Both the position numbers and the translations under genes were made by a program. Below, in pieces: positions 1 through 64,000 of a stretch of 64,000 bases of DNA. Source of the DNA: a virus; IMG/VR virus record IMGVR_UViG_3300027848_000009, positions 1-64,000 of that record; one strand, 5' to 3'. Each line of letters begins with the position of its first letter. The stretch's first letter is position 1. Under the pieces are notes generated by a model. It worked only from the letters and a program-made list of their open reading frames with translations. It ran no database searches and was not told where the DNA came from.

Positions 1-2
1 CC

Positions 3-119
3 GAGGCTGAGCGAGCGCGAGGCCGCAACTCGGACAACGTCCAGCGATACGAGGGGATCTCAGACGGCTACCGAAACGCCGCTGGTCACATCCGATCGAA
101 AGGCAAGAGCGCACGATGA
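3..119 (+). CDS. C-terminal fragment of an unidentified phage protein
   Basis: An open frame runs in from the left edge and ends in TGA inside the ATGA that starts the next gene. The visible residues end in DGYRNAAGHIRSKGKSAR and are charged and alanine-rich. The ATGA coupling and similar codon use suggest a real gene tail. With the N-terminus outside the window I cannot name it. Confidence 0.45.
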   Translation, partial: EAERARGRNSDNVQRYEGISDGYRNAAGHIRSKGKSAR

Positions 120-319
120 CCAGCAAGTACGCCGAAGCTGTCGCGTTGATGGCCGAACATATGCCACACTTTGACCGTGACGAGGTTGCAGCGATGATGG
201 AAGCACACGAAAGGGCTCGCCGGGCGGCGAAGATCCGAGCCTTCAAGGCGCAGAACGTTGTGCATATTGCATCTCGGGAGACAAGCCCTGGTCATCCTAC
301 GGAAACGAGCGAGCAATGA
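116..319 (+). CDS. small hypothetical phage protein
   Basis: 67 residues, probably helical and charged, with alternating acidic and basic stretches (for example HFDRDEVAAMMEAHERARR) and no membrane segment. Its ATG overlaps the preceding stop as ATGA and its own stop overlaps the next start, so it sits in a translationally coupled chain of accessory genes. I do not recognise a family. Confidence 0.6.
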   Translation: MTSKYAEAVALMAEHMPHFDRDEVAAMMEAHERARRAAKIRAFKAQNVVHIASRETSPGHPTETSEQ

Positions 320-867
320 TGACGACAGACCAGAGGGTCCAGCAGGTTGTACTACCGGAAGGCGTGGCCCGCAACATGTTCCCTGTCGTCACCGTCGTTC
401 GTGATCCGCACAACTTGCCGCCGACGATCACGTGGCTGGCAGGCCCGATCGAGTGCGAATGGTGCGTCGGTGAAGGCTGGCTATATGGCGACCCCGACCA
501 TTACGAGCGAGGGACCGAAGCGACAATGGTTTGTGAGGGCGACGACGGTGAGCCGACATGTCTTGGTCTGGGCTATCCGCCCATCGTTGAGGTTGTCAGC
601 GAACGTCTGGTGTGGACACGGGGGCAACCGTTAACCGTTCACGGTCGGCTTGCACTCGGGACACCCGTACCCGTCCACGGTGAGGACGATCAATCGTGGG
701 ATTGGGTGCCGTCGATCGAGATAGGGGACGAGGGCGCATGGTACTACTACGACCAGGCGTACTGCGATGACCCGAGCATCGAGACAAAGCCATCTGACAT
801 CTCGGACACCGTGGCTGGCACGCTCGTGCCTGGCGGTGTCGCCTATCCGGTGACGGTGGCGACATGA
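316..867 (+). CDS. DnaJ-type zinc-knuckle protein, copy 1 of a duplicated gene
   Basis: 183 residues. Residues 47-52 read CEWCVG followed by EGW, and a later C/GLGY motif follows, resembling the CxxCxGxG zinc-binding repeats of DnaJ and similar phage proteins. The second half (from about residue 109) is almost identical to the second half of the protein at 41464-41988, while the first half has diverged. The conserved half is rich in Trp, Tyr and Asp. The function is unknown; zinc binding is inferred from the cysteines. The ATGA overlap with the next gene is kept in both copies. Confidence 0.7.
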   Translation: MMTTDQRVQQVVLPEGVARNMFPVVTVVRDPHNLPPTITWLAGPIECEWCVGEGWLYGDPDHYERGTEATMVCEGDDGEPTCLGLGYPPIVEVVSERLVWTRGQPLTVHGRLALGTPVPVHGEDDQSWDWVPSIEIGDEGAWYYYDQAYCDDPSIETKPSDISDTVAGTLVPGGVAYPVTVAT

Positions 868-1076
868 GCAACGACCGTGTTTACTTGACTACCAGCCACT
901 ACCGCCACCACTCCACAAAGACGCTTGCCGACACTCTGGCGGAAGCCAGCCGGACCGACTGGACGCCGTTCGATGTCTACGAAATCGACCTAACCCGACC
1001 TGATCGGCCGTCGATCCGTCTTGTCGCTTCACGCAGCAAAGGTGATCCGCCCCCGGTGACGGTGGAGACGCCGTGA
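864..1076 (+). CDS. small hypothetical protein, copy 1 of a duplicated gene
   Basis: 70 residues, starting at an ATGA overlap. The first 70 residues are the same as those of the gene at 41985-42221. Here the frame ends at TGA, whereas the second copy has CGA at that codon and reads eight residues further. It contains a short basic N-terminal stretch (YRHHSTKT). No family recognised. Close identity over a 41-kb distance points to a recent duplication or gene conversion. Confidence 0.65.
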   Translation: MSNDRVYLTTSHYRHHSTKTLADTLAEASRTDWTPFDVYEIDLTRPDRPSIRLVASRSKGDPPPVTVETP

Positions 1077-1209
1077 GATGCGCACACTGTCACCTGTTGA
1101 TCCATCAGGCGAAAAACACCGACCGGACGTGGCGACATGAAACAACCGGGCGCACCTCATGCGTCTCCAACGTCGCCACACCCCATCACGCACCAGAAAG
1201 GCCAGCACC

Positions 1210-1422
1210 ATGACCACCAACCGAGCAGACACGAAGAACCACTGTGTGCATTGCGAACGCCAGATCACCCTCGATACGAGGTGGGCCCGCCCGAAAGGAT
1301 CATTGGGCATCTGGTATCACGACGACCTCGTGGACTACGACTCCTCAGGAGAGTCGTGCAACATCGACGACGGCGAGGACAATGAAGCCGAGCCTTACCC
1401 AACCCATACGATTCCTCGATGA
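1210..1422 (+). CDS. small zinc-ribbon protein, copy 1
   Basis: 70 residues. I chose the ATG at 1210 because AGAAAGG lies just upstream and the identical context precedes the second copy at 42260. An HCVHCER motif near residue 10 looks like half of a zinc ribbon, and the C-terminal half is acidic. It ends in an ATGA overlap with the next gene. The copy at 42260-42472 differs at only a few positions. Function unknown. Confidence 0.6.
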   Translation: MTTNRADTKNHCVHCERQITLDTRWARPKGSLGIWYHDDLVDYDSSGESCNIDDGEDNEAEPYPTHTIPR

Positions 1423-1754
1423 GCGCCTTCCGCCATACCCGCCCGATGGTCGGCCACATGAGCGACCGAGGCTTCTGGCATTCTGGCGCTCGGTCGGTCT
1501 GCTCGAAGTGTGACGACAAGAGCCACTCGGCTCACCCCGGCAAGACTGTCTGCCAGTTTTGTCGGCTCGACCTCGGCGACGTGATCGAGAAGAGAGTCCA
1601 CGCCACGGTCACTCACGGCCGAGGCGAACAGCCAACCAGATTCTCTGCTTGCCGCTCGGGCGATTGCAACGAGCGTGTGTTTGTCGGCTCGACCTGCGAA
1701 GCCTGCAACACCTACCAAGATCCGAACAACCAAACCATAGGAGAAACGAAATGA
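1419..1754 (+). CDS. zinc-ribbon protein with several CxxC pairs
   Basis: 111 residues with CSKC, CQFC, CRSGDC and CEAC motifs spread through the chain, probably two zinc ribbons. Small cysteine-rich proteins like this are common in actinophage accessory regions and their roles are mostly unknown. It is coupled to both neighbours by ATGA overlaps. The duplicated segment ends just inside its start: the gene in the same place after the second copy begins with the same five residues and then differs completely. Confidence 0.6.
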   Translation: MSAFRHTRPMVGHMSDRGFWHSGARSVCSKCDDKSHSAHPGKTVCQFCRLDLGDVIEKRVHATVTHGRGEQPTRFSACRSGDCNERVFVGSTCEACNTYQDPNNQTIGETK

Positions 1755-2122
1755 GTTACATGACGGTTGCCGAAACGGCCGACCGCCTCGGCGTGTCACG
1801 CCAGGCAGTTCACAAGGCCATCAACAACGGCTCCCTACCGTCCGAGGCCCAGGTGGAGCATGGTCGTGTTGTGCGTTACCTCGTGGCTACTGAAGGAGTC
1901 AAGGCGAGGCTGTCGGCGCAAGCCCGTCCGCCCGGTCATCTGTCGGTGGCCGAGGTCGCCGCCCGGCTCGACGCTGGCACGTCTTCTGTCTCTCGGTGGA
2001 TCTCGTCCGGTCTGCTGCCGACGACGAAGGTTGGTGGGTCGTACCTGATCGACCCAGCCGACATTGTTGCTTTCGATTCGCCTGGCCGGACTGGCTCTGA
2101 CCGGAAGTCGGCAACGGCGTGA
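1751..2122 (+). CDS. tandem helix-turn-helix (excisionase/MerR-like) DNA-binding protein
   Basis: 123 residues holding two HTH_17-type domains. The first (about residues 3-50) contains VAETADRLGVSRQAVHKAI and the second (about residues 65-110) contains VAEVAARLDAGTSSVSRWI, each followed by a G.....Y/L..DPADI-like wing. Single domains of this type are found in excisionases and phage regulators; two in tandem suggest recognition of a two-part site. No integrase is visible, so a regulatory role seems more likely than excision. The ATG at 1751 overlaps the previous stop. Confidence 0.75.
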   Translation: MSYMTVAETADRLGVSRQAVHKAINNGSLPSEAQVEHGRVVRYLVATEGVKARLSAQARPPGHLSVAEVAARLDAGTSSVSRWISSGLLPTTKVGGSYLIDPADIVAFDSPGRTGSDRKSATA

Positions 2123-2412
2123 GCAGCCAGACGCGCCTCCGACTCACCGATGAGCAGATGATGCACATCTGTACCGGGGCAATAGAGAACTGGGTGGACG
2201 GCATCGTGTTTACCTTCGAGTGCTTCGGCATCGACCTGACCGCCGTGGACTGTCCCTCGATCAAGCCGTCCGATTATGCGATCCCGTCTATCCAGTGGCG
2301 CGCCATCGCCGACTCGATGGTCAAGCCAGGGGTGACCGATCATGTGGCCCTCGCCAATCATGCTCTGGACTGGATGAACCTCGGCCCGAGCGCCTACGAG
2401 GAGGACGCATGA
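2119..2412 (+). CDS. hypothetical phage protein
   Basis: 97 residues from a GTG that overlaps the upstream stop (GTGA). Soluble, acidic and tryptophan-containing, with no motif I recognise. It ends shortly before the first copy of the palindromic promoter cassette and is the last gene of the left-end cluster. Confidence 0.6.
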   Translation: MSSQTRLRLTDEQMMHICTGAIENWVDGIVFTFECFGIDLTAVDCPSIKPSDYAIPSIQWRAIADSMVKPGVTDHVALANHALDWMNLGPSAYEEDA

Positions 2413-2435
2413 TGGGGACTCGTCGGTTGGGGATT

Positions 2436-2496
2436 CCAGAATAGTTTCGGGCGAGGGGTTGACGACCCGACTCGGGTCGGATAGAGTGAGGGTATG
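2436..2496 (+). promoter_or_regulatory. palindromic promoter cassette, copy 1 (leaderless)
   Basis: An AATAGTTTCGGG block (2440-2451) is followed seven bases later by a -35 TTGACG (2459-2464), a 17-bp spacer and a -10 TAGAGT (2482-2487). The palindrome CGACCCGACTCGGGTCG (2463-2479) fills the spacer, so a dimeric regulator bound there would block RNA polymerase. The ATG at 2494 is seven bases past the -10, where transcription should start. Confidence 0.85.
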
Positions 2497-2886
2497 ACTA
2501 CTACGACAACTCCCTCCCGCCTCGCTACCGAGATCGCCGCCAAGTGCGACGAGAATATGAACGGCTACTCCGTCCACCTCGATCGCCTCAAGGCTATGCC
2601 CCTCACCTCGGTCGAGGAAGCCGCTGAGATCGCCGTCTCGATGGCCGAAGCAAAAGCCTGCGCCACCCTCTACCGCCGTTTCAGCTCGGTCGCCAAGTCG
2701 ATGATCGACGCACCGGACCGTGGCATCTCCGCCGCCGAGATCAAGCTGGAAATGATGAGCGTGCTCGTCAGCCTCGCCGTCGAGGGTGCCGACGATCGCT
2801 GGAGCGGTCGGGGCAACGACCTCGCCCGCTCCGCCAACGATGCCCGGCAGAAGCAGATCTCCCGCATCCAGTCGATGATTAACTGA
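2494..2886 (+). CDS. hypothetical protein, first gene after promoter cassette 1
   Basis: 130 residues, mostly helical, with a Thr-rich start (MTTTTTPS). The start codon sits at the expected transcription start, so the mRNA is probably leaderless. Three other genes behind the same cassette begin with a similar ATGAC...ACGACAACC sequence although the proteins differ. No family recognised. It probably belongs to a regulated early or lysogenic set, given the operator; that is inference. Confidence 0.7.
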   Translation: MTTTTTPSRLATEIAAKCDENMNGYSVHLDRLKAMPLTSVEEAAEIAVSMAEAKACATLYRRFSSVAKSMIDAPDRGISAAEIKLEMMSVLVSLAVEGADDRWSGRGNDLARSANDARQKQISRIQSMIN

Positions 2887-2897
2887 TCCCCCGTGGC

Positions 2898-2966
2898 CCT
2901 CGGCTCCCGCCGAGGCGCTGCGATGATCTCCCGAGTTCGCCACAGGCTCGGGAGATCATCGGAGCG
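2898..2966 (+). ncRNA. two-hairpin leader element, copy A
   Basis: Hairpin 1 pairs CCTCGGC (2898-2904) with GCCGAGG (2909-2915). Hairpin 2 pairs 15 bases at 2921-2935 with 2947-2961 without a mismatch. Outside it a conserved G-G mismatch (2920/2962) and an outer stem CGCT/AGCG follow. The same plan recurs at 3785 and 32825 with different stem sequences. It lies 30 bases before the start of the next gene. Confidence 0.7.
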
Positions 2967-2995
2967 ACCGCTCCACCGACCAGAAGGACAATCAA

Positions 2996-3334
2996 ATGAG
3001 AAATCAGATCGAATCCGAAATCAGGCCTGGCACTTTCGTCGGCTTGTCGGCTCGTTGCGTCGAGGAGAACCGAGCGTCGTACAGACTACTTTCGACAGAG
3101 GTGAGCCGTTGGGAACGAATCGGTGGCCCAGCCGACGGCGAGACATACTTCGGCGGCACGCTCAACTCCGGCCCGATGCACGCTGGCGCTTGGACCGACT
3201 CCGACGGAAAGTTCCGTCACGGCACGTTCAGCTGCCATCAAGTCACCGACGTGGATCTTTCCAATCCTCGCAAGCTCGTCATCATGACGACGGACGGCGA
3301 GATCACCATCGACATCTTCGAGGAGCAGTCGTGA
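2996..3334 (+). CDS. hypothetical phage protein
   Basis: 112 residues, predicted mostly beta, with no membrane segment. The ATG follows an AGAAGGA ribosome-binding site and lies downstream of two-hairpin element A, so its expression could be set by that structure. It overlaps the next gene by a GTGA. No family recognised. Confidence 0.65.
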   Translation: MRNQIESEIRPGTFVGLSARCVEENRASYRLLSTEVSRWERIGGPADGETYFGGTLNSGPMHAGAWTDSDGKFRHGTFSCHQVTDVDLSNPRKLVIMTTDGEITIDIFEEQS

Positions 3335-3648
3335 GCGAGATACAGACAGCAATCACGAACCCCGACGAGTACAACGGATGGGTCAACCGGGAGACGTGGG
3401 CGGCTGCGCTCCATCTCTCCAACGACGAGGGACTGTACCAGCAATGCTTGGAGCTGGTCGCTGGCAAGCTGCGCTGGTCTGCCGGTGACGCCATCGAAGC
3501 GTTCGTGATGGAGCAGGTCGAGATGATCCTGTTCCCATACGAGCACGACTGGCCGCCGACCGACCTGTGGCGCATGTTCATCTACGATGTCGGCAGCATG
3601 TGGCGTGTCGATTGGCAAGCCGTAGCCGACTCGTTCCTCACGGAATGA
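3331..3648 (+). CDS. DUF7249-like phage protein
   Basis: 105 residues from a GTG overlapping the previous stop. The N-terminus contains YNGWVNRETWAAALHLSND, close to the NYETWxVALWLxND signature of a widespread small phage protein family (DUF7249-like) of unknown function. The rest is Trp-rich and helical. The family call rests on this motif alone. Confidence 0.65.
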   Translation: MSEIQTAITNPDEYNGWVNRETWAAALHLSNDEGLYQQCLELVAGKLRWSAGDAIEAFVMEQVEMILFPYEHDWPPTDLWRMFIYDVGSMWRVDWQAVADSFLTE

Positions 3649-3773
3649 CCGTGACGCTGACCCAATGCTCACGCTGCGGCAGATGGATCGCCGCCATGAC
3701 GATCCATCAAGGCATCTGCCCAGCCGATAGGCCAGCCCGAGTCATGAGCTCTGATCCTCTCCCATCCCATTAG
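3645..3773 (+). CDS. mini zinc-finger protein
   Basis: 42 residues, ATGA-coupled to the gene before it. CSRC followed by HQGIC is compatible with one small zinc finger (CxxC-x9-HxxxC). Such mini-proteins are common in actinophage accessory regions. No function can be assigned. Confidence 0.5.
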   Translation: MTVTLTQCSRCGRWIAAMTIHQGICPADRPARVMSSDPLPSH

Positions 3774-3784
3774 ACACGAAGCGA

Positions 3785-3899
3785 CCTCGGCTCTGACGGC
3801 CGAGCGTTGCGATGAATCCATCAAGCCGAGAACGGTCGCCGCAAGGTCCGTCGGGGTCCGTCTGTTCCCTCATTGAGACTTGGTGGATTCATCGGAGCG
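3785..3899 (+). ncRNA. two-hairpin leader element, copy B
   Basis: Hairpin 1 is CCTCGGC (3785-3791) with GCCGAG (3799-3804). Hairpin 2 pairs 16 bases at 3810-3825 with 3879-3894, with a single T-G wobble, around a long loop. The conserved G-G mismatch (3809/3895) and outer CGTT/AGCG pairing are present. The hairpin 2 arms share almost nothing with copy A beyond CGATGA yet remain complementary. Confidence 0.7.
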
Positions 3900-3930
3900 A
3901 ACCAGCCCCACCTACAGGAAGCCGAACCTG

Positions 3931-4137
3931 ATGCTCGACGCCATTCTGATCGCATCCATAATCGGCCTGCCCGCATTCGCTGGCATCCGCTGGCTCTACT
4001 ATGAAGCGATCCATTCAGCCGAGATCGACGCCGCCAGCCGCCGAGCCGTCCTGAGCGAGCTGGCAGACATTCGGGTCCATCGGCCCACCCACATCGTCAG
4101 CACCGCCGACAGCGCCGCAGAACAGCCTGAGAACTGA
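3931..4137 (+). CDS. small single-pass membrane protein
   Basis: 68 residues. One hydrophobic helix (about residues 2-24) is followed by a charged cytoplasmic-type tail. I chose the ATG at 3931 because AGGA lies upstream. A GTG at 3880 would fall inside the right arm of hairpin element B, which argues against it. Function unknown. Confidence 0.55.
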   Translation: MLDAILIASIIGLPAFAGIRWLYYEAIHSAEIDAASRRAVLSELADIRVHRPTHIVSTADSAAEQPEN

Positions 4138-4181
4138 TCCCTCCGGCACACCCCGAACCCGAAACGACGACCGGAGTCGGG

Positions 4182-4196
4182 TACGGTGCCGGTATG
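4182..4196 (+). promoter_or_regulatory. leaderless -10 box (TACGGT) before the VRR-NUC gene
   Basis: TACGGT (4182-4187) stands six bases before ATG 4194, preceded by CGACCGGAGTCGGG. The same arrangement, with TATGGT, precedes the gene at 37124, suggesting a second promoter class related to the palindromic one. Confidence 0.55.
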
Positions 4197-4535
4197 AACG
4201 AAGCCGAGTTCGAGCGACAAGTCGTAGACACTGCCACCATCTTCGGATGGCGCACCGTCGGCCACCGCCCAATGCGAACCAAACAAGGATGGGCGACCGG
4301 CTGGAAATATGAAGGCGTCGGCTGGCCCGACCTCACCCTCATCCACCACACCGGAAAGATCATCGTCGCAGAAATCAAGATCCCACCAAACAAACTGTCA
4401 CCCGAACAAGCCGTCTGGCGAACCACCCTCGAAACATGCGCCACCAACAGCGAAGGCCACATCGAATACCGACTCTGGACACCCGACGACTTCAACGAAA
4501 TACTCCGCCTACTCTCACACGGCCGACAACAATGA
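4194..4535 (+). CDS. VRR-NUC domain nuclease
   Basis: 113 residues. GWPDLTLIHH, KIIVAEIK and KLSPEQAVW are the D, ExK and downstream motifs of the VRR-NUC family, a PD-(D/E)XK fold found in phage Holliday-junction resolvase-like and flap nucleases. It probably cuts branched DNA in replication or before packaging; it lies just upstream of the terminase genes. Codon use is strikingly A/C-rich compared with its neighbours, especially from about 4340 onward, which suggests separate acquisition. Confidence 0.8.
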   Translation: MNEAEFERQVVDTATIFGWRTVGHRPMRTKQGWATGWKYEGVGWPDLTLIHHTGKIIVAEIKIPPNKLSPEQAVWRTTLETCATNSEGHIEYRLWTPDDFNEILRLLSHGRQQ

Positions 4536-4669
4536 ACACCAACCACAACCGCACCACCTGTGGCCCACCCGCCCACACCACCACAATCGCCAACACCCTC
4601 ATAGCGCACACCACCGAAGCCCGCCTCCACCAATGTCCACAGAAAGCCACACATGCCCAAGAAGCCTGA
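4532..4669 (+). CDS. possible 45-residue A/C-rich small protein
   Basis: Starts at an ATGA overlap with the VRR-NUC gene and ends 17 bases inside the terminase small subunit gene. Thr/His/Asn-rich with two cysteines. The composition could simply reflect the A/C-rich DNA, so the overlap is the main support. Confidence 0.4.
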   Translation: MNTNHNRTTCGPPAHTTTIANTLIAHTTEARLHQCPQKATHAQEA

Positions 4670-5141
4670 ACCGATTGAACAGCCCTCGATGCTCGACGAG
4701 CACAAGGAGCGGATCATCCAGATGAAGCTGGCCGGTATCAGCGACCGGCAGATTGCTGATTCGCTCGGCGTGTCGAACTCGGCTGTCTCTCGGTATGTGA
4801 AGCGGGCGTCGGTGCAGTCGGCGATCGACGTTGCTCACGGCGCTCTCGTCAAGCGCGCTCAGCATCAGATGGCGATGGCGCTTGGCCTTGCTACGCAGAC
4901 GTTGATTCATTACGCCAGCATGGAGAACTTCGATACGATCCCTCATCAGCATCGGTTGAAAGCGACCGAGCTGCTCATCAGCGCTTCGGGCGCTTCTCGC
5001 TCGGTCGAGGTGAATGCGTTGTTGGCGGTGTCGGTGACGGAGATCGCTGCGAACTCTGCTCGGTCGAAGGCTGCTGCGATCGAGGCGACGTTGGTGGACA
5101 CCCCGGTCGGCGAGATCCCGCCGCTGCGGCTCGCCGAATAA
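4653..5141 (+). CDS. terminase small subunit
   Basis: 162 residues. An N-terminal helix-turn-helix (about residues 20-50, LAGISDRQIADSLGVSNSAV) resembles those of phage terminase small subunits, followed by a helical region likely used for oligomerisation. It should recognise the packaging site and load the large subunit, encoded 190 bases downstream. AGAAAG precedes the ATG. Position and domain support the call; sequence identity to a known family could not be tested here. Confidence 0.75.
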   Translation: MPKKPEPIEQPSMLDEHKERIIQMKLAGISDRQIADSLGVSNSAVSRYVKRASVQSAIDVAHGALVKRAQHQMAMALGLATQTLIHYASMENFDTIPHQHRLKATELLISASGASRSVEVNALLAVSVTEIAANSARSKAAAIEATLVDTPVGEIPPLRLAE

Positions 5142-5142
5142 C

Positions 5143-5182
5143 GCATACGGTACACGGCATCTTCCCGTGTACGGTATGCGGC
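5143..5182 (+). promoter_or_regulatory. inverted repeat and promoter of the RHH gene
   Basis: Arms GCATACGGTACACGG (5143-5157) and CCGTGTACGGTATGC (5165-5179) match at 14 of 15 positions. A -10 TACGGT (5170-5175) lies in the right arm, seven bases from ATG 5183. It is a plausible autoregulatory operator for the ribbon-helix-helix protein that follows. Confidence 0.7.
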
Positions 5183-5332
5183 ATGTCCAGACCCAAGACC
5201 AAGGGTGACTCGATCTCGCTTCGGCTACCGATCGAACACGACCGGAAGCTCCGAGAGTTCGCTGAGGCGAAGAACGAGACACCCGCCGAAGTGATCCTTC
5301 GGGTCATGGGGCGATCGCTGGACGCCCAGTGA
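5183..5332 (+). CDS. ribbon-helix-helix (CopG/Arc-like) regulator
   Basis: 49 residues. A beta strand (DSISLRLP), a helix (EHDRKLREFAEAKN), a turn and a second helix (TPAEVILRVMGRSL) make a typical RHH fold. Such proteins bind inverted repeats as dimers, and a 15-bp inverted repeat lies directly upstream. The stop overlaps the terminase large subunit start as GTGA, so it could control packaging-gene expression. Start chosen from the -10 spacing; a leaderless mRNA is likely. Confidence 0.7.
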   Translation: MSRPKTKGDSISLRLPIEHDRKLREFAEAKNETPAEVILRVMGRSLDAQ

Positions 5333-6714
5333 CCGAGTCTCGTGCCGACCGGCTCGCCCGAGCGGGCAAGCTTTCGGAACTCTTCGCTCAGCTCGACGAC
5401 GACGAGGCAGCCGAGCTGGCCTACGACTGGTCTTTCTGGCAGCGACCGGAGCAGGCGATCCCGCCCGGCAATTGGGATGTCTGGATGAACCGGGCCGGAC
5501 GAGGGTACGGGAAGACACGCACCGGCTCCGAAACGATACGAGATCTCGCTCACAGCTCCCGTACAGGCTTGCTCGCAGCGGTCGCCCCAACGTCGGGCGA
5601 CGCACGGGATGTGCTTGTAGAAGGCGAATCAGGGATACTCGCTGTCTGCCCTCCGTGGGACCGCCCGAAGTACGAGCCGTCGAAGCGGCGACTGACTTGG
5701 GAATCGACCGGCGCACGACTCACCCTGTTCTCCGGCGAGGAACCCGACCGGCTCCGAGGCCCACAGCACGAGGTCGTATGGGTTGACGAACCAGCCTCGA
5801 TGGACTCGGGCGGCGAGGTGATCGACATGGCCCGCCTCGGCCTTCGGCTCGGCAAGCCGAAACTGATTATCACCGGCACCCCGAAACGGGTGGCTTGGAT
5901 GAAAGCGATCGAAGCGGAAGCGAGGACCGTCACCACGACCGGCTCAACCTACGAGAACCTCGGCAACCTCGCGCCCGCATTCATTCAGGTTGTCCTCGGC
6001 AGATACGAGGGCACCCGACTCGGCCAGCAAGAACTCCACGCCGAATACTTGGACCACGTCGATGGCGCTCTTTGGATCATGGCGACGATGGACGCCTCCC
6101 GCTTCTCCGTATGGGACGCCACGCAACCGGACGTGTCGCTGAGGGACGGGATGATGGCGCACGGCATCGAGGCACCGAAGCCCGACGGACGCATGTGGCG
6201 GACGATCGTCGCCGTTGACCCTCCCGGCGAGACAGCCGAATGCGGCATCGTCGTCGGCACCTCGCCGACCGGAGCGAAAGCGGGCAGGGACCACGCCGTG
6301 ATTCTCGCTGACGAGTCGCTCGCCGGTACACCCGAACAATGGGGAGCCGCCGTCGTCGCCGCCGCTCGCCGCTGGGACGCCCAAGCCATCTACGTCGAGA
6401 AGAACCAGGGCGGCGACATGGTCCGCTCAACGATCCACGCCGTTGACCCGTCGGTCGTCGTCAAGAAGATCACCGCCAAAGAGTCGAAGCAGGCACGAGC
6501 TGAACCTGTCTCGGCGCTCTACGCAAAGGGCTGGATACACCACGCCGGTTTCTTACCGAAGCTCGAAGACCAGATGACCGAGTGGGTTCCGAACGAGTCG
6601 AAGTCCCCTGACCGGCTCGACGCTCTCGTCCATTGTGTCCGTACTCTGCTCGAAGAAGTGCAGCCTCGCAGCGTCGGCCGAGTGGCGAGGTCATTCGGCG
6701 ACCGAAACTTCTGA
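5329..6714 (+). CDS. terL: terminase large subunit
   Basis: 461 residues, about the usual length. The ATPase domain has a Walker A NRAGRGYGKT (residues 54-63) and a Walker B EVVWVDEP (D153, E154). The C-terminal RNase H-like nuclease has AVDPPG (D297), YVEKN (E358) and SPDRLDALVH (D431), the acidic triad. It translocates DNA into the prohead and cuts concatemers. It starts at a GTG coupled to the RHH gene. I cannot deduce the packaging mode from sequence alone. Confidence 0.93.
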   Translation: MTESRADRLARAGKLSELFAQLDDDEAAELAYDWSFWQRPEQAIPPGNWDVWMNRAGRGYGKTRTGSETIRDLAHSSRTGLLAAVAPTSGDARDVLVEGESGILAVCPPWDRPKYEPSKRRLTWESTGARLTLFSGEEPDRLRGPQHEVVWVDEPASMDSGGEVIDMARLGLRLGKPKLIITGTPKRVAWMKAIEAEARTVTTTGSTYENLGNLAPAFIQVVLGRYEGTRLGQQELHAEYLDHVDGALWIMATMDASRFSVWDATQPDVSLRDGMMAHGIEAPKPDGRMWRTIVAVDPPGETAECGIVVGTSPTGAKAGRDHAVILADESLAGTPEQWGAAVVAAARRWDAQAIYVEKNQGGDMVRSTIHAVDPSVVVKKITAKESKQARAEPVSALYAKGWIHHAGFLPKLEDQMTEWVPNESKSPDRLDALVHCVRTLLEEVQPRSVGRVARSFGDRNF

Positions 6715-6716
6715 CG

Positions 6717-6731
6717 TAGACTCGACCTATG
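6717..6731 (+). promoter_or_regulatory. leaderless -10 box (TAGACT)
   Basis: TAGACT (6717-6722) lies six bases before ATG 6729 and overlaps the end of the terminase gene. No good -35 is visible. Confidence 0.45.
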
Positions 6732-7028
6732 TCCGCTCTCTTCGTCGTCGTCCTGCTTCTCGCCTGCTGGCGTGTCGCCCGCTTCTTGGCGCTCGACGAG
6801 CTGAGCCGTCCGGCCCGCGAATGGCTGATCGGCAAGGTCGGTGAGGAGTCGCAACTCGCTTACCTGATCTCGTGCCCGTGGTGCATCTCGTTCTGGTCGA
6901 GCATCCCGCTCGTATGGCTGGCGCTCGTCCATCAGGATCAGCTCGCCGCCCAAGTCATCATGTTGGCGCTCGCCGGTTCGCTCGCCGCCGGACTCGGGCA
7001 GACGATTGAGGATCGGCTCGACCGGTGA
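6729..7028 (+). CDS. DUF1360-like membrane protein
   Basis: 99 residues. An N-terminal hydrophobic helix, a WRVARFLALDEL...REWL stretch, a CPWCISFW motif and two further hydrophobic helices match the DUF1360 family of small phage membrane proteins. The role is unknown; CPWC could bind metal or form a disulfide. It lies between terminase and portal, where such genes are often seen in actinophages. Confidence 0.7.
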   Translation: MSALFVVVLLLACWRVARFLALDELSRPAREWLIGKVGEESQLAYLISCPWCISFWSSIPLVWLALVHQDQLAAQVIMLALAGSLAAGLGQTIEDRLDR

Positions 7029-7132
7029 GCGATCCGCTGACCTGGACCGACATGCAAATGGTTTTGTTGGGCGTCAGTATTCTCGCTTTCTGTCTCGCCG
7101 TGCTTGTCTGGTCGGAGCGTCGAGAGCGCTGA
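7025..7132 (+). CDS. small single-pass membrane protein
   Basis: 35 residues from a GTG overlapping the previous stop, with one hydrophobic helix (about residues 13-29) and a basic end (SERRER). Overlaps on both sides make a coupled trio of membrane proteins before the portal gene. Function unknown. Confidence 0.55.
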   Translation: MSDPLTWTDMQMVLLGVSILAFCLAVLVWSERRER

Positions 7133-7350
7133 TGATGTGGAGAAGGATCGCGGCTCTCTGCATCGTGGTGCCGTGGCTTCTCGTAAAGCTTGCCCGCAAC
7201 ACATACGTCACCAAAAGTGACCTGCTCGCCGAGCGGGAACGAACCGATCATGCTGTCATCGAAGAAGCAGAACTGATTGTCGCTGCCGAGGTCCGACGCC
7301 GATCCCAAGATCAACACCCCTCACAGGAGTACCCTGACAGTCATGGCTGA
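7132..7350 (+). CDS. small membrane-anchored protein
   Basis: 72 residues from an ATGA overlap (a second in-frame ATG follows at 7135). A short basic N-terminus, one hydrophobic helix (about residues 5-20) and a charged helical tail suggest a membrane protein with a cytoplasmic coiled region. Its last codons overlap the start of the portal gene. Confidence 0.5.
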   Translation: MMWRRIAALCIVVPWLLVKLARNTYVTKSDLLAERERTDHAVIEEAELIVAAEVRRRSQDQHPSQEYPDSHG

Positions 7351-9253
7351 TCGCTCACCCGCACGTTCTACGCCGCACCGGTATTCGCTGGTCGCTGCCG
7401 CCGAGGTAATCGCCTCCGCCGATATCTCCCGCCCGTACACGTCTTCGGGCATGATGCTCGAATGGCAGGAGCGTGCCTGGGGCTACTATGACCGGGTTGG
7501 CGAGTTCCGTTTCGGTGTCGGCTGGTGTTCGAATGCGATGTCGAGAGTGAACCTGACTGCTGCTGCTCCGCCCAGGCAGGTCGGCGACGAGCCGACAGCG
7601 ATCGACGTGGAGAGCGACGAGGTGACGCCATCGCAGCGGCGTGCGATTGAGCTGGTCGAGCAGATCGCGGGCGGAGCTTCCGGCCAGGGGCAACTGTTGG
7701 GCGAGTTCGGTTCGCATCTTTCGATCGCCGGGTTCGGCTGGCTTGTTGCGGAGCCGAGGCTCGGAGATCCGAACTCCGATTCGTATGAGACGTGGCAGGT
7801 GCTGCCGCAGGATGCCCTGAAGTTTGAGGGCACGACCAACCAAAAGATTTTCCTCCGTATCGGAGACGGCAACAAAAGCGACGCCTGGCGACCGGTACAC
7901 CCGAACTCGCTGATCGTCAAAGTGTGGCGTAAGCATCCTCGTAAGCCGTGGCAGCCGGACGCCCCGGTCCGGGCCGTGCTCCCCGTATTGGAGATCATCG
8001 AGCTGCTCACCGATCACATTACAGCGTCGGGCCGCTCACGTCTCGCTGGTGCCGGTCTGCTTGCGATCCCGTCGGAGACAGAGTTTCCGCCACCGCCTCC
8101 GGTCGAGGGTGAGACGACCGTTGCCACCGAGCAGGATCGGTTCGACCATTTCGTCGAAGAGTTGACGAACGCCATGACAACGCCGATCAAGAATCGGCAG
8201 TCCGCTGCTGCTGTCGTGCCTTTGCCGATCGCGATCCCCGGCGAGTTCATCGACAAGATCAAACACATCTCATTCTCGACGCCGTTCGACGCCCAGGTCC
8301 GCGAGCTGATGGAGGATGCGATCAAGCGTCTGGCGCTCGGCCTCGACATGCCGCCCGAGGTGTTGACCGGCATGTCCGGTGTGAATCATTGGACGGCGTG
8401 GCAGGTCGAAGAGACAGCGATCACCCTACACATCGAGCCGAATGCTGAGATCGTCTGCAACGCTCTGACCGAAGCATGGTTGAAGCCTGCTCTGCGTGCC
8501 GAGGGGTTCGATGAGAACGCTGCGATGGTCTGGTATGACACGAGCGACCTGACTTCTCCGCCCGACAAGTCAGGCTCGGCTGTCGAGGTGTACGACCGCA
8601 TCCAGCTATCTGCTCAGGCGTTGCGTCGGGAGACTGGATTCACCGAGGATGACAAGCCGAACGAGGACGAGTTCCGCCAACGGGTTCTGCTCGATGCTGC
8701 GAAGGGCGCTCCGGCGCTCGCACCGTCGATGCTGGCGAAAGCTGGCATCCTCGCCGAAGAGATCGCCGACGCAGTGGCCGACATCCAGGCTCCCGCATCA
8801 GCCCCTATTTCGCCGTCTACGGAGTCGGAAGCCGGATCTGGCCCAGTTAGGTCCGCACCGTCCCGTGACGGCAGGCCGAGCCAGGTTTCTGCGGCGCTCG
8901 ATTCGGCGGTCATCATGGCTTGCGATGGCATCGTGGACCGGGCGATGGAGATGGCAGGCAAACGTCTCCTCGGAGCGATCGGCCGCAAGACCGGGCACGG
9001 TCCACAGGGTGTGGATAAGAAGGGCGATGCCCGCATATTGCATCTCCAATATGATCCGACGGTGTACGCCGACCTCGACCAGCTACTCACCGGCTCGTTC
9101 GATCGGGTCGGAGTCGTCGCCGAATACTTGGGTATCGACGAAGACGCTCTGCTCGCAACATTGAACGCATACTGCCGTGGCCTGCTGGCTGCCCAACACG
9201 AGCACGATCTGATCCGGCTGTCGGCGGCGCTCGGCGCTGACGTAATGGTCTGA
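7343..9253 (+). CDS. portal protein
   Basis: 636 residues, long for the HK97-type portal but usual for actinophage versions. The order terminase-portal-MuF-protease-capsid is diagnostic. Internal stretches such as LALGLDMPPEVLTGMSGVN, a hallmark of these portals, followed by HWTAWQVEE support the call. The C-terminal 150 residues are helical and variable. I chose ATG 7343: the TACCCT box ends seven bases upstream, and a TTG/GTG start further back would run through the preceding gene. It forms the dodecameric DNA channel at one capsid vertex. Confidence 0.88.
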   Translation: MADRSPARSTPHRYSLVAAAEVIASADISRPYTSSGMMLEWQERAWGYYDRVGEFRFGVGWCSNAMSRVNLTAAAPPRQVGDEPTAIDVESDEVTPSQRRAIELVEQIAGGASGQGQLLGEFGSHLSIAGFGWLVAEPRLGDPNSDSYETWQVLPQDALKFEGTTNQKIFLRIGDGNKSDAWRPVHPNSLIVKVWRKHPRKPWQPDAPVRAVLPVLEIIELLTDHITASGRSRLAGAGLLAIPSETEFPPPPPVEGETTVATEQDRFDHFVEELTNAMTTPIKNRQSAAAVVPLPIAIPGEFIDKIKHISFSTPFDAQVRELMEDAIKRLALGLDMPPEVLTGMSGVNHWTAWQVEETAITLHIEPNAEIVCNALTEAWLKPALRAEGFDENAAMVWYDTSDLTSPPDKSGSAVEVYDRIQLSAQALRRETGFTEDDKPNEDEFRQRVLLDAAKGAPALAPSMLAKAGILAEEIADAVADIQAPASAPISPSTESEAGSGPVRSAPSRDGRPSQVSAALDSAVIMACDGIVDRAMEMAGKRLLGAIGRKTGHGPQGVDKKGDARILHLQYDPTVYADLDQLLTGSFDRVGVVAEYLGIDEDALLATLNAYCRGLLAAQHEHDLIRLSAALGADVMV

Positions 9254-9255
9254 CG

Positions 9256-10101
9256 ATGGCGACTCCGCCACCACTCAAAGCTGACGAGAATGGCTTCGTC
9301 TCCGAAGCCGACTTCGAGGAGTGGATCGTTTCTTGGGAGGTCGAGTCGGCCCGCCTGATGGGCGACGCCGCAGCGAAGATCGCCGAGGAGCATCTCAACA
9401 TGTACGTCGAGACTTTGGTGGCGGCGGGCGACCCTGCTGTTTTCGATGCGATGACAGCCGAGTGGCAGGTAGCTGTCGATGAGTTCTTGGCGCTCGGTGT
9501 GAAGCCGCTGTATTTGCAAGGTTCGATTGGTGCCCAGTTGGGTGCGCCGTTGATGCCGGTCGATCTGCTGGCGACATGGACCCAGGTCGTGAATGTGAAC
9601 GCAGCGAACTATGTGATGACGGCCAGCAACCGGATCGTTGGTGCGTCGTCGTCGATCTGGTCGCAGGTCCAATTTGCTGCCGAGCAGTCGATCTCATCTG
9701 GCGTCGAGATTCCGAAGCTCCGCAAGGAGGTCGAGAACATCACTGGGTATGCGCGTGGCCGGGCACAGGCGATCGCTCGCACCGAGGTGATGGGCGCATA
9801 CAATGGTGGCGACATGGATGGCGCTCGGGCGCTCGGCGCTTACGGCCCTGTGGAGAAGTCTTGGTTGGCGACGGGTGGGCCGCGTACTCGTGAGAGCCAC
9901 GCCGAGGCTGACGGGCAGACTGTGTTGATGGAGGAGTCGTTCATCGTGGGTGGTGTGGCGATGGATCGCCCGCTCGATCCGTCTGGCCCTGCGGAGGAGG
10001 TCGTGAATTGTCGGTGCGTGATGCAAATGTTTTTCGTGGGCGACACTCGGCCGGATGGGACGACGATCGAGGCGGCGACCGAAGAGGCTCCACCAGAATA
10101 G
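9256..10101 (+). CDS. MuF-like minor head protein
   Basis: 281 residues. The C-terminal half carries the Mu F signature: ARTEVMGAYNGG, a central KSWLA, RTRESHAEADGQTV, and PLDPSGPAEEVVNCRCVM near the end. Proteins of this family are minor head components that help portal assembly or DNA ejection. It follows the portal by two bases. The stop codon TAG lies inside the upstream block of promoter cassette 2. Confidence 0.88.
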   Translation: MATPPPLKADENGFVSEADFEEWIVSWEVESARLMGDAAAKIAEEHLNMYVETLVAAGDPAVFDAMTAEWQVAVDEFLALGVKPLYLQGSIGAQLGAPLMPVDLLATWTQVVNVNAANYVMTASNRIVGASSSIWSQVQFAAEQSISSGVEIPKLRKEVENITGYARGRAQAIARTEVMGAYNGGDMDGARALGAYGPVEKSWLATGGPRTRESHAEADGQTVLMEESFIVGGVAMDRPLDPSGPAEEVVNCRCVMQMFFVGDTRPDGTTIEAATEEAPPE

Positions 10102-10154
10102 TTTCGGGTTGAGGGTTGACGACCCGACTCGGGTCGGATAAGATGATTGACATG
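10093..10154 (+). promoter_or_regulatory. palindromic promoter cassette, copy 2 (leaderless)
   Basis: Upstream block 10093-10108, -35 TTGACG (10116-10121), 17-bp spacer containing the CGACCCGACTCGGGTCG palindrome, -10 TAAGAT (10139-10144), ATG 10152 seven bases later. The upstream block supplies the TAG stop of the MuF gene, so the cassette is fused to the gene end. Confidence 0.85.
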
Positions 10155-10409
10155 ACCGACACGACAACCTTCCCCATCTCGACCTCCACGACGACCGGCA
10201 CCGACGCCGAGACTGGCCGACGGTGGGCCGAGTTCCGAGTCCTCGCAAACGGCAACTACATCGGCCAGGCAATCGAGATCACGGCGGGCGGCTGCTGGGC
10301 CTCCTTCGGTCACGGTGACCGCCCGGCCGGAACCTTCACCACGAAGACCGACGCCAGCCTCAAGCTCGCCGCCGACTACGCCGCCATGATGGCCACCCGG
10401 CCCTTCTGA
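10152..10409 (+). CDS. hypothetical protein behind promoter cassette 2
   Basis: 85 residues with a Thr-rich start (MTDTTTFPIST), predicted beta-rich. I chose ATG 10152, not the TTG inside the -35 box. It interrupts the normal head-gene order together with the next gene, and both end at a strong terminator. They therefore look like a regulated insertion ('moron'-like) between MuF and protease. Function unknown. Confidence 0.65.
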   Translation: MTDTTTFPISTSTTTGTDAETGRRWAEFRVLANGNYIGQAIEITAGGCWASFGHGDRPAGTFTTKTDASLKLAADYAAMMATRPF

Positions 10410-10456
10410 TGCCCCTCGCCTCCCGAACCTCGAACCCGACCAGAAAAGAGAATGCG

Positions 10457-10918
10457 ATGACAACCTCCACGACCCTCCGATCCGAAGCCGCCCGGCATGA
10501 GCAGGACGCCGCCGACAGCTTCGACCGCTGCGACACCGACGGCTTCGTCAGCCAATGGGCGTCCGGCTGCATGGCAGCCAAGAAGCGCCTCGCCGCTGCC
10601 ATCGCCGACCGGGGTGGAGTCGCTGAGTTCCCGGCGCTCTTCGATCTCGACGGCAACCTGGTCGCCGCCAAGCTGATCGACGGCAAATACGGGATGGTCT
10701 GGGGCATCCTCGCCTCCGACGATCCGGCGAGCGACATCACCGAATGGGTGACGGCATTCCCGGTGCGTGAGTCCACGATGGCGAAGAAGGGCTACGCCGA
10801 GGGCATGGTCCTCGCACCGGCCTACGCCGACCTCCGAGGTGCCAACGCCTGCAACGTCACCGCCCGCTCCATCCGCACCGACGGCGGATTCTCCCGCAAC
10901 GTCGAGATCGTCGCCTGA
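10457..10918 (+). CDS. hypothetical protein of the inserted transcription unit
   Basis: 153 residues. The ATG at 10457 follows a GAAAAGAG ribosome-binding site. The central part (LFDLDGNLVAAKLIDGKYG) is predicted beta. No family recognised. It is followed immediately by a perfect 13-bp terminator hairpin, so promoter cassette 2 and this terminator bracket a two-gene unit. Confidence 0.65.
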   Translation: MTTSTTLRSEAARHEQDAADSFDRCDTDGFVSQWASGCMAAKKRLAAAIADRGGVAEFPALFDLDGNLVAAKLIDGKYGMVWGILASDDPASDITEWVTAFPVRESTMAKKGYAEGMVLAPAYADLRGANACNVTARSIRTDGGFSRNVEIVA

Positions 10919-10936
10919 GTCGATCAGCCAGTCAGC

Positions 10937-10970
10937 GAGCGCCCCGACCGGAACATGGGTCGGGGCGCTC
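10937..10970 (+). terminator. intrinsic terminator
   Basis: GAGCGCCCCGACC (10937-10949) pairs perfectly with 10958-10970 around an eight-base loop and is followed by TTTGCGTT. It closes the unit begun at cassette 2. Confidence 0.85.
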
Positions 10971-11036
10971 TTTGCGTTCCGGGACACCCACCGGGTTCGA
11001 GCATGACGGTCCACCTCCGATCGGCCCGTATGGGTC

Positions 11037-11051
11037 TACGCTGTCCGTATG
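11037..11051 (+). promoter_or_regulatory. leaderless -10 box (TACGCT) before the protease gene
   Basis: TACGCT (11037-11042) stands six bases before ATG 11049, after the terminator, so the capsid genes seem to have their own start point. Confidence 0.5.
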
Positions 11052-12431
11052 AGGCTCGCACTCGAAGACAACAAGGTCACACTCGCCGAAGATGACGCTC
11101 TCCTGGAGGACTCGCTCGACGACATGGAAGACGCGCTCGACGACGTGGCGGTGGCCGACGACCTCGAACCGGACGACAGCTTCGACGGCCGAACCAAATG
11201 GATTCTGCTCGTCGAGGGCATCGAGACAGGCGACAAACGACTCTTCGAAGAAGGCGCGATCACATGGCGAGATCTCCCGCTCCCGCTCATGGCGACCGAC
11301 ATGACCGGCAACGGCCACGACGGCGCACAGCTCGTCGGCCGGTTCGTCGAGATCTACCGTGAGGGCAACCAGGTCATCGGCGTGTCCGAGCCGATCGACT
11401 CCGACGACGACAACGTGCTCCGACTCCAGAGGCTCATCGACAGCGGCGACCTCAAAGGAATCTCTGTGGACCTCGACAACATCGAAGGCTCGATGATCGT
11501 CGAAGAGATGCCCGACCCGACCGAGAACGAAGACGGCACAATCGGCATTGATATGTCGATGCCGAAGATCCGTATCTCCGCCGCCCGCATCATGGGTGCG
11601 ACCGGCGTCCCGTTCCCGGCGTTCGCCGAGGCCCACCAGATCCAAGCCAGCCTCATCGCCGGAGCGATGTCGCTCGACACCCTCCAGACCGCAGACGTGG
11701 CCCTCATCAATGCGCCAGTCCGACCGCCGCTCCACTGGTTCGATGACCCTGGCTTCGTGGGCCCGACGCCGATGGATGTCGAGTCCGACGGATACATCCG
11801 AGGCCACGTCGCTCTCTGGGCGTCATGCCATCGCGGCTTCGATTCCTGCACCCCTCCGCCTCGCGCCCCATCCGGCAACTACGAGCACTTCCACACCGGC
11901 CAGATCATCACGGCCGACGGCTCGAAGATCGGCGTCGGCAACATCACCGTCGATTCCGGTCACGCCGACATCAGAGCGAATGCCAACCTCGCCAAAGAGC
12001 ACTACGACAACACCGGCTGGATCGGTGCCGACGTGCGTTGCGGCGAGGACAGCTTCGGTATCTGGATGGCCGGTGCGATCCGCTCCGACATCAGCCCTGA
12101 GATGTTGCGGGCGCTGATGGCAACCGACGTTTCTGGGGACTGGAGGTCGATCAACGGACGCTTACGACTGATCGGGCTGGCCTCGATTCCGGTGCCCGGT
12201 TTCGTCAAGACTCAGGTCGCCTCGGGTGAGCTTCTTGCGATGGTCGCCTCGATCCCGGTGTGCGCCGCCGACCTCGACCCGATCGACCTACGAATAGCAG
12301 ACAGGATCGCCCTCTCAGTAGGCCGTACACGAGAGCAAATCATGGCAGATCGAGATCGTGTCGCATACGGCATCGGACGCCACCCAGCGCAGCAGAGAGC
12401 TGCCCTGGCAAACCGGATTCATGGCAAGTAG
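11049..12431 (+). CDS. capsid maturation protease
   Basis: 460 residues. The N-terminal part carries an acidic stretch and a prohead-protease-like domain (WILLVEGIETGDKRLFEEG, GKFVE-like and KGISVDLD segments). A second part has RGHVALWASCHRGFDSC and PPRAPSGNY, a feature I associate with actinophage maturation proteases, and ends in a helical tail. It should cleave scaffold and capsid proteins during head maturation. The position directly before the capsid gene agrees. The exact catalytic residues were not identified. Confidence 0.8.
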   Translation: MRLALEDNKVTLAEDDALLEDSLDDMEDALDDVAVADDLEPDDSFDGRTKWILLVEGIETGDKRLFEEGAITWRDLPLPLMATDMTGNGHDGAQLVGRFVEIYREGNQVIGVSEPIDSDDDNVLRLQRLIDSGDLKGISVDLDNIEGSMIVEEMPDPTENEDGTIGIDMSMPKIRISAARIMGATGVPFPAFAEAHQIQASLIAGAMSLDTLQTADVALINAPVRPPLHWFDDPGFVGPTPMDVESDGYIRGHVALWASCHRGFDSCTPPPRAPSGNYEHFHTGQIITADGSKIGVGNITVDSGHADIRANANLAKEHYDNTGWIGADVRCGEDSFGIWMAGAIRSDISPEMLRALMATDVSGDWRSINGRLRLIGLASIPVPGFVKTQVASGELLAMVASIPVCAADLDPIDLRIADRIALSVGRTREQIMADRDRVAYGIGRHPAQQRAALANRIHGK

Positions 12432-12473
12432 CAGCTCATGGCATGAGGCGGCTCCGTTCGGAGAGGTCAGCCC

Positions 12474-12629
12474 GTGAGGCTTGACGCACAGCAGGCACGC
12501 GCTGCCTCGACGCAAGTGATCCACGAAGTCTTTCGAGATGACGTTTCGACCGGTCGCCGTTTCACTTCCCTGCCAGCAGCACAACGCTACGCACACTCGG
12601 TCGGTGGCACCATTCGCCCGCTGGCTTGA
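12474..12629 (+). CDS. possible 51-residue protein between protease and capsid
   Basis: GTG start after GGAGAGG at good spacing. The frame reads as a normal basic helical peptide (RLDAQQARAASTQVIHEVF). Its TGA overlaps a TTGACA sequence that may belong to the capsid promoter. No family recognised. Confidence 0.5.
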   Translation: MRLDAQQARAASTQVIHEVFRDDVSTGRRFTSLPAAQRYAHSVGGTIRPLA

Positions 12630-12753
12630 CACGTCTGCTACAGTTACAACTGATCCGCCCCACCGGTATGACCGGTAGCGGTGCGAACATGGGTATGACC
12701 CTGGCGCATGATGATTCCTCAATCTCATACACCCCGCCCAGGAGGCACCCAAA
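12626..12753 (+). promoter_or_regulatory. probable capsid promoter and leader
   Basis: TTGACA (12626-12631) and an extended -10 TGCTACAGT (12636-12644) are present but not at consensus spacing, so which is used is uncertain. ACCGGT occurs twice nearby (12661-12680 area). AGGAGG stands before ATG 12754, unlike the leaderless genes. Confidence 0.4.
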
Positions 12754-14340
12754 ATGGACACCAATCTTCCCGAATCCTTCGACGGCATCACCGATGCTGA
12801 GCTTGACGCAATGGAAGCGTCGATCATCGAAGAGTTCGACGCAAAGTACGACAACGACACCCCGGCACCAGTCGCCGACCTGACCGAGATCGCCGAGGCA
12901 CTCGATGCCGTGCGCTCCGAGCAGGCTGCCCGCACCGAGCAGGCTGACGCCGACTCCGAGGCGCGCGCTGCTCTCGGTGACCGGGTTCGCCCAGTCGCCG
13001 AAGAAGATGTCTTCGAGGAGATCGTCGCCGAAGTCGTCGAAGAGATCGAAGTTGCCGAAGAGCTGGAGTTGGTCACCGCCAGCCTCAAGCCGAAGGCACC
13101 GTCCGCTCGCCGCATGGCGACTCGCGACGTGACTCCTCCCGCTGCCGAAGCGAAGCAGATGACAACGATCACTGCCGCTGCCGACATCCCTGGAATCACT
13201 TCCGGCTCGCAGCTCGACCGCATGGGACTGGCACGAGCATTCGCTGCCCGTTCCCGTGGCCTCGCTGACCACTCGCCTCGTGTGGGTGTCGCAACCGTGG
13301 ACACCGGAATCCCCGAAGAGCACTTCGTGCGTGACGGTGGAGACTCCGCCTCGCAGGTCATGGAAGCGGTCGTCGCTTCCTCGCTCCGTGGCAAAGATGC
13401 CCAGTCCCTCGTCGCTTCGGGTGGCTTCTGCACCCCGTCGGAGAACATGTACGAGCTGTTCAGCATCGAAAGCCGTGACGGTCTTCTCGACCTCCCGACG
13501 ATGGGCGTGTCACGCGGTGGCATCAACATCCCGAGTTACATCGGCTTGTCCGATGTTTCTTCGGCGCTGTGGACCTGGACGGAGGCGACCGACATCACGC
13601 CGGGCGCATCGGTCAAGGCTTGCCTGCAAGTTCCGTGCCCGACCTGGACTGACTACCGGCTCATCGCCGAGGGTCTGTGCTTGACGGCTGGCAACTTCAT
13701 GGACAAGAGCTACCCCGAGATGCTGGCCCGCACGACGGACCTCGCGATGACCGCCCACATGCACCGTGTGTCGGCAGCTCATCTCGCAGCCATCGTCGCC
13801 GGGGCAACCGCGGTCACCGTGACCTCGCTCCCGACCGACGCCGCTGGCGACATCCTGAGCGCCGTAGACCTTCAAGTCGCTGACTACCGGAGCACCTTCA
13901 CGATGTCTCCGAACGCAGTGCTCGAAGCGGTCTTCCCGACCTGGGTTCGTGGAGCAATCCGCTCCACCCTCGCAGCCCGTGCAGGCATCGGATACTTCGA
14001 TGTCAGCGACGAGGACATCACCCGGTTCTTCACGATCCGCGGTGTGCGTCCTCAGTTCGTGACCGGACAAGATCCGATCACGACCGGCACAGCGCTCACG
14101 GCATGGCCGACGACGACCACCTTCCTGCTGTTCCCGGCAGGCGGCTACGTCGCAGGCGACGGCGGCACGATCGACCTCGGTGTCGTTCGTGACTCGACGC
14201 TCAACGCAACCAACGACTTCACGTTGGCTTGGACGGAGCAGTTCATGCTGACCGCCCAGCGTGGTCCTGCTGCACGCAACGTCACCGTCTCGACGGTTGT
14301 TGACGGGCAGACCGGCGGACCTGAGTTCGTCGGAGCCTGA
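12754..14340 (+). CDS. major capsid protein (HK97 fold) with N-terminal acidic scaffold-like region
   Basis: 528 residues. Residues 1-130 are very acidic and helical, resembling the delta or scaffold domain that HK97-type capsid proteins lose on maturation. The rest fits actinophage capsid proteins: about residue 220 has GGFCTPSENMYELFSI, and MSRGGI-like and FVTGQDPITTG stretches follow. It assembles the icosahedral shell. A strong AGGAGG site suggests high expression, and a terminator follows. This gene differs from the second capsid gene at 52740-54065. Confidence 0.88.
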   Translation: MDTNLPESFDGITDAELDAMEASIIEEFDAKYDNDTPAPVADLTEIAEALDAVRSEQAARTEQADADSEARAALGDRVRPVAEEDVFEEIVAEVVEEIEVAEELELVTASLKPKAPSARRMATRDVTPPAAEAKQMTTITAAADIPGITSGSQLDRMGLARAFAARSRGLADHSPRVGVATVDTGIPEEHFVRDGGDSASQVMEAVVASSLRGKDAQSLVASGGFCTPSENMYELFSIESRDGLLDLPTMGVSRGGINIPSYIGLSDVSSALWTWTEATDITPGASVKACLQVPCPTWTDYRLIAEGLCLTAGNFMDKSYPEMLARTTDLAMTAHMHRVSAAHLAAIVAGATAVTVTSLPTDAAGDILSAVDLQVADYRSTFTMSPNAVLEAVFPTWVRGAIRSTLAARAGIGYFDVSDEDITRFFTIRGVRPQFVTGQDPITTGTALTAWPTTTTFLLFPAGGYVAGDGGTIDLGVVRDSTLNATNDFTLAWTEQFMLTAQRGPAARNVTVSTVVDGQTGGPEFVGA

Positions 14341-14353
14341 GTAAGTTTCTGAG

Positions 14354-14391
14354 GATCGACGCAACCTTCTCCCCTGGGGGTTGCGTCGGTC
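14354..14391 (+). terminator. intrinsic terminator after the capsid gene
   Basis: CGACGCAACC (14357-14366) pairs perfectly with 14379-14388, extendable by GAT/GTC at the base, with a CCCC/GGGG loop. The T tract is weak (CTTTGGTT), so it may attenuate and not fully stop transcription. Confidence 0.75.
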
Positions 14392-14432
14392 CTTTGGTTC
14401 GGTTCAACTAACACGAGATCAAAGAGGCAACA

Positions 14433-15251
14433 ATGGCTGGAGTTCCAGATATCTACGACGTGACCACGGCACCGGTCTCTGCACCACGAGCATTCGGCGG
14501 ATTGAGCGTGTTCGACTTCGAGGACTACGGCGAGCACGCTGGCCTCGGGATGACATGGGATACGACGGCCTGCTTCCAAAGTGGCTTCACATACAACGCC
14601 TGCGTGGATCCCTCACGAGATCCTCTGACCGCCTCGGGTTGCAACATCCAGGGCTACGCCGACCCGTTCGCTGTCTACACTTACGACACCGACTCGATCG
14701 GTGCGGGGAGCCGCAGCATCGCCCAGCACGAGGCCAACGCTACGGCCCGACTCCTCGCCGCTGAGCAATGGGGTTTCGAGCAGTACCTCGTCGCCTACCT
14801 GATCGCAAACAAGACTGACGTGGCGATGGCCGGGCTGGCCCCTGCCGCCGACGGCAACACCACCGCTCAGCGGGCGTTCATCGCACTCGCCACCGCCGAA
14901 GAAGCGACAGCCCAGATCACCAACAACGAACGCACACTGTTCATGAACACCTGGCTCGGCTCGCTGCTGATCTCCCAGGGTGCTCTCAAGCCCTTCGGTG
15001 GCGTCATGAAAACGCAGCTCGGTTCGAGGGTTGCGATCACAGCAACCAATCCGCTGACCGGCACCTCGCCCGCCACGATCTACGGCTCCGGCCCGTGGAA
15101 GACGCATCGGGGTGCAGTCGAAACTCTCAACGGGACGACGGCCCCAGGCACTGCGGTCAACGACGTGTCGATCATCGCCCAACGGGTCTACGCCATCGGC
15201 ACCGCTTGCGGCGTCGTAGCTGTCGATTCGGGCATCCTCAAAGTCCCATAA
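14433..15251 (+). CDS. virion structural protein (capsid-associated)
   Basis: 272 residues, AGAGGC upstream of the ATG. Neutral, Ala/Thr/Gly-rich and compact. Its place directly after the capsid terminator, and its size, suggest a second head protein (pentamer or decoration type). Partial separation by the terminator would give a lower dose than the capsid protein. I do not recognise a diagnostic motif, so this rests on context. Confidence 0.6.
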   Translation: MAGVPDIYDVTTAPVSAPRAFGGLSVFDFEDYGEHAGLGMTWDTTACFQSGFTYNACVDPSRDPLTASGCNIQGYADPFAVYTYDTDSIGAGSRSIAQHEANATARLLAAEQWGFEQYLVAYLIANKTDVAMAGLAPAADGNTTAQRAFIALATAEEATAQITNNERTLFMNTWLGSLLISQGALKPFGGVMKTQLGSRVAITATNPLTGTSPATIYGSGPWKTHRGAVETLNGTTAPGTAVNDVSIIAQRVYAIGTACGVVAVDSGILKVP

Positions 15252-15285
15252 TTCAACCAATACCCGCCCGTAGGAGGCAACAGCA

Positions 15286-15945
15286 ATGGCAACCAAAATG
15301 CTCAACTCATTGAAGGGCCGGGTCATCCGAATCACCCGTCTCAACGACTGCGGCGTCCCCGTCGTGGGACTCTGCTCGTCAATCGTGACGGCCGGGTTCA
15401 TCACTCTCGGGTTCGCGCCCGAGGTCGAGAGCGGCGAGGAGTACACCCAGAAGAATGCGTGGGGCGATTTCTGTATCAGCGAGAAGGACGCCGACATCAA
15501 CAAATGGGTCAACGTGTCGCTCTCGCTCTGCGAGGTGAACCCCGACATCCTCGACATCGTTGGTGGCGGTAGCCCGATTATTGACGGGACCGACACGATC
15601 GGTTCGAGCTTCGGTGCAGCCAACAACACCGAAGGCTTTGCGATCGAAGTGTGGACGAAGCAGGCTGGCGGCAACTGTGCGGGCGGCGTCGCCGAGTGGG
15701 GTTACTTTGTCGCCCCGTTCTGCATCAACGGCACCCTCGACGGCTCGGTCACAATCGAGAACGGCACGATGGCTGTGGATCTCAAAGGCCAGGGCCAAGC
15801 CGCCGTAGCCGCCTGGGGAGTCAACCCATACGGAGACAATCCGCTGCTCGCCGGAGCCGGGTTCCCGGTCGGCGATATGTGGGCGGTCGTCCGTACCACG
15901 GTCCAGCCTCCCGCTGTCACCGACGGTTGCGTGGCTCTCGCATGA
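15286..15945 (+). CDS. probable major tail protein
   Basis: 219 residues behind a strong AGGAGG. The pattern GRVIRITRLNDCGVPVVG, TAGFITLGFAPEVESGEE, NAWGDFCISE and VNPDILDIVGG resembles actinophage major tail proteins that begin with RxxRVTxLDxCGxP and have a conserved cysteine pair. Such proteins form the hexameric rings of the tail tube. It lies before the connectors instead of after them, a gene order seen in some actinophages. An immunoglobulin-like decoration protein is the alternative. Confidence 0.7.
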   Translation: MATKMLNSLKGRVIRITRLNDCGVPVVGLCSSIVTAGFITLGFAPEVESGEEYTQKNAWGDFCISEKDADINKWVNVSLSLCEVNPDILDIVGGGSPIIDGTDTIGSSFGAANNTEGFAIEVWTKQAGGNCAGGVAEWGYFVAPFCINGTLDGSVTIENGTMAVDLKGQGQAAVAAWGVNPYGDNPLLAGAGFPVGDMWAVVRTTVQPPAVTDGCVALA

Positions 15946-16109
15946 GTCATCCTTTCGCTGACATGCTGCGTGAGGTTGTGGCGGGCACCAGGGTCGATCC
16001 TGGCATGGCGAAGGCCACGCCAGCAGCAAAGCCCGAATCAAAAATTGAGGCGAAGCCCGAGGCGAAGCCCGGACGCCGCAAAGGCAATTCCGCAGCCAGC
16101 GAAGACTGA
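15942..16109 (+). CDS. small Lys/Pro/Ala-rich protein
   Basis: 55 residues from an ATGA overlap. The second half repeats (E/S)AKPE units (KPESKIEAKPEAKPGRRKG), a flexible basic tail. It could be a capsid- or tail-associated peptide; no function is known. Confidence 0.6.
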   Translation: MSHPFADMLREVVAGTRVDPGMAKATPAAKPESKIEAKPEAKPGRRKGNSAASED

Positions 16110-16113
16110 CAAG

Positions 16114-16128
16114 TAGGATTGGTCCATG
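16114..16128 (+). promoter_or_regulatory. leaderless -10 box (TAGGAT)
   Basis: TAGGAT (16114-16119) is six bases before ATG 16126. Confidence 0.4.
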
Positions 16129-16833
16129 AGCCGCACCGTTGCCCAGCCGTGGACCAATCTTGTCACCTATCCGTGCGACGTTTCCGCGGTCACTGCTGAC
16201 ATCCTCGCCCAAGCTTTGAGCATGGCTCAGTCGTGGATGTTTGCTCTGTCCGGTGCTCGCATCGGGATGTTCACAACGACCGACGATATGTACCAGGCCG
16301 AGTGCGGCCCGAGATGTTTCTTCCCGTACAAGGATGCTCAGGGCCAGTGGCGGAACGGTCTTGTCGGGGCGCACGATTGTTGCCGCATCGAAATCTTCCG
16401 GCAGCCGGTCAATGCGATCACCCAGATTAAACTGTCAGGCGTCGTCCTCGACCCGACCGGATATGTGTTGACCTCCAACTCGGTTCGTCGCCTCGATGCG
16501 TGCTGGCCGTGCATCGACAGTTGCGAAGCACCGATCATCCAGTTGGATTACACGTGGGGCGTCACACCGGAGCCGTTGGCGCTGGCTGCTGCTGGCGAGC
16601 TGGCTTGCGAGTTCATCAACATCCTCGTCGGCAGCGAATGCAAGCTGCCGTCGGGTGCTTCGCAGATCGTCCGTCAGGGTGTCACCGTCACCCGACCGAA
16701 CATCGAGTCGATTCTGTCCAACGGTCTGACTGGCTTGCCGATCGTTGATGCGTTCATCCGCACATACAACCCAGCCGGGTTGAGGCAACGTTCTCGTGTC
16801 ATCAGGATTGACGGAGTGAGCGTGGCGACATGA
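16126..16833 (+). CDS. head-to-tail adaptor (connector)
   Basis: 235 residues. Contains a helical N-terminus, a central section with several cysteines (CGPRCFFPY, HDCCRIEIFRQPV, CWPCIDSC) and the PVNAITQIKLSGVVLDPTGY strand pattern seen in phage adaptor proteins that bind below the portal. It is followed, with an ATGA-type overlap, by two more neck-sized genes. The call is from position and pattern. Confidence 0.7.
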   Translation: MSRTVAQPWTNLVTYPCDVSAVTADILAQALSMAQSWMFALSGARIGMFTTTDDMYQAECGPRCFFPYKDAQGQWRNGLVGAHDCCRIEIFRQPVNAITQIKLSGVVLDPTGYVLTSNSVRRLDACWPCIDSCEAPIIQLDYTWGVTPEPLALAAAGELACEFINILVGSECKLPSGASQIVRQGVTVTRPNIESILSNGLTGLPIVDAFIRTYNPAGLRQRSRVIRIDGVSVAT

Positions 16834-17345
16834 CCACGGATGTCACCTTCGGCCCGTACCAGGTCGCAGAGTGGTTTCTTGCGGCGTCGCTCGGCGATCT
16901 CGCTGCGTGTGGATCTGATCCGATCACGACGGCATATGTTGGCGCTGGTCTTGCACCGTGGGACGATTGTTGTGGCCAGCTTGTCGTGACACCGGAGTCC
17001 ATGTTTCGGTCGTCGGCGTTCCCGGCCGAGTCGGCGACGGATGACCATTGCGACGGGGCGACGATCGCAATCGGCATCGTGGCGACTTTGGTGCGTTGTG
17101 TTCCGACATTGTCCGACTCCGGTAAGGCTCCGTCGGCTGAGCAGATCAACGTGGCGCACAAGAAAGTGTTGGATGATGCTGCGATCATGTGGCGTGCGTT
17201 CACGTCGCCGATGCCGGTGGAGAACGAGTGGGATCGGGCACAGGTCCGGCAGGTCATTATTGACACGACGGGCGGGTGCGTTGCGATCGAGACTCGCTGC
17301 ATTGTTGGCGTCGAGTCTTCTCGCTGGTGTGTGCACTGCTCATGA
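16830..17345 (+). CDS. head-to-tail connector/stopper
   Basis: 171 residues, ATGA-coupled on both sides. Cysteine-rich for a phage structural protein (for example CCGQLVV, CVAIETRCIV, CVHC at the C-terminus). Its location between adaptor and gp10-like protein suggests the stopper or tail-completion protein. No specific motif. Confidence 0.6.
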   Translation: MTTDVTFGPYQVAEWFLAASLGDLAACGSDPITTAYVGAGLAPWDDCCGQLVVTPESMFRSSAFPAESATDDHCDGATIAIGIVATLVRCVPTLSDSGKAPSAEQINVAHKKVLDDAAIMWRAFTSPMPVENEWDRAQVRQVIIDTTGGCVAIETRCIVGVESSRWCVHCS

Positions 17346-17647
17346 CTGTTGTTCAGGTCCGGCTCGACTCGCCCGAGCTGGCGCAGCTCTTGTCTTCGCC
17401 GACCGGGCCGGTCGGCCAGGATCTTGTCCGGCGTTTGCAGCGAGTCACGAACAAGGCGCGCACGTTGGCTCCTGTTGACACCGGCAATCTTCGAGGCTCG
17501 ATCGACTGGGAAGTTCTCAAACGTGGGAACCAGTTGGTCGGTGTCGTCGGGACGAATGTGCCGTATGCGCTTTACATCGAGAAGGGCACCAGATACATGG
17601 CCCCTCGCTCATTCCTGAAAGATGCGTTGTCGGCTGCCCGTTTCTAG
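17342..17647 (+). CDS. HK97 gp10-like neck/tail completion protein
   Basis: 101 residues. TLAPVDTGNLRGSIDWEV, VGTNVPYALYIEKGT and APRSFLKDAL are the signature of the HK97 gp10 family, which joins the tail tube to the neck. Start at the ATGA overlap. Length fits the family. Confidence 0.85.
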   Translation: MTVVQVRLDSPELAQLLSSPTGPVGQDLVRRLQRVTNKARTLAPVDTGNLRGSIDWEVLKRGNQLVGVVGTNVPYALYIEKGTRYMAPRSFLKDALSAARF

Positions 17648-17758
17648 CCCCTGAGACGGCGCTATATGCCCGTCTAAGCGCTTCAAGCCGGTATTCGCCG
17701 CCGTTGCCCCGGTCGGGATGGTTGGCTTCTCAGATCGCGCCGACTACTGTCGGGGTTC

Positions 17759-18196
17759 ATGGCACTCTCAAGCAAGAACCTCCAAGCACTCAATCGGGCG
17801 AAGGAAAGGATCGCTGAGTCGGCGATCGTCCTCGAACGCACATACTGGGAGTCGGAGTTCACATTCAGGTTTCGGCCGGTGCTCACGATGCCCGCCCTGG
17901 AGGTCATCTCAAAGATTCAGGCTTCGACCGGCGACGACGTGATGGCGCAGACCGGCAACGTGAAAGATCTGTTGATACTGATGGCGCTCGACGATGAAAC
18001 GGAGGAGCTGATCGACATGCTCATCGTCGAAGGCACTTTGGACATCAAGTCGATGATCGCTTTGCAAGCCGATGTGGTTTCTGCTGCCGCAGCGCGCCCT
18101 ACCGTGAGGTCGTCGTCATCAGCGGATGGATCGCTCTCCAGTGGTCCAGCTTCGACGGCCTCTGCACAGCCCGAGGAATCGACGCTGCCGCTCTGA
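17759..18196 (+). CDS. tail assembly chaperone (upstream, gpG-like)
   Basis: 145 residues, mostly helical, ending in a Ser/Ala-rich tail. It lies directly before the tape measure gene, where the G/GT chaperone pair is found. A TACTGT box is eight bases before the ATG. The -1 frame overlapping its end continues for about 100 codons, so a fraction of ribosomes probably shift to make a fused GT-like product. Confidence 0.8.
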   Translation: MALSSKNLQALNRAKERIAESAIVLERTYWESEFTFRFRPVLTMPALEVISKIQASTGDDVMAQTGNVKDLLILMALDDETEELIDMLIVEGTLDIKSMIALQADVVSAAAARPTVRSSSSADGSLSSGPASTASAQPEESTLPL

Positions 18197-18408
18197 GTCT
18201 CGACCGTCTGCTGAATCTGTTTCTTGCGATCGCATATGAGCGGGCCGACGCCGAGATCATCGAGGCGATCGACGATGCGTTGATGCCGCCGAATCAGATC
18301 GACTCGTTGACTGGTTTGCCGTTCGGTTGGGATGAGGAAGACGAACTCGAAGGACTCGGGTCGTTGCTTACAACGGCGCTCCCGGTCGGCGACGCTTCTC
18401 CGAAGTAG
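18097..18408 (+). CDS. tail assembly chaperone, -1 frameshift extension (gpGT-like)
   Basis: No start codon fits this frame, which is open from 17998 to the TAG at 18408. It encodes residues such as YREVVVISGWIALQWSS and SLDRLLNLFLAIAYERAD, typical of the T part of tail chaperones. The shift from the upstream frame must happen between 17998 and 18193; an entry near 18095 would be natural. I see no classic X XXY YYZ heptamer, so the slip site is unproven. The start given here is an estimate. Confidence 0.7.
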   Translation, partial: PYREVVVISGWIALQWSSFDGLCTARGIDAAALSLDRLLNLFLAIAYERADAEIIEAIDDALMPPNQIDSLTGLPFGWDEEDELEGLGSLLTTALPVGDASPK

Positions 18409-18420
18409 GCTGCGAGGATG
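18406..18420 (+). promoter_or_regulatory. leaderless -10 box (TAGGCT)
   Basis: TAGGCT (18406-18411), using the chaperone stop codon, lies six bases before the tape measure ATG. Confidence 0.4.
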
Positions 18421-21018
18421 GCTGGTCCTATCGCTGTTGCAACAATCGAGATTGTTCCAGAGCTTGCTACGTTCAATTCTGGAATCAAGGAAGCATTCTC
18501 GAAAGCACAAAGCCAGGCGGCGAAGGCTGGCGAAGATATTGAGGACTCTTTCGGTGAGGCTGCCCGACAGTCAATCGACGAGTTCCAAAAGTTCAACACC
18601 GGCACATTCAAGGATGCAACGGTCGGCGCTGATCGGGCTGGCGAGCAGATCGAGGATTCGTTCAAGGAGGCGCAGCGAACATCGAACAAGGCACTCGGAG
18701 GCATCGATCTCAAGAAGGCTGCTGCTGGCCTCGCAGGCCTATTTGCTGGCGCTCAGCTCGGCTCGTTCTTCAAGGATGCGACGCTCGACGCTCAACGGTT
18801 GAACTCAGCGCTGGCGAACACTGATGTGATTATCACAGCGACGGGCGGCGTGGCCGGTATAACAGCCGACGAGATCCGCAAGTCTGCTCAGGAGTTGTCG
18901 CTGCTGACCGGCGTCGCCGCCGTAGACATTCAGGAAGCATCGAACGTTCTTCTCACATTCAAGAACATCGGTTCCGATACGTTCGATCGCACTACGGCGG
19001 CGGCGCTCGACATGACCGCTGTGCTCGGCGGCGATGCGAAGGGTGCTGCTGTCCAATTGGGCAAGGCTCTGAACGATCCGACTAAAGGCGTGTCGGCTCT
19101 GGCGAAAGCTGGTGTCACGTTCACCGATCAGCAGAAAGAACAGATCAAGACAATGCAGGAGTCCGGCGATCTCGTCGGTGCTCAGAACATCGTGCTGGCC
19201 GAATTGGAGGGACAGTTCAAAGGTGCTGCGGAGGCGTCGGCAGACTCGACCGCAAAGATCGGCGCGGCGTTCACAGCATTGAAGGAGAACGTCGGGCAGG
19301 GTCTGATCGGAGCGCTCGACGAGGTGACCCCTGTCCTGCTCGATCTGATTACCGCCATCACTCCCGCCTTGACTTCGCTCGGCGTGCTGCTGGGCGATGC
19401 GTTCAAAGCTCTGCTCCCGGCGATCAGCGAACTCATCAAGGGACTCACACCGCTCTTCGAGATTTTCGGTGCAATGATCCCCGTGGTCGCACCGATCATC
19501 CAACTAATTGCCGAAGTGCTCGTCGTCGCATTCCAGACGTTGGCCGACGTTCTGGTCCCTGTTCTCGATGCGTTGGCACCGGTCGTCAAGATGATCGCAG
19601 GGAAGCTCGGCGAGGCGCTCACGAAGATCGCTCCGATTCTCGCCGAGGTCGCTGGGATCATCGCCGACGTGTTCGTGAAAGCGATCGAGATAGCAATACC
19701 GATTCTCGATCAACTGTTCCCGATCTTCACTGAGATTGTTGGCATCGTTGGCGGCGCTCTCACACAGATTCTTGGAGTCCTGGCGACAGCATTTCTCGAC
19801 ATATTCACGGCGCTCGCCCCGTTGATCCCGATTCTCGCAGGCGTGTTACTGACGGCCATCGAGCTGCTCGCTCCGCTGTTCACGACGGTCGTCGAAGCCA
19901 TCGTGCCGCTGATCCCGTTGATCGCTGATGGGTTGGTCAAGGCAGTCGAAGGATTGATGCCGCTGCTTACGGTGCTGCTCGATGCGTTCGCGCAGATCGC
20001 ACCGCTGCTGATCGACGCACTCGTTCCGATCTTGCCGATCCTCGTGGATTTGTTTCTGTCTCTGATTGAGGCGCTTCTACCGCTCGTTCCGACGCTTGTC
20101 CTATTGGTCGAATCATTGCTCCCGTTGATGGTCCAAATCATCGAGGCGCTGACACCGCTGCTTGAGGGAGCGGCTGAGATCATCTCCGCCGTTCTGGTCG
20201 TCGCCGTCGAGTTCCTGTCGGACAAGCTGACATGGCTGCTGGAGGAAGTCATTATTCCAGTCGTTGAGTTTCTGGATCAGAACTTCAAACCTGCGCTTGA
20301 AACGCTCGGTGAGAAGGCGGGCGAGGTCGGCGGCTTCTTCGTCACGATGGGAGAGTTCTTCCAGGGTGTCTACGATGACGTGCTGTTGCCGATCAAAGAC
20401 TTCTTTGTTGGTGCGTTCAAAATTGCGATTGAAGCTGCCGGTGTTTACTTCGAGGTTCTCGGCACGGTGTTCGACACTGCGATGGGGGTCATCCAAACAG
20501 TCTTCGACACTGTGCTCATGCCGATATACAATTTCTTCAACGACGTGTTCGGGACGGCGTTCGAGGCTGCCGGTACAGCACTGGAGACGCTGGGCGAAGT
20601 GTTCAGCACCGTGTGGGGCGGGATCACGACGACGGTTGACACGGCTGTCGGTGCTGTCAAGACGGCCATCAATACAATCATCAGCGGATGGAACGCAATC
20701 GAGTTCAAGATCCCCGGCTTCAAGATCGGGCCTATCGGATACGACGGCTTTACACTCGGGCTGCCAAACATCCCGAAGCTCGCGAACGGTGCGATGATTA
20801 ACTCGCCGACGCTCGCCCTGGTCGGCGAGGCTGGCCCCGAGCTGGTGCTGCCACTCAACCGTCCCCGCCGTGCAGCCCAGCTTCTCAACGAGTCCGGTAT
20901 TGGCGGCGGCGGTGCGGTCGTGTCGATCGCCACCGCAAACTTCTACGATGGCACGGACGCCGATCTGGTGGCACAGAAAACGATGCTCGCTTTGAGCGCA
21001 AGGAGGCTGACAGCATGA
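18418..21018 (+). CDS. tail tape measure protein
   Basis: 866 residues, the longest gene in the tail module, implying a tail of very roughly 130 nm by the usual 0.15 nm per residue rule. An N-terminal helical region with amphipathic repeats is followed by a DTIxxATGGVAG-like section (residues 120-280). A long central hydrophobic stretch (about 300-560) of PLI/LLP repeats suits membrane insertion during DNA entry. The C-terminus has the GEAGPELVLPLNRP motif common to tape measure proteins. Confidence 0.9.
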   Translation: MAGPIAVATIEIVPELATFNSGIKEAFSKAQSQAAKAGEDIEDSFGEAARQSIDEFQKFNTGTFKDATVGADRAGEQIEDSFKEAQRTSNKALGGIDLKKAAAGLAGLFAGAQLGSFFKDATLDAQRLNSALANTDVIITATGGVAGITADEIRKSAQELSLLTGVAAVDIQEASNVLLTFKNIGSDTFDRTTAAALDMTAVLGGDAKGAAVQLGKALNDPTKGVSALAKAGVTFTDQQKEQIKTMQESGDLVGAQNIVLAELEGQFKGAAEASADSTAKIGAAFTALKENVGQGLIGALDEVTPVLLDLITAITPALTSLGVLLGDAFKALLPAISELIKGLTPLFEIFGAMIPVVAPIIQLIAEVLVVAFQTLADVLVPVLDALAPVVKMIAGKLGEALTKIAPILAEVAGIIADVFVKAIEIAIPILDQLFPIFTEIVGIVGGALTQILGVLATAFLDIFTALAPLIPILAGVLLTAIELLAPLFTTVVEAIVPLIPLIADGLVKAVEGLMPLLTVLLDAFAQIAPLLIDALVPILPILVDLFLSLIEALLPLVPTLVLLVESLLPLMVQIIEALTPLLEGAAEIISAVLVVAVEFLSDKLTWLLEEVIIPVVEFLDQNFKPALETLGEKAGEVGGFFVTMGEFFQGVYDDVLLPIKDFFVGAFKIAIEAAGVYFEVLGTVFDTAMGVIQTVFDTVLMPIYNFFNDVFGTAFEAAGTALETLGEVFSTVWGGITTTVDTAVGAVKTAINTIISGWNAIEFKIPGFKIGPIGYDGFTLGLPNIPKLANGAMINSPTLALVGEAGPELVLPLNRPRRAAQLLNESGIGGGGAVVSIATANFYDGTDADLVAQKTMLALSARRLTA

Positions 21019-21944
21019 CCGTCTACCTGACCGATCCGACGTTGGGTGTTCTCAATCTTGGCCCCACCAGCGAACAGATCGCAGCCGGAGAATGTGGTGG
21101 CACCGGCTACGTCGTTTCGGAGTGGACGGTCGGGTTCCCCGAGGTGCGTGCCGTGTCCCGTGCCAGGGCGCTCTCCGACGGGTCGGTCGATGATTCACGC
21201 TTCGTAGGTCCGAGAGCGATCAGCTTCGGAATCACCATCGACCAAAGAGTGGCTGATCCGCAGGTGCTCGTTGAGCAGCTCACCCCGTACCTGTCGCCCC
21301 GTGTCCGCCCTCGGCTGGTCTGGGCGATCCCTGGGTCCACTCAGGAGCGCTCGGCGGTCGTCCGAGGGCAAGATATGTCGCTATCGATTGTGCGTCCGAA
21401 GTTTCATCAGGTGATCGCTTCATGGGTTGCCCCGAACGGGCTGCTCGAATCCCCGGTCGAGAACTCTCGGACGATCCGGCCGTCCACCGATGTCGAGGAC
21501 GGTCGCCATTACTCGACGCCAGCCGACCAGTACGGCCCGTACTACACGAACGCCACCGGCGACGTTGGCCGACAGTATGAGCCGGGTGCCGGTATCGGTG
21601 CGTACATCATCAACAATGCCGGGAACGCTGTCGCAGACTGGACTGCTGTGATCTTCGGGCCGGTCGAGACACCCAGCTTGACGATCAACGGGACCGAGAT
21701 CATCTTCAACCGTGACGGCGGTCTGACATTGAACGGCGGTACGTCGGTCGTTCTCGATTCTCGTTCTCGGACGATCCTGCGGAACAACGATCCGGCCGAT
21801 TCGCTGTACGGCAAAGTCAACTTTGACGAATGGGCGTGGGAAGATGTGCGGCTCCAGCCTGGACTCAACAGGATCGTCTACGGCGGTGTCGTCATCGGCA
21901 CGTCGTCGTCCGTCGTGTTCAGTTGGCGGGACTCATACTTGTGA
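21015..21944 (+). CDS. distal tail / minor tail protein (Dit-like)
   Basis: 309 residues, ATGA-coupled to the tape measure gene. Beta-rich, with a C-terminal half resembling a galectin-like domain (PSLTINGTEIIFNRDGGLTL, VVLDSRSRTIL, PGLNRIVYGG). This layout fits Dit or first minor tail proteins of actinophages, which form the ring linking tube and tip. Confidence 0.75.
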   Translation: MTVYLTDPTLGVLNLGPTSEQIAAGECGGTGYVVSEWTVGFPEVRAVSRARALSDGSVDDSRFVGPRAISFGITIDQRVADPQVLVEQLTPYLSPRVRPRLVWAIPGSTQERSAVVRGQDMSLSIVRPKFHQVIASWVAPNGLLESPVENSRTIRPSTDVEDGRHYSTPADQYGPYYTNATGDVGRQYEPGAGIGAYIINNAGNAVADWTAVIFGPVETPSLTINGTEIIFNRDGGLTLNGGTSVVLDSRSRTILRNNDPADSLYGKVNFDEWAWEDVRLQPGLNRIVYGGVVIGTSSSVVFSWRDSYL

Positions 21945-23008
21945 GCGCCGTCAATGTCGCTGTGGCCGATGTGTTCACGTTGGGTGTCGGCCCGCATACC
22001 GGCGCTCAACCCATCCAAGAGGTCGGCCTGTTCGGTACGGCTTCGGTGGCGATGTCGCTCGACACCGGCCCGACGGTCACGTTCGATGTAGCAGGCGACT
22101 CTCCTGGCGCACGACAGATTGATGAGCTGGCGACAGATGTCTGGGTGTATCTGAACGGGGCGACGATCGCCCGTTGCCGTGTCGCTTCGGTGCAGCAGAC
22201 GTTCGGGCCGGACGGCGACGATACGGTCAACGTCACCGCCGTCGGCTACGAGGCTTTGATGACGGCCCGGCATGTCCAGTCGCCGCTCGTTTATGCGGGA
22301 GTCGATCAGGCGCAGATCGTGTGGGCGCTGATCCAACATACGCAGGCGCAAGCGGGCGGCGATCTGGGCATCACTGCCGGGACGCTCGACGGTGGCAGCA
22401 TCTTACGGGACCGGGCATATCTGATGGGCGAGAACATCGCTGACATCCTGTCGAATCTGTCGGCGACTTTCGACGGCCCATGGTGGGGGATCGACGGGCT
22501 GCTGAATCTCAACGTCCACCCGTTCTCGACGTTCCCGACTCTGAGCACACCGATCATGTTGGGTGTAACGGCCCGGTCGATGACCCGCAACTCGGGTGCC
22601 TCGACGTTCGCGAACTCGGTGATAGCGGACGGCGACGCCAACTTCACCACCCCTGTCTCGGTCGATGATGCAGGGATCGCCGCCGACCCGCGAGGACGGT
22701 GGGAGAGGATCGCCGGGTTCCCGTTGGTCACTGACCAATCGACGCTCGTGGAGAATGCTGACGGCCTGCTCCAGTCGGCCCGCTCCCCGATTGCGAGCTG
22801 GTCATGCCAGATTGATGCTTCTCGTTTCATCACCGACGCCGGATATATGCCGGGCGACTTCGTCAAGATCGTTGTCCCTGCTTCGACGGTCGCCCCTTCC
22901 GGTGTGCCCGAGTTCTCGGTTGACGGCCAAGTCATGTCGATGACGTTGACGATTGACGCTTCGGGAGAATCGTCTGTCGATGTCCAATGCGTTGAGGTGG
23001 CGACATGA
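21941..23008 (+). CDS. minor tail protein (baseplate hub, Tal-like N-terminal domain)
   Basis: 355 residues from a GTG overlapping the previous stop. Beta-rich with an ending in VSMTLTID...VDVQCVEVAT, a pattern of hub proteins in which the last strands pack into the tube ring. It follows the Dit-like gene as expected. The internal ATG-rich upstream frame is not used because it would run through the Dit gene. Confidence 0.7.
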   Translation: MSAVNVAVADVFTLGVGPHTGAQPIQEVGLFGTASVAMSLDTGPTVTFDVAGDSPGARQIDELATDVWVYLNGATIARCRVASVQQTFGPDGDDTVNVTAVGYEALMTARHVQSPLVYAGVDQAQIVWALIQHTQAQAGGDLGITAGTLDGGSILRDRAYLMGENIADILSNLSATFDGPWWGIDGLLNLNVHPFSTFPTLSTPIMLGVTARSMTRNSGASTFANSVIADGDANFTTPVSVDDAGIAADPRGRWERIAGFPLVTDQSTLVENADGLLQSARSPIASWSCQIDASRFITDAGYMPGDFVKIVVPASTVAPSGVPEFSVDGQVMSMTLTIDASGESSVDVQCVEVAT

Positions 23009-23229
23009 GTGCCGCACGAGGAGCGAAGCCTGGAGTCCAAGCTCAGGCAGCGTTCTTCGAGGACATGCTTCGGCGGCTCGCTGCACTGGAACGTGCGTCG
23101 GGCGGTACGTCTGGTTTCACCTTCTACGGCGAGGCGACTCCGACGACGACTCGTGACGGACACACCTGGTTCAAGCCATCGACTGCTGCGGCGTCGGTCT
23201 GGTCGGCTGGCGCATGGGTCATCTATTGA
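23005..23229 (+). CDS. small tail-associated protein
   Basis: 74 residues, ATGA overlap. The N-terminus is helical (AFFEDMLRRLAALERA), suitable for a trimeric coiled coil. The C-terminus (DGHTWFKPSTAAASVWSAG) resembles a short attachment or carboxy-terminal Trp motif seen in other tail genes here. Possibly a fibre-tip adaptor. Confidence 0.55.
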   Translation: MSAARGAKPGVQAQAAFFEDMLRRLAALERASGGTSGFTFYGEATPTTTRDGHTWFKPSTAAASVWSAGAWVIY

Positions 23230-23243
23230 TCTTGACCGTGTTG

Positions 23244-23259
23244 TAGGCTCGACGCTATG
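23244..23259 (+). promoter_or_regulatory. leaderless -10 box (TAGGCT)
   Basis: TAGGCT (23244-23249) is seven bases before ATG 23257. Confidence 0.4.
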
Positions 23260-23892
23260 ACGATCGAACTTCCTCTCTGGCTCCAGAACGTCGAGTACAG
23301 CGCACGTCTCGACCGGCTTCTCATCGAGCGTGTCGCCCGAGGCTTGGAGCAGGTGTACGAAGGGTTCGAGGTAACCCAGGACGGTGTCGGCTCGTTCAAT
23401 GTGGATGTTGCTGCTGGAGGCTGTGTCATCCAGGGCGACGATTCTGTCGATCAGGGCATGTATATGGTGCAGTCCACAACGTCCGTAACGGTGCCTGTGC
23501 CGCCGTCTCCGGTGTCCGGTACTCGTACCGATACGGTAATCATCAGGGTCAACGATTCGCAGGCTGGTGGCCTTTCGACTCCAGCCGATCAGGCGGTCAT
23601 CGAAGTGATCGAGGGGACGGTCCTGCCGGATACGTCGATCTCGTTGGCGACGATTGCTCGCATATCATCTGAGTCGGCGATCCTTGATTCTGAGATCACC
23701 GACACCCGAGTTGTGATCCCGAGCACTCTGGTCAACTCGATCAACGGCATGACTGGAGTGGTGACGCTTACTGCTGCCGATGTTGATGCGGTGCCGGTTT
23801 CGTTCGGGTCGGCGATGCGGTTCCGTGGATACGGTGCTGCGGAGCCTGTCACCGACTTACAGGTTGGCGACGTGTTCTTCAAGGAGGCGTAG
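23257..23892 (+). CDS. minor tail protein
   Basis: 211 residues. The N-terminus has a helix (YSARLDRLLIERVARGLEQV), then beta strands with SFNVDVAAGGCVIQGDD. The ending contains INGMTGVVTLTAADVDAVP, a repeat common in tail fibres that mark the collar before a tip. Such proteins in actinophages sit between the hub and the adhesin. Receptor contact is inferred. Confidence 0.7.
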   Translation: MTIELPLWLQNVEYSARLDRLLIERVARGLEQVYEGFEVTQDGVGSFNVDVAAGGCVIQGDDSVDQGMYMVQSTTSVTVPVPPSPVSGTRTDTVIIRVNDSQAGGLSTPADQAVIEVIEGTVLPDTSISLATIARISSESAILDSEITDTRVVIPSTLVNSINGMTGVVTLTAADVDAVPVSFGSAMRFRGYGAAEPVTDLQVGDVFFKEA

Positions 23893-24806
23893 TGACTACG
23901 TTTGCGCCGACAGGTACCGGCCGGACAGGCTCGACTCAGGATTACACGGTCCCAACTACGGCCAGCTTTATTATTACTGCGGTTGGTGCGACTGGAGGAT
24001 ATGCATACTTGAACGGTACGACGACGGTGAATCCTGGCGGTACGGGCACGTCGATGTATGGCGAGTTTGCTCTGACGGCTGGCAACGTGATCCGTTTCAT
24101 GGTCGGGCAAGCGGGCGCTAACAACGCCAGCAACCCAGCCAGCCGTGGTGGTGGCGGTGGCGGCGCAACATTTGTTTACAACGTCACTACGGCCACACTG
24201 TTGATGGTTGCTGGCGGTGGCGGTGGCGGTGGCCAATATGCGAACGGCACATTGAAGAACGCAAACTTGACAGCGGACGGTTCGGCAGGGACGGTCGGCG
24301 GTGGTGCTGCCGGTACTGCCCCGAACGGGGGTGGGGCGACCTCCTACGGCGGCGGCGGCGGCGGCTACAGTGGCAACGGTGCCAACTCTGGATACGGCCA
24401 GGGCGGACTGTCGTACACCAACGGCGGCACGGGTGGTGCGCTTTCTAATGACGGCGCTGACGGCGGCTATGGCGGCGGTGGTGGCAGCTACGCCGGTGCT
24501 GGCGGCGGCGGAGGTTACGGTGGCGGAGGCGCTGGTGGCTGGTCATTGTCTGGCGACGGCGGTGGTGGCGGCTCATATAACACGGGCACCAATCAGACCA
24601 ACATAGCTCAGGTAGGAACAGCGGCAGGCTCGGCTTCGATTGTTGCCGCCAACATGGCCCCGACGGCACCGACTTTGGTTGCTCCAGCAGATTTGGCTGG
24701 AGTCCCAACCGCAGACCCGTTGCTTTATGATTGGACGCCGAACGATCCTGATGTGGGTGACACCCAGTCCGAGTTTGCTTTGGTGCGACGGAAGGTTCCG
24801 CAGTGA
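23892..24806 (+). CDS. glycine-rich tail adhesin
   Basis: 304 residues from a GTG that overlaps the previous TAG by one base. Residues 1-70 are a beta domain, 85-245 are dominated by GGGG/GGY runs expected to form a polyglycine-II sandwich as in phage S16 gp38 adhesins, and the last 50 begin a fibronectin-III-like module (APTLVAPADLAG, DPDVGDTQSEFALVRRKVP). That module stops abruptly, while the next gene holds a complete version. Likely the receptor-binding protein. Confidence 0.75.
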   Translation: MTTFAPTGTGRTGSTQDYTVPTTASFIITAVGATGGYAYLNGTTTVNPGGTGTSMYGEFALTAGNVIRFMVGQAGANNASNPASRGGGGGGATFVYNVTTATLLMVAGGGGGGGQYANGTLKNANLTADGSAGTVGGGAAGTAPNGGGATSYGGGGGGYSGNGANSGYGQGGLSYTNGGTGGALSNDGADGGYGGGGGSYAGAGGGGGYGGGGAGGWSLSGDGGGGGSYNTGTNQTNIAQVGTAAGSASIVAANMAPTAPTLVAPADLAGVPTADPLLYDWTPNDPDVGDTQSEFALVRRKVPQ

Positions 24807-26611
24807 CAATAATTTCTACGACAGTTAGCAGCGAGGACACCAAGGCGCAGTTCCAACGCAAAATTGACCGATGCCAAAATGGTGTGCTCTGGTCGGTTCT
24901 CCGAGCTGCCAGTAGCAGCGCTTTACAGTTTTGGTTTTCGACCGATGACGGCGCAACATGGACGCTAGATGTTACAACTATTAGCTCTGGCCATAGTCAA
25001 GCAGAGTCGGCGTTCTTTATTGACATCGACGATTATGCGCACGTCACGGTCTATAGCGGCTACTGGAGAGGCACGCCGAACGCTGCTAGAACAGCTTGGA
25101 CGTGGAGTAGTAAAGTAGACTTGTATTGGAATAATGCCACCCCCATGAGTAACACCATTGTTGCTCATAAGGAAGGCACGGGATGGGTGGCCCACATTGC
25201 CCACGTTATCTATTCTTCGGCGTGGTTTTGTGGCTATCGCCGTATCGGAATCAGCTCCTCGGGGGTGCTTACACTAGGAGCGTTTTCATTACTTGGCCTG
25301 GCTGACGACACCCAGCAATCGCTTTGCACGTCGATCGACTTCAACCATACGGGCGACGGGAAAACTGTCGCTAACGGGACTCCAAATGTGTATATGGCTT
25401 GGAACGGCGACGACGGCGCTGGTGTCGGCGGCTACACAGTAAATTATATTGAAGCCGTATATTCGTCAGGCCCGACCTGGACACTTGGGACACGAATGGC
25501 GCTTGGCAATACCGTTGCCCACCAAAATAAAATGTCTATGTACTTTGATGGGACACGAACATGCATAGCTTTCGTTCCTGCTTCCAGCAACGGACAGAGA
25601 CTTGTCGCTGTTTGGGAGGTGCTTCCTGGCGGAACGTCTGCGAGTGGATACAAGGCTCCACCGGAAATGAACAACAACCAAAGAATCAATATTGGGGCGG
25701 CGTATGACAGCGACCAAAATATCTATATCTGGGCGGATGACAACTACCGTGGCAACCTGTACCAGACCATTTTCAATAGGGCCGCAAATGCGTGGGGCGC
25801 ATGGACGCTTGTAGCTGCAGCAGCAATCAACTCCAACACCCTGTCAATTAAGCGTGACTGGTCAAACAATTACATCGAAGCCATTTGGACCAATCACAAC
25901 GGCGCGAATCCCACAGATGTCCGTTACGGCAATTTCGGATTAAACTTCCGTCCGTCTATCCCTACGATCCTGACTCCAGCCGACAACGCAACAGTCGCCC
26001 TCACATCTGGCGTAGATTTCACCTACACTTTCGGTGACCCAGAAGGCGACCTGCAAGTTGGTTACGCCCTTAAACGAAGGGCCCTCACGTTAGATGTCGG
26101 GGTCGTTTACGCCGCTCAAGAATGGTGGAACGGTACAGCCTGGGTTGGTTCGGAAGCGGAAGTCGCATCCACCACGCAGCCGATCTCGATATCGGACTGG
26201 CCTGCCATCGGTGACACGTACCAGTATGCGCTCGCCAACTCGGACGCCTCAGGTTTAGGCCCGTACTCGGCATGGCAGACACTCAACCCTTACGAGTGGT
26301 GGGATGGTACGGCCTGGGTTCCGATGGTCGAGGGGTGGATTGTTTCGACCACCTCCGAAGTCACCCAGTCGGTTGTTCAAGCCGATCTAGAAGTCAGCAC
26401 TTCCTACAATTGGACTGCGGCAACCAAAGACGCTGCCGGTGCCACCGGGCCTTATGCGGCGCTATTCACATTCACCGCAATCGGATCGTTCGCTCGCATC
26501 TGGAACGGCTCGTCGTGGCTCGACCATGAGGTCTTCGTTAGGGTGTCAAGCAATAGTTGGGAGCAGCACTCGGCACTCATCTGGGACGGGTCGGCATGGG
26601 TCAACTACTAA
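24803..26611 (+). CDS. tail fibre protein with beta-propeller-like and FnIII-like domains
   Basis: 602 residues. Residues 1-390 show sialidase or propeller-like repeats (FSTDDGATW, VYMAWNGDDG, IYIWADD). Then comes an FnIII-like module (SIPTILTPADNATV, GDPEGDLQVGYALKRR). The C-terminus carries four short Trp repeats: WWNGTAWV, WWDGTAWV, IWNGSSWL and IWDGSAWV. The first 1.2 kb has visibly lower GC than its neighbours, so it may be a transferred host-range domain. It starts at a GTG coupled to the adhesin gene. Confidence 0.7.
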   Translation: MTIISTTVSSEDTKAQFQRKIDRCQNGVLWSVLRAASSSALQFWFSTDDGATWTLDVTTISSGHSQAESAFFIDIDDYAHVTVYSGYWRGTPNAARTAWTWSSKVDLYWNNATPMSNTIVAHKEGTGWVAHIAHVIYSSAWFCGYRRIGISSSGVLTLGAFSLLGLADDTQQSLCTSIDFNHTGDGKTVANGTPNVYMAWNGDDGAGVGGYTVNYIEAVYSSGPTWTLGTRMALGNTVAHQNKMSMYFDGTRTCIAFVPASSNGQRLVAVWEVLPGGTSASGYKAPPEMNNNQRINIGAAYDSDQNIYIWADDNYRGNLYQTIFNRAANAWGAWTLVAAAAINSNTLSIKRDWSNNYIEAIWTNHNGANPTDVRYGNFGLNFRPSIPTILTPADNATVALTSGVDFTYTFGDPEGDLQVGYALKRRALTLDVGVVYAAQEWWNGTAWVGSEAEVASTTQPISISDWPAIGDTYQYALANSDASGLGPYSAWQTLNPYEWWDGTAWVPMVEGWIVSTTSEVTQSVVQADLEVSTSYNWTAATKDAAGATGPYAALFTFTAIGSFARIWNGSSWLDHEVFVRVSSNSWEQHSALIWDGSAWVNY

Positions 26612-26636
26612 CGGTCACTCAGCAGGAATGGAAGGC

Positions 26637-26870
26637 ATGATGAAACTCACAAACATCCCGCAACCGGTTCGGGCCTATGCCTACCGGATCGGTGTCGCCG
26701 TCGTCGGTGTCGCTGTCGTCTACGGCCTCATCGACAAGGGTGACGCACCGTCTTGGCTGCTGCTCGCTGCGGCGATCTTTGGTATCGGCGGGAACGGTCT
26801 TGCTGCCGCCAATACGGTACGCCCGCCACTCCGGTCGTCGGTGGAGCCGAAGCATTTGCCGGAGGCGTAA
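26637..26870 (+). CDS. holin-like membrane protein
   Basis: 77 residues. Two hydrophobic helices (about residues 16-34 and 44-60) with a short hinge (DKGDAPSW) and a basic N-terminus (TNIPQPVRAYAYRIG) match a common actinophage putative holin. It lies directly before the lysin. ATG 26637 is preferred because AGGA stands nine bases upstream; 26628 is possible. Confidence 0.65.
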   Translation: MMKLTNIPQPVRAYAYRIGVAVVGVAVVYGLIDKGDAPSWLLLAAAIFGIGGNGLAAANTVRPPLRSSVEPKHLPEA

Positions 26871-28387
26871 TGTTGATGATGCCGACCGGCTCGGCTGGTA
26901 CAGGCTGGGTCGCCACCGGGCCTGGTGTGCTTCGTAATGCCCGTAGCGGCGACGTGAATGGCAGGGGTGTCTACTACCGGTTTCAGTCGGAGCAGGATTA
27001 CGCACCGCCCTACGTCTGGTCTGGTTCTGTCCGCACGATCTCGCTGATGTCGCCGCCCGTATTCGAGGACGGTACGCCAGCGTGGTATCGGCCTGGCCTC
27101 GTCTTTCATCCGATGTACGGCTCCAGCTCGACGCCCGCCGCTGGCAACGAGGAGAATGTGTTGATCGGCCTCGGCACCTACGACCGGCCCGAAGGTCACG
27201 TCGGCATCTCCGCCGAGCTACGCGCCGAGCGACCCGCCGAACCGTACGGTTCCCGTTCAGGGTACGCCCGCAAGCACGCCCGCCAGCCTGCACCGTTCCC
27301 GTTCTGGGATGGACTCTGGCACAATTTTGAGATCGTCGTTCACAGTCACGCCCACTACACGCTTATGTGGGATGGCGTCATGTTGGCCGACGTTCTGGAG
27401 AACTCGCCCGCCACCATGTCGGGACGCAACCGGGTCGGGCTGCGCTGCGACTTCACTGACATCGAGATCCGTGACTGGGCAGTCCAGGAGATTGTGGCCG
27501 AGGCGACCGAGCCGATGGTGTATCGGATCGTGCCACGCACCGAGGTCGGGCTACCCGCCGTGGTTCGAGACTCGACCGGTGCACTCCGCCCACCGCTCTA
27601 CAACGAGCCGATGATGACCGCCCACTACACCGGCAACAACATCGACTACACCGGCAAAGACACTGCCGAGATCACGCGCCAGATCCAACGAGTGTTCAGT
27701 AGCTCAAAGCCGTTCGAGTACAACTACGTGATTGGCCAGAACGACGACGACGAGATCGTTGAGTTTGCCGGAAAGTTCCAAGCTGCACATTCGGGCGGCG
27801 AAAACAACATCTCGTTCGGTGTCCTGTTCTTGCTCGGCGTCGGTGAGCAGGTCACCGACCGGATGATTGACAAGTGGCGGTGGCTGCGTGACGTGTTGAT
27901 CTACACCGGGGCGCTACGGGCCGACGTAGACCAGCGACCACACAAGCTCATGCCTGGAGCGCGCACTGCGTGTGCCGGAGTATCGGTTGACGCGCGCTGG
28001 CCCGAGTTCCTCCCACCGTGGCAGACATCTATTTCAGGTTCAGGAGACAACAAAATGATTACGCTCAACAAACCGATTCGTATGCTCGACACTCGGGACC
28101 AGCGGGCAGATCCGTTGCCGTCGGGGACGTGGCCGCAGACTTTGCCTGCCGGGATACCGGCGAGGGCCGAGGCTGTGTTCGTGACTGTCACGGCGACCGA
28201 CGCAAGCTCTGGCGGATTCATCACGCTGTGGGGTTCGGGTGCCCGGCCGAACACGTCGAACCTGAACTATCCGGCAGGGGCTGGCGCGATCTGCAACACG
28301 ACGCTTACCCGTGTCGTCGGCGGAAAGTTCCAGATGTTCAACGTGTCGCCGTGCCACGTCATTCTCGATGTGGTCGGTTACGCCTGA
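26870..28387 (+). CDS. endolysin: lectin-like domain, amidase-type domain and secreted-protein domain
   Basis: 505 residues overlapping the holin stop as TAATG. The N-terminal 220 residues look like a concanavalin-type beta sandwich. The middle (AHYTGNNIDYTGKDTAEITRQIQ, AHSGGENNISFGVLFLLG, PHKLMPGARTACAG) resembles N-acetylmuramoyl-L-alanine amidase (PGRP-like) domains. The last 120 (RMLDTRDQ, GGFITLWGSG, SNLNYPAG, LDVVGYA) match a repeat domain of actinobacterial secreted proteins and may bind the host wall. Expected role: peptidoglycan breakdown at lysis. Confidence 0.7.
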   Translation: MLMMPTGSAGTGWVATGPGVLRNARSGDVNGRGVYYRFQSEQDYAPPYVWSGSVRTISLMSPPVFEDGTPAWYRPGLVFHPMYGSSSTPAAGNEENVLIGLGTYDRPEGHVGISAELRAERPAEPYGSRSGYARKHARQPAPFPFWDGLWHNFEIVVHSHAHYTLMWDGVMLADVLENSPATMSGRNRVGLRCDFTDIEIRDWAVQEIVAEATEPMVYRIVPRTEVGLPAVVRDSTGALRPPLYNEPMMTAHYTGNNIDYTGKDTAEITRQIQRVFSSSKPFEYNYVIGQNDDDEIVEFAGKFQAAHSGGENNISFGVLFLLGVGEQVTDRMIDKWRWLRDVLIYTGALRADVDQRPHKLMPGARTACAGVSVDARWPEFLPPWQTSISGSGDNKMITLNKPIRMLDTRDQRADPLPSGTWPQTLPAGIPARAEAVFVTVTATDASSGGFITLWGSGARPNTSNLNYPAGAGAICNTTLTRVVGGKFQMFNVSPCHVILDVVGYA

Positions 28388-28432
28388 CGGCCCTCGCCTG
28401 GCCGATCCCTGCTTCGGTCGTTTCGGACGGGC

Positions 28433-28447
28433 TACGATGCTGGTATG
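28433..28447 (+). promoter_or_regulatory. leaderless -10 box (TACGAT)
   Basis: TACGAT (28433-28438) is six bases before ATG 28445, giving the gene after the lysin its own start. Confidence 0.45.
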
Positions 28448-28858
28448 AGTATCGCTGACGAACTTCGTACCGCTGGCCTCGATGTCATCGAGGGTCGCCC
28501 GTATGGTCGGATGACCGATGTGGGTGGCGTTGATGTTCTCTCGACAGGGACGGGCCGCTCGCATGAGTGTGCCGACGACATCAACAATATCGTCACCCCG
28601 GCGAGGGGCACGGTGTATCTCGAACGGTCTGGTCGGGTCTGGCTGCTCGCTGACGGCCCGGTCGGTTCCGATGAGAATGCGACTGTGTTCTTGGCGCAGT
28701 ATCGGGATGAGGGTTCGGAGGAGCAGGCCGACGCGCTCGCTGTCGTCCTCGCTGTTCTTGATGCGGCTTACGCCACCGTCGCCCCCATTACCGCCTCCGA
28801 CGCCGTAGACGGCGAAATAGGGGCTGATCCGGTCGATCCCGAAGAAGACTCCGAATGA
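28445..28858 (+). CDS. hypothetical protein of the lysis region
   Basis: 137 residues, acidic (pro- and Asp-rich tail), soluble, no signal peptide. No family recognised. Lies between the amidase and the next membrane protein. Confidence 0.55.
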   Translation: MSIADELRTAGLDVIEGRPYGRMTDVGGVDVLSTGTGRSHECADDINNIVTPARGTVYLERSGRVWLLADGPVGSDENATVFLAQYRDEGSEEQADALAVVLAVLDAAYATVAPITASDAVDGEIGADPVDPEEDSE

Positions 28859-28972
28859 GGAACGGCCTGATCTGTTCAGCCGCTATGTCCGGTCAGACTC
28901 CGAGGGTGCCGGTTTTAAGCGCCTACTTTGTTCACGGCTGACGAGCTGGCTGATGTCGGAAGGTTGTTGCTC

Positions 28973-29221
28973 ATGAGCGAAGCAGTATGGGTGTTCCTCG
29001 GCGCAGTTATCTCGACCATCATCAGCTCGTCGATCAGCCTGTACCGTTCTCGGCTGAATGGTGCCAGCAATCAGATCGAGGCGCTCACGGCATCGGACAA
29101 TCTGATCGGCCGACTGGAGACTCGCATCGACAAACTAGAAGAGCGAGTCAAAGCAATGGAAGCGGAGCTTGACAGATATCACGTTCTGTACGGGCCCCTC
29201 CCACCGGCGAAGCTGCATTGA
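28973..29221 (+). CDS. membrane-anchored coiled-coil protein (lysis module)
   Basis: 82 residues. One N-terminal hydrophobic helix (about residues 4-24) followed by a heptad-like coiled coil (IGRLETRIDKLEERVKAMEAELD). GGAAGG precedes ATG 28973. The layout resembles a small spanin-like or second-holin protein, but a Gram-positive-type host would not need a spanin, so the role is open. Confidence 0.6.
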   Translation: MSEAVWVFLGAVISTIISSSISLYRSRLNGASNQIEALTASDNLIGRLETRIDKLEERVKAMEAELDRYHVLYGPLPPAKLH

Positions 29222-29742
29222 TAGACATCGACAAGATCATCGCCATTATCGCCGCCATCGTTTTCGCGATTACGGGTGCTGTGGGTCGAGATCTTGCTCC
29301 AGCAGAGCGGGGTGTCCAGGTGCAAGTTTCGCCGCCTCCGGCACCGTCACCGAATCCGCCCTCGCCACCGCCGAGATATCACCACTCTTCGCCGGACGTG
29401 GACCGCTGGCATGACGAAGCGATCCGGGCTGGATGGCCCGAGGATGAATGGCCGAGGCTGGCCTGCATCATCCATCGCGAATCCCGTGGCGACCCATACG
29501 CCCACAACCCTCGCTACCCAGACGACAGCTACGGGCTGATCCAACTCAACATGCGGGCCCACCGCAAATGGGTTGGGCCGCTCGTCGGCTGGGACTTCAC
29601 GCACCTGTTCGACGGATACACCAACCTGCTCCATGGGCGCACCTTGTTCGACATGGCGGTCGGCTACCACGACGACGGCTGGCGTCCGTGGATCGCGAGC
29701 AACGGGTCATGTTCTGGCGCTCACAGCTACCCGAGTAGCTGA
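29218..29742 (+). CDS. membrane-anchored lysozyme/transglycosylase-like enzyme
   Basis: 174 residues from a TTG that overlaps the previous stop (TTGA). An N-terminal hydrophobic helix could be a signal-anchor, a proline-rich linker (VSPPPAPSPNPPSPPP) follows, and residues 70-174 fit a lysozyme-like fold with catalytic Glu in IIHRESRGDP and SYGLIQLN. It probably cleaves the glycan strand and works with the amidase. Signal-arrest release is inferred. Confidence 0.7.
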   Translation: MIDIDKIIAIIAAIVFAITGAVGRDLAPAERGVQVQVSPPPAPSPNPPSPPPRYHHSSPDVDRWHDEAIRAGWPEDEWPRLACIIHRESRGDPYAHNPRYPDDSYGLIQLNMRAHRKWVGPLVGWDFTHLFDGYTNLLHGRTLFDMAVGYHDDGWRPWIASNGSCSGAHSYPSS

Positions 29743-29749
29743 CGCTCAC

Positions 29750-29780
29750 CCTCGCCGCCCATGCGGTACGGGCGACGAGG
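29750..29780. terminator. hairpin between lysis genes and the leftward operon
   Basis: CCTCGCCGCCC (29750-29760) pairs with 29770-29780 with one mismatch and a nine-base loop. No T tract follows on either strand, so it may be a weak bidirectional terminator. Confidence 0.5.
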
Positions 29781-29851
29781 GAGGCTGACACCGCGGTAGA
29801 AAGGATCGACTCAATGAAGCCGGAAAGAACCGTGGTGGTCGAATGTCAGCC

Positions 29852-29998
29852 TTACGAAATGACCAGCCATAGTATGGCAGATCCGGCGACCGCTACCCAC
29901 AGGGCGACGATTGCGAACGCCCATCGGATGCAGCCGTAGGCGAGGTCGGTTGAGCGTTGATCGGTCGGCTCGCCCCGGTCGGGTGCAGGCCAGCTCAC
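29852..29998 (-). CDS. small single-pass membrane protein
   Basis: 48 residues, last gene of the leftward operon. The GTG overlaps the preceding stop (GTGA). Soluble N-terminal half, then one long hydrophobic helix (WAFAIVALWVAVAGSAILWL). Function unknown. Confidence 0.55.
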   Translation of the reverse strand: MSWPAPDRGEPTDQRSTDLAYGCIRWAFAIVALWVAVAGSAILWLVIS

Positions 29999-30318
29999 GA
30001 CCAAGACCAAATGTTGGTTCGGGTCTGCGCTGCCTGCTGGCCTGCCTTCGCTCTGGTCGCTCGACGGTGCGCCGAGTCTCTGAGCTTCGATGGATCAACG
30101 ACCTCGATGCGTAGTGACTGCCATTTACCATCGACCTTCCGTTGCCATGTGCCGTCAATCTTCCGCATCGGGAGTCCGGTGTGAGATAGCGTGCCAGCAT
30201 TCCGCTGCTTGATGCACTGCTTGCATCGCTTGCAGCCTTTGCCGTCGATGTAGGTGTTTGCCTTCGTGAATGGGTGCTCGCGCTTGCAATGCGTTGCTAT
30301 GTTTCGTTTTCTTTCCAC
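29995..30318 (-). CDS. zinc-ribbon protein of HNH-leader type
   Basis: 107 residues from a GTG two bases after the SSB stop. THCKREHPFTKANTY and GKGCKRCKQCIKQRNA form a C-H-C-C ribbon like the one preceding many phage HNH domains, but no HNH catalytic motif follows; the basic tail may bind DNA. Its place behind SSB suggests a DNA-linked role. Confidence 0.55.
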   Translation of the reverse strand: MERKRNIATHCKREHPFTKANTYIDGKGCKRCKQCIKQRNAGTLSHTGLPMRKIDGTWQRKVDGKWQSLRIEVVDPSKLRDSAHRRATRAKAGQQAAQTRTNIWSWS

Positions 30319-30320
30319 GA

Positions 30321-30749
30321 TCAGAACGGATCTTCTTCGCCGTACACCGGGTCGGCTGGCTTGGCTTGGCTTCGCTGCGGCGAGCTGGTCCGCTCGGCGC
30401 GAATAACTTCGCATGTCGCCCATCGGAGATCCGGTCCGACGGAATCGGCAACGACCTCGGTGACCGACTTCTCGTTTCCTTCCCTGTCGGTGTAGTTGCG
30501 TTGCGAGAGTCGGCCGATCACGATGAGCCGGTTACCTTTCTGGAGGCTGGCGGCGCAGTTCTCGCCGAGTTCTGCCCAGGCGGTGACGTTGAAAAATGAG
30601 ACTTCCTCTTTCCATTCGTTCGTCGCCTTATCCATCCAGCGTCGGTTGCAGGCGATGCCGAATGAGGCGACGCCTCGACCGCCCGCCGTGTATCTGAGAT
30701 CCGGCTCGCGGGTGAGGTTCCCGACGAGTGTGACTTGTGCGTCGCTCAT
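30321..30749 (-). CDS. ssb: single-stranded DNA-binding protein
   Basis: 142 residues with an OB fold (VTLVGNLTREPDLRYT, GVASFGIACNRRW, EEVSFFNVTAWAELGENCAASL, GNRLIVIGRLSQRNY) and an acidic tip ending in EEDPF, the classic SSB interaction tail. AAGGAG precedes the ATG. The stop and start overlaps place it in one operon with ERF and Gam-like genes, a recombination set. Confidence 0.92.
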   Translation of the reverse strand: MSDAQVTLVGNLTREPDLRYTAGGRGVASFGIACNRRWMDKATNEWKEEVSFFNVTAWAELGENCAASLQKGNRLIVIGRLSQRNYTDREGNEKSVTEVVADSVGPDLRWATCEVIRAERTSSPQRSQAKPADPVYGEEDPF

Positions 30750-30982
30750 GATTTTGATTCTCCTTGTTGATGTTCGATGTTGGACGGCGACCAGATGGTC
30801 ACCGTGTCGTCGTCGGCGTGATGGTCGCTCCATGTGAATGCCATCGGCAAGCCTTGATGTGTGGCCGGTAACCAAATGTGTTCGCCTTCATGCCCGTCAT
30901 AGCCGCAGCATTGGCGGATCATGTCGGGCATCACGAGGGCAGCGGACGGGCAGCGTTGGCCCTCATCTTGATCTTCGATCAC
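30746..30982 (-). CDS. small cysteine-rich protein
   Basis: 78 residues. The GTG at 30982 overlaps the ERF stop as GTGA and the stop overlaps the SSB start as ATGA. QCCGYDGHEGEHIW hints at a zinc site. An ATG at 31006 is possible but would need a longer overlap. No function assigned. Confidence 0.5.
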   Translation of the reverse strand: MIEDQDEGQRCPSAALVMPDMIRQCCGYDGHEGEHIWLPATHQGLPMAFTWSDHHADDDTVTIWSPSNIEHQQGESKS

Positions 30983-31557
30983 TGCCCGGTCCGAGCCTTC
31001 GTCCATGTCAGAGCGTCGCCGTGCTTCGACTCGGGGAGAGCGGACAGGGCTGACCCGAACTCGTCGGTGAATGCTGCGACGAACTCGCCGACCTCGGCCT
31101 TCTGCATCGTGGAGATGATGAGACGGATCTGAGTCTCTGCTTCGGTCCTCATGTTGGGTGTCGCCTCCGCCCGGTGGGCGATGCCTCCATCGTCGTCGTG
31201 GGCTTCGAGAGCGAACAGCGAGGTGAGTGCGTAGCGGCGCATGTAGGTGATCGCCGAGCCTGCCTGCTGTGGGTCGCCTTTGACTGGGAAGCCTGGCCCT
31301 GGGAAGGCGATTCGTTCGCCGGTCTGGGTGCAGATCAGCAGCGTCGTGATGACCATGTTGCCGTCGGCGATCTCGATTGGCTGAGCGAGCGACATCTGGT
31401 GCTGTGCGAGGACAGGTTTGAGTCCAGCCAGGATCTGGTTGATGTCCGCATACTTGTAGCTGAATGTCTCGTTGATCTTGGCCGACTGGTCCTTGACGAC
31501 CTTCTCGACCGAGGCGAGGACGTTGGCGAACCTGGTCATCATTTCTGGCGTGTCCAT
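30979..31557 (-). CDS. erf: ERF-family single-strand annealing protein
   Basis: 192 residues from ATG 31557 (an ATG at 31587 overlaps the upstream stop and is an alternative). SYKYADINQILAGLKPVLAQHQM and SAITYMRRYALTSLFALEAHDDDG are the diagnostic ERF motifs. The protein anneals complementary strands in phage recombination or genome circularisation. A partner exonuclease is not seen in the window; the neighbouring Gam-like gene could supply protection from host RecBCD/AddAB-type nucleases. Confidence 0.9.
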   Translation of the reverse strand: MDTPEMMTRFANVLASVEKVVKDQSAKINETFSYKYADINQILAGLKPVLAQHQMSLAQPIEIADGNMVITTLLICTQTGERIAFPGPGFPVKGDPQQAGSAITYMRRYALTSLFALEAHDDDGGIAHRAEATPNMRTEAETQIRLIISTMQKAEVGEFVAAFTDEFGSALSALPESKHGDALTWTKARTGQ

Positions 31558-31583
31558 GTTGTTCTCTTTCTGTTGGGGATGAT

Positions 31584-32159
31584 TCATGACTGGTCTTCGT
31601 CGGCCGCGAATTGGACTGACCATGACGGCTCGGGCATGGATGCTTCGACACCGGGGATGATCTCGCCGTTCCCGTCCACCATGAAGCGGAAGTCGGGCGA
31701 GGTGTTGGCGATCGACTTGATGCCGGTCACGTTGATCGTCCGGCCGAGGATGTCGGGATGATTGATCTCCGCCCAGGCGAGCGTCGCTGCCTTGTCGGTG
31801 AATGTCAGGGTCGGTGTGTTCGACACTCGGATCTTCGACGTGCCGTAGGGCAGCTCGATCGACTTACGCTTCGGGTCGTCTCGGAGGAGGGCACGGTGCA
31901 ATGATTCGATCGGTGCTTGATGCCATGCGATCTGGTTGTTGAAGATGCGGCGGCGGTGGAGGCGGCGGATCTCCAGCCGGTCCATCTCGGCTTGGTACAC
32001 GGCGTCGATCTCGTCACGTTGTGCGGTTGCTCTTGCTGCCATCTTCAGGTGCCAGGATGCACGGTCGAGCGCTTCGGCTGTGCCTTCGGGCATGAGGGCC
32101 GGGGTGTCGTAGTCGATGTCCGGCTCGTCGCCGATGGGGATGTCCATGTCTTCGTTCAT
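31584..32159 (-). CDS. Gam-like host nuclease inhibitor
   Basis: 191 residues. A long helical hairpin (AEMDRLEIRRLHRRRIFN, HQAPIESLHRALLRDD) is followed by PKRKSIELPYGTSKIRV and FTDKAATLAWAEIN, matching the Mu Gam family. Such proteins cover double-strand ends and block host exonucleases. First gene of the leftward operon, behind a variant of the palindromic promoter. Confidence 0.8.
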   Translation of the reverse strand: MNEDMDIPIGDEPDIDYDTPALMPEGTAEALDRASWHLKMAARATAQRDEIDAVYQAEMDRLEIRRLHRRRIFNNQIAWHQAPIESLHRALLRDDPKRKSIELPYGTSKIRVSNTPTLTFTDKAATLAWAEINHPDILGRTINVTGIKSIANTSPDFRFMVDGNGEIIPGVEASMPEPSWSVQFAADEDQS

Positions 32160-32216
32160 TGGTTTCTCGTTTCAGGGTTGTCCTCGACGGGGTGCCGAGA
32201 TTGGTGGAACAGCCAC

Positions 32217-32245
32217 AGTCTACCCGACCCGAGTCGGTCTGGCTA
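32217..32245 (-). promoter_or_regulatory. leftward variant of the palindromic promoter
   Basis: Read leftward: -35 TAGCCA (32245-32240), 17-bp spacer carrying GACCGACTCGGGTCGGG, and -10 TAGACT (32222-32217). The operator is imperfect. It faces away from cassette 3, so one regulator could control both directions; the Gam-like ATG is about 50 bases beyond the predicted start site. Confidence 0.7.
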
Positions 32246-32256
32246 CCTCCAATCTT

Positions 32257-32318
32257 CCAGAATAGTTTCGGGTTGAGGGTTGACGACCCGACTCGGGTCG
32301 GATAGAGTGATTGACATG
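32257..32318 (+). promoter_or_regulatory. palindromic promoter cassette, copy 3 (leaderless)
   Basis: Upstream block 32257-32272, -35 TTGACG (32280-32285), palindromic 17-bp spacer, -10 TAGAGT (32303-32308) and ATG 32316 seven bases later. Unlike copies 1, 2 and 4 it does not abut a rightward gene; it forms a divergent control region with the leftward promoter. Confidence 0.85.
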
Positions 32319-32558
32319 ACCAACCAGACAAACTCCACCACCCACCAGTTTGCGGCATCGCAGATCGAGGTCGGCGACGAAATCCTGATCCGAGTTCACT
32401 CGACGAACCCGAACGACTTCCAGCGTCGCCGCCACTACCTGAAAGTGCTCGCCACCAACGGCGACGGATACAAGGTCAAGGTCTTCACCGACCAGGGCGA
32501 GATGTCCTTCCGCAACTCCGACATCGTCGAGATCGTCACCCACGGCTGGACCGCATGA
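32316..32558 (+). CDS. hypothetical protein behind promoter cassette 3
   Basis: 80 residues starting MTNQTNSTTHQ, at the predicted transcription start. Small beta protein (VGDEILIRVHS, HYLKVLATNGDGYKVKVFT). No family recognised; ATGA overlap with the next gene. Confidence 0.65.
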   Translation: MTNQTNSTTHQFAASQIEVGDEILIRVHSTNPNDFQRRRHYLKVLATNGDGYKVKVFTDQGEMSFRNSDIVEIVTHGWTA

Positions 32559-32815
32559 TGACCGCCGCAACCACCACCAAAATCGCAGCCGCCAGCCTCG
32601 TTCCCGGCGACTTCATCATCAGCCGTATCGGTATCCCTCGCAAGATCATCGCAGTCTGGGGCAACGTTGAGATCGAGTTCGCAGACGGTTCCACTCAGGG
32701 AATTCACCCCGATCACACCGTCACGATCATCGCCACCGAAGCCCGAGCGATCTGCGATGGCCTCGGCCACGGCTACCCCGGTGGCGGTCCCTGCCCGCTC
32801 GAAGATCGCTGGTAA
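32555..32815 (+). CDS. hypothetical small beta protein
   Basis: 86 residues. VPGDFIISRIGIPRKIIAVW and EIEFADGSTQGIHPDHTVTI suggest a small SH3-like barrel, similar in layout to the preceding protein, so the two may be paralogues. It ends just before two-hairpin element C. Confidence 0.55.
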   Translation: MMTAATTTKIAAASLVPGDFIISRIGIPRKIIAVWGNVEIEFADGSTQGIHPDHTVTIIATEARAICDGLGHGYPGGGPCPLEDRW

Positions 32816-32824
32816 GCGAAGCGA

Positions 32825-32882
32825 CCTCGGCTACGGCCGAGCGTTGCGAAGGTCTTCCCGAGTCGGGCGGATCTTCGGAGCG
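32825..32882 (+). ncRNA. two-hairpin leader element, copy C
   Basis: Hairpin 1 is CCTCGGC (32825-32831) with GCCGAG (32836-32841). Hairpin 2 pairs CGAAGGTC (32847-32854) with GATCTTCG (32870-32877). The G-G mismatch (32846/32878) and outer CGTT/AGCG are conserved. The apical part contains CCCGAGTCGGG, the core of the promoter palindrome. The DUF932-like gene starts 36 bases later. Confidence 0.7.
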
Positions 32883-32917
32883 ATCCCCGCTTCCACCAAG
32901 CAAGAAAGAATGGCACC

Positions 32918-34111
32918 ATGCCCACCACCGAAGAACTCTCCACCCGACTCCGAAACGAGACGGACCTTTCCAAGATCAGCGGCACCCTCGCCGCTGTCGC
33001 CTCCTCCCGCTTCGATGTCGTCGCCCCACAATCGGCGCTCCACGTCGAGCGTGACACGGCGACGATCGCCGACCCGAGCGGCGAGCCGCAACTCACCGAC
33101 GATGGAGTCACGTCGCCAGTGATCGTCGCCTCGATGACTCGCATGGCGGAACGGCAGATCGCTGGTCGGCTCAAGATCCCGCTCCAGTACCTCGACCGCC
33201 TCCAGAGCAACGAGGACGCCACCCGCGACCTCGCCGACCACTCGATCAACACGCTGGCCGGGATCGACGACCGCAAGGCGCTCTACCGTTTCTTACGGGC
33301 CGACGATGGCCTGGTGCTCCGCTCCGTCCTCTCCGACTCTTATGGACTCTTCGACAACGACCGGGCGCTCCGTGCTCTCATCGAAGGCCTCGGCGCTTCT
33401 GGCCTCGGCCTCGGCGACTGTCAGGTGAAGGGCGACGTGACGCCGGACCGGCTGCGGCTTCGCATCACGGTCCCGGCGATCGAGCTGGCCGTCCCCGATC
33501 TACTCGGCGACTACCGGATGCCGTTCTCGATGAAACCGGAGAACGGCATGCACGACCGACCCGACGTGGGCGAGACACCTCCCGTGCTGTGGGCCGGTAT
33601 CGAAATCGGCAACTCCGAGACAGGCAACGGAACCTTCTTCGTCAGGCCTCGGGCCGAGGTCGCTGTCTGCCGCAACGGTCTTGTCAAGCCGATCGAGTTC
33701 AAGCGTGCTCACCTCGGCGCTCGGCTCGACGACGGCGAGATCAACTGGTCCGGCGAGACTCGTCAGAACGTGTACAAGCTGGTGGCCTCGCAGGTCGCCG
33801 ACGTGGTGCGTACCTACCTCTCGACCGACTACTTGGTGACGATCGCTGCGGAGATGCGTGCTGCGAAGGGAATCGTTATCGACTCGGCGGCTTCTGCCAT
33901 CGAGATCGTGACCGACCAGATCGGGCTGACCGACGACGAGCAGAGAAACGTCTTCGACTGCTTCGCTCGGGGTGGCGACTCGACGCTGTTGGGGCTGGGC
34001 CAAGCGGTCACGGCTGCTTCCCAGCTGGTCGAAGACGGCGATCGTCAGGCCGAGCTGGAAGGCGAGTTCTGGAACGTTGTCAACTCGCCAGCTCGTTACG
34101 CCTCGGTCTGA
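32918..34111 (+). CDS. DUF932-like phage/plasmid protein
   Basis: 397 residues. ALYRFLRADDGLVLRSVLSDSYGLFDNDRALRALIEGL and the following strands resemble the DUF932 family (phage/plasmid-like protein), often found near replication genes; its role is unknown. The long C-terminal half is helical. Placed after hairpin element C and before a strong terminator, so it may be transcribed as a single-gene unit. Confidence 0.7.
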   Translation: MPTTEELSTRLRNETDLSKISGTLAAVASSRFDVVAPQSALHVERDTATIADPSGEPQLTDDGVTSPVIVASMTRMAERQIAGRLKIPLQYLDRLQSNEDATRDLADHSINTLAGIDDRKALYRFLRADDGLVLRSVLSDSYGLFDNDRALRALIEGLGASGLGLGDCQVKGDVTPDRLRLRITVPAIELAVPDLLGDYRMPFSMKPENGMHDRPDVGETPPVLWAGIEIGNSETGNGTFFVRPRAEVAVCRNGLVKPIEFKRAHLGARLDDGEINWSGETRQNVYKLVASQVADVVRTYLSTDYLVTIAAEMRAAKGIVIDSAASAIEIVTDQIGLTDDEQRNVFDCFARGGDSTLLGLGQAVTAASQLVEDGDRQAELEGEFWNVVNSPARYASV

Positions 34112-34122
34112 CCCGATAAGCA

Positions 34123-34168
34123 AACCTGCCCGGCCACCTCGCAATCGTGCGGAGTGGCCGGGCAGGTT
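34123..34168 (+). terminator. strong intrinsic hairpin terminator
   Basis: AACCTGCCCGGCCAC (34123-34137) pairs perfectly over 15 bp with 34154-34168. The T tract is poor (AGGGTTGT), but the stem is the strongest in the window. TAGGG...CCCTA follows at 34168-34183. Confidence 0.8.
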
Positions 34169-34209
34169 AGGGTTGTCGCCCTACCAAGAACTCGAACCGA
34201 GGAGAAGAA

Positions 34210-34251
34210 GTGTACCAAGAAGTGAATGAACTGGCAGAGGTCGTGGCGTGA
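34210..34251 (+). CDS. possible 13-residue leader peptide
   Basis: GTG after GAGGAGAA, 13 codons, with the stop overlapping the start of the replication protein gene as GTGA. Translation of this mini-frame could couple ribosomes onto the next gene. Supported only by the ribosome-binding site and the overlap. Confidence 0.3.
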   Translation: MYQEVNELAEVVA

Positions 34252-35045
34252 GCATCGAGCGTGTCGCCCTCGTCCTGAAGAAATCGTGGGGAGTGCCCGG
34301 CACCGCCAAGCTGATCTTGATTGGCATTGCCAACCATGACGGCGACGGTGGGGCGTGGCCGTCGATCGACACGCTGGCGGCATACGCCGAGGTCGATCGA
34401 CGTGGAGTGCAGCGGCACCTCTCGACGATGTCCGAGAAGGGCATCCTGACCGTCCACACCAATCGGGGTGGCACTGATGCCACCCCGGTCGATCGTCGCC
34501 CGAATCGCTACGAGATCGACTACGGATACGAGGCGGCGCGAGCGTCGCCTCGCGGGGCGGTGTCTACGACGGCACGGGGCGGTGTAGAAGGCGCGAACGG
34601 GGCGGTGTCTACGACCGAACGGGGCGGTGTGTGCGCCGCCCTAACCTTCCTTGAACCATCCATAGAACCGTCCATAGAACTGTTTACCTCATCGCAAGCG
34701 ATCGAGGTGCTGCCGCTGGCGAGAGTGCTGGCGTATTCGCTCGACGAAGAGTTCGATCTCTTCTGGCAGACATACGGCCGAGTCGGTTCGAAGAAGAAGG
34801 CTCGCGAATGCTGGGAGCTGGCAATCCGCAAGGCAGCACCCGAGGTCATCCAGGCTGGCTTGGAGCGATGGACAGAATACTGGCTGTCGCCCGACGCCGC
34901 GAATCAGAAGTGGCCGCAAGGATGGCTCAGCGAAGAGCGGTGGAGCGACGAGCCGCCGTTCGCCTCGAAGAAGTCTGTCGCACCGAAGCTCGCAAACTCC
35001 ACCGCCGCTCTCAAGCAGGCCATGCAGAACAGGATGAACCGATGA
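34248..35045 (+). CDS. replication initiation-like protein with winged helix domain
   Basis: 265 residues. The N-terminal 90 residues form an HTH_36-type winged helix (KLILIGIANHDGDGGAWPSIDTLAAYAEVDRRGVQRHLSTM), as in phage replication initiators. A low-complexity linker has repeated (A/G)VSTT(A/E)RGGV units. The C-terminal DnaD-like helical part (FDLFWQTYGRVGSKKKARECW) suits helicase loading. It likely initiates replication by binding the origin; no origin was identified. Confidence 0.75.
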   Translation: MSIERVALVLKKSWGVPGTAKLILIGIANHDGDGGAWPSIDTLAAYAEVDRRGVQRHLSTMSEKGILTVHTNRGGTDATPVDRRPNRYEIDYGYEAARASPRGAVSTTARGGVEGANGAVSTTERGGVCAALTFLEPSIEPSIELFTSSQAIEVLPLARVLAYSLDEEFDLFWQTYGRVGSKKKARECWELAIRKAAPEVIQAGLERWTEYWLSPDAANQKWPQGWLSEERWSDEPPFASKKSVAPKLANSTAALKQAMQNRMNR

Positions 35046-35476
35046 CCGAAGAAGAATCTTGGCTACTGGTCGGTGATCTCGCCGTTGAGACAAGCGGGTG
35101 GGATGACATCAACATCGAGGCCACTCGTAAACGCATCGAGGGATGGCCCGACTTCAATTGCGGGCGCGAGGCGGTCGAGACTGTCATCGAAACACACGAC
35201 GGTTACGGCCGTCCTCTGTGGGGCGCTCTGAACAATGCGTACCGCTCCTCGGCCCGACGGCGGACGATGGCTGCTCCGGCGCTTCTTTCGGGCGCTGAGG
35301 GACGTATCTTGTCCTTTGCGGAGGGTCGGGTCGTAGCTGCGAAGTCGTACTCTCAATATTGTGTGAAGCGAGATACGAAGACTGACCCGCACATTCTTTC
35401 GGGCTTCCGCTCGACCGAGCCGAACCCGAAGATCCTCGATCAGCTTCTGGGCTTTGTGAAGAGTCCCGAGGAATGA
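35042..35476 (+). CDS. hypothetical replication-region protein
   Basis: 144 residues, ATGA overlap with the initiator gene. Contains the pattern INIEATRKRIEGWPDFN and a helical tail. Its coupling to the initiator suggests a helicase-loader partner, but no motif proves it. Confidence 0.55.
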   Translation: MTEEESWLLVGDLAVETSGWDDINIEATRKRIEGWPDFNCGREAVETVIETHDGYGRPLWGALNNAYRSSARRRTMAAPALLSGAEGRILSFAEGRVVAAKSYSQYCVKRDTKTDPHILSGFRSTEPNPKILDQLLGFVKSPEE

Positions 35477-35520
35477 TGCACTCTGAGTTGTCGGCGACCG
35501 AATACCGGAGCTTGCTGTGA
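35473..35520 (+). CDS. possible 15-residue micro-ORF
   Basis: Starts at an ATGA overlap with the previous stop and ends in a GTGA overlap with the next start, bridging the two genes exactly. The peptide (MMHSELSATEYRSLL) is too short for a family call. The double overlap is the evidence; it may act only as a coupling device. Confidence 0.3.
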   Translation: MMHSELSATEYRSLL

Positions 35521-35783
35521 GCGTGACGCCACGAGCGCGGGCGCTCAACCGAGGCCACATCATGGACGCCGACGTGAAGAAGGCGGAGCGGGCCGAGGCG
35601 AGGAGGAACGCTCCGAAGTCGTTGGCGATCGTGCGTGGGCAGCGCGTCTTCCTCGACGGCGGCGAGTGGGGGATGGTGTGGTGCAGCGTGTCGCAGGTTC
35701 TGGACGCCCACCGGGCTGAGGTCGTGCTCCCTCACGGCGGTCGTTTGATCGTGCCGAGGTCAATGTTGAGCGGAGGCTTGTGA
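35517..35783 (+). CDS. hypothetical basic protein
   Basis: 88 residues from GTG 35517. Arg/Ala-rich N-terminus, then a beta part (SLAIVRGQRVFLDGGEWGMVW). No family recognised. Confidence 0.5.
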   Translation: MSVTPRARALNRGHIMDADVKKAERAEARRNAPKSLAIVRGQRVFLDGGEWGMVWCSVSQVLDAHRAEVVLPHGGRLIVPRSMLSGGL

Positions 35784-35814
35784 TTCTCCTGCGATGTCCT
35801 TCCCAACAACACCC

Positions 35815-35840
35815 GGCTCGACTCGGGTCGATTAGAGTGA
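35815..35840 (+). promoter_or_regulatory. degenerate copy of the palindromic promoter
   Basis: An operator matching CGACCCGACTCGGGTCG at 15 of 17 positions is followed by a -10 TAGAGT (35833-35838) and GA, as in the intact copies. The -35 position holds CACCCG, so it lacks TTGACG, and the next start is a GTG 65 bases away. It may be a decayed or activator-dependent relative. Confidence 0.55.
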
Positions 35841-35902
35841 AGTCGATCGGTTGCTCTGCGTGGCCGACGTAACGGGCTACGGCCCAGAAAGGTTCCGATG
35901 GC

Positions 35903-36271
35903 GTGATTCGCTCTGGTCCGATCAAACGTAAGAAGTCAGCGGATCGGACCAGAGCAGGGTCGCCCGCACAGGGTGCTCAGAGGCCATCTAAGCAACGATC
36001 CCGCCCGAGGAGGGCCGGTGTCGCCCCTGATACCGCTGAGGCTGTGAAGGAGCGAGACCAAGAATGCCAGGCGTGGCCGCTCGGCTTCGCTCTCGATCGC
36101 CGATGTTCGGGCCGAGGCCACATTCACCATCGTGTGCTGAGATCGCAAGGAGGCGAGCACACCGCCGAGAATCTGCTACTGCTATGCGAGGCGCATCACG
36201 ACCTCGCTCATAACTCACGACGGGCCGAGGCTGAGGCAGCGGGCGTCATCATCAGAAGGGGTATCAAATGA
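35903..36271 (+). CDS. HNH endonuclease
   Basis: 122 residues. A basic N-terminal 50 residues, then HIHHRVLRSQGGEHTAENLLLLCEAHHDLAHN, the HNH signature. AGAAAGG precedes GTG 35903. HNH enzymes in phages help terminase cutting or are homing-type; here it lies far from terminase, near replication genes. Confidence 0.8.
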   Translation: MIRSGPIKRKKSADRTRAGSPAQGAQRPSKQRSRPRRAGVAPDTAEAVKERDQECQAWPLGFALDRRCSGRGHIHHRVLRSQGGEHTAENLLLLCEAHHDLAHNSRRAEAEAAGVIIRRGIK

Positions 36272-36702
36272 ACAACATGAGTTTGTTCGACGGAGACGGC
36301 GACGACGAAGGCGACAAGAAGGACGACCGGCTGGCGACGCTAGTGGCCAGAGTGTTCTTCTTGATGAGCGATCGTCACTGGCGTTCGCTCGGCGACATCG
36401 GCGAGAAGGCGGGAGGGTCGGAAGCGTCCGTGTCGGCTCGGCTCCGAGATCTACGGAAGCCACGTTTCGGTGGGCACACCGTCGAGCGTCGCCTGGTTGG
36501 CGGCGGGCTGTACGCCTACCGGCTCCAGCCGAGCGATCTTGGTCTGCTCGACGGCCGGGCCGAGCGGTCGCCGAAAGCCGACGCTCGACGCCGGGTGACC
36601 GAATACCTCGACAAGCGGGAAGGCCAGCTCCAGGCTGATCTGATCGACTGGGCTTGGTCCGGCGAAACACTGTTGATGTCCGATCTTCGGGTGCTGCTGT
36701 GA
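36268..36702 (+). CDS. winged helix-turn-helix DNA-binding protein
   Basis: 144 residues, ATGA overlap. An acidic start is followed by a winged helix (VFFLMSDRHWRSLGDIGEKAGGSEASVSARLRDLRK) with a wing (FGGHTVERRLVGGGLYAYRL). Likely a transcription regulator. Confidence 0.65.
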   Translation: MNNMSLFDGDGDDEGDKKDDRLATLVARVFFLMSDRHWRSLGDIGEKAGGSEASVSARLRDLRKPRFGGHTVERRLVGGGLYAYRLQPSDLGLLDGRAERSPKADARRRVTEYLDKREGQLQADLIDWAWSGETLLMSDLRVLL

Positions 36703-37094
36703 ACGATCACATCCGGCCGGTCATGTCGCAGGCCCAAATCGAACATCAGATCATGGACACCGCCGATGCGTTGGAGCTGCTCGTCGAGCAGTACGCCGAG
36801 ATCGCCGAGGCGGCTGGACTGTCCACGGCGGAGCATCTGAAACAGCAGGCGCTGATGACCTTGGCCGTCATCGAGCATCCGCCGCGCAACGAAAACGGAC
36901 TGGCAATAAAGCAGGATGCGAAGTCTCGTGACGCACGGATCGAGCTGGCATCAAACGACGAGCGGAAGGCGGCTGCGATTGCTGGCGCTCGTCGAGAGTT
37001 CCAGCGAGAAGCGATGTCGATGCAACGGTCACGGCTCGACGCTCTCCGCACCCTCGCCGCCAACGTGCGATACCAGTTGAGTAACAACGGATGA
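36699..37094 (+). CDS. hypothetical helical protein
   Basis: 131 residues from a GTG overlapping the previous stop. Largely coiled (IEHQIMDTADALELLVEQYAEIAEAA), with an end rich in Arg. It precedes the putative promoter of the ParB region. No family recognised. Confidence 0.55.
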   Translation: MNDHIRPVMSQAQIEHQIMDTADALELLVEQYAEIAEAAGLSTAEHLKQQALMTLAVIEHPPRNENGLAIKQDAKSRDARIELASNDERKAAAIAGARREFQREAMSMQRSRLDALRTLAANVRYQLSNNG

Positions 37095-37111
37095 GCACGA
37101 CCGTAGTCGGG

Positions 37112-37126
37112 TATGGTGTTGGCATG
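37112..37126 (+). promoter_or_regulatory. leaderless -10 box (TATGGT) before the hypermodification region
   Basis: TATGGT (37112-37117) is six bases before ATG 37124, preceded by CGACCGTAGTCGGG. The motif is shared with 4168-4187. An ATG at 37091 in the same frame would be ATGA-coupled, so the start is not certain. Confidence 0.5.
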
Positions 37127-37357
37127 ACCGAGAACGAATCCAAGAAGCTGTCCGCTCTCCAGCTCTCCGTGTGCCGGGGCAACCTGGCGATGCTCGAACG
37201 TAATGCGTTTCTCAAAACGCTGTACGAGAAGGGTGCCACGCAGCCCGAGCTGGCGATCACACTCAACGTAGTGTCACGCACAGTGGGCGACAAGGAGATC
37301 ACGCCGGACGCCGTGTACCGGGCGATCAAACGCATCAACGATCGGAGCGGATCATGA
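37124..37357 (+). CDS. HTH DNA-binding protein
   Basis: 77 residues. KGATQPELAITLNVVSRTVGD and TPDAVYRAIKRIN fit a small helix-turn-helix domain. It is ATGA-coupled to the ParB-like gene and could regulate or accompany it. Confidence 0.55.
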   Translation: MTENESKKLSALQLSVCRGNLAMLERNAFLKTLYEKGATQPELAITLNVVSRTVGDKEITPDAVYRAIKRINDRSGS

Positions 37358-37983
37358 GTGGCTTCACAGTCAACCAAGAGTTCAACGAAGCGATCCCGCT
37401 CAGCCAGCTGACGGAGCACCCCGACAACCCGAGGCGAGGCGACGACGTGGCGGTGGCCGAGTCGGTCGAGGCGAACGGCTTCTACGGCGCGGTCCTCGTC
37501 CACAAGGCGACCGGGCATGTACTCGCCGGTAACACCCGGCTGCGTGTCGCCCGAGAAGCGGGCGAGACAGCGATCCCCGGCTTCTGGATCGACTGCGATG
37601 AGAAGACCGCCAAGCGGATTCTTCTTGCGGACAACCGTGTGTCTGATCTTGCGTACTACGACGACCAGTTGCTGCTCGACATGCTCCGAATGGTGGAGGA
37701 TGAGAGTGGCAACCTGGTCGGCACCGGATACGACAGCTCTTCGATGGAGCTTCTGATGCAGGCTGCTTCGGCGGAAGAGATCATGGGCGGTGTCCGGCAG
37801 GGCGCTACCCCAGAAGACCGTATGGGCGCTTACGTTGCGGCGGACATCCGCTCGCTGATCCTCCCATACGAGCACGACGAGTATGAGATTGTTGCGGACG
37901 GTCTGATTGCTCTTCGCTCGGCGATGAGTTTGGATACGAACGCCGATGTGATCTTGCGGCTCGTCGTCGAAGCCACGGCCTGA
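37354..37983 (+). CDS. ParB/sulfiredoxin-like nuclease domain protein
   Basis: 209 residues. Residues 15-100 fit the ParB N-terminal/sulfiredoxin fold: IPLSQLTEHPDNPRRGD, VLVHKATGHVLAGNTRLRVA and KTAKRILLADNR. Phage ParB-like proteins of this class lie next to DNA modification genes, and here the next two genes are a TET/JBP-like enzyme and a glycosyltransferase. It may act on DNA or be part of the modification machinery; that is inference. Confidence 0.75.
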   Translation: MSGFTVNQEFNEAIPLSQLTEHPDNPRRGDDVAVAESVEANGFYGAVLVHKATGHVLAGNTRLRVAREAGETAIPGFWIDCDEKTAKRILLADNRVSDLAYYDDQLLLDMLRMVEDESGNLVGTGYDSSSMELLMQAASAEEIMGGVRQGATPEDRMGAYVAADIRSLILPYEHDEYEIVADGLIALRSAMSLDTNADVILRLVVEATA

Positions 37984-38963
37984 TGGAGTTGGCGCAGACA
38001 GTCGTCCCGCGCATCGTTCGCAAACGAACATTGAGTCCGCTCGTCCGCTGCACGTTCGCCGAGTTGGACCAACGAATGTTGAACGATTACGGCTCGTGTG
38101 ACGCAATGATCCCATACAGCCCTCGCCACCCGTGCCCGAACTGCGGACACGTCCAGGTCCAGGCGACCGCCTCGGCTCCGCCACCCGACGCCGAAATCAT
38201 CGAGGGCAACGTTGCGCTCATCGACGCCGACACCGGCGAGGTGTCCGCAGTGCAGGTGATCGCCGTCCCCGATCTGGCGAACCGTTTGGCGGTCGATCTG
38301 GGGCACATCAAATGGGATGCACCGGTCAACGCTCGCGGAAAATCAGCGAACGAGGGACGACTGTCCGGCATGGTCGTGACGCACCGGACCTTCGGATACA
38401 CACCTCCCGTCCCGCTCCGCCGTCGGTATGCGTGTGCGGCCGCAAGGTTCAACTTCGATTACCCTTCTGCCTCGGCGGCGATCTCCGAGTACGTCGTGGC
38501 TGCGGAGCATGTGTTCCGTACACAGGCGGGCGACAAGTATGAGGCGACGGCGACCGAGGTGCTGGCGCAGATCCCGGCTGCGTGGCGTATCGCTGGCAGC
38601 CCGTGGACCTCGGGCATTATCAACAACACGGCGGCTCTCCCGTACCATCGAGACTCGAACAACATCAAAGGTTCTTGGTCGGCGATGCTGGCGATTCGCA
38701 ACAACGTCGAAGGCGGTCTGCTGCACCTCGCCGACTACGACGTGTGGTTACGGGTGCCGAACGGTTCGATCTCGATTTTCGATGGACAGTCGGTTCTTCA
38801 TGGCGTATCACCGTTCAAGCTGTCTGGCCCGAATGCTTACCGGTACACGATCGTGTCGTATGCCCGCCGAGGTCTGCGAGTATGTTGCCCAGACCCGAGG
38901 GGCGAGTCGAGGCGCGCCGCTATCGCAGCGACCGCCGCCGACGACAAGAGACGCAACCGATGA
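37983..38963 (+). CDS. TET/JBP-family 2OG-Fe(II) dioxygenase (DNA base oxidase)
   Basis: 326 residues. The N-terminus has CPNCGH, a possible zinc ribbon. The catalytic half has YHRDSNN (H222, D224), then WSAMLAIRNNVEGGLLHL, VLHGVSP (H273) and AYRYTIVSY (R287), the metal- and 2OG-binding set of TET/JBP enzymes. Homologous phage enzymes oxidise 5-methylcytosine to 5-hydroxymethylcytosine for further modification. The adjoining glycosyltransferase supports that. No cytosine methyltransferase is in the window, so the substrate is open (5mC or thymine). Confidence 0.82.
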   Translation: MELAQTVVPRIVRKRTLSPLVRCTFAELDQRMLNDYGSCDAMIPYSPRHPCPNCGHVQVQATASAPPPDAEIIEGNVALIDADTGEVSAVQVIAVPDLANRLAVDLGHIKWDAPVNARGKSANEGRLSGMVVTHRTFGYTPPVPLRRRYACAAARFNFDYPSASAAISEYVVAAEHVFRTQAGDKYEATATEVLAQIPAAWRIAGSPWTSGIINNTAALPYHRDSNNIKGSWSAMLAIRNNVEGGLLHLADYDVWLRVPNGSISIFDGQSVLHGVSPFKLSGPNAYRYTIVSYARRGLRVCCPDPRGESRRAAIAATAADDKRRNR

Positions 38964-39808
38964 GGGTCTTCGTTTTCGGTTACGACAGGTTCGAGAACAT
39001 GACGACCTCGCTGCTGTTGGCGGGCGATGGCGTCGAGCACACGGTTCTTTGTCACAGCGACGAGGACCGGGCGAAGTTCTTGGCTGGCGGCGCTGTCGGC
39101 GGCGAGGTCGTGGCGACCGGGTTGGAGCGTGGCCTCGCTGGTCAACGTAACGCTGCTCTGGACATGCTTGGCGACGGCGAGTGGGGAGTGTTCTTAGTGG
39201 ACGATCTGGTGTCGGTGTCGGAGGTGTCGGGTTACGACGAGCGGCGGCGGACGAGGACGACCGAGCTGGGTATCAACATGGACAATCAGGCTGCGTTCAA
39301 GAACGGCATGGAGTCGCCGATCTCGTGGGACCGATTTATGGTCCGGTGTGCGGAGACGGCGGATGCGTGTGACGCAATCGGCGCTCGGCTCGGCGGCTTC
39401 TGCGGGATTGCGAACCCGCCGTGGCGTGACCGTAAGTGGAAGTTCAATGGTCTGGCCGACGGGCGGGCGTGGGTTGTGAAGCAGGAGCCTGGGTTCCGTG
39501 TCGAGGCTGGCGCTGGTTGCATCGACGATTTCGGGTGGACGGCTCAGCAGATCGAGCGGCACGGTGTGGCCGTCGTGAACCAGTGGGTGTTGCCGACTGC
39601 TCAGAGATACAAGCCTGGCGGCTACGGCTCGATCGACGACCGGCTGGTTGAGAAGCTGGCAGCGGTCAAGTATTTGACGGCTCGGCACCCAGGCCTGTTG
39701 CGTGTGGCTGCGAAGAAGAATGAGCCTGCCGGTTCGCATGTGCAGTTCCGAAGAACGCTGAGTAGGGGTCAGCTCGATCGGGCGCGCAGGGTGCTCTCCT
39801 CGAAATAG
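38960..39808 (+). CDS. TET-associated glycosyltransferase-like protein
   Basis: 282 residues, ATGA-coupled to the dioxygenase. It has the layout of the TET-associated glycosyltransferase family: MRVFVFGYDRFENM with a short beta strand, a VVATGLERGLAGQRNAAL segment, and GEWGVFLVDDLV carrying a DD motif. It probably transfers a sugar to the hydroxylated base. The upstream block of promoter cassette 4 includes its TAG stop. The family call is by pattern, not alignment. Confidence 0.75.
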   Translation: MRVFVFGYDRFENMTTSLLLAGDGVEHTVLCHSDEDRAKFLAGGAVGGEVVATGLERGLAGQRNAALDMLGDGEWGVFLVDDLVSVSEVSGYDERRRTRTTELGINMDNQAAFKNGMESPISWDRFMVRCAETADACDAIGARLGGFCGIANPPWRDRKWKFNGLADGRAWVVKQEPGFRVEAGAGCIDDFGWTAQQIERHGVAVVNQWVLPTAQRYKPGGYGSIDDRLVEKLAAVKYLTARHPGLLRVAAKKNEPAGSHVQFRRTLSRGQLDRARRVLSSK

Positions 39809-39860
39809 TTTCGGGTTCAGGGTTGACGACCCGACTCGGGTCGGATAGAGTGAGGGTATG
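39804..39860 (+). promoter_or_regulatory. palindromic promoter cassette, copy 4 (leaderless)
   Basis: Upstream block 39804-39815, -35 TTGACG (39823-39828), palindromic spacer, -10 TAGAGT (39846-39851), ATG 39858 six bases later. It starts the right-hand accessory cluster. Confidence 0.85.
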
Positions 39861-40103
39861 ACAACGACGACAACCTCAACCGATACCGCCCGAGTGACCG
39901 AGTTCGCCTTGAACGGCTTCGCCGTTTGCGTCGGAAAGAACGTGGTCACCCGTAACTTCCGAACCCGAGCCGAAGCCGAAGTGGCTCTGGCCGAGTGGAA
40001 CGTGACCGCCGCCGACACGACCGACGGCGAGTGGACCTTCGAGGGTTCCGACCTCGAAGCCGAAGCGCTCGCCGCCGATCTCCGCCGGGCGGCACAGTCA
40101 TGA
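39858..40103 (+). CDS. hypothetical protein behind promoter cassette 4
   Basis: 81 residues starting MTTTTTSTDT, the same Thr-rich start as the gene at 2494. NGFAVCVGKNVVTRNFRTRAEAE suggests a small beta-alpha fold. No family. Confidence 0.65.
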   Translation: MTTTTTSTDTARVTEFALNGFAVCVGKNVVTRNFRTRAEAEVALAEWNVTAADTTDGEWTFEGSDLEAEALAADLRRAAQS

Positions 40104-40396
40104 TCGCCGAGGGTTCCACGGTCTGGATGACCGACGACGTTCACAACTTCCGCAACGTCATCAAGACTCCGCAGGAGATCAAGCACGGCGACGACGAGTT
40201 CGTCATCTGTAGCTTCTTGGGTTACCGCACGATCGGTCGCCTTACCGGCCGCACCCGTCGATTCTTCGGGTGTGCCTGCCCGACGATCGAGCGGTTCGAG
40301 ATAGACACCGTTGTCATCGACGGGGCGCTCTGGGGAGTCAAGGGTGAGCGCATCGCCGGGACCGTTGCGGTTCACCCCGAACGGATCGTGCGATGA
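40100..40396 (+). CDS. hypothetical protein
   Basis: 98 residues, ATGA-coupled on both sides. A beta-rich protein with a GCACP cysteine pair. Function unknown. Confidence 0.6.
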   Translation: MIAEGSTVWMTDDVHNFRNVIKTPQEIKHGDDEFVICSFLGYRTIGRLTGRTRRFFGCACPTIERFEIDTVVIDGALWGVKGERIAGTVAVHPERIVR

Positions 40397-40530
40397 GCTT
40401 CATCGACGAGCCTCGGTTCCAAAATCGAGATCACATCGACACCCGCCGAAGCGATGCCGCCGCACCCCGGCGTTACCCCGACGCCGCCCGCCGCAATCGC
40501 GATCACACCGACACAAGGAGAATGAAATGA
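40393..40530 (+). CDS. possible 45-residue basic peptide with internal repeat
   Basis: Frame bounded by ATGA overlaps at both ends. The peptide repeats NRDHIDTRR and NRDHTDTRR. High Arg content and the duplicated motif suggest nucleic-acid binding or simply a coupling frame. Low-confidence gene. Confidence 0.45.
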   Translation: MSFIDEPRFQNRDHIDTRRSDAAAPRRYPDAARRNRDHTDTRRMK

Positions 40531-40748
40531 GCATGACCGCACCCGCCCGAGGCTGGGTCAACAAGCCTCGCTTACACCCCGACGACGATGAGTACAGCGT
40601 CTACGGCTGGGGCCACATCGACTTCCCTGACGATTACAGCCTCGCCCTGTGCGGCATCGTTCTCAACGTCGATGACCTTGCCGAGCACGACGGCGCTGAG
40701 CCGTGCGAGCTGTGCTCCCCCGACCGGTACGAGCGGTGGTCCCGATGA
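40527..40748 (+). CDS. hypothetical small protein with CxxC
   Basis: 73 residues, acidic, ending in CELCSPDRYERW, a half zinc-ribbon. A ribosome-binding site AAGGAG is near. ATGA overlaps. Confidence 0.6.
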   Translation: MSMTAPARGWVNKPRLHPDDDEYSVYGWGHIDFPDDYSLALCGIVLNVDDLAEHDGAEPCELCSPDRYERWSR

Positions 40749-40999
40749 GCTACGACATCGACATGGCTGACGGCGAGTGGCCGACAGCGAGCATCGACTA
40801 CACGCTCGACATCCCGCCGATCGAAGGAACCGTCGCCGCCCACCCGGCACGATGCGATTGCAGCCCCTGCTCCGACCGGGCCGAGTTCGCCGACTGGACA
40901 CGCAAGATGGATGCACTCCGCCCGACCGGCGACTACGGTTCGGTTGCCGACTGGCAGCGAGAGACAGCCCGAGACGACATCGCAAACGGGTTCGGCTGA
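40745..40999 (+). CDS. hypothetical small protein
   Basis: 84 residues with CDCSPC in the middle and a C-terminal helix. Coupled by ATGA on the left and TGATG on the right. No family. Confidence 0.6.
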   Translation: MSYDIDMADGEWPTASIDYTLDIPPIEGTVAAHPARCDCSPCSDRAEFADWTRKMDALRPTGDYGSVADWQRETARDDIANGFG

Positions 41000-41211
41000 T
41001 GAGCGGCACGGACGCCCGCCGCCAATGCCCTTGTGGTCGTTGCCAGACGACAACCGGCCGTCGAGCGGACATTGTTGCAGGTGCCGCAGCCGTCGCCCTC
41101 GGCTTCGTACTGTTCGCCGTCGCTGACGGTGGCTGGGTCGCCCTCACCGGCTGGGTCTGCATGATCGCCGCTGGTGGCTTCGGTGTCCGCTACGTGGGAG
41201 ACGGATCGTGA
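40999..41211 (+). CDS. small membrane protein with N-terminal zinc ribbon
   Basis: 70 residues. CPCGRC near residue 10, then two hydrophobic helices (IVAGAAAVALGFVLFAV and LTGWVCMIAAGGFGVRY). A membrane-anchored zinc ribbon; role unknown. Confidence 0.6.
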   Translation: MSGTDARRQCPCGRCQTTTGRRADIVAGAAAVALGFVLFAVADGGWVALTGWVCMIAAGGFGVRYVGDGS

Positions 41212-41315
41212 ACCGTGAAGTCGTGACCATCGACCAGATGGTCAACGGCGACCTGATCGCACTCGCAGGATGGCCCTCAAACCTGTCGGACACGTTTATT
41301 GAGGAGACAGAATGA
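41208..41315 (+). CDS. 35-residue small protein
   Basis: GTG overlapping the previous stop and a stop overlapping the next ATG. Sequence looks like ordinary protein (VTIDQMVNGDLIALAGW). No function known. Confidence 0.5.
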   Translation: MNREVVTIDQMVNGDLIALAGWPSNLSDTFIEETE

Positions 41316-41467
41316 TCCAGCAGTACGTGACCACGAAATGCGATCACAGAGAACGCGCGGCTTGCACCTGCTGGTCGTGTGGCCCAGCCGACGATCCCGT
41401 ATGGGTATGCCGGTGCGGGATGGAGTTCAATAAGAGGGCGCGAAAGCTGCGGAAGAGGACAGCATGA
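41312..41467 (+). CDS. 51-residue zinc-ribbon protein
   Basis: CTCWSC and CRCGMEFNKRARK give two CxxC-like pairs of a compact zinc ribbon with a basic tail. ATGA overlaps on both sides. Typical of small nucleic-acid-binding phage proteins, but unassigned. Confidence 0.6.
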   Translation: MIQQYVTTKCDHRERAACTCWSCGPADDPVWVCRCGMEFNKRARKLRKRTA

Positions 41468-41988
41468 TCCCGCAATTGATCTTCCCGGCAGACGTGGCTA
41501 GCAAGATGTTCCCGGCGGACAGCAAATGGCTGCTACCCAACGAGCCGCCGTCGATCACGTGGCTGGCAGGCCAGGTGGTCTGCGAGGCGTGCGACGGCTG
41601 TGGCGACATCAGTTACCCAGAATGGGAAGGCAGGCGCCAGCCGTGTAGCGACTGCGACACGCTCGGCTATCCGCCCATCGTTGAGATCGTCAGCCAACAT
41701 TTTGGTCATCGTCGGGCTGTCCCTGAATTGGGGATTCAGCAGAACGTTGTCATCACCGTGCACGGTCGGCTTGCACTCGGGGCACCTGTACCGGTCCACG
41801 GTGAGGACGATCAATCGTGGGATTGGGTGCCGTCGATCGAGATAGGGGACGAGGGCGCATGGTACTACTACGACCAGGCGTACTGCGATGACCCGAGCAT
41901 CGAGACAAAGCCATCTGACATCTCGGACACCGTGGCTGGCACGCTCGTGCCTGGCGGTGTCGCCTATCCGGTGACGGTGGCGACATGA
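41464..41988 (+). CDS. DnaJ-type zinc-knuckle protein, copy 2 of a duplicated gene
   Basis: 174 residues. CEACDGCGD and CSDCDTLGY are two DnaJ-like CxxCxGxG repeats, better preserved than in copy 1 (316-867). The last 75 residues are nearly the same in both. The first halves share only a general plan, so the two copies have drifted in the zinc-binding part while the rest was kept or homogenised. Confidence 0.7.
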   Translation: MIPQLIFPADVASKMFPADSKWLLPNEPPSITWLAGQVVCEACDGCGDISYPEWEGRRQPCSDCDTLGYPPIVEIVSQHFGHRRAVPELGIQQNVVITVHGRLALGAPVPVHGEDDQSWDWVPSIEIGDEGAWYYYDQAYCDDPSIETKPSDISDTVAGTLVPGGVAYPVTVAT

Positions 41989-42215
41989 GCAACGACCGTG
42001 TTTACTTGACTACCAGCCACTACCGCCACCACTCCACAAAGACGCTTGCCGACACTCTGGCGGAAGCCAGCCGGACCGACTGGACGCCGTTCGATGTCTA
42101 CGAAATCGACCTAACCCGACCTGATCGGCCGTCGATCCGTCTTGTCGCTTCACGCAGCAAAGGTGATCCGCCCCCGGTGACGGTGGAGACGCCGCGAGAT
42201 GCGCACACTGTCACC
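41761..42215 (+). repeat. near-identical duplicate of 640-1094
   Basis: By eye only a handful of mismatches over about 455 bp (for example positions 661-676 and the TGA/CGA change at 1074). The copies are a constant 41121 bases apart. A second block follows after a length difference of 71 bases. Confidence 0.85.
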
Positions 42216-42221
42216 AGTTGA
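41985..42221 (+). CDS. small hypothetical protein, copy 2 of a duplicated gene
   Basis: 78 residues; the first 70 match the gene at 864-1076. The TGA there is CGA here and the frame ends eight codons later. No family recognised. Confidence 0.65.
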   Translation: MSNDRVYLTTSHYRHHSTKTLADTLAEASRTDWTPFDVYEIDLTRPDRPSIRLVASRSKGDPPPVTVETPRDAHTVTS

Positions 42222-42226
42222 TCTAT

Positions 42227-42477
42227 CACACCCCATCACGCACCAGAAAGGCCAGCACCATGACCACCAACCGAGCAGACACGAAGAACCACTGCGTGCA
42301 TTGCGAACGCCAGATCACCCTCGATACGAGGTGGCCCCGCCCGAAAGGATCATTGGGCATCTGGTATCACGACGACCTTTTGGACTACGACTCCTCAGGC
42401 TATTCGTGCGGCCTCGACGACGGCGAAGACAACGAAGCCGAGCCTTACTCAACCCAGACGATTCCTCGATGAGTGCC
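42227..42477 (+). repeat. duplicate of 1177-1427
   Basis: Covers the zinc-ribbon gene and its ribosome-binding site; offset 41050. Copy 1 has 71 bases more than copy 2 between the two blocks. Divergence resumes at both ends, including in the next gene. Confidence 0.8.
42260..42472 (+). CDS. small zinc-ribbon protein, copy 2
   Basis: 70 residues, HCVHCER motif, nearly the same as 1210-1422 with changes clustered around residues 45-60 (SGYSCGLDD instead of SGESCNIDD). ATGA overlap with the next gene as in copy 1. Confidence 0.6.
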   Translation: MTTNRADTKNHCVHCERQITLDTRWPRPKGSLGIWYHDDLLDYDSSGYSCGLDDGEDNEAEPYSTQTIPR

Positions 42478-42669
42478 TTCCGCATGGAGCGCGACATGAG
42501 CGACCCGATCCTCATCGGCGGCGACTGGCTCGAAGACCCTGGCAGTCGTTACGTGCCGGTGGACTACCAGTCGGTGTTGGCGACTGTGACGGCTGGTATG
42601 GGGACACGTCAAGTCGATTACGAAGAAGCGTTGCTTTCCCACACAGAGTCAGGTAACCTGTTGACATGA
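42469..42669 (+). CDS. hypothetical small protein
   Basis: 66 residues. Only the first five residues are shared with the gene at the same place after copy 1, marking the right edge of the duplication. Ends in an ATGA overlap with the macro-domain gene. Confidence 0.55.
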   Translation: MSAFRMERDMSDPILIGGDWLEDPGSRYVPVDYQSVLATVTAGMGTRQVDYEEALLSHTESGNLLT

Positions 42670-43112
42670 TCGAATATCATGAATCCACCGACCTGTTCGA
42701 GATCGACGTAGAAGCAATCTGTCACGGGGTGAACACCCGTGGAATTGCTGGCGGTTTAGCCGCATCCGTGTTCAGCCGGTTCCCCGAGAACTATGAGGCG
42801 TACCAGAGAGAGTGCTCCCAAGGGAGGCTCACCCCCGGCATGATGATGAGCCACTACGAGAAAGACCAGTACGTCTACAACCTTGTGACCCAGAAAGAAC
42901 CCGGGCCTGACGCAAAGATCAACCTGATCGAATATGCGTTCACCGCAATGAGAAGCCATGCCATGGAGAACGATGTGAAATCCATCGGATGCCCTCAGGT
43001 AGGGGCCGGTATCGGAGGTCTTCAATGGAAATATGTGGATCAGGCCATCAAGAAGGTGTGGAGTACGGCACAGGGTGTCACCCTCCACATTGTCACCCGT
43101 GATAAGTTCTGA
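42666..43112 (+). CDS. macro-domain protein (ADP-ribose binding/hydrolase)
   Basis: 148 residues, a single macro domain. HGVNTRGIAGGLAASVFSRFP and SIGCPQVGAGIGGLQWKYV are the two loop motifs that hold ADP-ribose. Family members remove ADP-ribose from proteins or nucleic acids, or hydrolyse ADP-ribose phosphates. In a phage it could reverse ADP-ribosylation by host defence (DarT-like or NAD-based systems). That role is inferred. It is coupled to the preceding gene by ATGA. Confidence 0.82.
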   Translation: MIEYHESTDLFEIDVEAICHGVNTRGIAGGLAASVFSRFPENYEAYQRECSQGRLTPGMMMSHYEKDQYVYNLVTQKEPGPDAKINLIEYAFTAMRSHAMENDVKSIGCPQVGAGIGGLQWKYVDQAIKKVWSTAQGVTLHIVTRDKF

Positions 43113-43115
43113 ACC

Positions 43116-43313
43116 ATGAACGAAAAAGAACTCATCGCTCTACTGAATGGCATGTCCGATGAAGCGTCGAGACTGATGCCGACGATTGAAGGACTCGCAG
43201 AGTATGCGCTGGACAACGAAACGCCGGGGCTCGACGCCATGATCGCTGATGTCATGACCTACATGGCGTGGGTGAGGCAGTCTGTGGTGGGGTTGGCGAA
43301 TGCTTCCGGTTGA
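43116..43313 (+). CDS. hypothetical small helical protein
   Basis: 65 residues, two or three helices, acidic, no motif. It overlaps the next gene by 14 bases. Confidence 0.55.
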   Translation: MNEKELIALLNGMSDEASRLMPTIEGLAEYALDNETPGLDAMIADVMTYMAWVRQSVVGLANASG

Positions 43314-43440
43314 GAGGTACTCGATCTGCCTTGAGTGTCCTCGGTTCCGCAAGGGTTTGCGTCAATGCAAGGAATGCGGATGTTTCATGCCTGTGAAGGT
43401 CAAGATCAAATCGCAGTCATGTCCGCTCGGCAAGTGGTGA
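43300..43440 (+). CDS. 46-residue phage zinc-finger protein
   Basis: ICLECPRFRKGLRQCKECGC, then MPVKVKIKSQSCPLGKW. This arrangement (CxxC, CxxCGC, CPxxKW) is a recurring tiny zinc protein in many tailed phages, of unknown role. It is the last rightward gene before the direction changes. Confidence 0.7.
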   Translation: MLPVERYSICLECPRFRKGLRQCKECGCFMPVKVKIKSQSCPLGKW

Positions 43441-43450
43441 CGGTCACCCG

Positions 43451-44206
43451 CTAGGCCGCCCAGCCTGCGTTGTAGCCGTACAAAAAGTCGATCTGAGGGA
43501 CCGCATCCAGTTGTGCTGTCATGCGTGTCGCACAGATCGGTGTTCCATGTTCGTTGTACTGGTCGAGCCGTGTGATCACGTTCCCGTAGGCGCGTCCTTC
43601 GATCTGGTGTGTCAGGTACACCTTCTCGAAAGCGGCACCAGTGAACCAGTGGGTGACCAGCGACTGGGTTGATCCGAAGCGTCCGACTAGGTGGGCGAGG
43701 TTGATGGTGCCGAAGTCGGCGAGGACTGCTGACGCGGCGAGGTCGATGTCGTGGCCCTCCAGCCACATCATTGCCCCTCCACGTCGGAACCATCCTTTCA
43801 GATAGTCCCAGATGTTGTCAGCGCCACCGATCCCCCAGTCCCATTCGCTTTCACGGAACTGTGGGACGGTCACGGTTGGTGTCACGACACCATCAGGTTG
43901 GCTGTCTGTTGATGAGAGGACGTTGGAATGTGCGATGAGCCGGTCACCCTGTGTGAGAGTCACTACAGTGACCCGTGACGAGTCAATTCGGTTCCGTGTA
44001 ACAGTCACGGGTTCGTCAGGGTTCGCCTTGGCGTAGAAGAACGTCGATGTGTTGACTGGTCGTCCATCTTGAGCACCTGAAATTGTGGCCACCGCATGAA
44101 GGACTCCACCGAAGACGAACGGCTTTGCACCTCCTGTCCAGATCGAATGCTTCGACTCGGGATGAAAGTGCTCGTCTTCAGCGGAGTGCGATATGAACGT
44201 GCTCAT
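43451..44206 (-). CDS. TesB-like double hot-dog protein (possible acyl-CoA thioesterase)
   Basis: 251 residues. The first half (TFFYAKANPDEPVTVTRNRIDSSRVTVVTLTQGDRLIAHSNV) and the second (EKVYLTHQIEGRAYGNVITRLDQYNEHGTPICATRM) both show the strand-turn-strand pattern of TesB-type hot-dog domains, and length fits. Catalytic residues were not confirmed. Such an enzyme is unusual for a phage; it might also be a host-derived gene from a boundary segment. Leftward operon of three. Confidence 0.45.
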   Translation of the reverse strand: MSTFISHSAEDEHFHPESKHSIWTGGAKPFVFGGVLHAVATISGAQDGRPVNTSTFFYAKANPDEPVTVTRNRIDSSRVTVVTLTQGDRLIAHSNVLSSTDSQPDGVVTPTVTVPQFRESEWDWGIGGADNIWDYLKGWFRRGGAMMWLEGHDIDLAASAVLADFGTINLAHLVGRFGSTQSLVTHWFTGAAFEKVYLTHQIEGRAYGNVITRLDQYNEHGTPICATRMTAQLDAVPQIDFLYGYNAGWAA

Positions 44207-44523
44207 TGATCCCTGTCCATGGCGTGACCGATGGCTTTCAATATGTACTGTTCGACAGCGGTACTGATCGTGTCGGTGGCTAAAGGCCCGTCGATGGTGG
44301 CCACATGGCTCCCATCAGTCGACATAATGTTGATGGTGTCTACCCGTAGGCTCCTGATCGTTTCAGCCGATTCTCTCAGCAGATGCGACGTGACGTCCAC
44401 ATGGAAGGTGTTTGCGTCCATCACGTCAGCGAGCGCCGTCAAAGTGTCCTCGATCGGTTCGTCACCTACCTCCACCTTGACGACGGATCTCTCGGCAGCC
44501 TGACACTCTCTCGGTTGATTCAT
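44203..44523 (-). CDS. hypothetical protein
   Basis: 106 residues, acidic helical protein, ATGA-coupled to the TesB-like gene. Motif-free. The lower GC of this trio relative to the region left of it is visible. Confidence 0.55.
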   Translation of the reverse strand: MNQPRECQAAERSVVKVEVGDEPIEDTLTALADVMDANTFHVDVTSHLLRESAETIRSLRVDTINIMSTDGSHVATIDGPLATDTISTAVEQYILKAIGHAMDRDQ

Positions 44524-44798
44524 GGAGTGAATGATAGCGCAATCGACTGACCTACGTAGACGTTCGATGATCCGTTGTTGAGGGTGATCGTGTCATGGAC
44601 GGCGTTCTGGATGTTGCCGTTGCAGTGCTTCTCAACGGTTGACCAGATGGTGGGGTCTTGGTGTGTGACTGTTCCGTATTGGGAGTTGCAGGTGTATGAG
44701 TCGAGGGCTTCGATTCGGTTGAAGATGAATAGGATGGTGAGGAAGGAGGCGGTGAATAGGGCGATGTAGGTGAGGGTGTTGTGGATGCGGTGACTCAT
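44520..44798 (-). CDS. LysM-like membrane-anchored protein
   Basis: 92 residues. One N-terminal hydrophobic helix (LTYIALFTASFLTILFIF), then a domain with DPTIWSTVEKHCNGNIQNAV and NVYVGQSIALSF, a LysM pattern. It would be anchored in the membrane with a peptidoglycan-binding domain outside, similar to phage superinfection-exclusion or cell-wall proteins. Role inferred. Confidence 0.6.
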   Translation of the reverse strand: MSHRIHNTLTYIALFTASFLTILFIFNRIEALDSYTCNSQYGTVTHQDPTIWSTVEKHCNGNIQNAVHDTITLNNGSSNVYVGQSIALSFTP

Positions 44799-45260
44799 GG
44801 TGGTTAGGTTATCGCCTCTTCGACTCTAACCTTCCAACAGGCGCCATGCTGCTACATGTCTCTCTTATGCCACGACAGTCACCACGACGTCCATAGCTAC
44901 CCGTGGGCCTCTTGAGCCATCACACACGCCACCACGCTCGACACAGGCGCACACAGGGCCACACCTGACCCCTCCATCGCACATCAACCCCAGCACACAC
45001 CGCAGACCCCACACCCCCACCCCCACACCTGACCCCTCCATCGCACATCAACCCCAGCACACACCGCAGACCCCACACCCCCACCCCCACACCCACAGCC
45101 CCGACAAACTTTTTCGATCACACAAACAACCAGCGGGGGCCGCTGTGTGGGGTTTTTGTTTTGGGGGGGTTGTGTTTAGTTTTATCTGGGTGGTGTTAGT
45201 GGGTGTAGGGGGGTTTGTGTTTTTTTGTGATGTGGTTCCAGATGTGTTTGATCTATTGTT
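44799..45260. other. non-coding boundary segment with strand-composition switch
   Basis: No convincing gene. From 44880 to about 45110 the + strand is almost only A and C; from about 45145 rightward it is G/T-rich. A hairpin AGCGG/CCGCT (45132-45144) lies at the switch. Plausible readings: an origin or terminus, or an artificial or recombination junction. Confidence 0.6.
44961..45088 (+). repeat. 64-bp tandem repeat, two copies
   Basis: A unit starting ACACCTGACCCCTCCATCGC occurs at 44961-45024 and again at 45025-45088, then breaks into a C-rich tail. Could be an iteron-like array or assembly artefact. Confidence 0.8.
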
Positions 45261-45889
45261 TTATTGTCGTGGGGTTGGTTGTGTGTGGTGTGTTTTGGGG
45301 TGGTTGGTTGGGGTTTGTGGGTTTTGGGGGTTGTGGGGGTGTGGGTGTTTTCGTTGTGGGTGGTGGTGGGGGTGGTGTTTTTTTGTTTGGTCTGGTGGGT
45401 GTTGTTTAAATTTGTGGGCGGTTTTTTGGTGTGTGTGGTGGTTGCGGGTGGTGGGGTTGTACCAGTTTGGTTGGTTGTGGTTGTTGTGGGTTGCCCATGA
45501 TTGTGTGATGTCGGGGAGGCGGATGTGGGTGTGTTTGGGTGTTCCCCAGTGGTGGGTGTGGTTGTGGATGATTTGGATGGTTTGGGCGATTGATGCTCCG
45601 GGCCAGCCGATGTTGTTGAGTGTTTGGTTGGTGTGGTTGGCGAGGATGTGGGGCCATGTGTGTTGGTGGTTGAGGGCGTATCCGGCGGTGATTGAGTTTC
45701 TTGCGGTGGGGAGGTCGGGGTTGGTGGTGGAGTTGGTGTCGTGCCAGTTTTGTTGGTTGACGGTGTAGGTGTGGTTGGGGATGGGGGTGTGCCAGTTTTG
45801 GCCTTGTGTTGTTTTTGTTCCGTTTAGATTTGTTTGTATGTGTGGGGGGGGTGAAGTGTTGGTATTGGATGTTTTTGTGGTGTTCTCAT
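45261..45889 (-). pseudogene. A/C-rich reading frame broken at a C8 run
   Basis: An ATGA-coupled ATG at 45889 opens a frame that stops after 21 codons just beyond a run of eight C (45844-45851 on the complementary G strand). Adding one base restores a continuous frame of about 210 codons to TAA at 45261-45263. It contains normal-looking protein (GWPGASIAQTIQIIHNHTHH, RLPDITQSWATHNNHNQPNW), although very rich in His, Asn, Thr and Pro. Likely a sequencing or assembly indel, or slippage-controlled expression. Function unknown. Confidence 0.5.
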
Positions 45890-46012
45890 GCGGTGTGGTA
45901 GTCGAAGTCGATGATTGTTGGGGTGGTTTGTTTTAGGTATTCGGAGAGCATGGTTTGTCCTGTGGGTTTTGCCGTCGTGTTGGTTGGGTTTAGATTTATC
46001 TGTTCTGTTTGG
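45886..46012 (-). pseudogene. C-terminal end of an A/C-rich gene whose start is missing
   Basis: A frame open from the junction ends in ATGA coupled to the broken gene. It reads through NPTNTTAKPTGQTMLSEYLK and ends in IIDFDYHTA. Its upstream part is replaced at about 46010-46030 by an unrelated frame, so the gene is cut there. Confidence 0.4.
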
Positions 46013-46181
46013 TTGGTGGGGGTCCGTGTTCGAGGGCCTCTTCCAGAAGTTTCCCGTCAATTGAAAATGTATTTTTTTCCTTGTTGTATCTTTCGCTGTG
46101 GGCGGCGAAAACTATCTCTCCGTCTTCAACGATGGAGAGTGCGGCGTCGTGGCTCGAATCGTTGATGCCGTAGATCCTCAT
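45996..46181 (-). pseudogene. carbamoyltransferase (NodU/CmcH-like) N-terminal stub
   Basis: 61 codons. RIYGINDSSHDAALSIVEDG and FAAHSERYNKEKN are the N-terminal ASKHA motifs of O-carbamoyltransferases, which normally exceed 500 residues. After about residue 54 the sequence enters unrelated A/C-rich DNA and stops at 45998. The gene is truncated at the boundary, strong evidence that two different sequences meet there. ATGA-coupled to the oxygenase gene. Confidence 0.7.
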
Positions 46182-46924
46182 CGCGGATCGTCGATATTCC
46201 AGTCGGGCGGAATTTTTTGTGGGTCGACATTTGGGATTTGTTCGGAGGGAATCATGTTTATAATTTCCCTGTAGTTGCTGAATCGTTTCCACCAGTCGTT
46301 GGGTAGATTTGGCAGGAGGTTGTGAATCAGGGTGCGGGCGTGTGGCCAGAATGATGTCATGACGAAACGTTCGCCTGAGGTGACCTCTGTGACTCCATGT
46401 AGGTATTGATGTGAGGCCGGGAACGCGATGAACATTCCGGGTTGTGGCCTGACTTCGATTCCTTGGTGCTCGAAGTAGGTTTGTCCACCTGTGAAGTCGT
46501 TGTTGAAGTAGAGCACGGACGCGATGTCGTATTGGTGGAGGCTGAGCGGGGCGTGTTCGCCCCTGATGGGGCTGAAGATGAGCGTTCCGTCTGAGTGTCC
46601 AACATCTGAGTGTGCTGACTGCTTGTCTCCCTGCACCCATTTACGCATGGCGAAGACGTTTGGTTGGAGAACGGTTTCTCCGAAAAAATCTTCGATGTGT
46701 GTTTTGGCTCGGAGGGAGATTTCCTCAAACAAATCTTGGAGGAAACTCCATTCGTTCTTATCCCTCAGCACGTTGGTGTCTTGTGACCAATGTGAACGCT
46801 CTTGGTAGTCTGCTCCTGCTGGCTGAACCCAAGGACATTCAGTGTTGAAGAAGTGCATGAATGTTCCGCACTCATTCTCTGAGAGGAAATTCGGCGCCAC
46901 GTAAAGTTGGGGGGCGCTACTCAT
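46178..46924 (-). CDS. 2OG-Fe(II) oxygenase (prolyl 4-hydroxylase-like)
   Basis: 248 residues. HSD (H105, D107), distal H176 in LHGVTEV and R186 in SGERFVMTSFW give a full iron and 2-oxoglutarate set, with GGQTYFEHQGIEVRPQPG typical of the P4H fold. Phage versions are common in marine and freshwater viruses and their targets are unknown. First of two such enzymes in this cluster; a carbamoyltransferase was originally next door. Confidence 0.85.
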   Translation of the reverse strand: MSSAPQLYVAPNFLSENECGTFMHFFNTECPWVQPAGADYQERSHWSQDTNVLRDKNEWSFLQDLFEEISLRAKTHIEDFFGETVLQPNVFAMRKWVQGDKQSAHSDVGHSDGTLIFSPIRGEHAPLSLHQYDIASVLYFNNDFTGGQTYFEHQGIEVRPQPGMFIAFPASHQYLHGVTEVTSGERFVMTSFWPHARTLIHNLLPNLPNDWWKRFSNYREIINMIPSEQIPNVDPQKIPPDWNIDDPR

Positions 46925-46925
46925 G

Positions 46926-47270
46926 TCAGTCGTCTTCTGTTGCGTCGTCTTCTGTTGCGTTTAGGTTGTCATGATAGGAGGCGGCTAGGATTTGCGCCTG
47001 ACGCTCCATCGTGATTGGGTCCAAAATCTTGGGGAGGCTCACTTCAAGATGGCCGATAATTTTGTAGGCGATAACGCTGTTCTCGGTGTCGACGTAGTGG
47101 GGTTGAAGGAGACGAAGGTAGTCCCCGTCCCACATGACCACATAGATGCGTGAATCGTCTCCGTCACCAAACTTGAAGGTACACATTTGCGTGTGCATCG
47201 CATGCCCGGCGGTGCTTAGTTCGGAAATTTGGTCGCTGTCGACGGTTGGGATTTCTGTCTCGTCACTCAT
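46926..47270 (-). CDS. hypothetical protein
   Basis: 114 residues, acidic, with a repeated C-terminal ATEDDATEDD. A beta-rich middle (DDSRIYVVMWDGDYLRLLQ). No family recognised; two bases separate it from the oxygenase gene. Confidence 0.6.
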   Translation of the reverse strand: MSDETEIPTVDSDQISELSTAGHAMHTQMCTFKFGDGDDSRIYVVMWDGDYLRLLQPHYVDTENSVIAYKIIGHLEVSLPKILDPITMERQAQILAASYHDNLNATEDDATEDD

Positions 47271-47299
47271 ACTTTTATCCTAGATGATGGTTGTGTTGT

Positions 47300-47884
47300 T
47301 CATTGTTGGATAGCATAAAAAATTGAAGCAAGTTGATGGATGTATAGGTTCCAACAGTCGGTCCAGAAAACTGTTCCGTTCGTCGGGTCTTGTTGACCGG
47401 CTTTCCAGAACTTTTTGTGCCTATCGAAAATCTGCCTGTTGGCGACTCCGACGACCCATGCCGTGTTGAACCGTTCGATCTCAGAGGAGTTGTTGGCGCT
47501 CCGTTGGAGAGAAACGAAGGCGTAGTAGTCGGCCATTTGATGTTCGTGGTTGTAGGCCGGAAGCGTTGCCTCGTAGTTGGGTCTAGGGGCGACTGTTCGA
47601 TCTTTTGTTTTGACCTCGATGGTCTTTTTTTCGAGTTCAGCGTTGGTGATTCCGAGGTCGTGCTTCGTGGTGTACATGGGCTCGAATTGTATTTTGTTGT
47701 CCTCAAGTACCCGTTCGGACACGATCTCGCCGAGGCATCCGACGATGTTGGCTTCTTCCTTGCGATGTGATCCTCGAAACACCGGGAGGCTTTCAGCCCT
47801 TTCGGTAGCCTTTCGATACATATCGGGGGTGATATTGACTTTCAGGAAACTGGTGTTTTGTCTGCCGGGCACGTCTCGTATCAA
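47300..47884 (-). CDS. PD-(D/E)XK nuclease-like protein
   Basis: 194 residues. GCLGEIVSERVLEDN, TTKHDLGITN and KKTIEVKTKDRT give the E, D and ExK positions of a PD-(D/E)XK nuclease fold, followed by ADYYAFVSLQ. Starts at TTG 47884 without a closer ATG. It may be a recombination or restriction-type nuclease; substrate unknown. Confidence 0.7.
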   Translation of the reverse strand: MIRDVPGRQNTSFLKVNITPDMYRKATERAESLPVFRGSHRKEEANIVGCLGEIVSERVLEDNKIQFEPMYTTKHDLGITNAELEKKTIEVKTKDRTVAPRPNYEATLPAYNHEHQMADYYAFVSLQRSANNSSEIERFNTAWVVGVANRQIFDRHKKFWKAGQQDPTNGTVFWTDCWNLYIHQLASIFYAIQQ

Positions 47885-47899
47885 CCATACGCAGATCCG

Positions 47900-48592
47900 T
47901 CAACGGTTGTTTTGTTCTGAAGCGAACTGTCCTGTCGTGAGGGCGTAGGGCGGATTGTCGATATGCCATACATTGACCACGATGACCTGCTTGATGCCAG
48001 ACTCGATCGGAGTCGTCTCATGGAGGCGGTGGCCAGCGTCGAATACGACAAGCCGGTCGGGTTTGCACGCGATCCGTTCCCGACGCTCGATCGGAGAGAT
48101 CAAAGATGCGGTGTTTTCCTCTTCGAGTCTCATCGAGCCTTCATCGATGCCGTGTTCGTGAATCTCAAGAAACGACCCTGTTGATTCGCTGAATCCGTAC
48201 CAGACGCAGCCGATCCTCGGACCTTGGAACCATTGAGTGTCCGCGTACAGAAATGTGTCTTCGTCGACGTGCCTAGCAAGAAATTGGCCGTGAACGAAGG
48301 TGCGAACCCAGTATTCGAAGCCTGCCACTTCCTCTTCTGGGAAGGGTAGAAGTCCTGTATCCCGCCATATTTTCTCGATGAGGCGTTGCCGGTTGGTTTG
48401 GGCGGGGGATTCCCACCATCCTGACCAGAAAGCGTATGGCGCGTAGCAGTCAGATTGTTCTGAGTGAAATTCGTTGAGAGTCTTCCCTATGTTTTCTCCG
48501 GGCATTTCCGGAGGGAAGAATGATTGATCTTCTCGTATCGGGTGTTCAAGGTCTGTTCCGGATACGAAATTATCAAAAACGAATAGGGTCAT
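47900..48592 (-). CDS. second 2OG-Fe(II) oxygenase
   Basis: 230 residues from an ATG overlapping the previous stop (ATGA). HVDED, HRLHETTPIESG and KQVIVVNVW give the metal-binding His/Asp, second His and 2OG-binding residues. The rest is unlike the first oxygenase, so they are not close copies. Target unknown, possibly a virion or host protein. Confidence 0.75.
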   Translation of the reverse strand: MTLFVFDNFVSGTDLEHPIREDQSFFPPEMPGENIGKTLNEFHSEQSDCYAPYAFWSGWWESPAQTNRQRLIEKIWRDTGLLPFPEEEVAGFEYWVRTFVHGQFLARHVDEDTFLYADTQWFQGPRIGCVWYGFSESTGSFLEIHEHGIDEGSMRLEEENTASLISPIERRERIACKPDRLVVFDAGHRLHETTPIESGIKQVIVVNVWHIDNPPYALTTGQFASEQNNR

Positions 48593-48867
48593 TTGTTGAA
48601 GATGGTGACCAGTCGCGCCCGCCAAGATGGCTTCTCAAGGATCGTCACGTAAGTGATTTTTTCCGGCTCGGAAACGGGCGCCGTAACTGTTTCTATGTGT
48701 TGTTTTGGGCGCGGATCGAGGCCAGCGTATGGCCCTACGATCTTCCTAGGTGCAGCTTTTTTTGCGACCGTCTTTTTGACCGTAATCTTCTTAGCGGCAG
48801 ATTTTTTTGCTGCCGGTGTCTTTTTGACCGCTTTCTTGACGGCCTTTTTTTTCTCGCTGTTTGCCAT
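48589..48867 (-). CDS. histone-H1-like Lys/Ala-rich protein
   Basis: 92 residues. Residues 1-45 are AKK/AVKK repeats (AVKKAVKKTPAAKKSAAKK), as in bacterial H1-like nucleoid proteins, followed by a short conserved C-terminal part (YAGLDPRPKQHIE). Probably compacts or coats DNA, either the phage genome or the host nucleoid. It is the first gene of the leftward group and faces a divergent gene at 48913. Confidence 0.7.
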   Translation of the reverse strand: MANSEKKKAVKKAVKKTPAAKKSAAKKITVKKTVAKKAAPRKIVGPYAGLDPRPKQHIETVTAPVSEPEKITYVTILEKPSWRARLVTIFNK

Positions 48868-48912
48868 TTTGTGTTGCTCCGAATTCTGGTTTATTGAACT
48901 ATTGTACTGGAT

Positions 48913-49542
48913 GTGGATCCGTATTCTGACACATATTCAAAGATCGCGCTGGCACTTACAAGCGCTCAAGTGGCCAAGGAAAGTTTGGTCGCTGAAGAAG
49001 GTGTCGGCAGCGATATTCCCTTCAATTTTTTCGGTTGGAGGGAGTCTGAACTCCTAATGATAGTTCAGTTAGACCCCAGCAAAATGAAAGAGCCAATGGC
49101 CGATCGGTTCGATCTTTGCTGCAGCGCAATGCAGGCCATGAGGCAATATTTCGGATGCACGGAAATAACATTTATTGCAGAAGGTATCCATTCGAGCAAG
49201 CCTGAACTCACCTCGGGGAAAGATCTCGCGCGATTGATGGCTGCCGAGTCTCCGTATGTCCGCGAATGTCTCACCGTGACCCACGTCAAACTGGACGACA
49301 ACTACGTTCCGGAAGCAACATTCGTATCTTGCACTTTCCAGTACCTTGCGGGAGAATTCGTTGTGTGGGACGACGAGAAGGCTTACACCCGTGGTGTTGG
49401 AAAAGTTTTGCGCGAAGTTCCATTCCCGGCTATGATGGCCGCATCCCTACGGATGGGGTTCGAAGATCCTGATGATGAAGAGATAGACAGCATCATGGAG
49501 CACTTCCTTAGTAGGGGATTCAATGTAAATCATTTTGGGTAA
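48913..49542 (+). CDS. hypothetical protein
   Basis: 209 residues from a GTG; TATTGT and TACTGG boxes lie just upstream, so the start is not certain. Mixed alpha/beta, acidic tail. Pattern YFGCTEITFIAEGIHSSKPELT unknown to me. Head of the rightward set that leads to the ribonucleotide reductase. Confidence 0.6.
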   Translation: MDPYSDTYSKIALALTSAQVAKESLVAEEGVGSDIPFNFFGWRESELLMIVQLDPSKMKEPMADRFDLCCSAMQAMRQYFGCTEITFIAEGIHSSKPELTSGKDLARLMAAESPYVRECLTVTHVKLDDNYVPEATFVSCTFQYLAGEFVVWDDEKAYTRGVGKVLREVPFPAMMAASLRMGFEDPDDEEIDSIMEHFLSRGFNVNHFG

Positions 49543-49553
49543 CCTATAGGTAG

Positions 49554-49568
49554 TAAGGTGGGGGCATG
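49554..49568 (+). promoter_or_regulatory. leaderless -10 box (TAAGGT)
   Basis: TAAGGT (49554-49559) stands six bases before ATG 49566, the same spacing as in the left phage. Confidence 0.5.
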
Positions 49569-49877
49569 AATCATCCTTTTTACAATTCGGGGAGCAGGTG
49601 GATCGATGGGCTGGAAGTCTCTTTCTCTCAAGCCACACGCGAGCCATGCATGGTGTGTGGCCATCCGACGGGGGATTGTGCGGGAAGCCTTCCGCCACCA
49701 GAAACAATTGCCGGGTTCAACACCATCGAGTCGCTGGTACCGCAGCAAACATTTCTCTTAGAGGAAAACATTTTCGAAGAACGGCAAATAACACCTTTTA
49801 CTGTTGCTCGCGTTTTGAAGTATCCAAAGGGAAAAATCATCCCGCTTCAAGAAGCAAGAAATCTAGGATTGGCTTAA
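49566..49877 (+). CDS. zinc-knuckle protein (CMVCGHPTGDC)
   Basis: 103 residues. A single knuckle CMVCGHPTGDC near residue 28, which also appears in other actinophage small proteins, then a helical C-terminal half (TPFTVARVLKYPKGKIIPL). Role unknown; it precedes the ribonucleotide reductase. Confidence 0.6.
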   Translation: MNHPFYNSGSRWIDGLEVSFSQATREPCMVCGHPTGDCAGSLPPPETIAGFNTIESLVPQQTFLLEENIFEERQITPFTVARVLKYPKGKIIPLQEARNLGLA

Positions 49878-49967
49878 CACTTTCCGTATTTTGTTACCTA
49901 GTACAATCAATAAACGGGCGTTACTAACCCGCAAAAAATCATCCAACTAAATTGAAAGAGTCCAATT

Positions 49968-51893
49968 ATGGCCCTGCTCGCAGAGGAATTCCTAGCCTCG
50001 TACGCCTCAAAGTCGCCTCCATGGGGGTTCAATGGGATGGGGGAAATTGTTTACCTCCGCACCTACAGTCGCCCCAAAGGTGATGGAACCAGCGAAACAT
50101 GGCCAGAAACGGTTCAACGAGTCATTGAAGGCGCCGTTGAAATCGGTGTTCCGTACACTCAGAAGCAAGCCGAAGCTCTCTTCGATCACATGTTCAATCT
50201 GCGATGTTCTTTCTCGGGTAGGGCGTTATGGCAGTTGGGAACTCCACTCGTTAAGGCGTTTAACGCAGCGTCGCTGAACAACTGTTACTTCGTGAACATC
50301 GAGAAGGTGGAAGATTTTGAGTTCCTTTTCGATCATCTGATGCTTGGTGGTGGAGTCGGATTCTCCGTCGAGCGTGCAAAGATTCACGAGTTGCCTAAAG
50401 TCAAGGCGTCAGTCGAAATCACCAATGAGCGAAGCGACGATGCGGACATCATCGTTCCCGACAGTAGGCAGGGGTGGTCTCGTCTCGTCCATTCGGTTTT
50501 GAAGTCCTACTTCTATACGGGCAAGTCGTTCTCTTACTCTACGATCCTCATTCGCGAGTATGGGGCTCCACTGAAGACGTTTGGTGGCACCGCGAGCGGC
50601 CCGGGCGCCCTCATTGATGGCATCGTAGATATCTGCAAGGTGATGGACGCGCGAGTGGGGAAGAAGTTGCGTTCCGTTGACGTCCTCGACATCTGCAACA
50701 TCATTGGTCGCATTGTCGTCTCTGGCTCTAGTCGTCGTTCTGCACAGATCGCTATCGGTGACCCCGATGACGTCCTTTTTTTGCGTGCCAAGAACTGGTC
50801 TAGCGGTTCCGTTCCTGCGTGGCGAGCAAACTCGAACAACTCGGTTTATGCGGACTCTTGGGACGAGATCATCCCCGAGGTTTGGAAGGGTTACGACGGT
50901 TCTGGCGAGCCTTACGGTTTCGTGAATCGCAAGTTGGCCCGTCAATACGGGCGCCTTGGACATAAGAAGCCAGATCCGACCATCGAGGGATACAACCCCT
51001 GCGCTGAGATTGCTCTCGGCGATGGAGAGTCTTGCAACTTGTCAACGATCTTCTTGCCGAAAATCGATTCGTTGGCTCAGTTCCGCGAGGTTTCTGAACT
51101 TCTCTACATGTGTCAGAAGCAGATCACACGGATGGATTACCCGTATGAGAAGACAACGAAGATTGTGTCGAAGAACGCCCGTTTGGGTCAGTCTGTCACT
51201 GGAATTTTGCAGTGCTCAGAGAAGCAACTGTCGTGGCTTGATCCGGTCTACGAGTATCTTGAGGGTCTCGACGAGAAATATTCGGAAGAGCACGGTTTCC
51301 CGAAGTCTGTCCGTCTGACAACAGTTCAGCCTTCTGGCACGTTGGCTCTTCTTCCCGGAGTCACTCCCGGGGTTCATCCCGCTTACTCCCAGCATTACAT
51401 CCGTCGTGTTCGGTTTGGTTCGTCTGATCCGCTCGTTGATTCGTGCCGTAAGCGTGGCTATACGGTCAGGTGGGACGTCGGCATTGACGGGCGAGAGGAT
51501 CACACTCGCTACGTTGTGGAGTTCCCCTGCGAGTCGCCGGAGGGCGCTGTCTTGGCCGCAGATATGACTGCTGTGGAGCAGTTGGAGTGGGTGAAGAAGA
51601 TGCAGACCGACTGGGCCGATAATGCCGTTTCGGTAACAGTCTATTACCGGCTTGAAGAGTTGCCGGAAATTAAGCAGTGGATGTCAGAGAACTACACGAA
51701 TGTCCTGAAGTCGGTGTCATTTTTGCTTCACGCTGACCACAACTTCCCGTTGCCTCCTTACGAGGAATGCACGAAGGAAGAGTACGAGAAGATGCTGGCC
51801 AAGATCGATTTCTCGGTTCCATTGGTCCAGTCGACATTTACGGATGAATTGATGATCGATGACTGCGCCACCGGAGCGTGCCCCATCAAGTAG
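49968..51893 (+). CDS. nrdJ: adenosylcobalamin-dependent ribonucleoside-triphosphate reductase (class II)
   Basis: 641 residues. NNCYFVN (Cys about 106), NPCAEIALGDGESCNLSTI with the active-site Cys and Glu, PSGTLALLPGVTPGVHP and a C-terminal redox pair CATGACPIK match the monomeric Lactobacillus leichmannii-type enzyme. It makes deoxynucleotides using vitamin B12 coenzyme and thiol reductant, so the host must supply cobalamin. AAAGAG lies before the ATG. Shorter than the classic 739 residues, as in other phages. Confidence 0.92.
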   Translation: MALLAEEFLASYASKSPPWGFNGMGEIVYLRTYSRPKGDGTSETWPETVQRVIEGAVEIGVPYTQKQAEALFDHMFNLRCSFSGRALWQLGTPLVKAFNAASLNNCYFVNIEKVEDFEFLFDHLMLGGGVGFSVERAKIHELPKVKASVEITNERSDDADIIVPDSRQGWSRLVHSVLKSYFYTGKSFSYSTILIREYGAPLKTFGGTASGPGALIDGIVDICKVMDARVGKKLRSVDVLDICNIIGRIVVSGSSRRSAQIAIGDPDDVLFLRAKNWSSGSVPAWRANSNNSVYADSWDEIIPEVWKGYDGSGEPYGFVNRKLARQYGRLGHKKPDPTIEGYNPCAEIALGDGESCNLSTIFLPKIDSLAQFREVSELLYMCQKQITRMDYPYEKTTKIVSKNARLGQSVTGILQCSEKQLSWLDPVYEYLEGLDEKYSEEHGFPKSVRLTTVQPSGTLALLPGVTPGVHPAYSQHYIRRVRFGSSDPLVDSCRKRGYTVRWDVGIDGREDHTRYVVEFPCESPEGAVLAADMTAVEQLEWVKKMQTDWADNAVSVTVYYRLEELPEIKQWMSENYTNVLKSVSFLLHADHNFPLPPYEECTKEEYEKMLAKIDFSVPLVQSTFTDELMIDDCATGACPIK

Positions 51894-52113
51894 ATCGGTT
51901 GTGTTGTTGGCGGAACAGTTGCTCTTTGTTAGCTGGTTCCGCCAACAGTATGCCTTCTTCGTCGCATAGCCAGCAGGTCCGATTGTCGACCCAAAAAACG
52001 AGACATGGGGCGCAACCGTAAACTGTTGAGGTCCATGACATCATCGCCAGTGCGCTGAATCCAACTTTTATCAGGTGGTCCTTGAGGAATTCGGCGGTCG
52101 GGTTGTCAGTCAA
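51886..52113 (-). CDS. small cysteine-containing protein
   Basis: 75 residues from a TTG overlapping the SNase stop. GCAPCLVFWVDNRTCWLCDE gives two CxxC pairs. It overlaps the reductase stop by eight bases on the other strand. Possibly a zinc ribbon. Confidence 0.5.
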   Translation of the reverse strand: MTDNPTAEFLKDHLIKVGFSALAMMSWTSTVYGCAPCLVFWVDNRTCWLCDEEGILLAEPANKEQLFRQQHNRST

Positions 52114-52472
52114 GGCTTGACACCGAAATAGTTCGTTGCGTGCCCTGAATCTACGAGTTGTTCGTTTAGGGAAATCTCGCATTTTTCGTCGGCGTAGATG
52201 TTGGCAAGAAGACGACCGTATTTGCCTTTTCCGTCTTTGAATGTCTGGACGAAACAGTCCTTGGTCCGGTCGAACCAGTCCTCGACGTAGGCTTTTGCGG
52301 CAAGGCCTAGTTCTTTTTCGGCAAGATTTTTGGTTCTGATCTCAGGGGTATTGATGCCGTACAGTCGGCACCTGACTTTGTGGTGAATGTTGAAACCTAA
52401 ATCGATGGTCAGATCTACTGTGTCACCATCGACAACTCGTTGGAGTTTTGCTTTGTAGGTGTACAGGTTCAT
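52110..52472 (-). CDS. staphylococcal-nuclease-like (SNase/TNase) protein
   Basis: 120 residues. RVVDGDTVDLTIDLGF, RCRLYGINTPEIRT and GKYGRLLANIYAD are the calcium-binding Asp, Arg-Glu and Gly-Arg motifs of the SNase fold. No signal peptide, so it would act on nucleic acid inside the cell. Confidence 0.88.
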   Translation of the reverse strand: MNLYTYKAKLQRVVDGDTVDLTIDLGFNIHHKVRCRLYGINTPEIRTKNLAEKELGLAAKAYVEDWFDRTKDCFVQTFKDGKGKYGRLLANIYADEKCEISLNEQLVDSGHATNYFGVKP

Positions 52473-52639
52473 TCGTCGACAAACTTTTCAATCGAGTCCT
52501 TGTTCTTTTTGCGTAAAAAGCGGACACTGTCGTTCTCCACAACAATTTCTTCAAGGTCCTCTGGGGTTCCACGGAAATCTTTTCCGTGACGTTTGTACTC
52601 TTCCCAGTAGTCATTGTCAGCATTACTGTTTCTCGTCAT
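52469..52639 (-). CDS. 56-residue hypothetical protein
   Basis: Acidic, Lys/Glu-rich (ADNDYWEEYKRHGKDFRGTP). The stop overlaps the SNase start as ATGA, so it is likely the first gene of that operon. No function known. Confidence 0.6.
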   Translation of the reverse strand: MTRNSNADNDYWEEYKRHGKDFRGTPEDLEEIVVENDSVRFLRKKNKDSIEKFVDE

Positions 52640-52666
52640 ACAATAACATTATACATAAAAAGAAAA

Positions 52667-52690
52667 TCCCCCGGGTGTTACCCCGGGGGA
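52667..52690 (-). terminator. rho-independent terminator of the capsid operon
   Basis: TCCCCCGGG...CCCGGGGGA forms a strong stem with a short loop; on the leftward strand TTTTCTTTTT follows, a good T tract. It ends transcription after the capsid gene. A second small stem, GCGGCAT/ATGCCGC, lies at 52704-52719. Confidence 0.88.
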
Positions 52691-52739
52691 AATTCCACAT
52701 GGTGCGGCATGAATGCCGCCGGTTACGTACCGTTAAACG

Positions 52740-54065
52740 TTAGGCGTCTGCTGGTGCGGAGTTGAAGCTGACGGAGACGAAGGCCTCCGGACGCTTGACC
52801 GCGAGGGCCAGACGCTGCTCTGCGAGCACCACGATCGCGTTGCGAACGAAGAAGTCCGAGTGCTGCTCGGAGATCCGGATGTTCGCTTGCTCTCGATCGT
52901 ACAACTGGGCGCCGGTACCGAACGCACCGACGAGAGCGGTGCCCTCATCGATGGCCGGGGTCTCGACGACCGGGAGACGCCACACACGCGGTTCGCCACC
53001 AAGGGCGACCGAGATGGCTACGAGGTACTGACCGTTGCTGTCCTTGGTCAACTCGATGTCTTCCCAGTCGTTCGGGTGAAGAACGACGCCGGTCGGCTCG
53101 TAGTAGGCAAGGAACGACAGCGTGGCGGCGCGACGAATCGCGTCAGCCTTGGTGTCGGGAACCGGTAAGGTTGCGCCGCTGGACCAGTTGTATGTCTGGA
53201 TGCCAGCAGTGTTCAGCACACCCTCAAGGTTCTCGCCGGTGCCGTCACCAGAGAGGATTTGAGCGTCCTCCTGAAGGCGGAGGCCGTACATCAACTCGTT
53301 GTCGATGATCGAACGCAACTGCGGCTCGTCGGCGAGCACGTTGCGGTGAGCGGCTTCCCAGTGAGCAATGGTCCGCACGGGCGCCTGAACGCCAGTGAAG
53401 GTCATAGCGGACTGCGGCTTGACGCCGAACACGTTAGGCGTACCTGCCGTGCGTTCTGCCACGGTGGCGGCGTTGTTCGTGAATCCTGTCATCCGGAAGT
53501 ACTCGACAATTGCTGCCGAGGTGGTTCGTACCGGGAACAGGTCGCGAACACGCTTGGTGCGCATCGGCGGGATGACGATGGGGTCACGATCGATCGTACC
53601 GAACTGCCCGGGGGTGCCTGAAGGCATAGCCGAGTAGAGGTCCTTGACGTCGTAGCCGTTGGCTGTGGTGAGGGCACCCTTGTACTGGAAGGGCGACGGC
53701 ATGTTGGCGCCGTTACGTCCACCCTGAAGGGTCTTGAACTCTTCTGAGCCGAGGAATGCTTCGCCAACGGACTTGTACCTGGTGCGAGCCTCGCGGAGGC
53801 CCTCTCCGGCGGCGGCGGCGGCGGCGATGGAGTCGCCTTCAGCCTCGGAAGCCCATGCTTCGACGCTCTCAAGCGACTGAAGGCCGGTGATCAATGACTT
53901 GATCTCCTTGATTTCCGTCATGTTGCTGTCGAATGCCGACTTCTGGGCCTGATCGACAATGACAACGCCGTCTTCGATCTGGAATGAATCTGCGATCGCC
54001 TTGTTTGAGGCGGTCTTTTCTCGGAGCGCGGACTGCAACTCCTTGATGCGGTTTGCATCTTCCAT
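52740..54065 (-). CDS. second major capsid protein (HK97 fold, phage_capsid family)
   Basis: 441 residues. N-terminal coiled region (about 1-115), then KTLQGG..., GTIDRDPIVIPPMRT, VRDLFPVRTTSAAIVEYFRM, YGLRLQEDAQILSGDGTGENLEG and FFVRNAIVVLAEQRLALAVKRPEAF, all characteristic of the HK97-like family. AAGGAGGAGA lies just before the ATG, with a leader of about 110 bases. Unlike the capsid gene at 12754, it is the last gene of a leftward head operon, so a second phage is present here. Confidence 0.93.
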   Translation of the reverse strand: MEDANRIKELQSALREKTASNKAIADSFQIEDGVVIVDQAQKSAFDSNMTEIKEIKSLITGLQSLESVEAWASEAEGDSIAAAAAAGEGLREARTRYKSVGEAFLGSEEFKTLQGGRNGANMPSPFQYKGALTTANGYDVKDLYSAMPSGTPGQFGTIDRDPIVIPPMRTKRVRDLFPVRTTSAAIVEYFRMTGFTNNAATVAERTAGTPNVFGVKPQSAMTFTGVQAPVRTIAHWEAAHRNVLADEPQLRSIIDNELMYGLRLQEDAQILSGDGTGENLEGVLNTAGIQTYNWSSGATLPVPDTKADAIRRAATLSFLAYYEPTGVVLHPNDWEDIELTKDSNGQYLVAISVALGGEPRVWRLPVVETPAIDEGTALVGAFGTGAQLYDREQANIRISEQHSDFFVRNAIVVLAEQRLALAVKRPEAFVSVSFNSAPADA

Positions 54066-54176
54066 ATGAATCTCCTCCTTGGAGAAATAATTTGGGTGAA
54101 CGTGGTTGCAAAGACTACGTGAGCACGCGCCCTCTTACATAAAATAATAGACCAACCACAAGGGTTAATATTGCAA
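54066..54176 (-). promoter_or_regulatory. A/T-rich leader of the second capsid gene
   Basis: 111 bases between the zeta-toxin gene and the capsid start. Contains TATTATTTTATG and similar A/T stretches plus a consensus ribosome-binding site. A capsid-specific promoter is plausible, but no clear -35/-10 pair can be fixed. Confidence 0.4.
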
Positions 54177-55844
54177 CTACAGGATTTTTTCTGATTTACC
54201 TTGCGGGGGATTTTGTTGGGCACTTTTCCAACGATTCCTTACATAGTTGGAACCGGTCGACCCAAAGAAGTCATCAAACGACTTGTCATCATTGATCTCA
54301 AAAGCACCATCTCGCGTACGCTTGGCAATGAGCGACGGTGGCTGAACACTATTGTTCCACAGGTAGAAGTCATCAAACATATTGGACGTAATCTGACGTG
54401 GAACAATAGGCTGCAACTCTCCAGCAATTTGGCTACCGAACCACCCCGGGAGAACCGGACCACCAGAAGCCTTATTTATTGCATTGCGAGAAGCTAAGCG
54501 TCGATCGGCCTCAGCGCCCGGAATGTAGACAAAGTGCCCAACCGTCGCGTAACCGTTGTTTCTCGCCCACTTCAGGTGCTCTGTCCGCTTACCCGTTCCG
54601 GTAACGACCACGTCCGTGCCCGCCTCACGGGCAGCATCCATCGCCCTGTCCGTGACGGCCCTCGAAGCAGGGTGAACTGCCGCAGCGCCACGACCACCGT
54701 CCCACCCCTCAAGTTGAGTCTTGATCCAGTCCGGATCAATGAAGGCAGCTGCATTGGACGCTGGAACATCCAGAGTCCCATCCTCGACAAGAGTGGTTTT
54801 TCCTGAGCCGGTTGTTCCGCCAACAAAATGTAGCGTCCTAGCGCCGCCCGGCTTGTTTCTGTGCTCAGGGGCGACCCGATTGATGATTTTAGATGTCGCT
54901 TCTCGGCCACCAGAACCGACCCTGCCGGACCTCATGCCTGAACGGAGTTCTCTATACTTATCTACCGTGTCGCCACTCAACGCCTTTCGGACGCTAGGGG
55001 GAGCCTCTGAGTACCAGCCGGGATCACTGGCGATCAGTTTCTCCCAAGACGCCGCTGACGACTTCTTCGTCTTCGTTGCTTTCTTGACCGCTTTCCCAAC
55101 TTTTCGTACCACTGCAGGTCGCTCGAAAGCTGTTGAGTCCTGAATCAGGCCGTCGTTGTCCCCATCGAGGGCCTTGGGGTCGTATGGCTGAGCGGAGCGG
55201 AGCGCCCTGCCGAGAGACTTGCCATACAACTCTTCGTTGAGAGAAACCTTGCGGCGCGGCTTTTTCTTACCGAGCCTGTCCTGCTCTTCTTCAAGGATTC
55301 GACGGGCCCTTTGACGTTCTAGCCGATCCCGGTATCTCCTGCCCAGCGCGGTCGATCCAGTGCGTCGAGCGTAATCGGTGATATTGCTACACGGTGTCCA
55401 TACTGTATTTCCGCCGGTGGAGCGGCGACGAGCTACCCCGATGCAGCCCATTTGGCGAGCACGCCTGCGGGCGGAGTTTATGTCAGTGAAAACGTCCTCG
55501 TCTCCATCGAATGGAATGGAGGACGCAGCTTTGCCTCCAACTGCTCCTGAAACAAGGCCGCCGCCAGACATTGTGTCGATTGCAATGACGCCACGCTCGC
55601 TGAGTTCTTCCCAGTTCTTTTTGTTCTTAGATTTCTTTTTGCGGCCCTTGCGTTCGCGAACGCTTTCGTAATCACGCATTCTAGAAAGGACAGACTTTTT
55701 TTCCTGTTCGTTTTCGAGACGCTCGTACTCTTCGTGGGTTTTGCAAGCCATCCACGTTCCGTTTGGGTGTTGATGAGCACCAGCACAGCCGAGTTCTTTG
55801 GCTCGGCGCAGAGCCGCTGCCCTGTTTGCGGTGTCTCCGGACAT
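54177..55844 (-). CDS. virion-linked zeta-toxin-domain protein
   Basis: 555 residues. Residues 1-160 hold two related Cys modules (RAKELGCAGAHQHPNGTWMAC and RARQMGCIGVARRRSTGG...C). Next come ALRSAQPYDPKALDGDNDG (EF-hand-like loop, 227-232) with ERP, and a GMRSGR linker (303). The C-terminal half is a zeta toxin-like kinase: VGGTTGSGKTTL (Walker A 343-350), FIDPDWIKTQL, HPASRAVTDRAMDAARE and VVVTGTGKR. Zeta toxins phosphorylate UDP-GlcNAc. Its place in the head operon suggests delivery with the virion; that is inferred. Confidence 0.8.
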   Translation of the reverse strand: MSGDTANRAAALRRAKELGCAGAHQHPNGTWMACKTHEEYERLENEQEKKSVLSRMRDYESVRERKGRKKKSKNKKNWEELSERGVIAIDTMSGGGLVSGAVGGKAASSIPFDGDEDVFTDINSARRRARQMGCIGVARRRSTGGNTVWTPCSNITDYARRTGSTALGRRYRDRLERQRARRILEEEQDRLGKKKPRRKVSLNEELYGKSLGRALRSAQPYDPKALDGDNDGLIQDSTAFERPAVVRKVGKAVKKATKTKKSSAASWEKLIASDPGWYSEAPPSVRKALSGDTVDKYRELRSGMRSGRVGSGGREATSKIINRVAPEHRNKPGGARTLHFVGGTTGSGKTTLVEDGTLDVPASNAAAFIDPDWIKTQLEGWDGGRGAAAVHPASRAVTDRAMDAAREAGTDVVVTGTGKRTEHLKWARNNGYATVGHFVYIPGAEADRRLASRNAINKASGGPVLPGWFGSQIAGELQPIVPRQITSNMFDDFYLWNNSVQPPSLIAKRTRDGAFEINDDKSFDDFFGSTGSNYVRNRWKSAQQNPPQGKSEKIL

Positions 55845-55846
55845 GA

Positions 55847-56215
55847 TTAGGACTCGTTATAGTTGTAGTCCATCGAAAGACGAGCTACTTTCGGGTCGCT
55901 GATCTTCAGTTTCTCAAGTTTCGCTGCAGCCTTTTGAGCCTCAAAGGTCTCGTAGCCGTATCGCTTCCGGTACATCTCTGCTTCTTCAATTTGATCTTCG
56001 TAGTCTTCCCCAATGGCTGCGAACAAATCGTTATCTGGCGGATATGGCTTACCTGCCTCTCGTATTCGCATGATGAACTTTTGACGCATTTCTTGGTCAA
56101 TCGAAAAAGGCGGGTAGTCGATCGCGTGCGAGAAGCGTTTGTGGTAGTCACCGAACTTTTTGCGCTCCTCTACCTCCTCGTCGGTCAGATCAAGATCGTA
56201 GGTATTTACTGTCAT
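55847..56215 (-). CDS. hypothetical protein between two giant virion genes
   Basis: 122 residues, helical and charged (SIDQEMRQKFIMRIREAGKP, EEAEMYRKRYGYETFEAQKAA). Two-base spacing on each side. Scaffolding or capsid completion is possible from its place; no motif. Confidence 0.55.
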   Translation of the reverse strand: MTVNTYDLDLTDEEVEERKKFGDYHKRFSHAIDYPPFSIDQEMRQKFIMRIREAGKPYPPDNDLFAAIGEDYEDQIEEAEMYRKRYGYETFEAQKAAAKLEKLKISDPKVARLSMDYNYNES

Positions 56216-56217
56216 GG

Positions 56218-59200
56218 TTATCCTCTGGCTGCTTTGATCATTACTCTTGCTTCGATACCATCTATCGGCTGAGAGATATCAAGTACTGCGACCGTTCCGC
56301 GGTTATGGACAAGCACAACTTCGCCGTGATCGACGTAGTCGTATCCTAACATAGGGGCATAATAGCCAGCGTCGTGGGCGGACAATGACTGCATGTACCC
56401 CAGCGCATCCCACATTGGTTCGCGACGAGGGTCGTCTGGTTTCAACTTTGAATACTGATCAATCCATTGGTCATAAATTCTGCCCATATCTGACTGCTCA
56501 AGAAGTCCGGCAACTCCAAGACGAGTTTCTGCTTCTTTCAGACGTTTTGTTATTGCCGCCGCAGCGTTTGCTGGATCCTCATTTTTGAGAACATCGGTAC
56601 CCTGCTCAGAGATGAGCGATTCGACCTCTCTGGCCAACTTTTTGTGATCGTTCTGGATGTCATTGAGGTCTTTGCTGTCGATTCCGTTGCCGTCAGGATC
56701 AACGAATCCGACCATTCCCGTACCGTAAGCACCCCAGTGGCTACTCTTTTCTGAAGCCCAGTATTCTCCCACGCCGTAAGCACGAGCACCCTGACCCGGG
56801 ATGAAACGATCGTCGTCCTCCTTGTAGGAGTTGATGTAGCCGAGGGCCTTACTGTTCTCACGGCCGACGCCACGGTGGATGGGCGTCCATCCAGCATCAA
56901 TCAATGTTTCGAATTCGTTCTCCGATAGAAGCACCGGCTTACCGTTCATTTCCCCGTTCTCCCAAAGATTCAGGAGAAGATCGTCAAACGTTTCCTTGTC
57001 GATTTCGCCTTTGTCTCGCCCGATGATCCGAGTCTGAACAAAGGCGAGGAAGTCAATGAAATTGTCATCGACCTTCGGTTTTCCGCCTGCGTCACGGGCA
57101 AGTGGAGTTTTCTGACGTCGATCCTCGAACAGTTTGCGAATACTCTTCTCGGTACGCTCTCCACGCAACTTGCGTCGCGCCCTGCGGAGCAATCGCGCGA
57201 GCTTACGACGCGCCTTTTCGGTGGCAGCAATGTCGGACTGGGTGGCGGTACGACCGAGCAGAGAGTTCCGACGCATACGTCGGTTTTGGCGGCGCTGTTC
57301 GCGATCTGCATCGGGTTGCATGATGCGGTCGGCGAAGTCCCTCCGACGTTTGCCGGCCTTCTTCGCTGCCCTTTCGGAAATTGCACCCCCTACGGCGCTG
57401 GCACTTGATGAACGCTCATCGTTATAGAAGGTCGATTCCTGACCGAGGCCCACCGATGCCGCTGTTGGGACGTCCTTGTTTTCTTTGCGAGCGTCCGTCA
57501 TCACCCGCTTCTGCGTCGTGTCGTGGAGATGCTCCAGCATTGAGTAGTCGCCACGTAAGCGCATCTCGGCAAGAGTCTTGATGTCGTCTAGCTGCTTCCG
57601 CTTACTGGCGTAAACTTCGGGTGTGATTTCACCGTCTCCAAGACTTGAGTCAAGTGCTGACTGCAAAGTTTCCAGTAGGTCATTTTCCGGTACAATTTGA
57701 CGCATCTCGTCTGGCGTCATGCCGACTGTATATAGGCCGTCATCGAGCATGTTTTGACGAGCCCCATCGAGCGGGCCGTTTTTCGTGAGGTCGTAGAACA
57801 AGGCACCTTCTCGCGCCCTTGCTGCATCACGGACAGATGCTTTCTGAGCATCATTCAAGTTGCCCCAAACCTGACCGTCTCTGTCGTTGACCTTGGTTAT
57901 ACCAGCGACGCCTCCGCGTTTCTTCCGTGAGCGCATGCCGCCACCAAGGCCGCGTGTTGCAGTGACGTCCATTTGTGCTGCTTGGCGGTCGGCCCTATCA
58001 ATTCCTCTGTCGGGGGAAAAGCGGGGGGCCGCTTGGCGTGCTGAACGCATTCCATTTCCGGAGGGATCCTTTGGGGGTATCGAGTCGACCTTGCCGACCT
58101 TGCCGACACCACGATCCTTTCCGTTCTTCTTTGCGTTTCGTTCAAGATCGACGATTGCATCGCTGCCCCAGATCCGTCTGATCCAACGTTCGACATCGTG
58201 TTTTAAGGGCTTTCTGGGATTCCAATGCGTTCCCCGAAATAAAATACCTACTCCGATTTTTTCCTCGAACTTTGGGCTATTCGGTCCGGGCCACGTGCTG
58301 GTCACGTCGGTCCCCTGCTTCTTGGTCCAGTCGTACAGGCGGTCGGGAACAATAATTACCGACCCATTTCCGCCCGCATCGTGCAGAACAAAACCATTGG
58401 CCTCAAGCATTTTGAAGAAATTTTGGTCACCGGCCTCGATGCGTTTGTGTTGCGGACGTTTCGCCTCGCCGTTGAGGCCGAAGTAAAGTTCAACCGTCCG
58501 CTTGTTTGAGGTGTCGGTAATTTTGGGTAATTTTTCACTACTGACATTCGATGGATTGCCACTCGTTGGGTTCTTCGGGCTCTTCGGCGCCTTCGGCTTC
58601 TTCGGCCCCCTCCTTGATTGCAACCCGCTGATACTGCTAGAGCGACGCTCAGTCAGCGTGTCGAGAGTGTCATTCAGTATCTGAGAAAGACTAGAACGAT
58701 CCGAATTAGACATGCCATCCAAAGGCCCATCGAGTTCGAGTTGGCGCAGGGCTGCCCGGAGGCGCCCCATGAACTCTGCGTTCGAACCGTAAACACCCTT
58801 TCCATCGAGGACCGTAGCGGCTTCCACGACGGCACTACTAATTCCGTTATTCATTTGCGCGTAGCCACCAAAATTAACGTCGACGCCATCGAGTAGTTCC
58901 CGTACTTCTTTTCCGGTTGCGCGCTCCTTGGAAGGGCGCATGCCCTTCGATTTCCTTATCGATTCGAGACCAAGAGAGTCTTCGACACCACCACCGAATT
59001 CGTAGGTGTTGCCGCTGGGGGTTTCAACGAAAAGCGAATGGTGACCGCCACCGTAGTCGCCGCGGTTACCCCAACTTGCCTCTCGAAAATATTCGTATCT
59101 TGCACCTTTGAGAGGCCCCTTTGTGATGCGTCCACGAACGGTTTCGTCTTCTCCGGGTAGTTGTGCGTCCCAGCCGGTGCGGCGACGGGCTGGTGTGTAA

Positions 59201-61119
59201 TTGTTTGCGTTCTGCAAAATTTCGCCGGGGAATTCGCCGTAGAACTCTCGCACGTTTTCGAGAACTTCGTCGAAAACCATTTCCGTTTCATCGGGGTCAA
59301 ACCCGTCGCGCTCAGCCGTACGCCGCATGTAGTCGACGTTACGGTTGTGTGGGAAGATGTTGTCTGACTCACGTTGCTGCGTTGACCGTCTTCCTCGTAG
59401 GTCGCGTTGGAGTGCTCGCTGGCGACGAAGTTCGTCGGCGACAACCATTCCGTCGCGATAGTCGCCATCAAAATTATTGTCAACCCACTTTTCCCACTTT
59501 TGTGGAAACCATTGGTTTTCTATTTCGGTGGACGGGTCGATGCCGAGTTCGTCTCTAAGTTCTGCGAGGCGTTCATCCGTGGCGCTAATGTACGCGTCCA
59601 TCTCTTCGGGGGCTATGTCGTCAAGTGTGCGACGGCTACGAAGACCCGAGTACAGCTGGGCAATTTGGTCGTCGTCGAATCCAAGTTCGCGGAGACGCTC
59701 CTCGCGTCGATCCGCCATCCGCTTTATCCGTTCGGGGTCCTCAGGGATGATGTTGCCCTTAGAGTCTCGCTTGACTTGCCCGTCTGAGCGGGATAGGCGC
59801 TGTGAGCGCATACCGCCCGCCAGCAGCGGTTGCTCCCTGACCCACCGCTCCAACTCCGCGCCTGTCAGCAGCGGCCTATTTGGGTCCCTTGCCTCATCCG
59901 CTTCCATTTCCGCTAGCGATCGTCGAATTCCGGCGGCGGCGGCGGCGGCGAGCTTCTCGATCTCGTCGAACGGGAGGTCACCGGGGAGGTTGTCCCCGTA
60001 CTTCTCGGGGAGTCCGAGATTTGTCGGGTCGTCCCTGCGCCTCCGCGCCGTCTCCGCTCTCACCCCGGCGCCTCTGCGGGCCTCTTGTTCGGCTGTCAGA
60101 CCGAGGCTGCCGATTTTACCATCATCCCGTTGGCGCCGTTCGGAGCGACGGCCCTGAATCGATGAGCCATCAATGCGGCGAACCAAACTCGACTGATCCC
60201 CAAGCAGCTCCCGCAAGCGGTTCTCGTCGAGGGCCGCGGCCGGATTCCCGGCACGACGCTCCTTTTCGATTTCCATTGAATCGCCGTCAACAAGGGCGGA
60301 GACCCGTCGAGCCATATTCTTTGGGACAGTGAACCGTGGGATGATTGGACGTTCCATTCCGGGCACGCCCTCAAATACGATCCCGTCACTGTCCCCATCG
60401 ACCCGTCCGGTGATGTCAACGAAAGACATTCCTCGCGGTGCGGAACGAAGACCGCCTCCAACTTTTGGTCCAAGCGCTTTGACCTCTGGTTCGAATGGGC
60501 TCAGGCTGTATCCGCCGTGATTTAGGAGGGACTCAGATTTTGCTTTGAGTACTTCCTTGACTGTGCGGCGAAGAATCCCTGTTCCGTTCGCCATATTGGA
60601 AAGATCGCTACCTAGGTGCGGGTTATTGTCCCTCGACTTGAATCGCATTCCCTTGGTCTCGATTCCGAGACCATCAACCCGAACCTTGGCCATAACCGAC
60701 GAACGTGCGGTTTCGTTGAGCAGCGAGCGGACCTTGAATTCGACTGCGGTTTGGAAATGCTCGTCAGGGAAGAACGAGAGAGGGACGCCCGACATGTCGA
60801 GAATTTTGGTGTTCGCCCGAGTTTTAAATGAAGCCACGTGGACCATGTCATCTCGGTTTGGGAGCCTGACATCGAGATTCCCATCGATCATTTCGGCAAG
60901 AAGAGGCTCTTCCGACGCCGACAAGCCTCGGAAGGCGCCGACTTCGATCCCGTATGGGAGTTCGTCTTCGATGCTTTTTGTTTGGATGTCGTTATACGCT
61001 TCCGCCCATGCTTCGCCTTTCGCCGAAAGGCCATAACAGGTTTCAGCAACTTCATCTCGAACGACTAAGCCAAACAGCTTTCCCGAAATTTTGTCTTTTA
61101 CGATTGCGTACTGTTTCAC
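56218..61119 (-). CDS. giant virion protein with C-terminal ADP-ribosyltransferase-like domain
   Basis: 1633 residues. No single known family covers it. A DGDSDGIVFE loop (241-250) with ERP matches the zeta-toxin protein. A short G-L/M-R-S motif recurs at about 223, 436, 492, 1023 and 1061, and GLQS at 832, each near basic linkers. Residues 1415-1470 (HRGVG, RFIPGQGARAYGVGEYWAS, WGAYGTG) look like the Arg-Ser/Thr-Glu core of an ADP-ribosyltransferase, reinforced by HGEVVLVHNRG near the end. It lies where MuF-type proteins usually are. A polymorphic virion toxin, possibly processed, is the best reading. Confidence 0.65.
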   Translation of the reverse strand: MKQYAIVKDKISGKLFGLVVRDEVAETCYGLSAKGEAWAEAYNDIQTKSIEDELPYGIEVGAFRGLSASEEPLLAEMIDGNLDVRLPNRDDMVHVASFKTRANTKILDMSGVPLSFFPDEHFQTAVEFKVRSLLNETARSSVMAKVRVDGLGIETKGMRFKSRDNNPHLGSDLSNMANGTGILRRTVKEVLKAKSESLLNHGGYSLSPFEPEVKALGPKVGGGLRSAPRGMSFVDITGRVDGDSDGIVFEGVPGMERPIIPRFTVPKNMARRVSALVDGDSMEIEKERRAGNPAAALDENRLRELLGDQSSLVRRIDGSSIQGRRSERRQRDDGKIGSLGLTAEQEARRGAGVRAETARRRRDDPTNLGLPEKYGDNLPGDLPFDEIEKLAAAAAAGIRRSLAEMEADEARDPNRPLLTGAELERWVREQPLLAGGMRSQRLSRSDGQVKRDSKGNIIPEDPERIKRMADRREERLRELGFDDDQIAQLYSGLRSRRTLDDIAPEEMDAYISATDERLAELRDELGIDPSTEIENQWFPQKWEKWVDNNFDGDYRDGMVVADELRRQRALQRDLRGRRSTQQRESDNIFPHNRNVDYMRRTAERDGFDPDETEMVFDEVLENVREFYGEFPGEILQNANNYTPARRRTGWDAQLPGEDETVRGRITKGPLKGARYEYFREASWGNRGDYGGGHHSLFVETPSGNTYEFGGGVEDSLGLESIRKSKGMRPSKERATGKEVRELLDGVDVNFGGYAQMNNGISSAVVEAATVLDGKGVYGSNAEFMGRLRAALRQLELDGPLDGMSNSDRSSLSQILNDTLDTLTERRSSSISGLQSRRGPKKPKAPKSPKNPTSGNPSNVSSEKLPKITDTSNKRTVELYFGLNGEAKRPQHKRIEAGDQNFFKMLEANGFVLHDAGGNGSVIIVPDRLYDWTKKQGTDVTSTWPGPNSPKFEEKIGVGILFRGTHWNPRKPLKHDVERWIRRIWGSDAIVDLERNAKKNGKDRGVGKVGKVDSIPPKDPSGNGMRSARQAAPRFSPDRGIDRADRQAAQMDVTATRGLGGGMRSRKKRGGVAGITKVNDRDGQVWGNLNDAQKASVRDAARAREGALFYDLTKNGPLDGARQNMLDDGLYTVGMTPDEMRQIVPENDLLETLQSALDSSLGDGEITPEVYASKRKQLDDIKTLAEMRLRGDYSMLEHLHDTTQKRVMTDARKENKDVPTAASVGLGQESTFYNDERSSSASAVGGAISERAAKKAGKRRRDFADRIMQPDADREQRRQNRRMRRNSLLGRTATQSDIAATEKARRKLARLLRRARRKLRGERTEKSIRKLFEDRRQKTPLARDAGGKPKVDDNFIDFLAFVQTRIIGRDKGEIDKETFDDLLLNLWENGEMNGKPVLLSENEFETLIDAGWTPIHRGVGRENSKALGYINSYKEDDDRFIPGQGARAYGVGEYWASEKSSHWGAYGTGMVGFVDPDGNGIDSKDLNDIQNDHKKLAREVESLISEQGTDVLKNEDPANAAAAITKRLKEAETRLGVAGLLEQSDMGRIYDQWIDQYSKLKPDDPRREPMWDALGYMQSLSAHDAGYYAPMLGYDYVDHGEVVLVHNRGTVAVLDISQPIDGIEARVMIKAARG

Positions 61120-63074
61120 TTTTTACCTCCAAGCGCGATTACAATTTGTTCACGCTGGTTTTGAAGAATATCGATTCTATTTTCTACAATAGTCGAAACA
61201 ATATTCAGGTGGGTTTTCTCGGCGGTACTCAACGACCCATCCGAATAGAGCCGATTCCGGTATCGCGTGAAACTAAACTTTCGCGCTTTTTCCAAAAGTT
61301 GAAATACTTGCTGCTGCATCTGACGTTTTTGCGACTCCTTCAACTCTCTATAATACTTGCTGTACACGCCTTCAATATTGACCGATTGAAACTTTCGTAT
61401 GCGGGCTTTTGTTCTCTCGCTGATTTTGATTTCATCCAAATCGTAAAGTTCCGACTGAGCAAACAGTGGAACAGCAGTAGCCGTGTCGCCCTTTTTGAGA
61501 ATGGCGATCGAATTTAGTTTCCGATTGGTAACGTCAGAAAGTAGGTCTGCGACCAGAAGTGCTGCCACTTGGTTCGTGTCAATGTCAGAAAGCGCAATAT
61601 CTGTTGTCAGTTTGGAGCCATCTACGACCGACTCTGGCGACTCGATCAACAGATTTTTCTTTGCCCCAGTGCCGGTAATCCCGTAGTCGGGTGTATCGAT
61701 GCCCAAAAACTTCTGCACTTCAGCGGAAAACCCGTGATTAATATGATCGTTGGGACGTGTCGACTTGCGAAGAGCGTAAGACTTTCCTGATGTCGAGGTG
61801 TACAGATTCCCTTCTCTCTTGAAGATATTTGCTTCGCGAAGTGCTGCCTGCAGGATCGACGGACTGATTTGCGAAAGAGGCCCACCTTTTTTGATGATTG
61901 CAGCAGCTTGGCTTACATCTGTCACATCGTCCGTCGGCGAAGCAGGCTTCTTGGAGGCAGCCGTCTTTGGCTTTTTTGCTTTCTTGAACATGTCCCCGAT
62001 AGTTTTACCTGTGGGGAGTTTCTCCGTGTAGGACATCCCGTCGCCGGTTTCTTCAACTAGGTATTTTAGTCGCGCTGCCGGGTCTGAACTGTTGTCTGTT
62101 TTGATTGCCTTGTTTACTGTTCGACCAAGTTTTCGACGTTCACCAACAGTAAGTTTTCGAACCTTTTTGATTTCGACGACCCCACCGTTGTTCAGGACAT
62201 ACGTCACGTTGGTTACACCAGTATTCGACATCAGGCCAAGTTCTTCCCCACCGAAATTGTCGACCGACTGCAACCGCATGACATAGGTTGCATCCTCCAT
62301 GTCACGGTTGTCTGGAATTGTTCGTAGAACCGCGCTACTCACAACTGGTTCCAGAACGAAACTGTCTCGTCGGACAAGGCGAACAGCGTCTCCATCAACT
62401 TTGCTCATCCCTTTGATGATTTCGCCAACCGCCTTATCGCGGGCGACCGCATTCGTTTTTGGCGAGACCCGAGGAATTTGTGGACGTCGAACCGTCGTTA
62501 CATTGCCCACGCCCGGGGAGCCAGTGATTGGATCGCCCTCAACGGTGTCGACTTGCATAGCACGCGGACCCCTGAGCGCCCTGCGAATGGCGGAAATTGC
62601 CCGACCGAGCGGTCCGGGAAGACCGAACAGTTTTGCTCCACACGTCGACAAACGGTTATCGGTGAAACGGCCACCATACTGGTATCCCTCTGGACATCTG
62701 CTTGTTCCGTTGCCGGGAGACCTGCGCCGTCTCCCACCCCCGCCGCCGGGAGTAAGTGCCCGCGCGATTCCGGAGCGAATGGGGCTCCTGTAGGGGGAAA
62801 TGTTTCCCGGAAGGATTGCTGATCCGACCGACTGGGCGGCCTGTCCGGCCCGGCTACTTGACCCGATGAGCCCAACGCGCTTTACTCGGTAGTTGCCATT
62901 GCGGACCGAAAGACCCTTGTACTCGATGACTTCTTCTAGTCGGGCGCCGACTCCACGCAGATACGGCGTGTTGACTTTCGTGTTCAGATCGACCAGTATC
63001 ACCCTTTTCACGCTGATGGCTGGACACGCCTCGCATCCTGTTTCTTTGTCGTACAAGAATGACTCAACCATCAT
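61116..63074 (-). CDS. large virion-operon protein with degenerate kinase-like region
   Basis: 652 residues; the ATG at 63074 overlaps the upstream stop. A basic Gly/Arg stretch (PGGGGGRRRRSPGNG) and a Cys motif CPEGYQYGGRFTDNRLSTCG are followed by LYTSTSGKSYALRKSTRPNDH and VADLLSDVTNRKLNSIAIL, which weakly resemble the ATP-binding and catalytic loop of PI3K/HipA-type kinases but lack a clear DFG/HRD. The C-terminus is helical. Function unproven; probably a virion component. Confidence 0.5.
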   Translation of the reverse strand: MMVESFLYDKETGCEACPAISVKRVILVDLNTKVNTPYLRGVGARLEEVIEYKGLSVRNGNYRVKRVGLIGSSSRAGQAAQSVGSAILPGNISPYRSPIRSGIARALTPGGGGGRRRRSPGNGTSRCPEGYQYGGRFTDNRLSTCGAKLFGLPGPLGRAISAIRRALRGPRAMQVDTVEGDPITGSPGVGNVTTVRRPQIPRVSPKTNAVARDKAVGEIIKGMSKVDGDAVRLVRRDSFVLEPVVSSAVLRTIPDNRDMEDATYVMRLQSVDNFGGEELGLMSNTGVTNVTYVLNNGGVVEIKKVRKLTVGERRKLGRTVNKAIKTDNSSDPAARLKYLVEETGDGMSYTEKLPTGKTIGDMFKKAKKPKTAASKKPASPTDDVTDVSQAAAIIKKGGPLSQISPSILQAALREANIFKREGNLYTSTSGKSYALRKSTRPNDHINHGFSAEVQKFLGIDTPDYGITGTGAKKNLLIESPESVVDGSKLTTDIALSDIDTNQVAALLVADLLSDVTNRKLNSIAILKKGDTATAVPLFAQSELYDLDEIKISERTKARIRKFQSVNIEGVYSKYYRELKESQKRQMQQQVFQLLEKARKFSFTRYRNRLYSDGSLSTAEKTHLNIVSTIVENRIDILQNQREQIVIALGGKK

Positions 63075-63721
63075 GCGCACTCTCTGCAGTCGTCGTCTCG
63101 CGTGAACTCGTTTACGAGTTTTGTTCCATCAGACATCTCGACCTCAAGTTCCCAGTTATCGTAATCGCGGAGATAGTTGGCAAAGGTTGGCTCCATTGCG
63201 ACAAAGTCGGTTAGCACAGAAAATGCATGCTTGTAATCCATTTCGGTTACGACAGGTGGAATACCGTCGTCGAATCCAAGGCTTTTCATTTCTTGAAAAT
63301 CGCTAAAGAAGACATCATCGCTGTCTTCCCAGTATCCTTCGAGAGACTTCTTGCCCTTTTTGAACCGTTTCTTCATCCTGCGATTGAAGTCGCCGTCGCT
63401 CCAATTCTTCAGTTTCTTGAGTTTCCCTTTACAGTTCTTCATGGTTGGATGGTGGCAGCCTTCATTCGGCCACAAACCAGTAGTTTCATGATGAAGCCAA
63501 GCGCATATTCTGCTCAACGGATACAACTCCGGATGGTTCTTCAGGATTACCCTGCAGCGCGTGAAGCCTCCCGGCTTCCTCATGATTGGGCGCCAGTAGC
63601 GAAGAAGTCGCTCTAGGTTGCCGCGTCTTGGTCCACGTCCGCGAAGGACGTCGCCAGTGATACGCTCCTGAGGGAGGTCCAAAAGTATATCTTGAATTGC
63701 TTTGATCTCTAGATCAATCAT
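63071..63721 (-). CDS. hypothetical phage head-operon protein
   Basis: 216 residues. RGRGPRRGNLERLLRYWRPI, PELYPLSRICAWLHHETTG and WPNEGCHHP recur in large actinophage proteins of unknown function. Basic middle, acidic tail ending in DDDCRECA. Adjacent to the portal-side end of the operon. Confidence 0.6.
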   Translation of the reverse strand: MIDLEIKAIQDILLDLPQERITGDVLRGRGPRRGNLERLLRYWRPIMRKPGGFTRCRVILKNHPELYPLSRICAWLHHETTGLWPNEGCHHPTMKNCKGKLKKLKNWSDGDFNRRMKKRFKKGKKSLEGYWEDSDDVFFSDFQEMKSLGFDDGIPPVVTEMDYKHAFSVLTDFVAMEPTFANYLRDYDNWELEVEMSDGTKLVNEFTRDDDCRECA

Positions 63722-63738
63722 GATACCTACAGTTTAGT

Positions 63739-64000
63739 TTATTCAGTGCCTTCTTCGGCGTTGGAACCCGAAGTCAACCGCTTGTGCCGCTCTTGTGATG
63801 CAATGCGTTCTTCGAGGGATCGAGTTGCTATAAGTTTTTTTGGGCGCTGCGATTTAGGTACATTTAGAAAACCGTACCTGAAACTGTTCCAAATCTGCTC
63901 ATCTGTCTCGTCCCTGAATAGATTGGTATGAGAAGTGTAAGAAATGTTGTAATCGTTATACATTTCTCGAATCAGAGTTATACGTTTTTCTGTATGCGGA
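63739..64000 (-). CDS. C-terminal part of a gene continuing past the right edge
   Basis: The frame is open to base 64000, so the ATG at 63963 is probably internal. The visible residues (TEKRITLIREMYNDYNISY, QIWNSFRYGF) are polar and the gene ends in a basic tail. It may be the end of a portal-like protein, as expected upstream in a head operon; not provable here. Confidence 0.5.
   Translation of the reverse strand, partial: PHTEKRITLIREMYNDYNISYTSHTNLFRDETDEQIWNSFRYGFLNVPKSQRPKKLIATRSLEERIASQERHKRLTSGSNAEEGTE

Follow-up and report, generated by a model that had tools for sequence, protein, structure and literature searches.

To our knowledge, few structured regulatory RNAs have been described for phages of this kind. 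Among better-known structures, T7-type RNase III sites are long processing hairpins between the cistrons of polycistronic phage mRNA, the duplex cut in vivo comprising about two turns, and trp-type attenuators are made of four segments with mutually exclusive pairings (1-2 and 3-4, or 2-3) near a translated frame. The put RNAs of HK022 (putL and putR) are cis antitermination RNAs, defined by terminator read-through via the beta' zinc-binding domain of RNA polymerase. They are about 70 nt long and consist of two stem-loops, putR being located about 270 nt after its start site (PMC9378689). In cluster K mycobacteriophages, SAS/ESAS are cluster-specific repeats with inverted arms, found just upstream of the starts of unrelated genes; RNA pairing of the ESAS arms was not supported (PMC3203893), putative SigA-like promoters were afterwards recognized within ESAS (PMC11373665), and these comparable repeats were judged to be DNA or promoter elements.

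The element described here, found in a 64,000-nt stretch of viral DNA (hereafter the window), is predicted to consist of three hairpins, P1, P2 and P3. It resembles putL and putR in its size (about 70-75 nt), its adjacent stem-loops, its presence in at least two copies per phage and, for several copies, a location downstream of promoter-like repeats, which may or may not be early promoters like those preceding put, but it differs in having three hairpins, a fixed close spacing to the start codon and two copies in one operon; this likeness is to the published description of put. With SAS/ESAS it shares restriction to a phage group, inverted arms and placement just before the starts of unrelated genes, whereas its pairing covaries, and the promoter repeat is here a separate element. 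The 13-bp cluster K SAS, GGGATAGGAGCCC, which lies beside the start codon, is absent from the leaders when these are read directly, and a promoter scan revealed no promoter-like site inside the elements on the plus strand, in contrast to the putative SigA-like promoters of ESAS. Unlike T7-type RNase III hairpins, the element has invariant junction bases, flanking P1 and P3 hairpins and, in one copy, a short P2. Like trp-type attenuators, it has four segments with exclusive pairings beside a translated frame, but it lacks a U-tract, and the frame preceding it is that of a complete gene, not of a leader peptide. The element matches no Rfam family and is classed here as a new phage cis-RNA family. 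A phage-restricted, covarying and multi-copy RNA family with near-constant start spacing provides a testable handle on how expression is divided in long operons, and is a possible cis antitermination or insulation part.

Copies in the window and in other phages

The pattern CCTCGGC-loop-GCCGAG-CGYTGCGA has exactly three matches in the window, all on the plus strand (2898, 3785 and 32825), against none expected from 100 shuffles. In each copy a complementary variable stem comes next, and then TCGGAGCGA. The final covariance model, run with filters off over all 64 kb, returned the same three copies and otherwise noise, which confirms the three copies reported in an earlier note on this DNA; the main-stem lengths are also close to those described there. 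Copies 1 and 2 share one operon and are 0.9 kb apart, while copy 3 belongs to a separate operon. As to the extent of the element, the core given previously stands, but its boundaries had to be amended, with a 5' start 5 nt earlier and a later 3' end: the revised starts (GYGRC) are at 2893, 3781 and 32821, and the ends, P3 included, at 2974, 3909 and 32893.

Homologues were collected by a pattern scan of IMG/VR and from loci reached via the terminase and neighbouring proteins. In total, nine distinct copies, which represent only about four independent lineages, were obtained: three in this window and six in other uncultivated phage contigs, i.e. 3300025513_000020 (two copies), 3300009149_000273 (three) and 3300048828_000597 (one). 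Two more contigs, 3300032435_000058 and 3300007522_000080, carry copies identical to the elements of this phage. When the covariance model R2 was run on 88 sources (0.88 Mb), it gave ten matches of at least 47.6 bits, largely sequences that R2 was built from, and no others up to E=10. In further viral pattern scans, the model was passed by already known phages only. The distribution is patchy, because relatives with an approximately 70% identical terminase, one of them a 44-kb contig, lack the element.

The earlier note had proposed a search of phage and actinobacterial genomes. Phage leaders did yield homologues, whereas cultured phages gave only chance-level blastn matches, and a covariance-model search of about 590 sampled actinobacterial genomes gave no credible copy; of these genomes, 193 belong to one class (entry point: an Acidimicrobiia locus) and 397 to one phylum (entry point: a Mycobacterium locus). 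Two weak host-genome matches were rejected, since both fall inside coding genes, one with an amidohydrolase-like frame and one with a hydrogenase-like frame. In a GTDB pattern scan, the full two-hairpin plan was found in none of the matches listed. Absence from host genomes, judged on about 590 sampled genomes and no positive control genome, is only suggestive. The element is a phage-specific family, its carriers being a small number of groups among uncultivated phage contigs.

Predicted fold and competing fold

Folding of the full leaders gave three hairpins that abut without linkers, a fold which is preferred, or within 0.2 kcal/mol of the preferred one, in eight of the nine copies. The parts of the three copies in the window are as follows.

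2893 to 2921, plus strand: copy 1, P1; GTGGC (2893-2897) pairs with GCTGC (2917-2921), inner CCTCGGC/GCCGAGG, bulged C2916 (sequence; fold probability 0.97; pairs kept in 9/9 copies)
2922 to 2960, plus strand: copy 1, P2; variable stem GATGATCTCCCGAG/CTCGGGAGATCATC (sequence, folding, alignment)
2961 to 2974, plus strand: copy 1, P3; GGAGC/GCTCC (fold probability 0.97; alignment)
3781 to 3810, plus strand: copy 2, P1; GCGAC/GTTGC around CTCGGC/GCCGAG, bulged C3805 (sequence, folding, alignment)
3811 to 3893, plus strand: copy 2, P2; 15-bp stem and 53-nt apical domain (3826-3878) (folding, alignment)
3894 to 3909, plus strand: copy 2, P3; GGaGC/GCcCC, one A-C mismatch (folding, alignment)
32821 to 32847, plus strand: copy 3, P1; GCGAC/GTTGC around CTCGGC/GCCGAG, bulged C32842 (sequence, folding, alignment)
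32848 to 32876, plus strand: copy 3, P2; GAAGGTCT/GGATCTTC, inner CCCG/CGGG (sequence, folding)
32877 to 32893, plus strand: copy 3, P3; GGAGCG/CGCTTC (folding)

In this fold, P1 is lengthened by a helix P1x (GYGRC/GYUGC) around a bulged C, P2 is separate, and GGAGC(G) forms P3 with a downstream GCUYC or GCcCC. P1x is fully paired in all nine copies, including one change from A-U to G-C, and P3 in seven, the other two having one A-C mismatch; the P2 stem ranges from 8+4 bp to about 17 bp. The earlier plan of two hairpins with a G-G mismatch is not supported in the form given, as full-leader folding favours the three abutting hairpins in most copies and P1x has a compensatory change of its own. 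The two G residues are indeed conserved in sequence, but they probably form no mismatch in the preferred fold. An internal G-G mismatch is also present in a strong hairpin ahead of the terminase gene.

The apical domain of copy 2, also present in two relatives, consists in the consensus fold of the three sequences of a GNRA-capped hairpin (ACGG..GCAA..CCGU versus ACAG..GCGA..CUGU) and a second small hairpin. Its unpaired strands (GAGA and CATTGAGA) are conserved too.

The CGYU/AGCG helix of the earlier plan possibly represents a competing fold that uses the same invariant bases, often with an outer closing helix (P0) such as GAAGCG/CGCUUC; in copy 3, CGCTTC has a 5' GAAGCG as its alternative partner. 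If the four segments are called a (GCGAC), b (CGYUGC), c (GGAGCG) and d (CGCUUC), the alternatives are a-b with c-d, or b-c with a-d. Compared with the three-hairpin fold, the competing fold gains 3.2 kcal/mol of predicted stability in L006, is practically isoenergetic in copy 3 and L007b, and loses 2 kcal/mol in the copy-1 class and 3.8-4.4 kcal/mol in L031 and the copy-2 pair (4.2-4.4 in the latter, where P0 is missing). Given the three-hairpin fold, chance alone would produce a b-c helix in about 3% of cases. On these energies, the element may be bistable and act as a switch.

Evidence for a conserved RNA structure

In alignment A5 of the nine copies, from which the structure scored on it was also derived, 99.4% of the cells are paired and both partners have changed in 8 of 19 pairs; the letters of A5 had been edited by replacing the P2 apices with GAAA and by trimming one surplus base pair in the win1 class and one surplus A in L031. 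None of 500 shuffles reached these values, and sliding the partner by 1-3 columns lowered pairing to 27-48%. Counted over all arms, plus-strand G·U pairs number 27 and A·C 3 and, relative to shuffles, the plus strand folds better than the minus strand. Stem arms differ widely between copies and are even replaced wholesale with pairing kept; in the most distant copy, L031, P1 is CCCGAC/GTCGGG in place of CTCGGC/GCCGAG.

Because pairing is kept despite divergent arms, and G·U far exceeds A·C on the plus strand, the element is, judging from the sequences, a functional RNA and not a DNA repeat. This agrees with the earlier proposal of a functional RNA based on covariation, now joined by compensatory changes in homologues and a strand asymmetry towards plus-strand RNA. 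A mobile palindrome or protein-binding inverted repeat, acting at the DNA level and having no role as RNA, might be suspected from the several intergenic copies ahead of unrelated genes and from the P2 apex of copy 3, which resembles the promoter operator CCCGA-C-TCGGG. However, the copies have a single orientation relative to genes, and wholesale exchange of arms with pairing retained, the G·U excess and the favoured plus-strand fold all speak against such a repeat, which is already disfavoured and appears very improbable.

Coding sequence was rejected, since win1 and L005 differ by a 1-nt indel in the P1 loop, which disrupts any reading frame. A search for tRNA and tmRNA in the window was negative. 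The earlier note did not recognize a known riboswitch here, and at gathering scores Rfam 15 has no family matching in the window; permissive scans gave only weak sub-threshold matches.

Position in operons and possible functions

In eight of the nine copies the element starts 0-7 nt past the upstream stop codon, and in L110 28 nt past it; the distance from its end to the next start is 28-34 nt in every copy. For the window, where gaps of 28, 30 and 34 nt were found, this bears out the placement in leaders ahead of starts noticed earlier. The downstream genes are unrelated (a 112-aa protein of unknown function, a small membrane-like protein, a phrog_1362 protein and a small acidic protein), and a gene-specific sensor is therefore unlikely.

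We tentatively regard the element as a portable leader acting on the downstream cistron, by control or insulation, via a shared factor, a plausible reading although short of probable, which is favoured because the spacing to starts is near-constant. Sequence family, pairing and position are established here, and from this point on we infer every functional step. A P1-P2-P3 element in the mRNA, directly after a stop codon and directly before the ribosome-binding region of the next gene, would set the expression of that cistron independently of the upstream one. The stable stack of hairpins would insulate or stabilize the leader, and the invariant nucleotides at the P1/P2/P3 junction would be the docking site of one common trans-acting factor, conceivably the ribosome or an RNA-binding protein of phage or host. 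The two exclusive pairings, one joining CGYUGC and GGAGCG to each other and one joining each of them to its outer neighbour, may provide this factor with a switch, which is the least certain step.

A portable leader is consistent with the constant placement despite unrelated genes, with covariation, G·U excess and strand-biased folding, and with the presence of copies in two operons, one of which holds two; the near-equal energies of the exclusive folds in several copies and the rarity of a chance second fold also speak for it. On the other hand, predicted Shine-Dalgarno access is alike in both folds, the tight spacing could merely reflect compact phage genomes, and the independent lineages are few. 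The lack of the outer helix in the copy-2 pair, and the unfavourable competing fold there, are further points against it.

A promoter/terminator scan found no U-tract or terminator-like site at the elements, and between the two folds the mean unpaired probability of the Shine-Dalgarno sequence shifts by 0.1 or less. An intrinsic terminator, i.e. a GC-rich hairpin with a U-tract behind it, was rejected, as was a Shine-Dalgarno-sequestering riboswitch, since neither fold hides that sequence; both mechanisms are thus disfavoured. These results also bear on a ribosome-sensing attenuator, in which a ribosome terminating at the adjacent stop would cover segment a and so select the second fold. Segment a does start within the ribosome footprint in eight of nine copies, and the two exclusive folds lie -3.2 to +4.4 kcal/mol apart, but its output would be unclear because there is no terminator U-tract and Shine-Dalgarno access is unchanged; the distance of 28 nt in L110 and the missing P0 of the copy-2 pair also disagree with this mechanism, which we consider improbable. 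A reusable bistable switch immediately behind stop codons, with the topology of an attenuator (1-2 and 3-4, or else 2-3 and 1-4), whose fold would be selected by the ribosome or a phage factor so as to couple or uncouple cistrons in several operons, is doubtful.

Alternatively, the element could provide processing or stability hairpins, P2 being cut by a double-strand RNase or protecting the ends of neighbouring cistrons. This is favoured because P2 varies freely, its pairing being strict and its sequence and length free, and it suits the intercistronic position, the general use ahead of unrelated genes and the strong hairpins that follow stop codons elsewhere in this phage. Processing would not need the invariant bases at the junction, in P1 and in GGAGCG, however, and the P2 of copy 3 has only 8+4 bp, so we see it as possible but on the unlikely side. 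The other strong intercistronic hairpins right after stop codons (5139-5185, 10930-10975, 14350-14395 and 34115-34170) are possibly terminators or processing sites.

Two promoter-like repeats precede the operons carrying the element.

2459 to 2487, plus strand: promoter-like repeat TTGACG-17-TAGAGT (palindromic spacer), ahead of the operon that holds copies 1 and 2 (repeat comparison, consensus scan)
32280 to 32308, plus strand: promoter-like repeat TTGACG-17-TAGAGT, upstream of copy 3

The repeat at 2459 is identical at 32280 and 39823 and has three mismatches at 10116. Operator-containing promoter-like sequences of this type precede copies 1 and 3, L031 and L110 by about 200-510 nt. Two of the four repeats in the window (10116 and 39823) have no element behind them. 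This proximity of promoters favours a put-like cis antitermination, in which the nascent RNA would bind RNA polymerase after an early promoter so that later terminators are passed. The element's length of about 75 nt, abutting stem-loops, invariant junction bases and several copies per genome would fit, as would strong GC hairpins downstream, e.g. at 34.1 kb after gene 48. However, a second copy only 0.9 kb away in the same operon would be superfluous, a near-constant distance to the start codon is unexpected, and promoters of the same family occur with no copy behind; we consider antitermination rather unlikely.

All four promoter-like repeats have the palindromic spacer TTGACGACCCGACTCGGGTCGGATAGAGT and stand directly ahead of a nearly leaderless gene. 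They probably constitute an operator family of the phage; L031 has a variant of it, and the specificity in L110 is a different one. In L113, a relative with a homologue of the gene downstream of copy 1, promoter-like leader sequences at 2470-2530 and 2950-3010 replace the RNA element.

Regarding the record as a whole, window positions 634-1433 and 41755-42483 hold direct repeats, about 41 kb apart and near-identical (98.5% and 94%); past 43 kb (from about 43400) GC falls to about 0.52, having been 0.62 before, and there are genes for two major head proteins that are not related to each other (phrog_777 at 12754 and phrog_10 at 52740). Because of these three features, the 155-kb record is suggested to be a phage of about 41 kb joined to a second phage.
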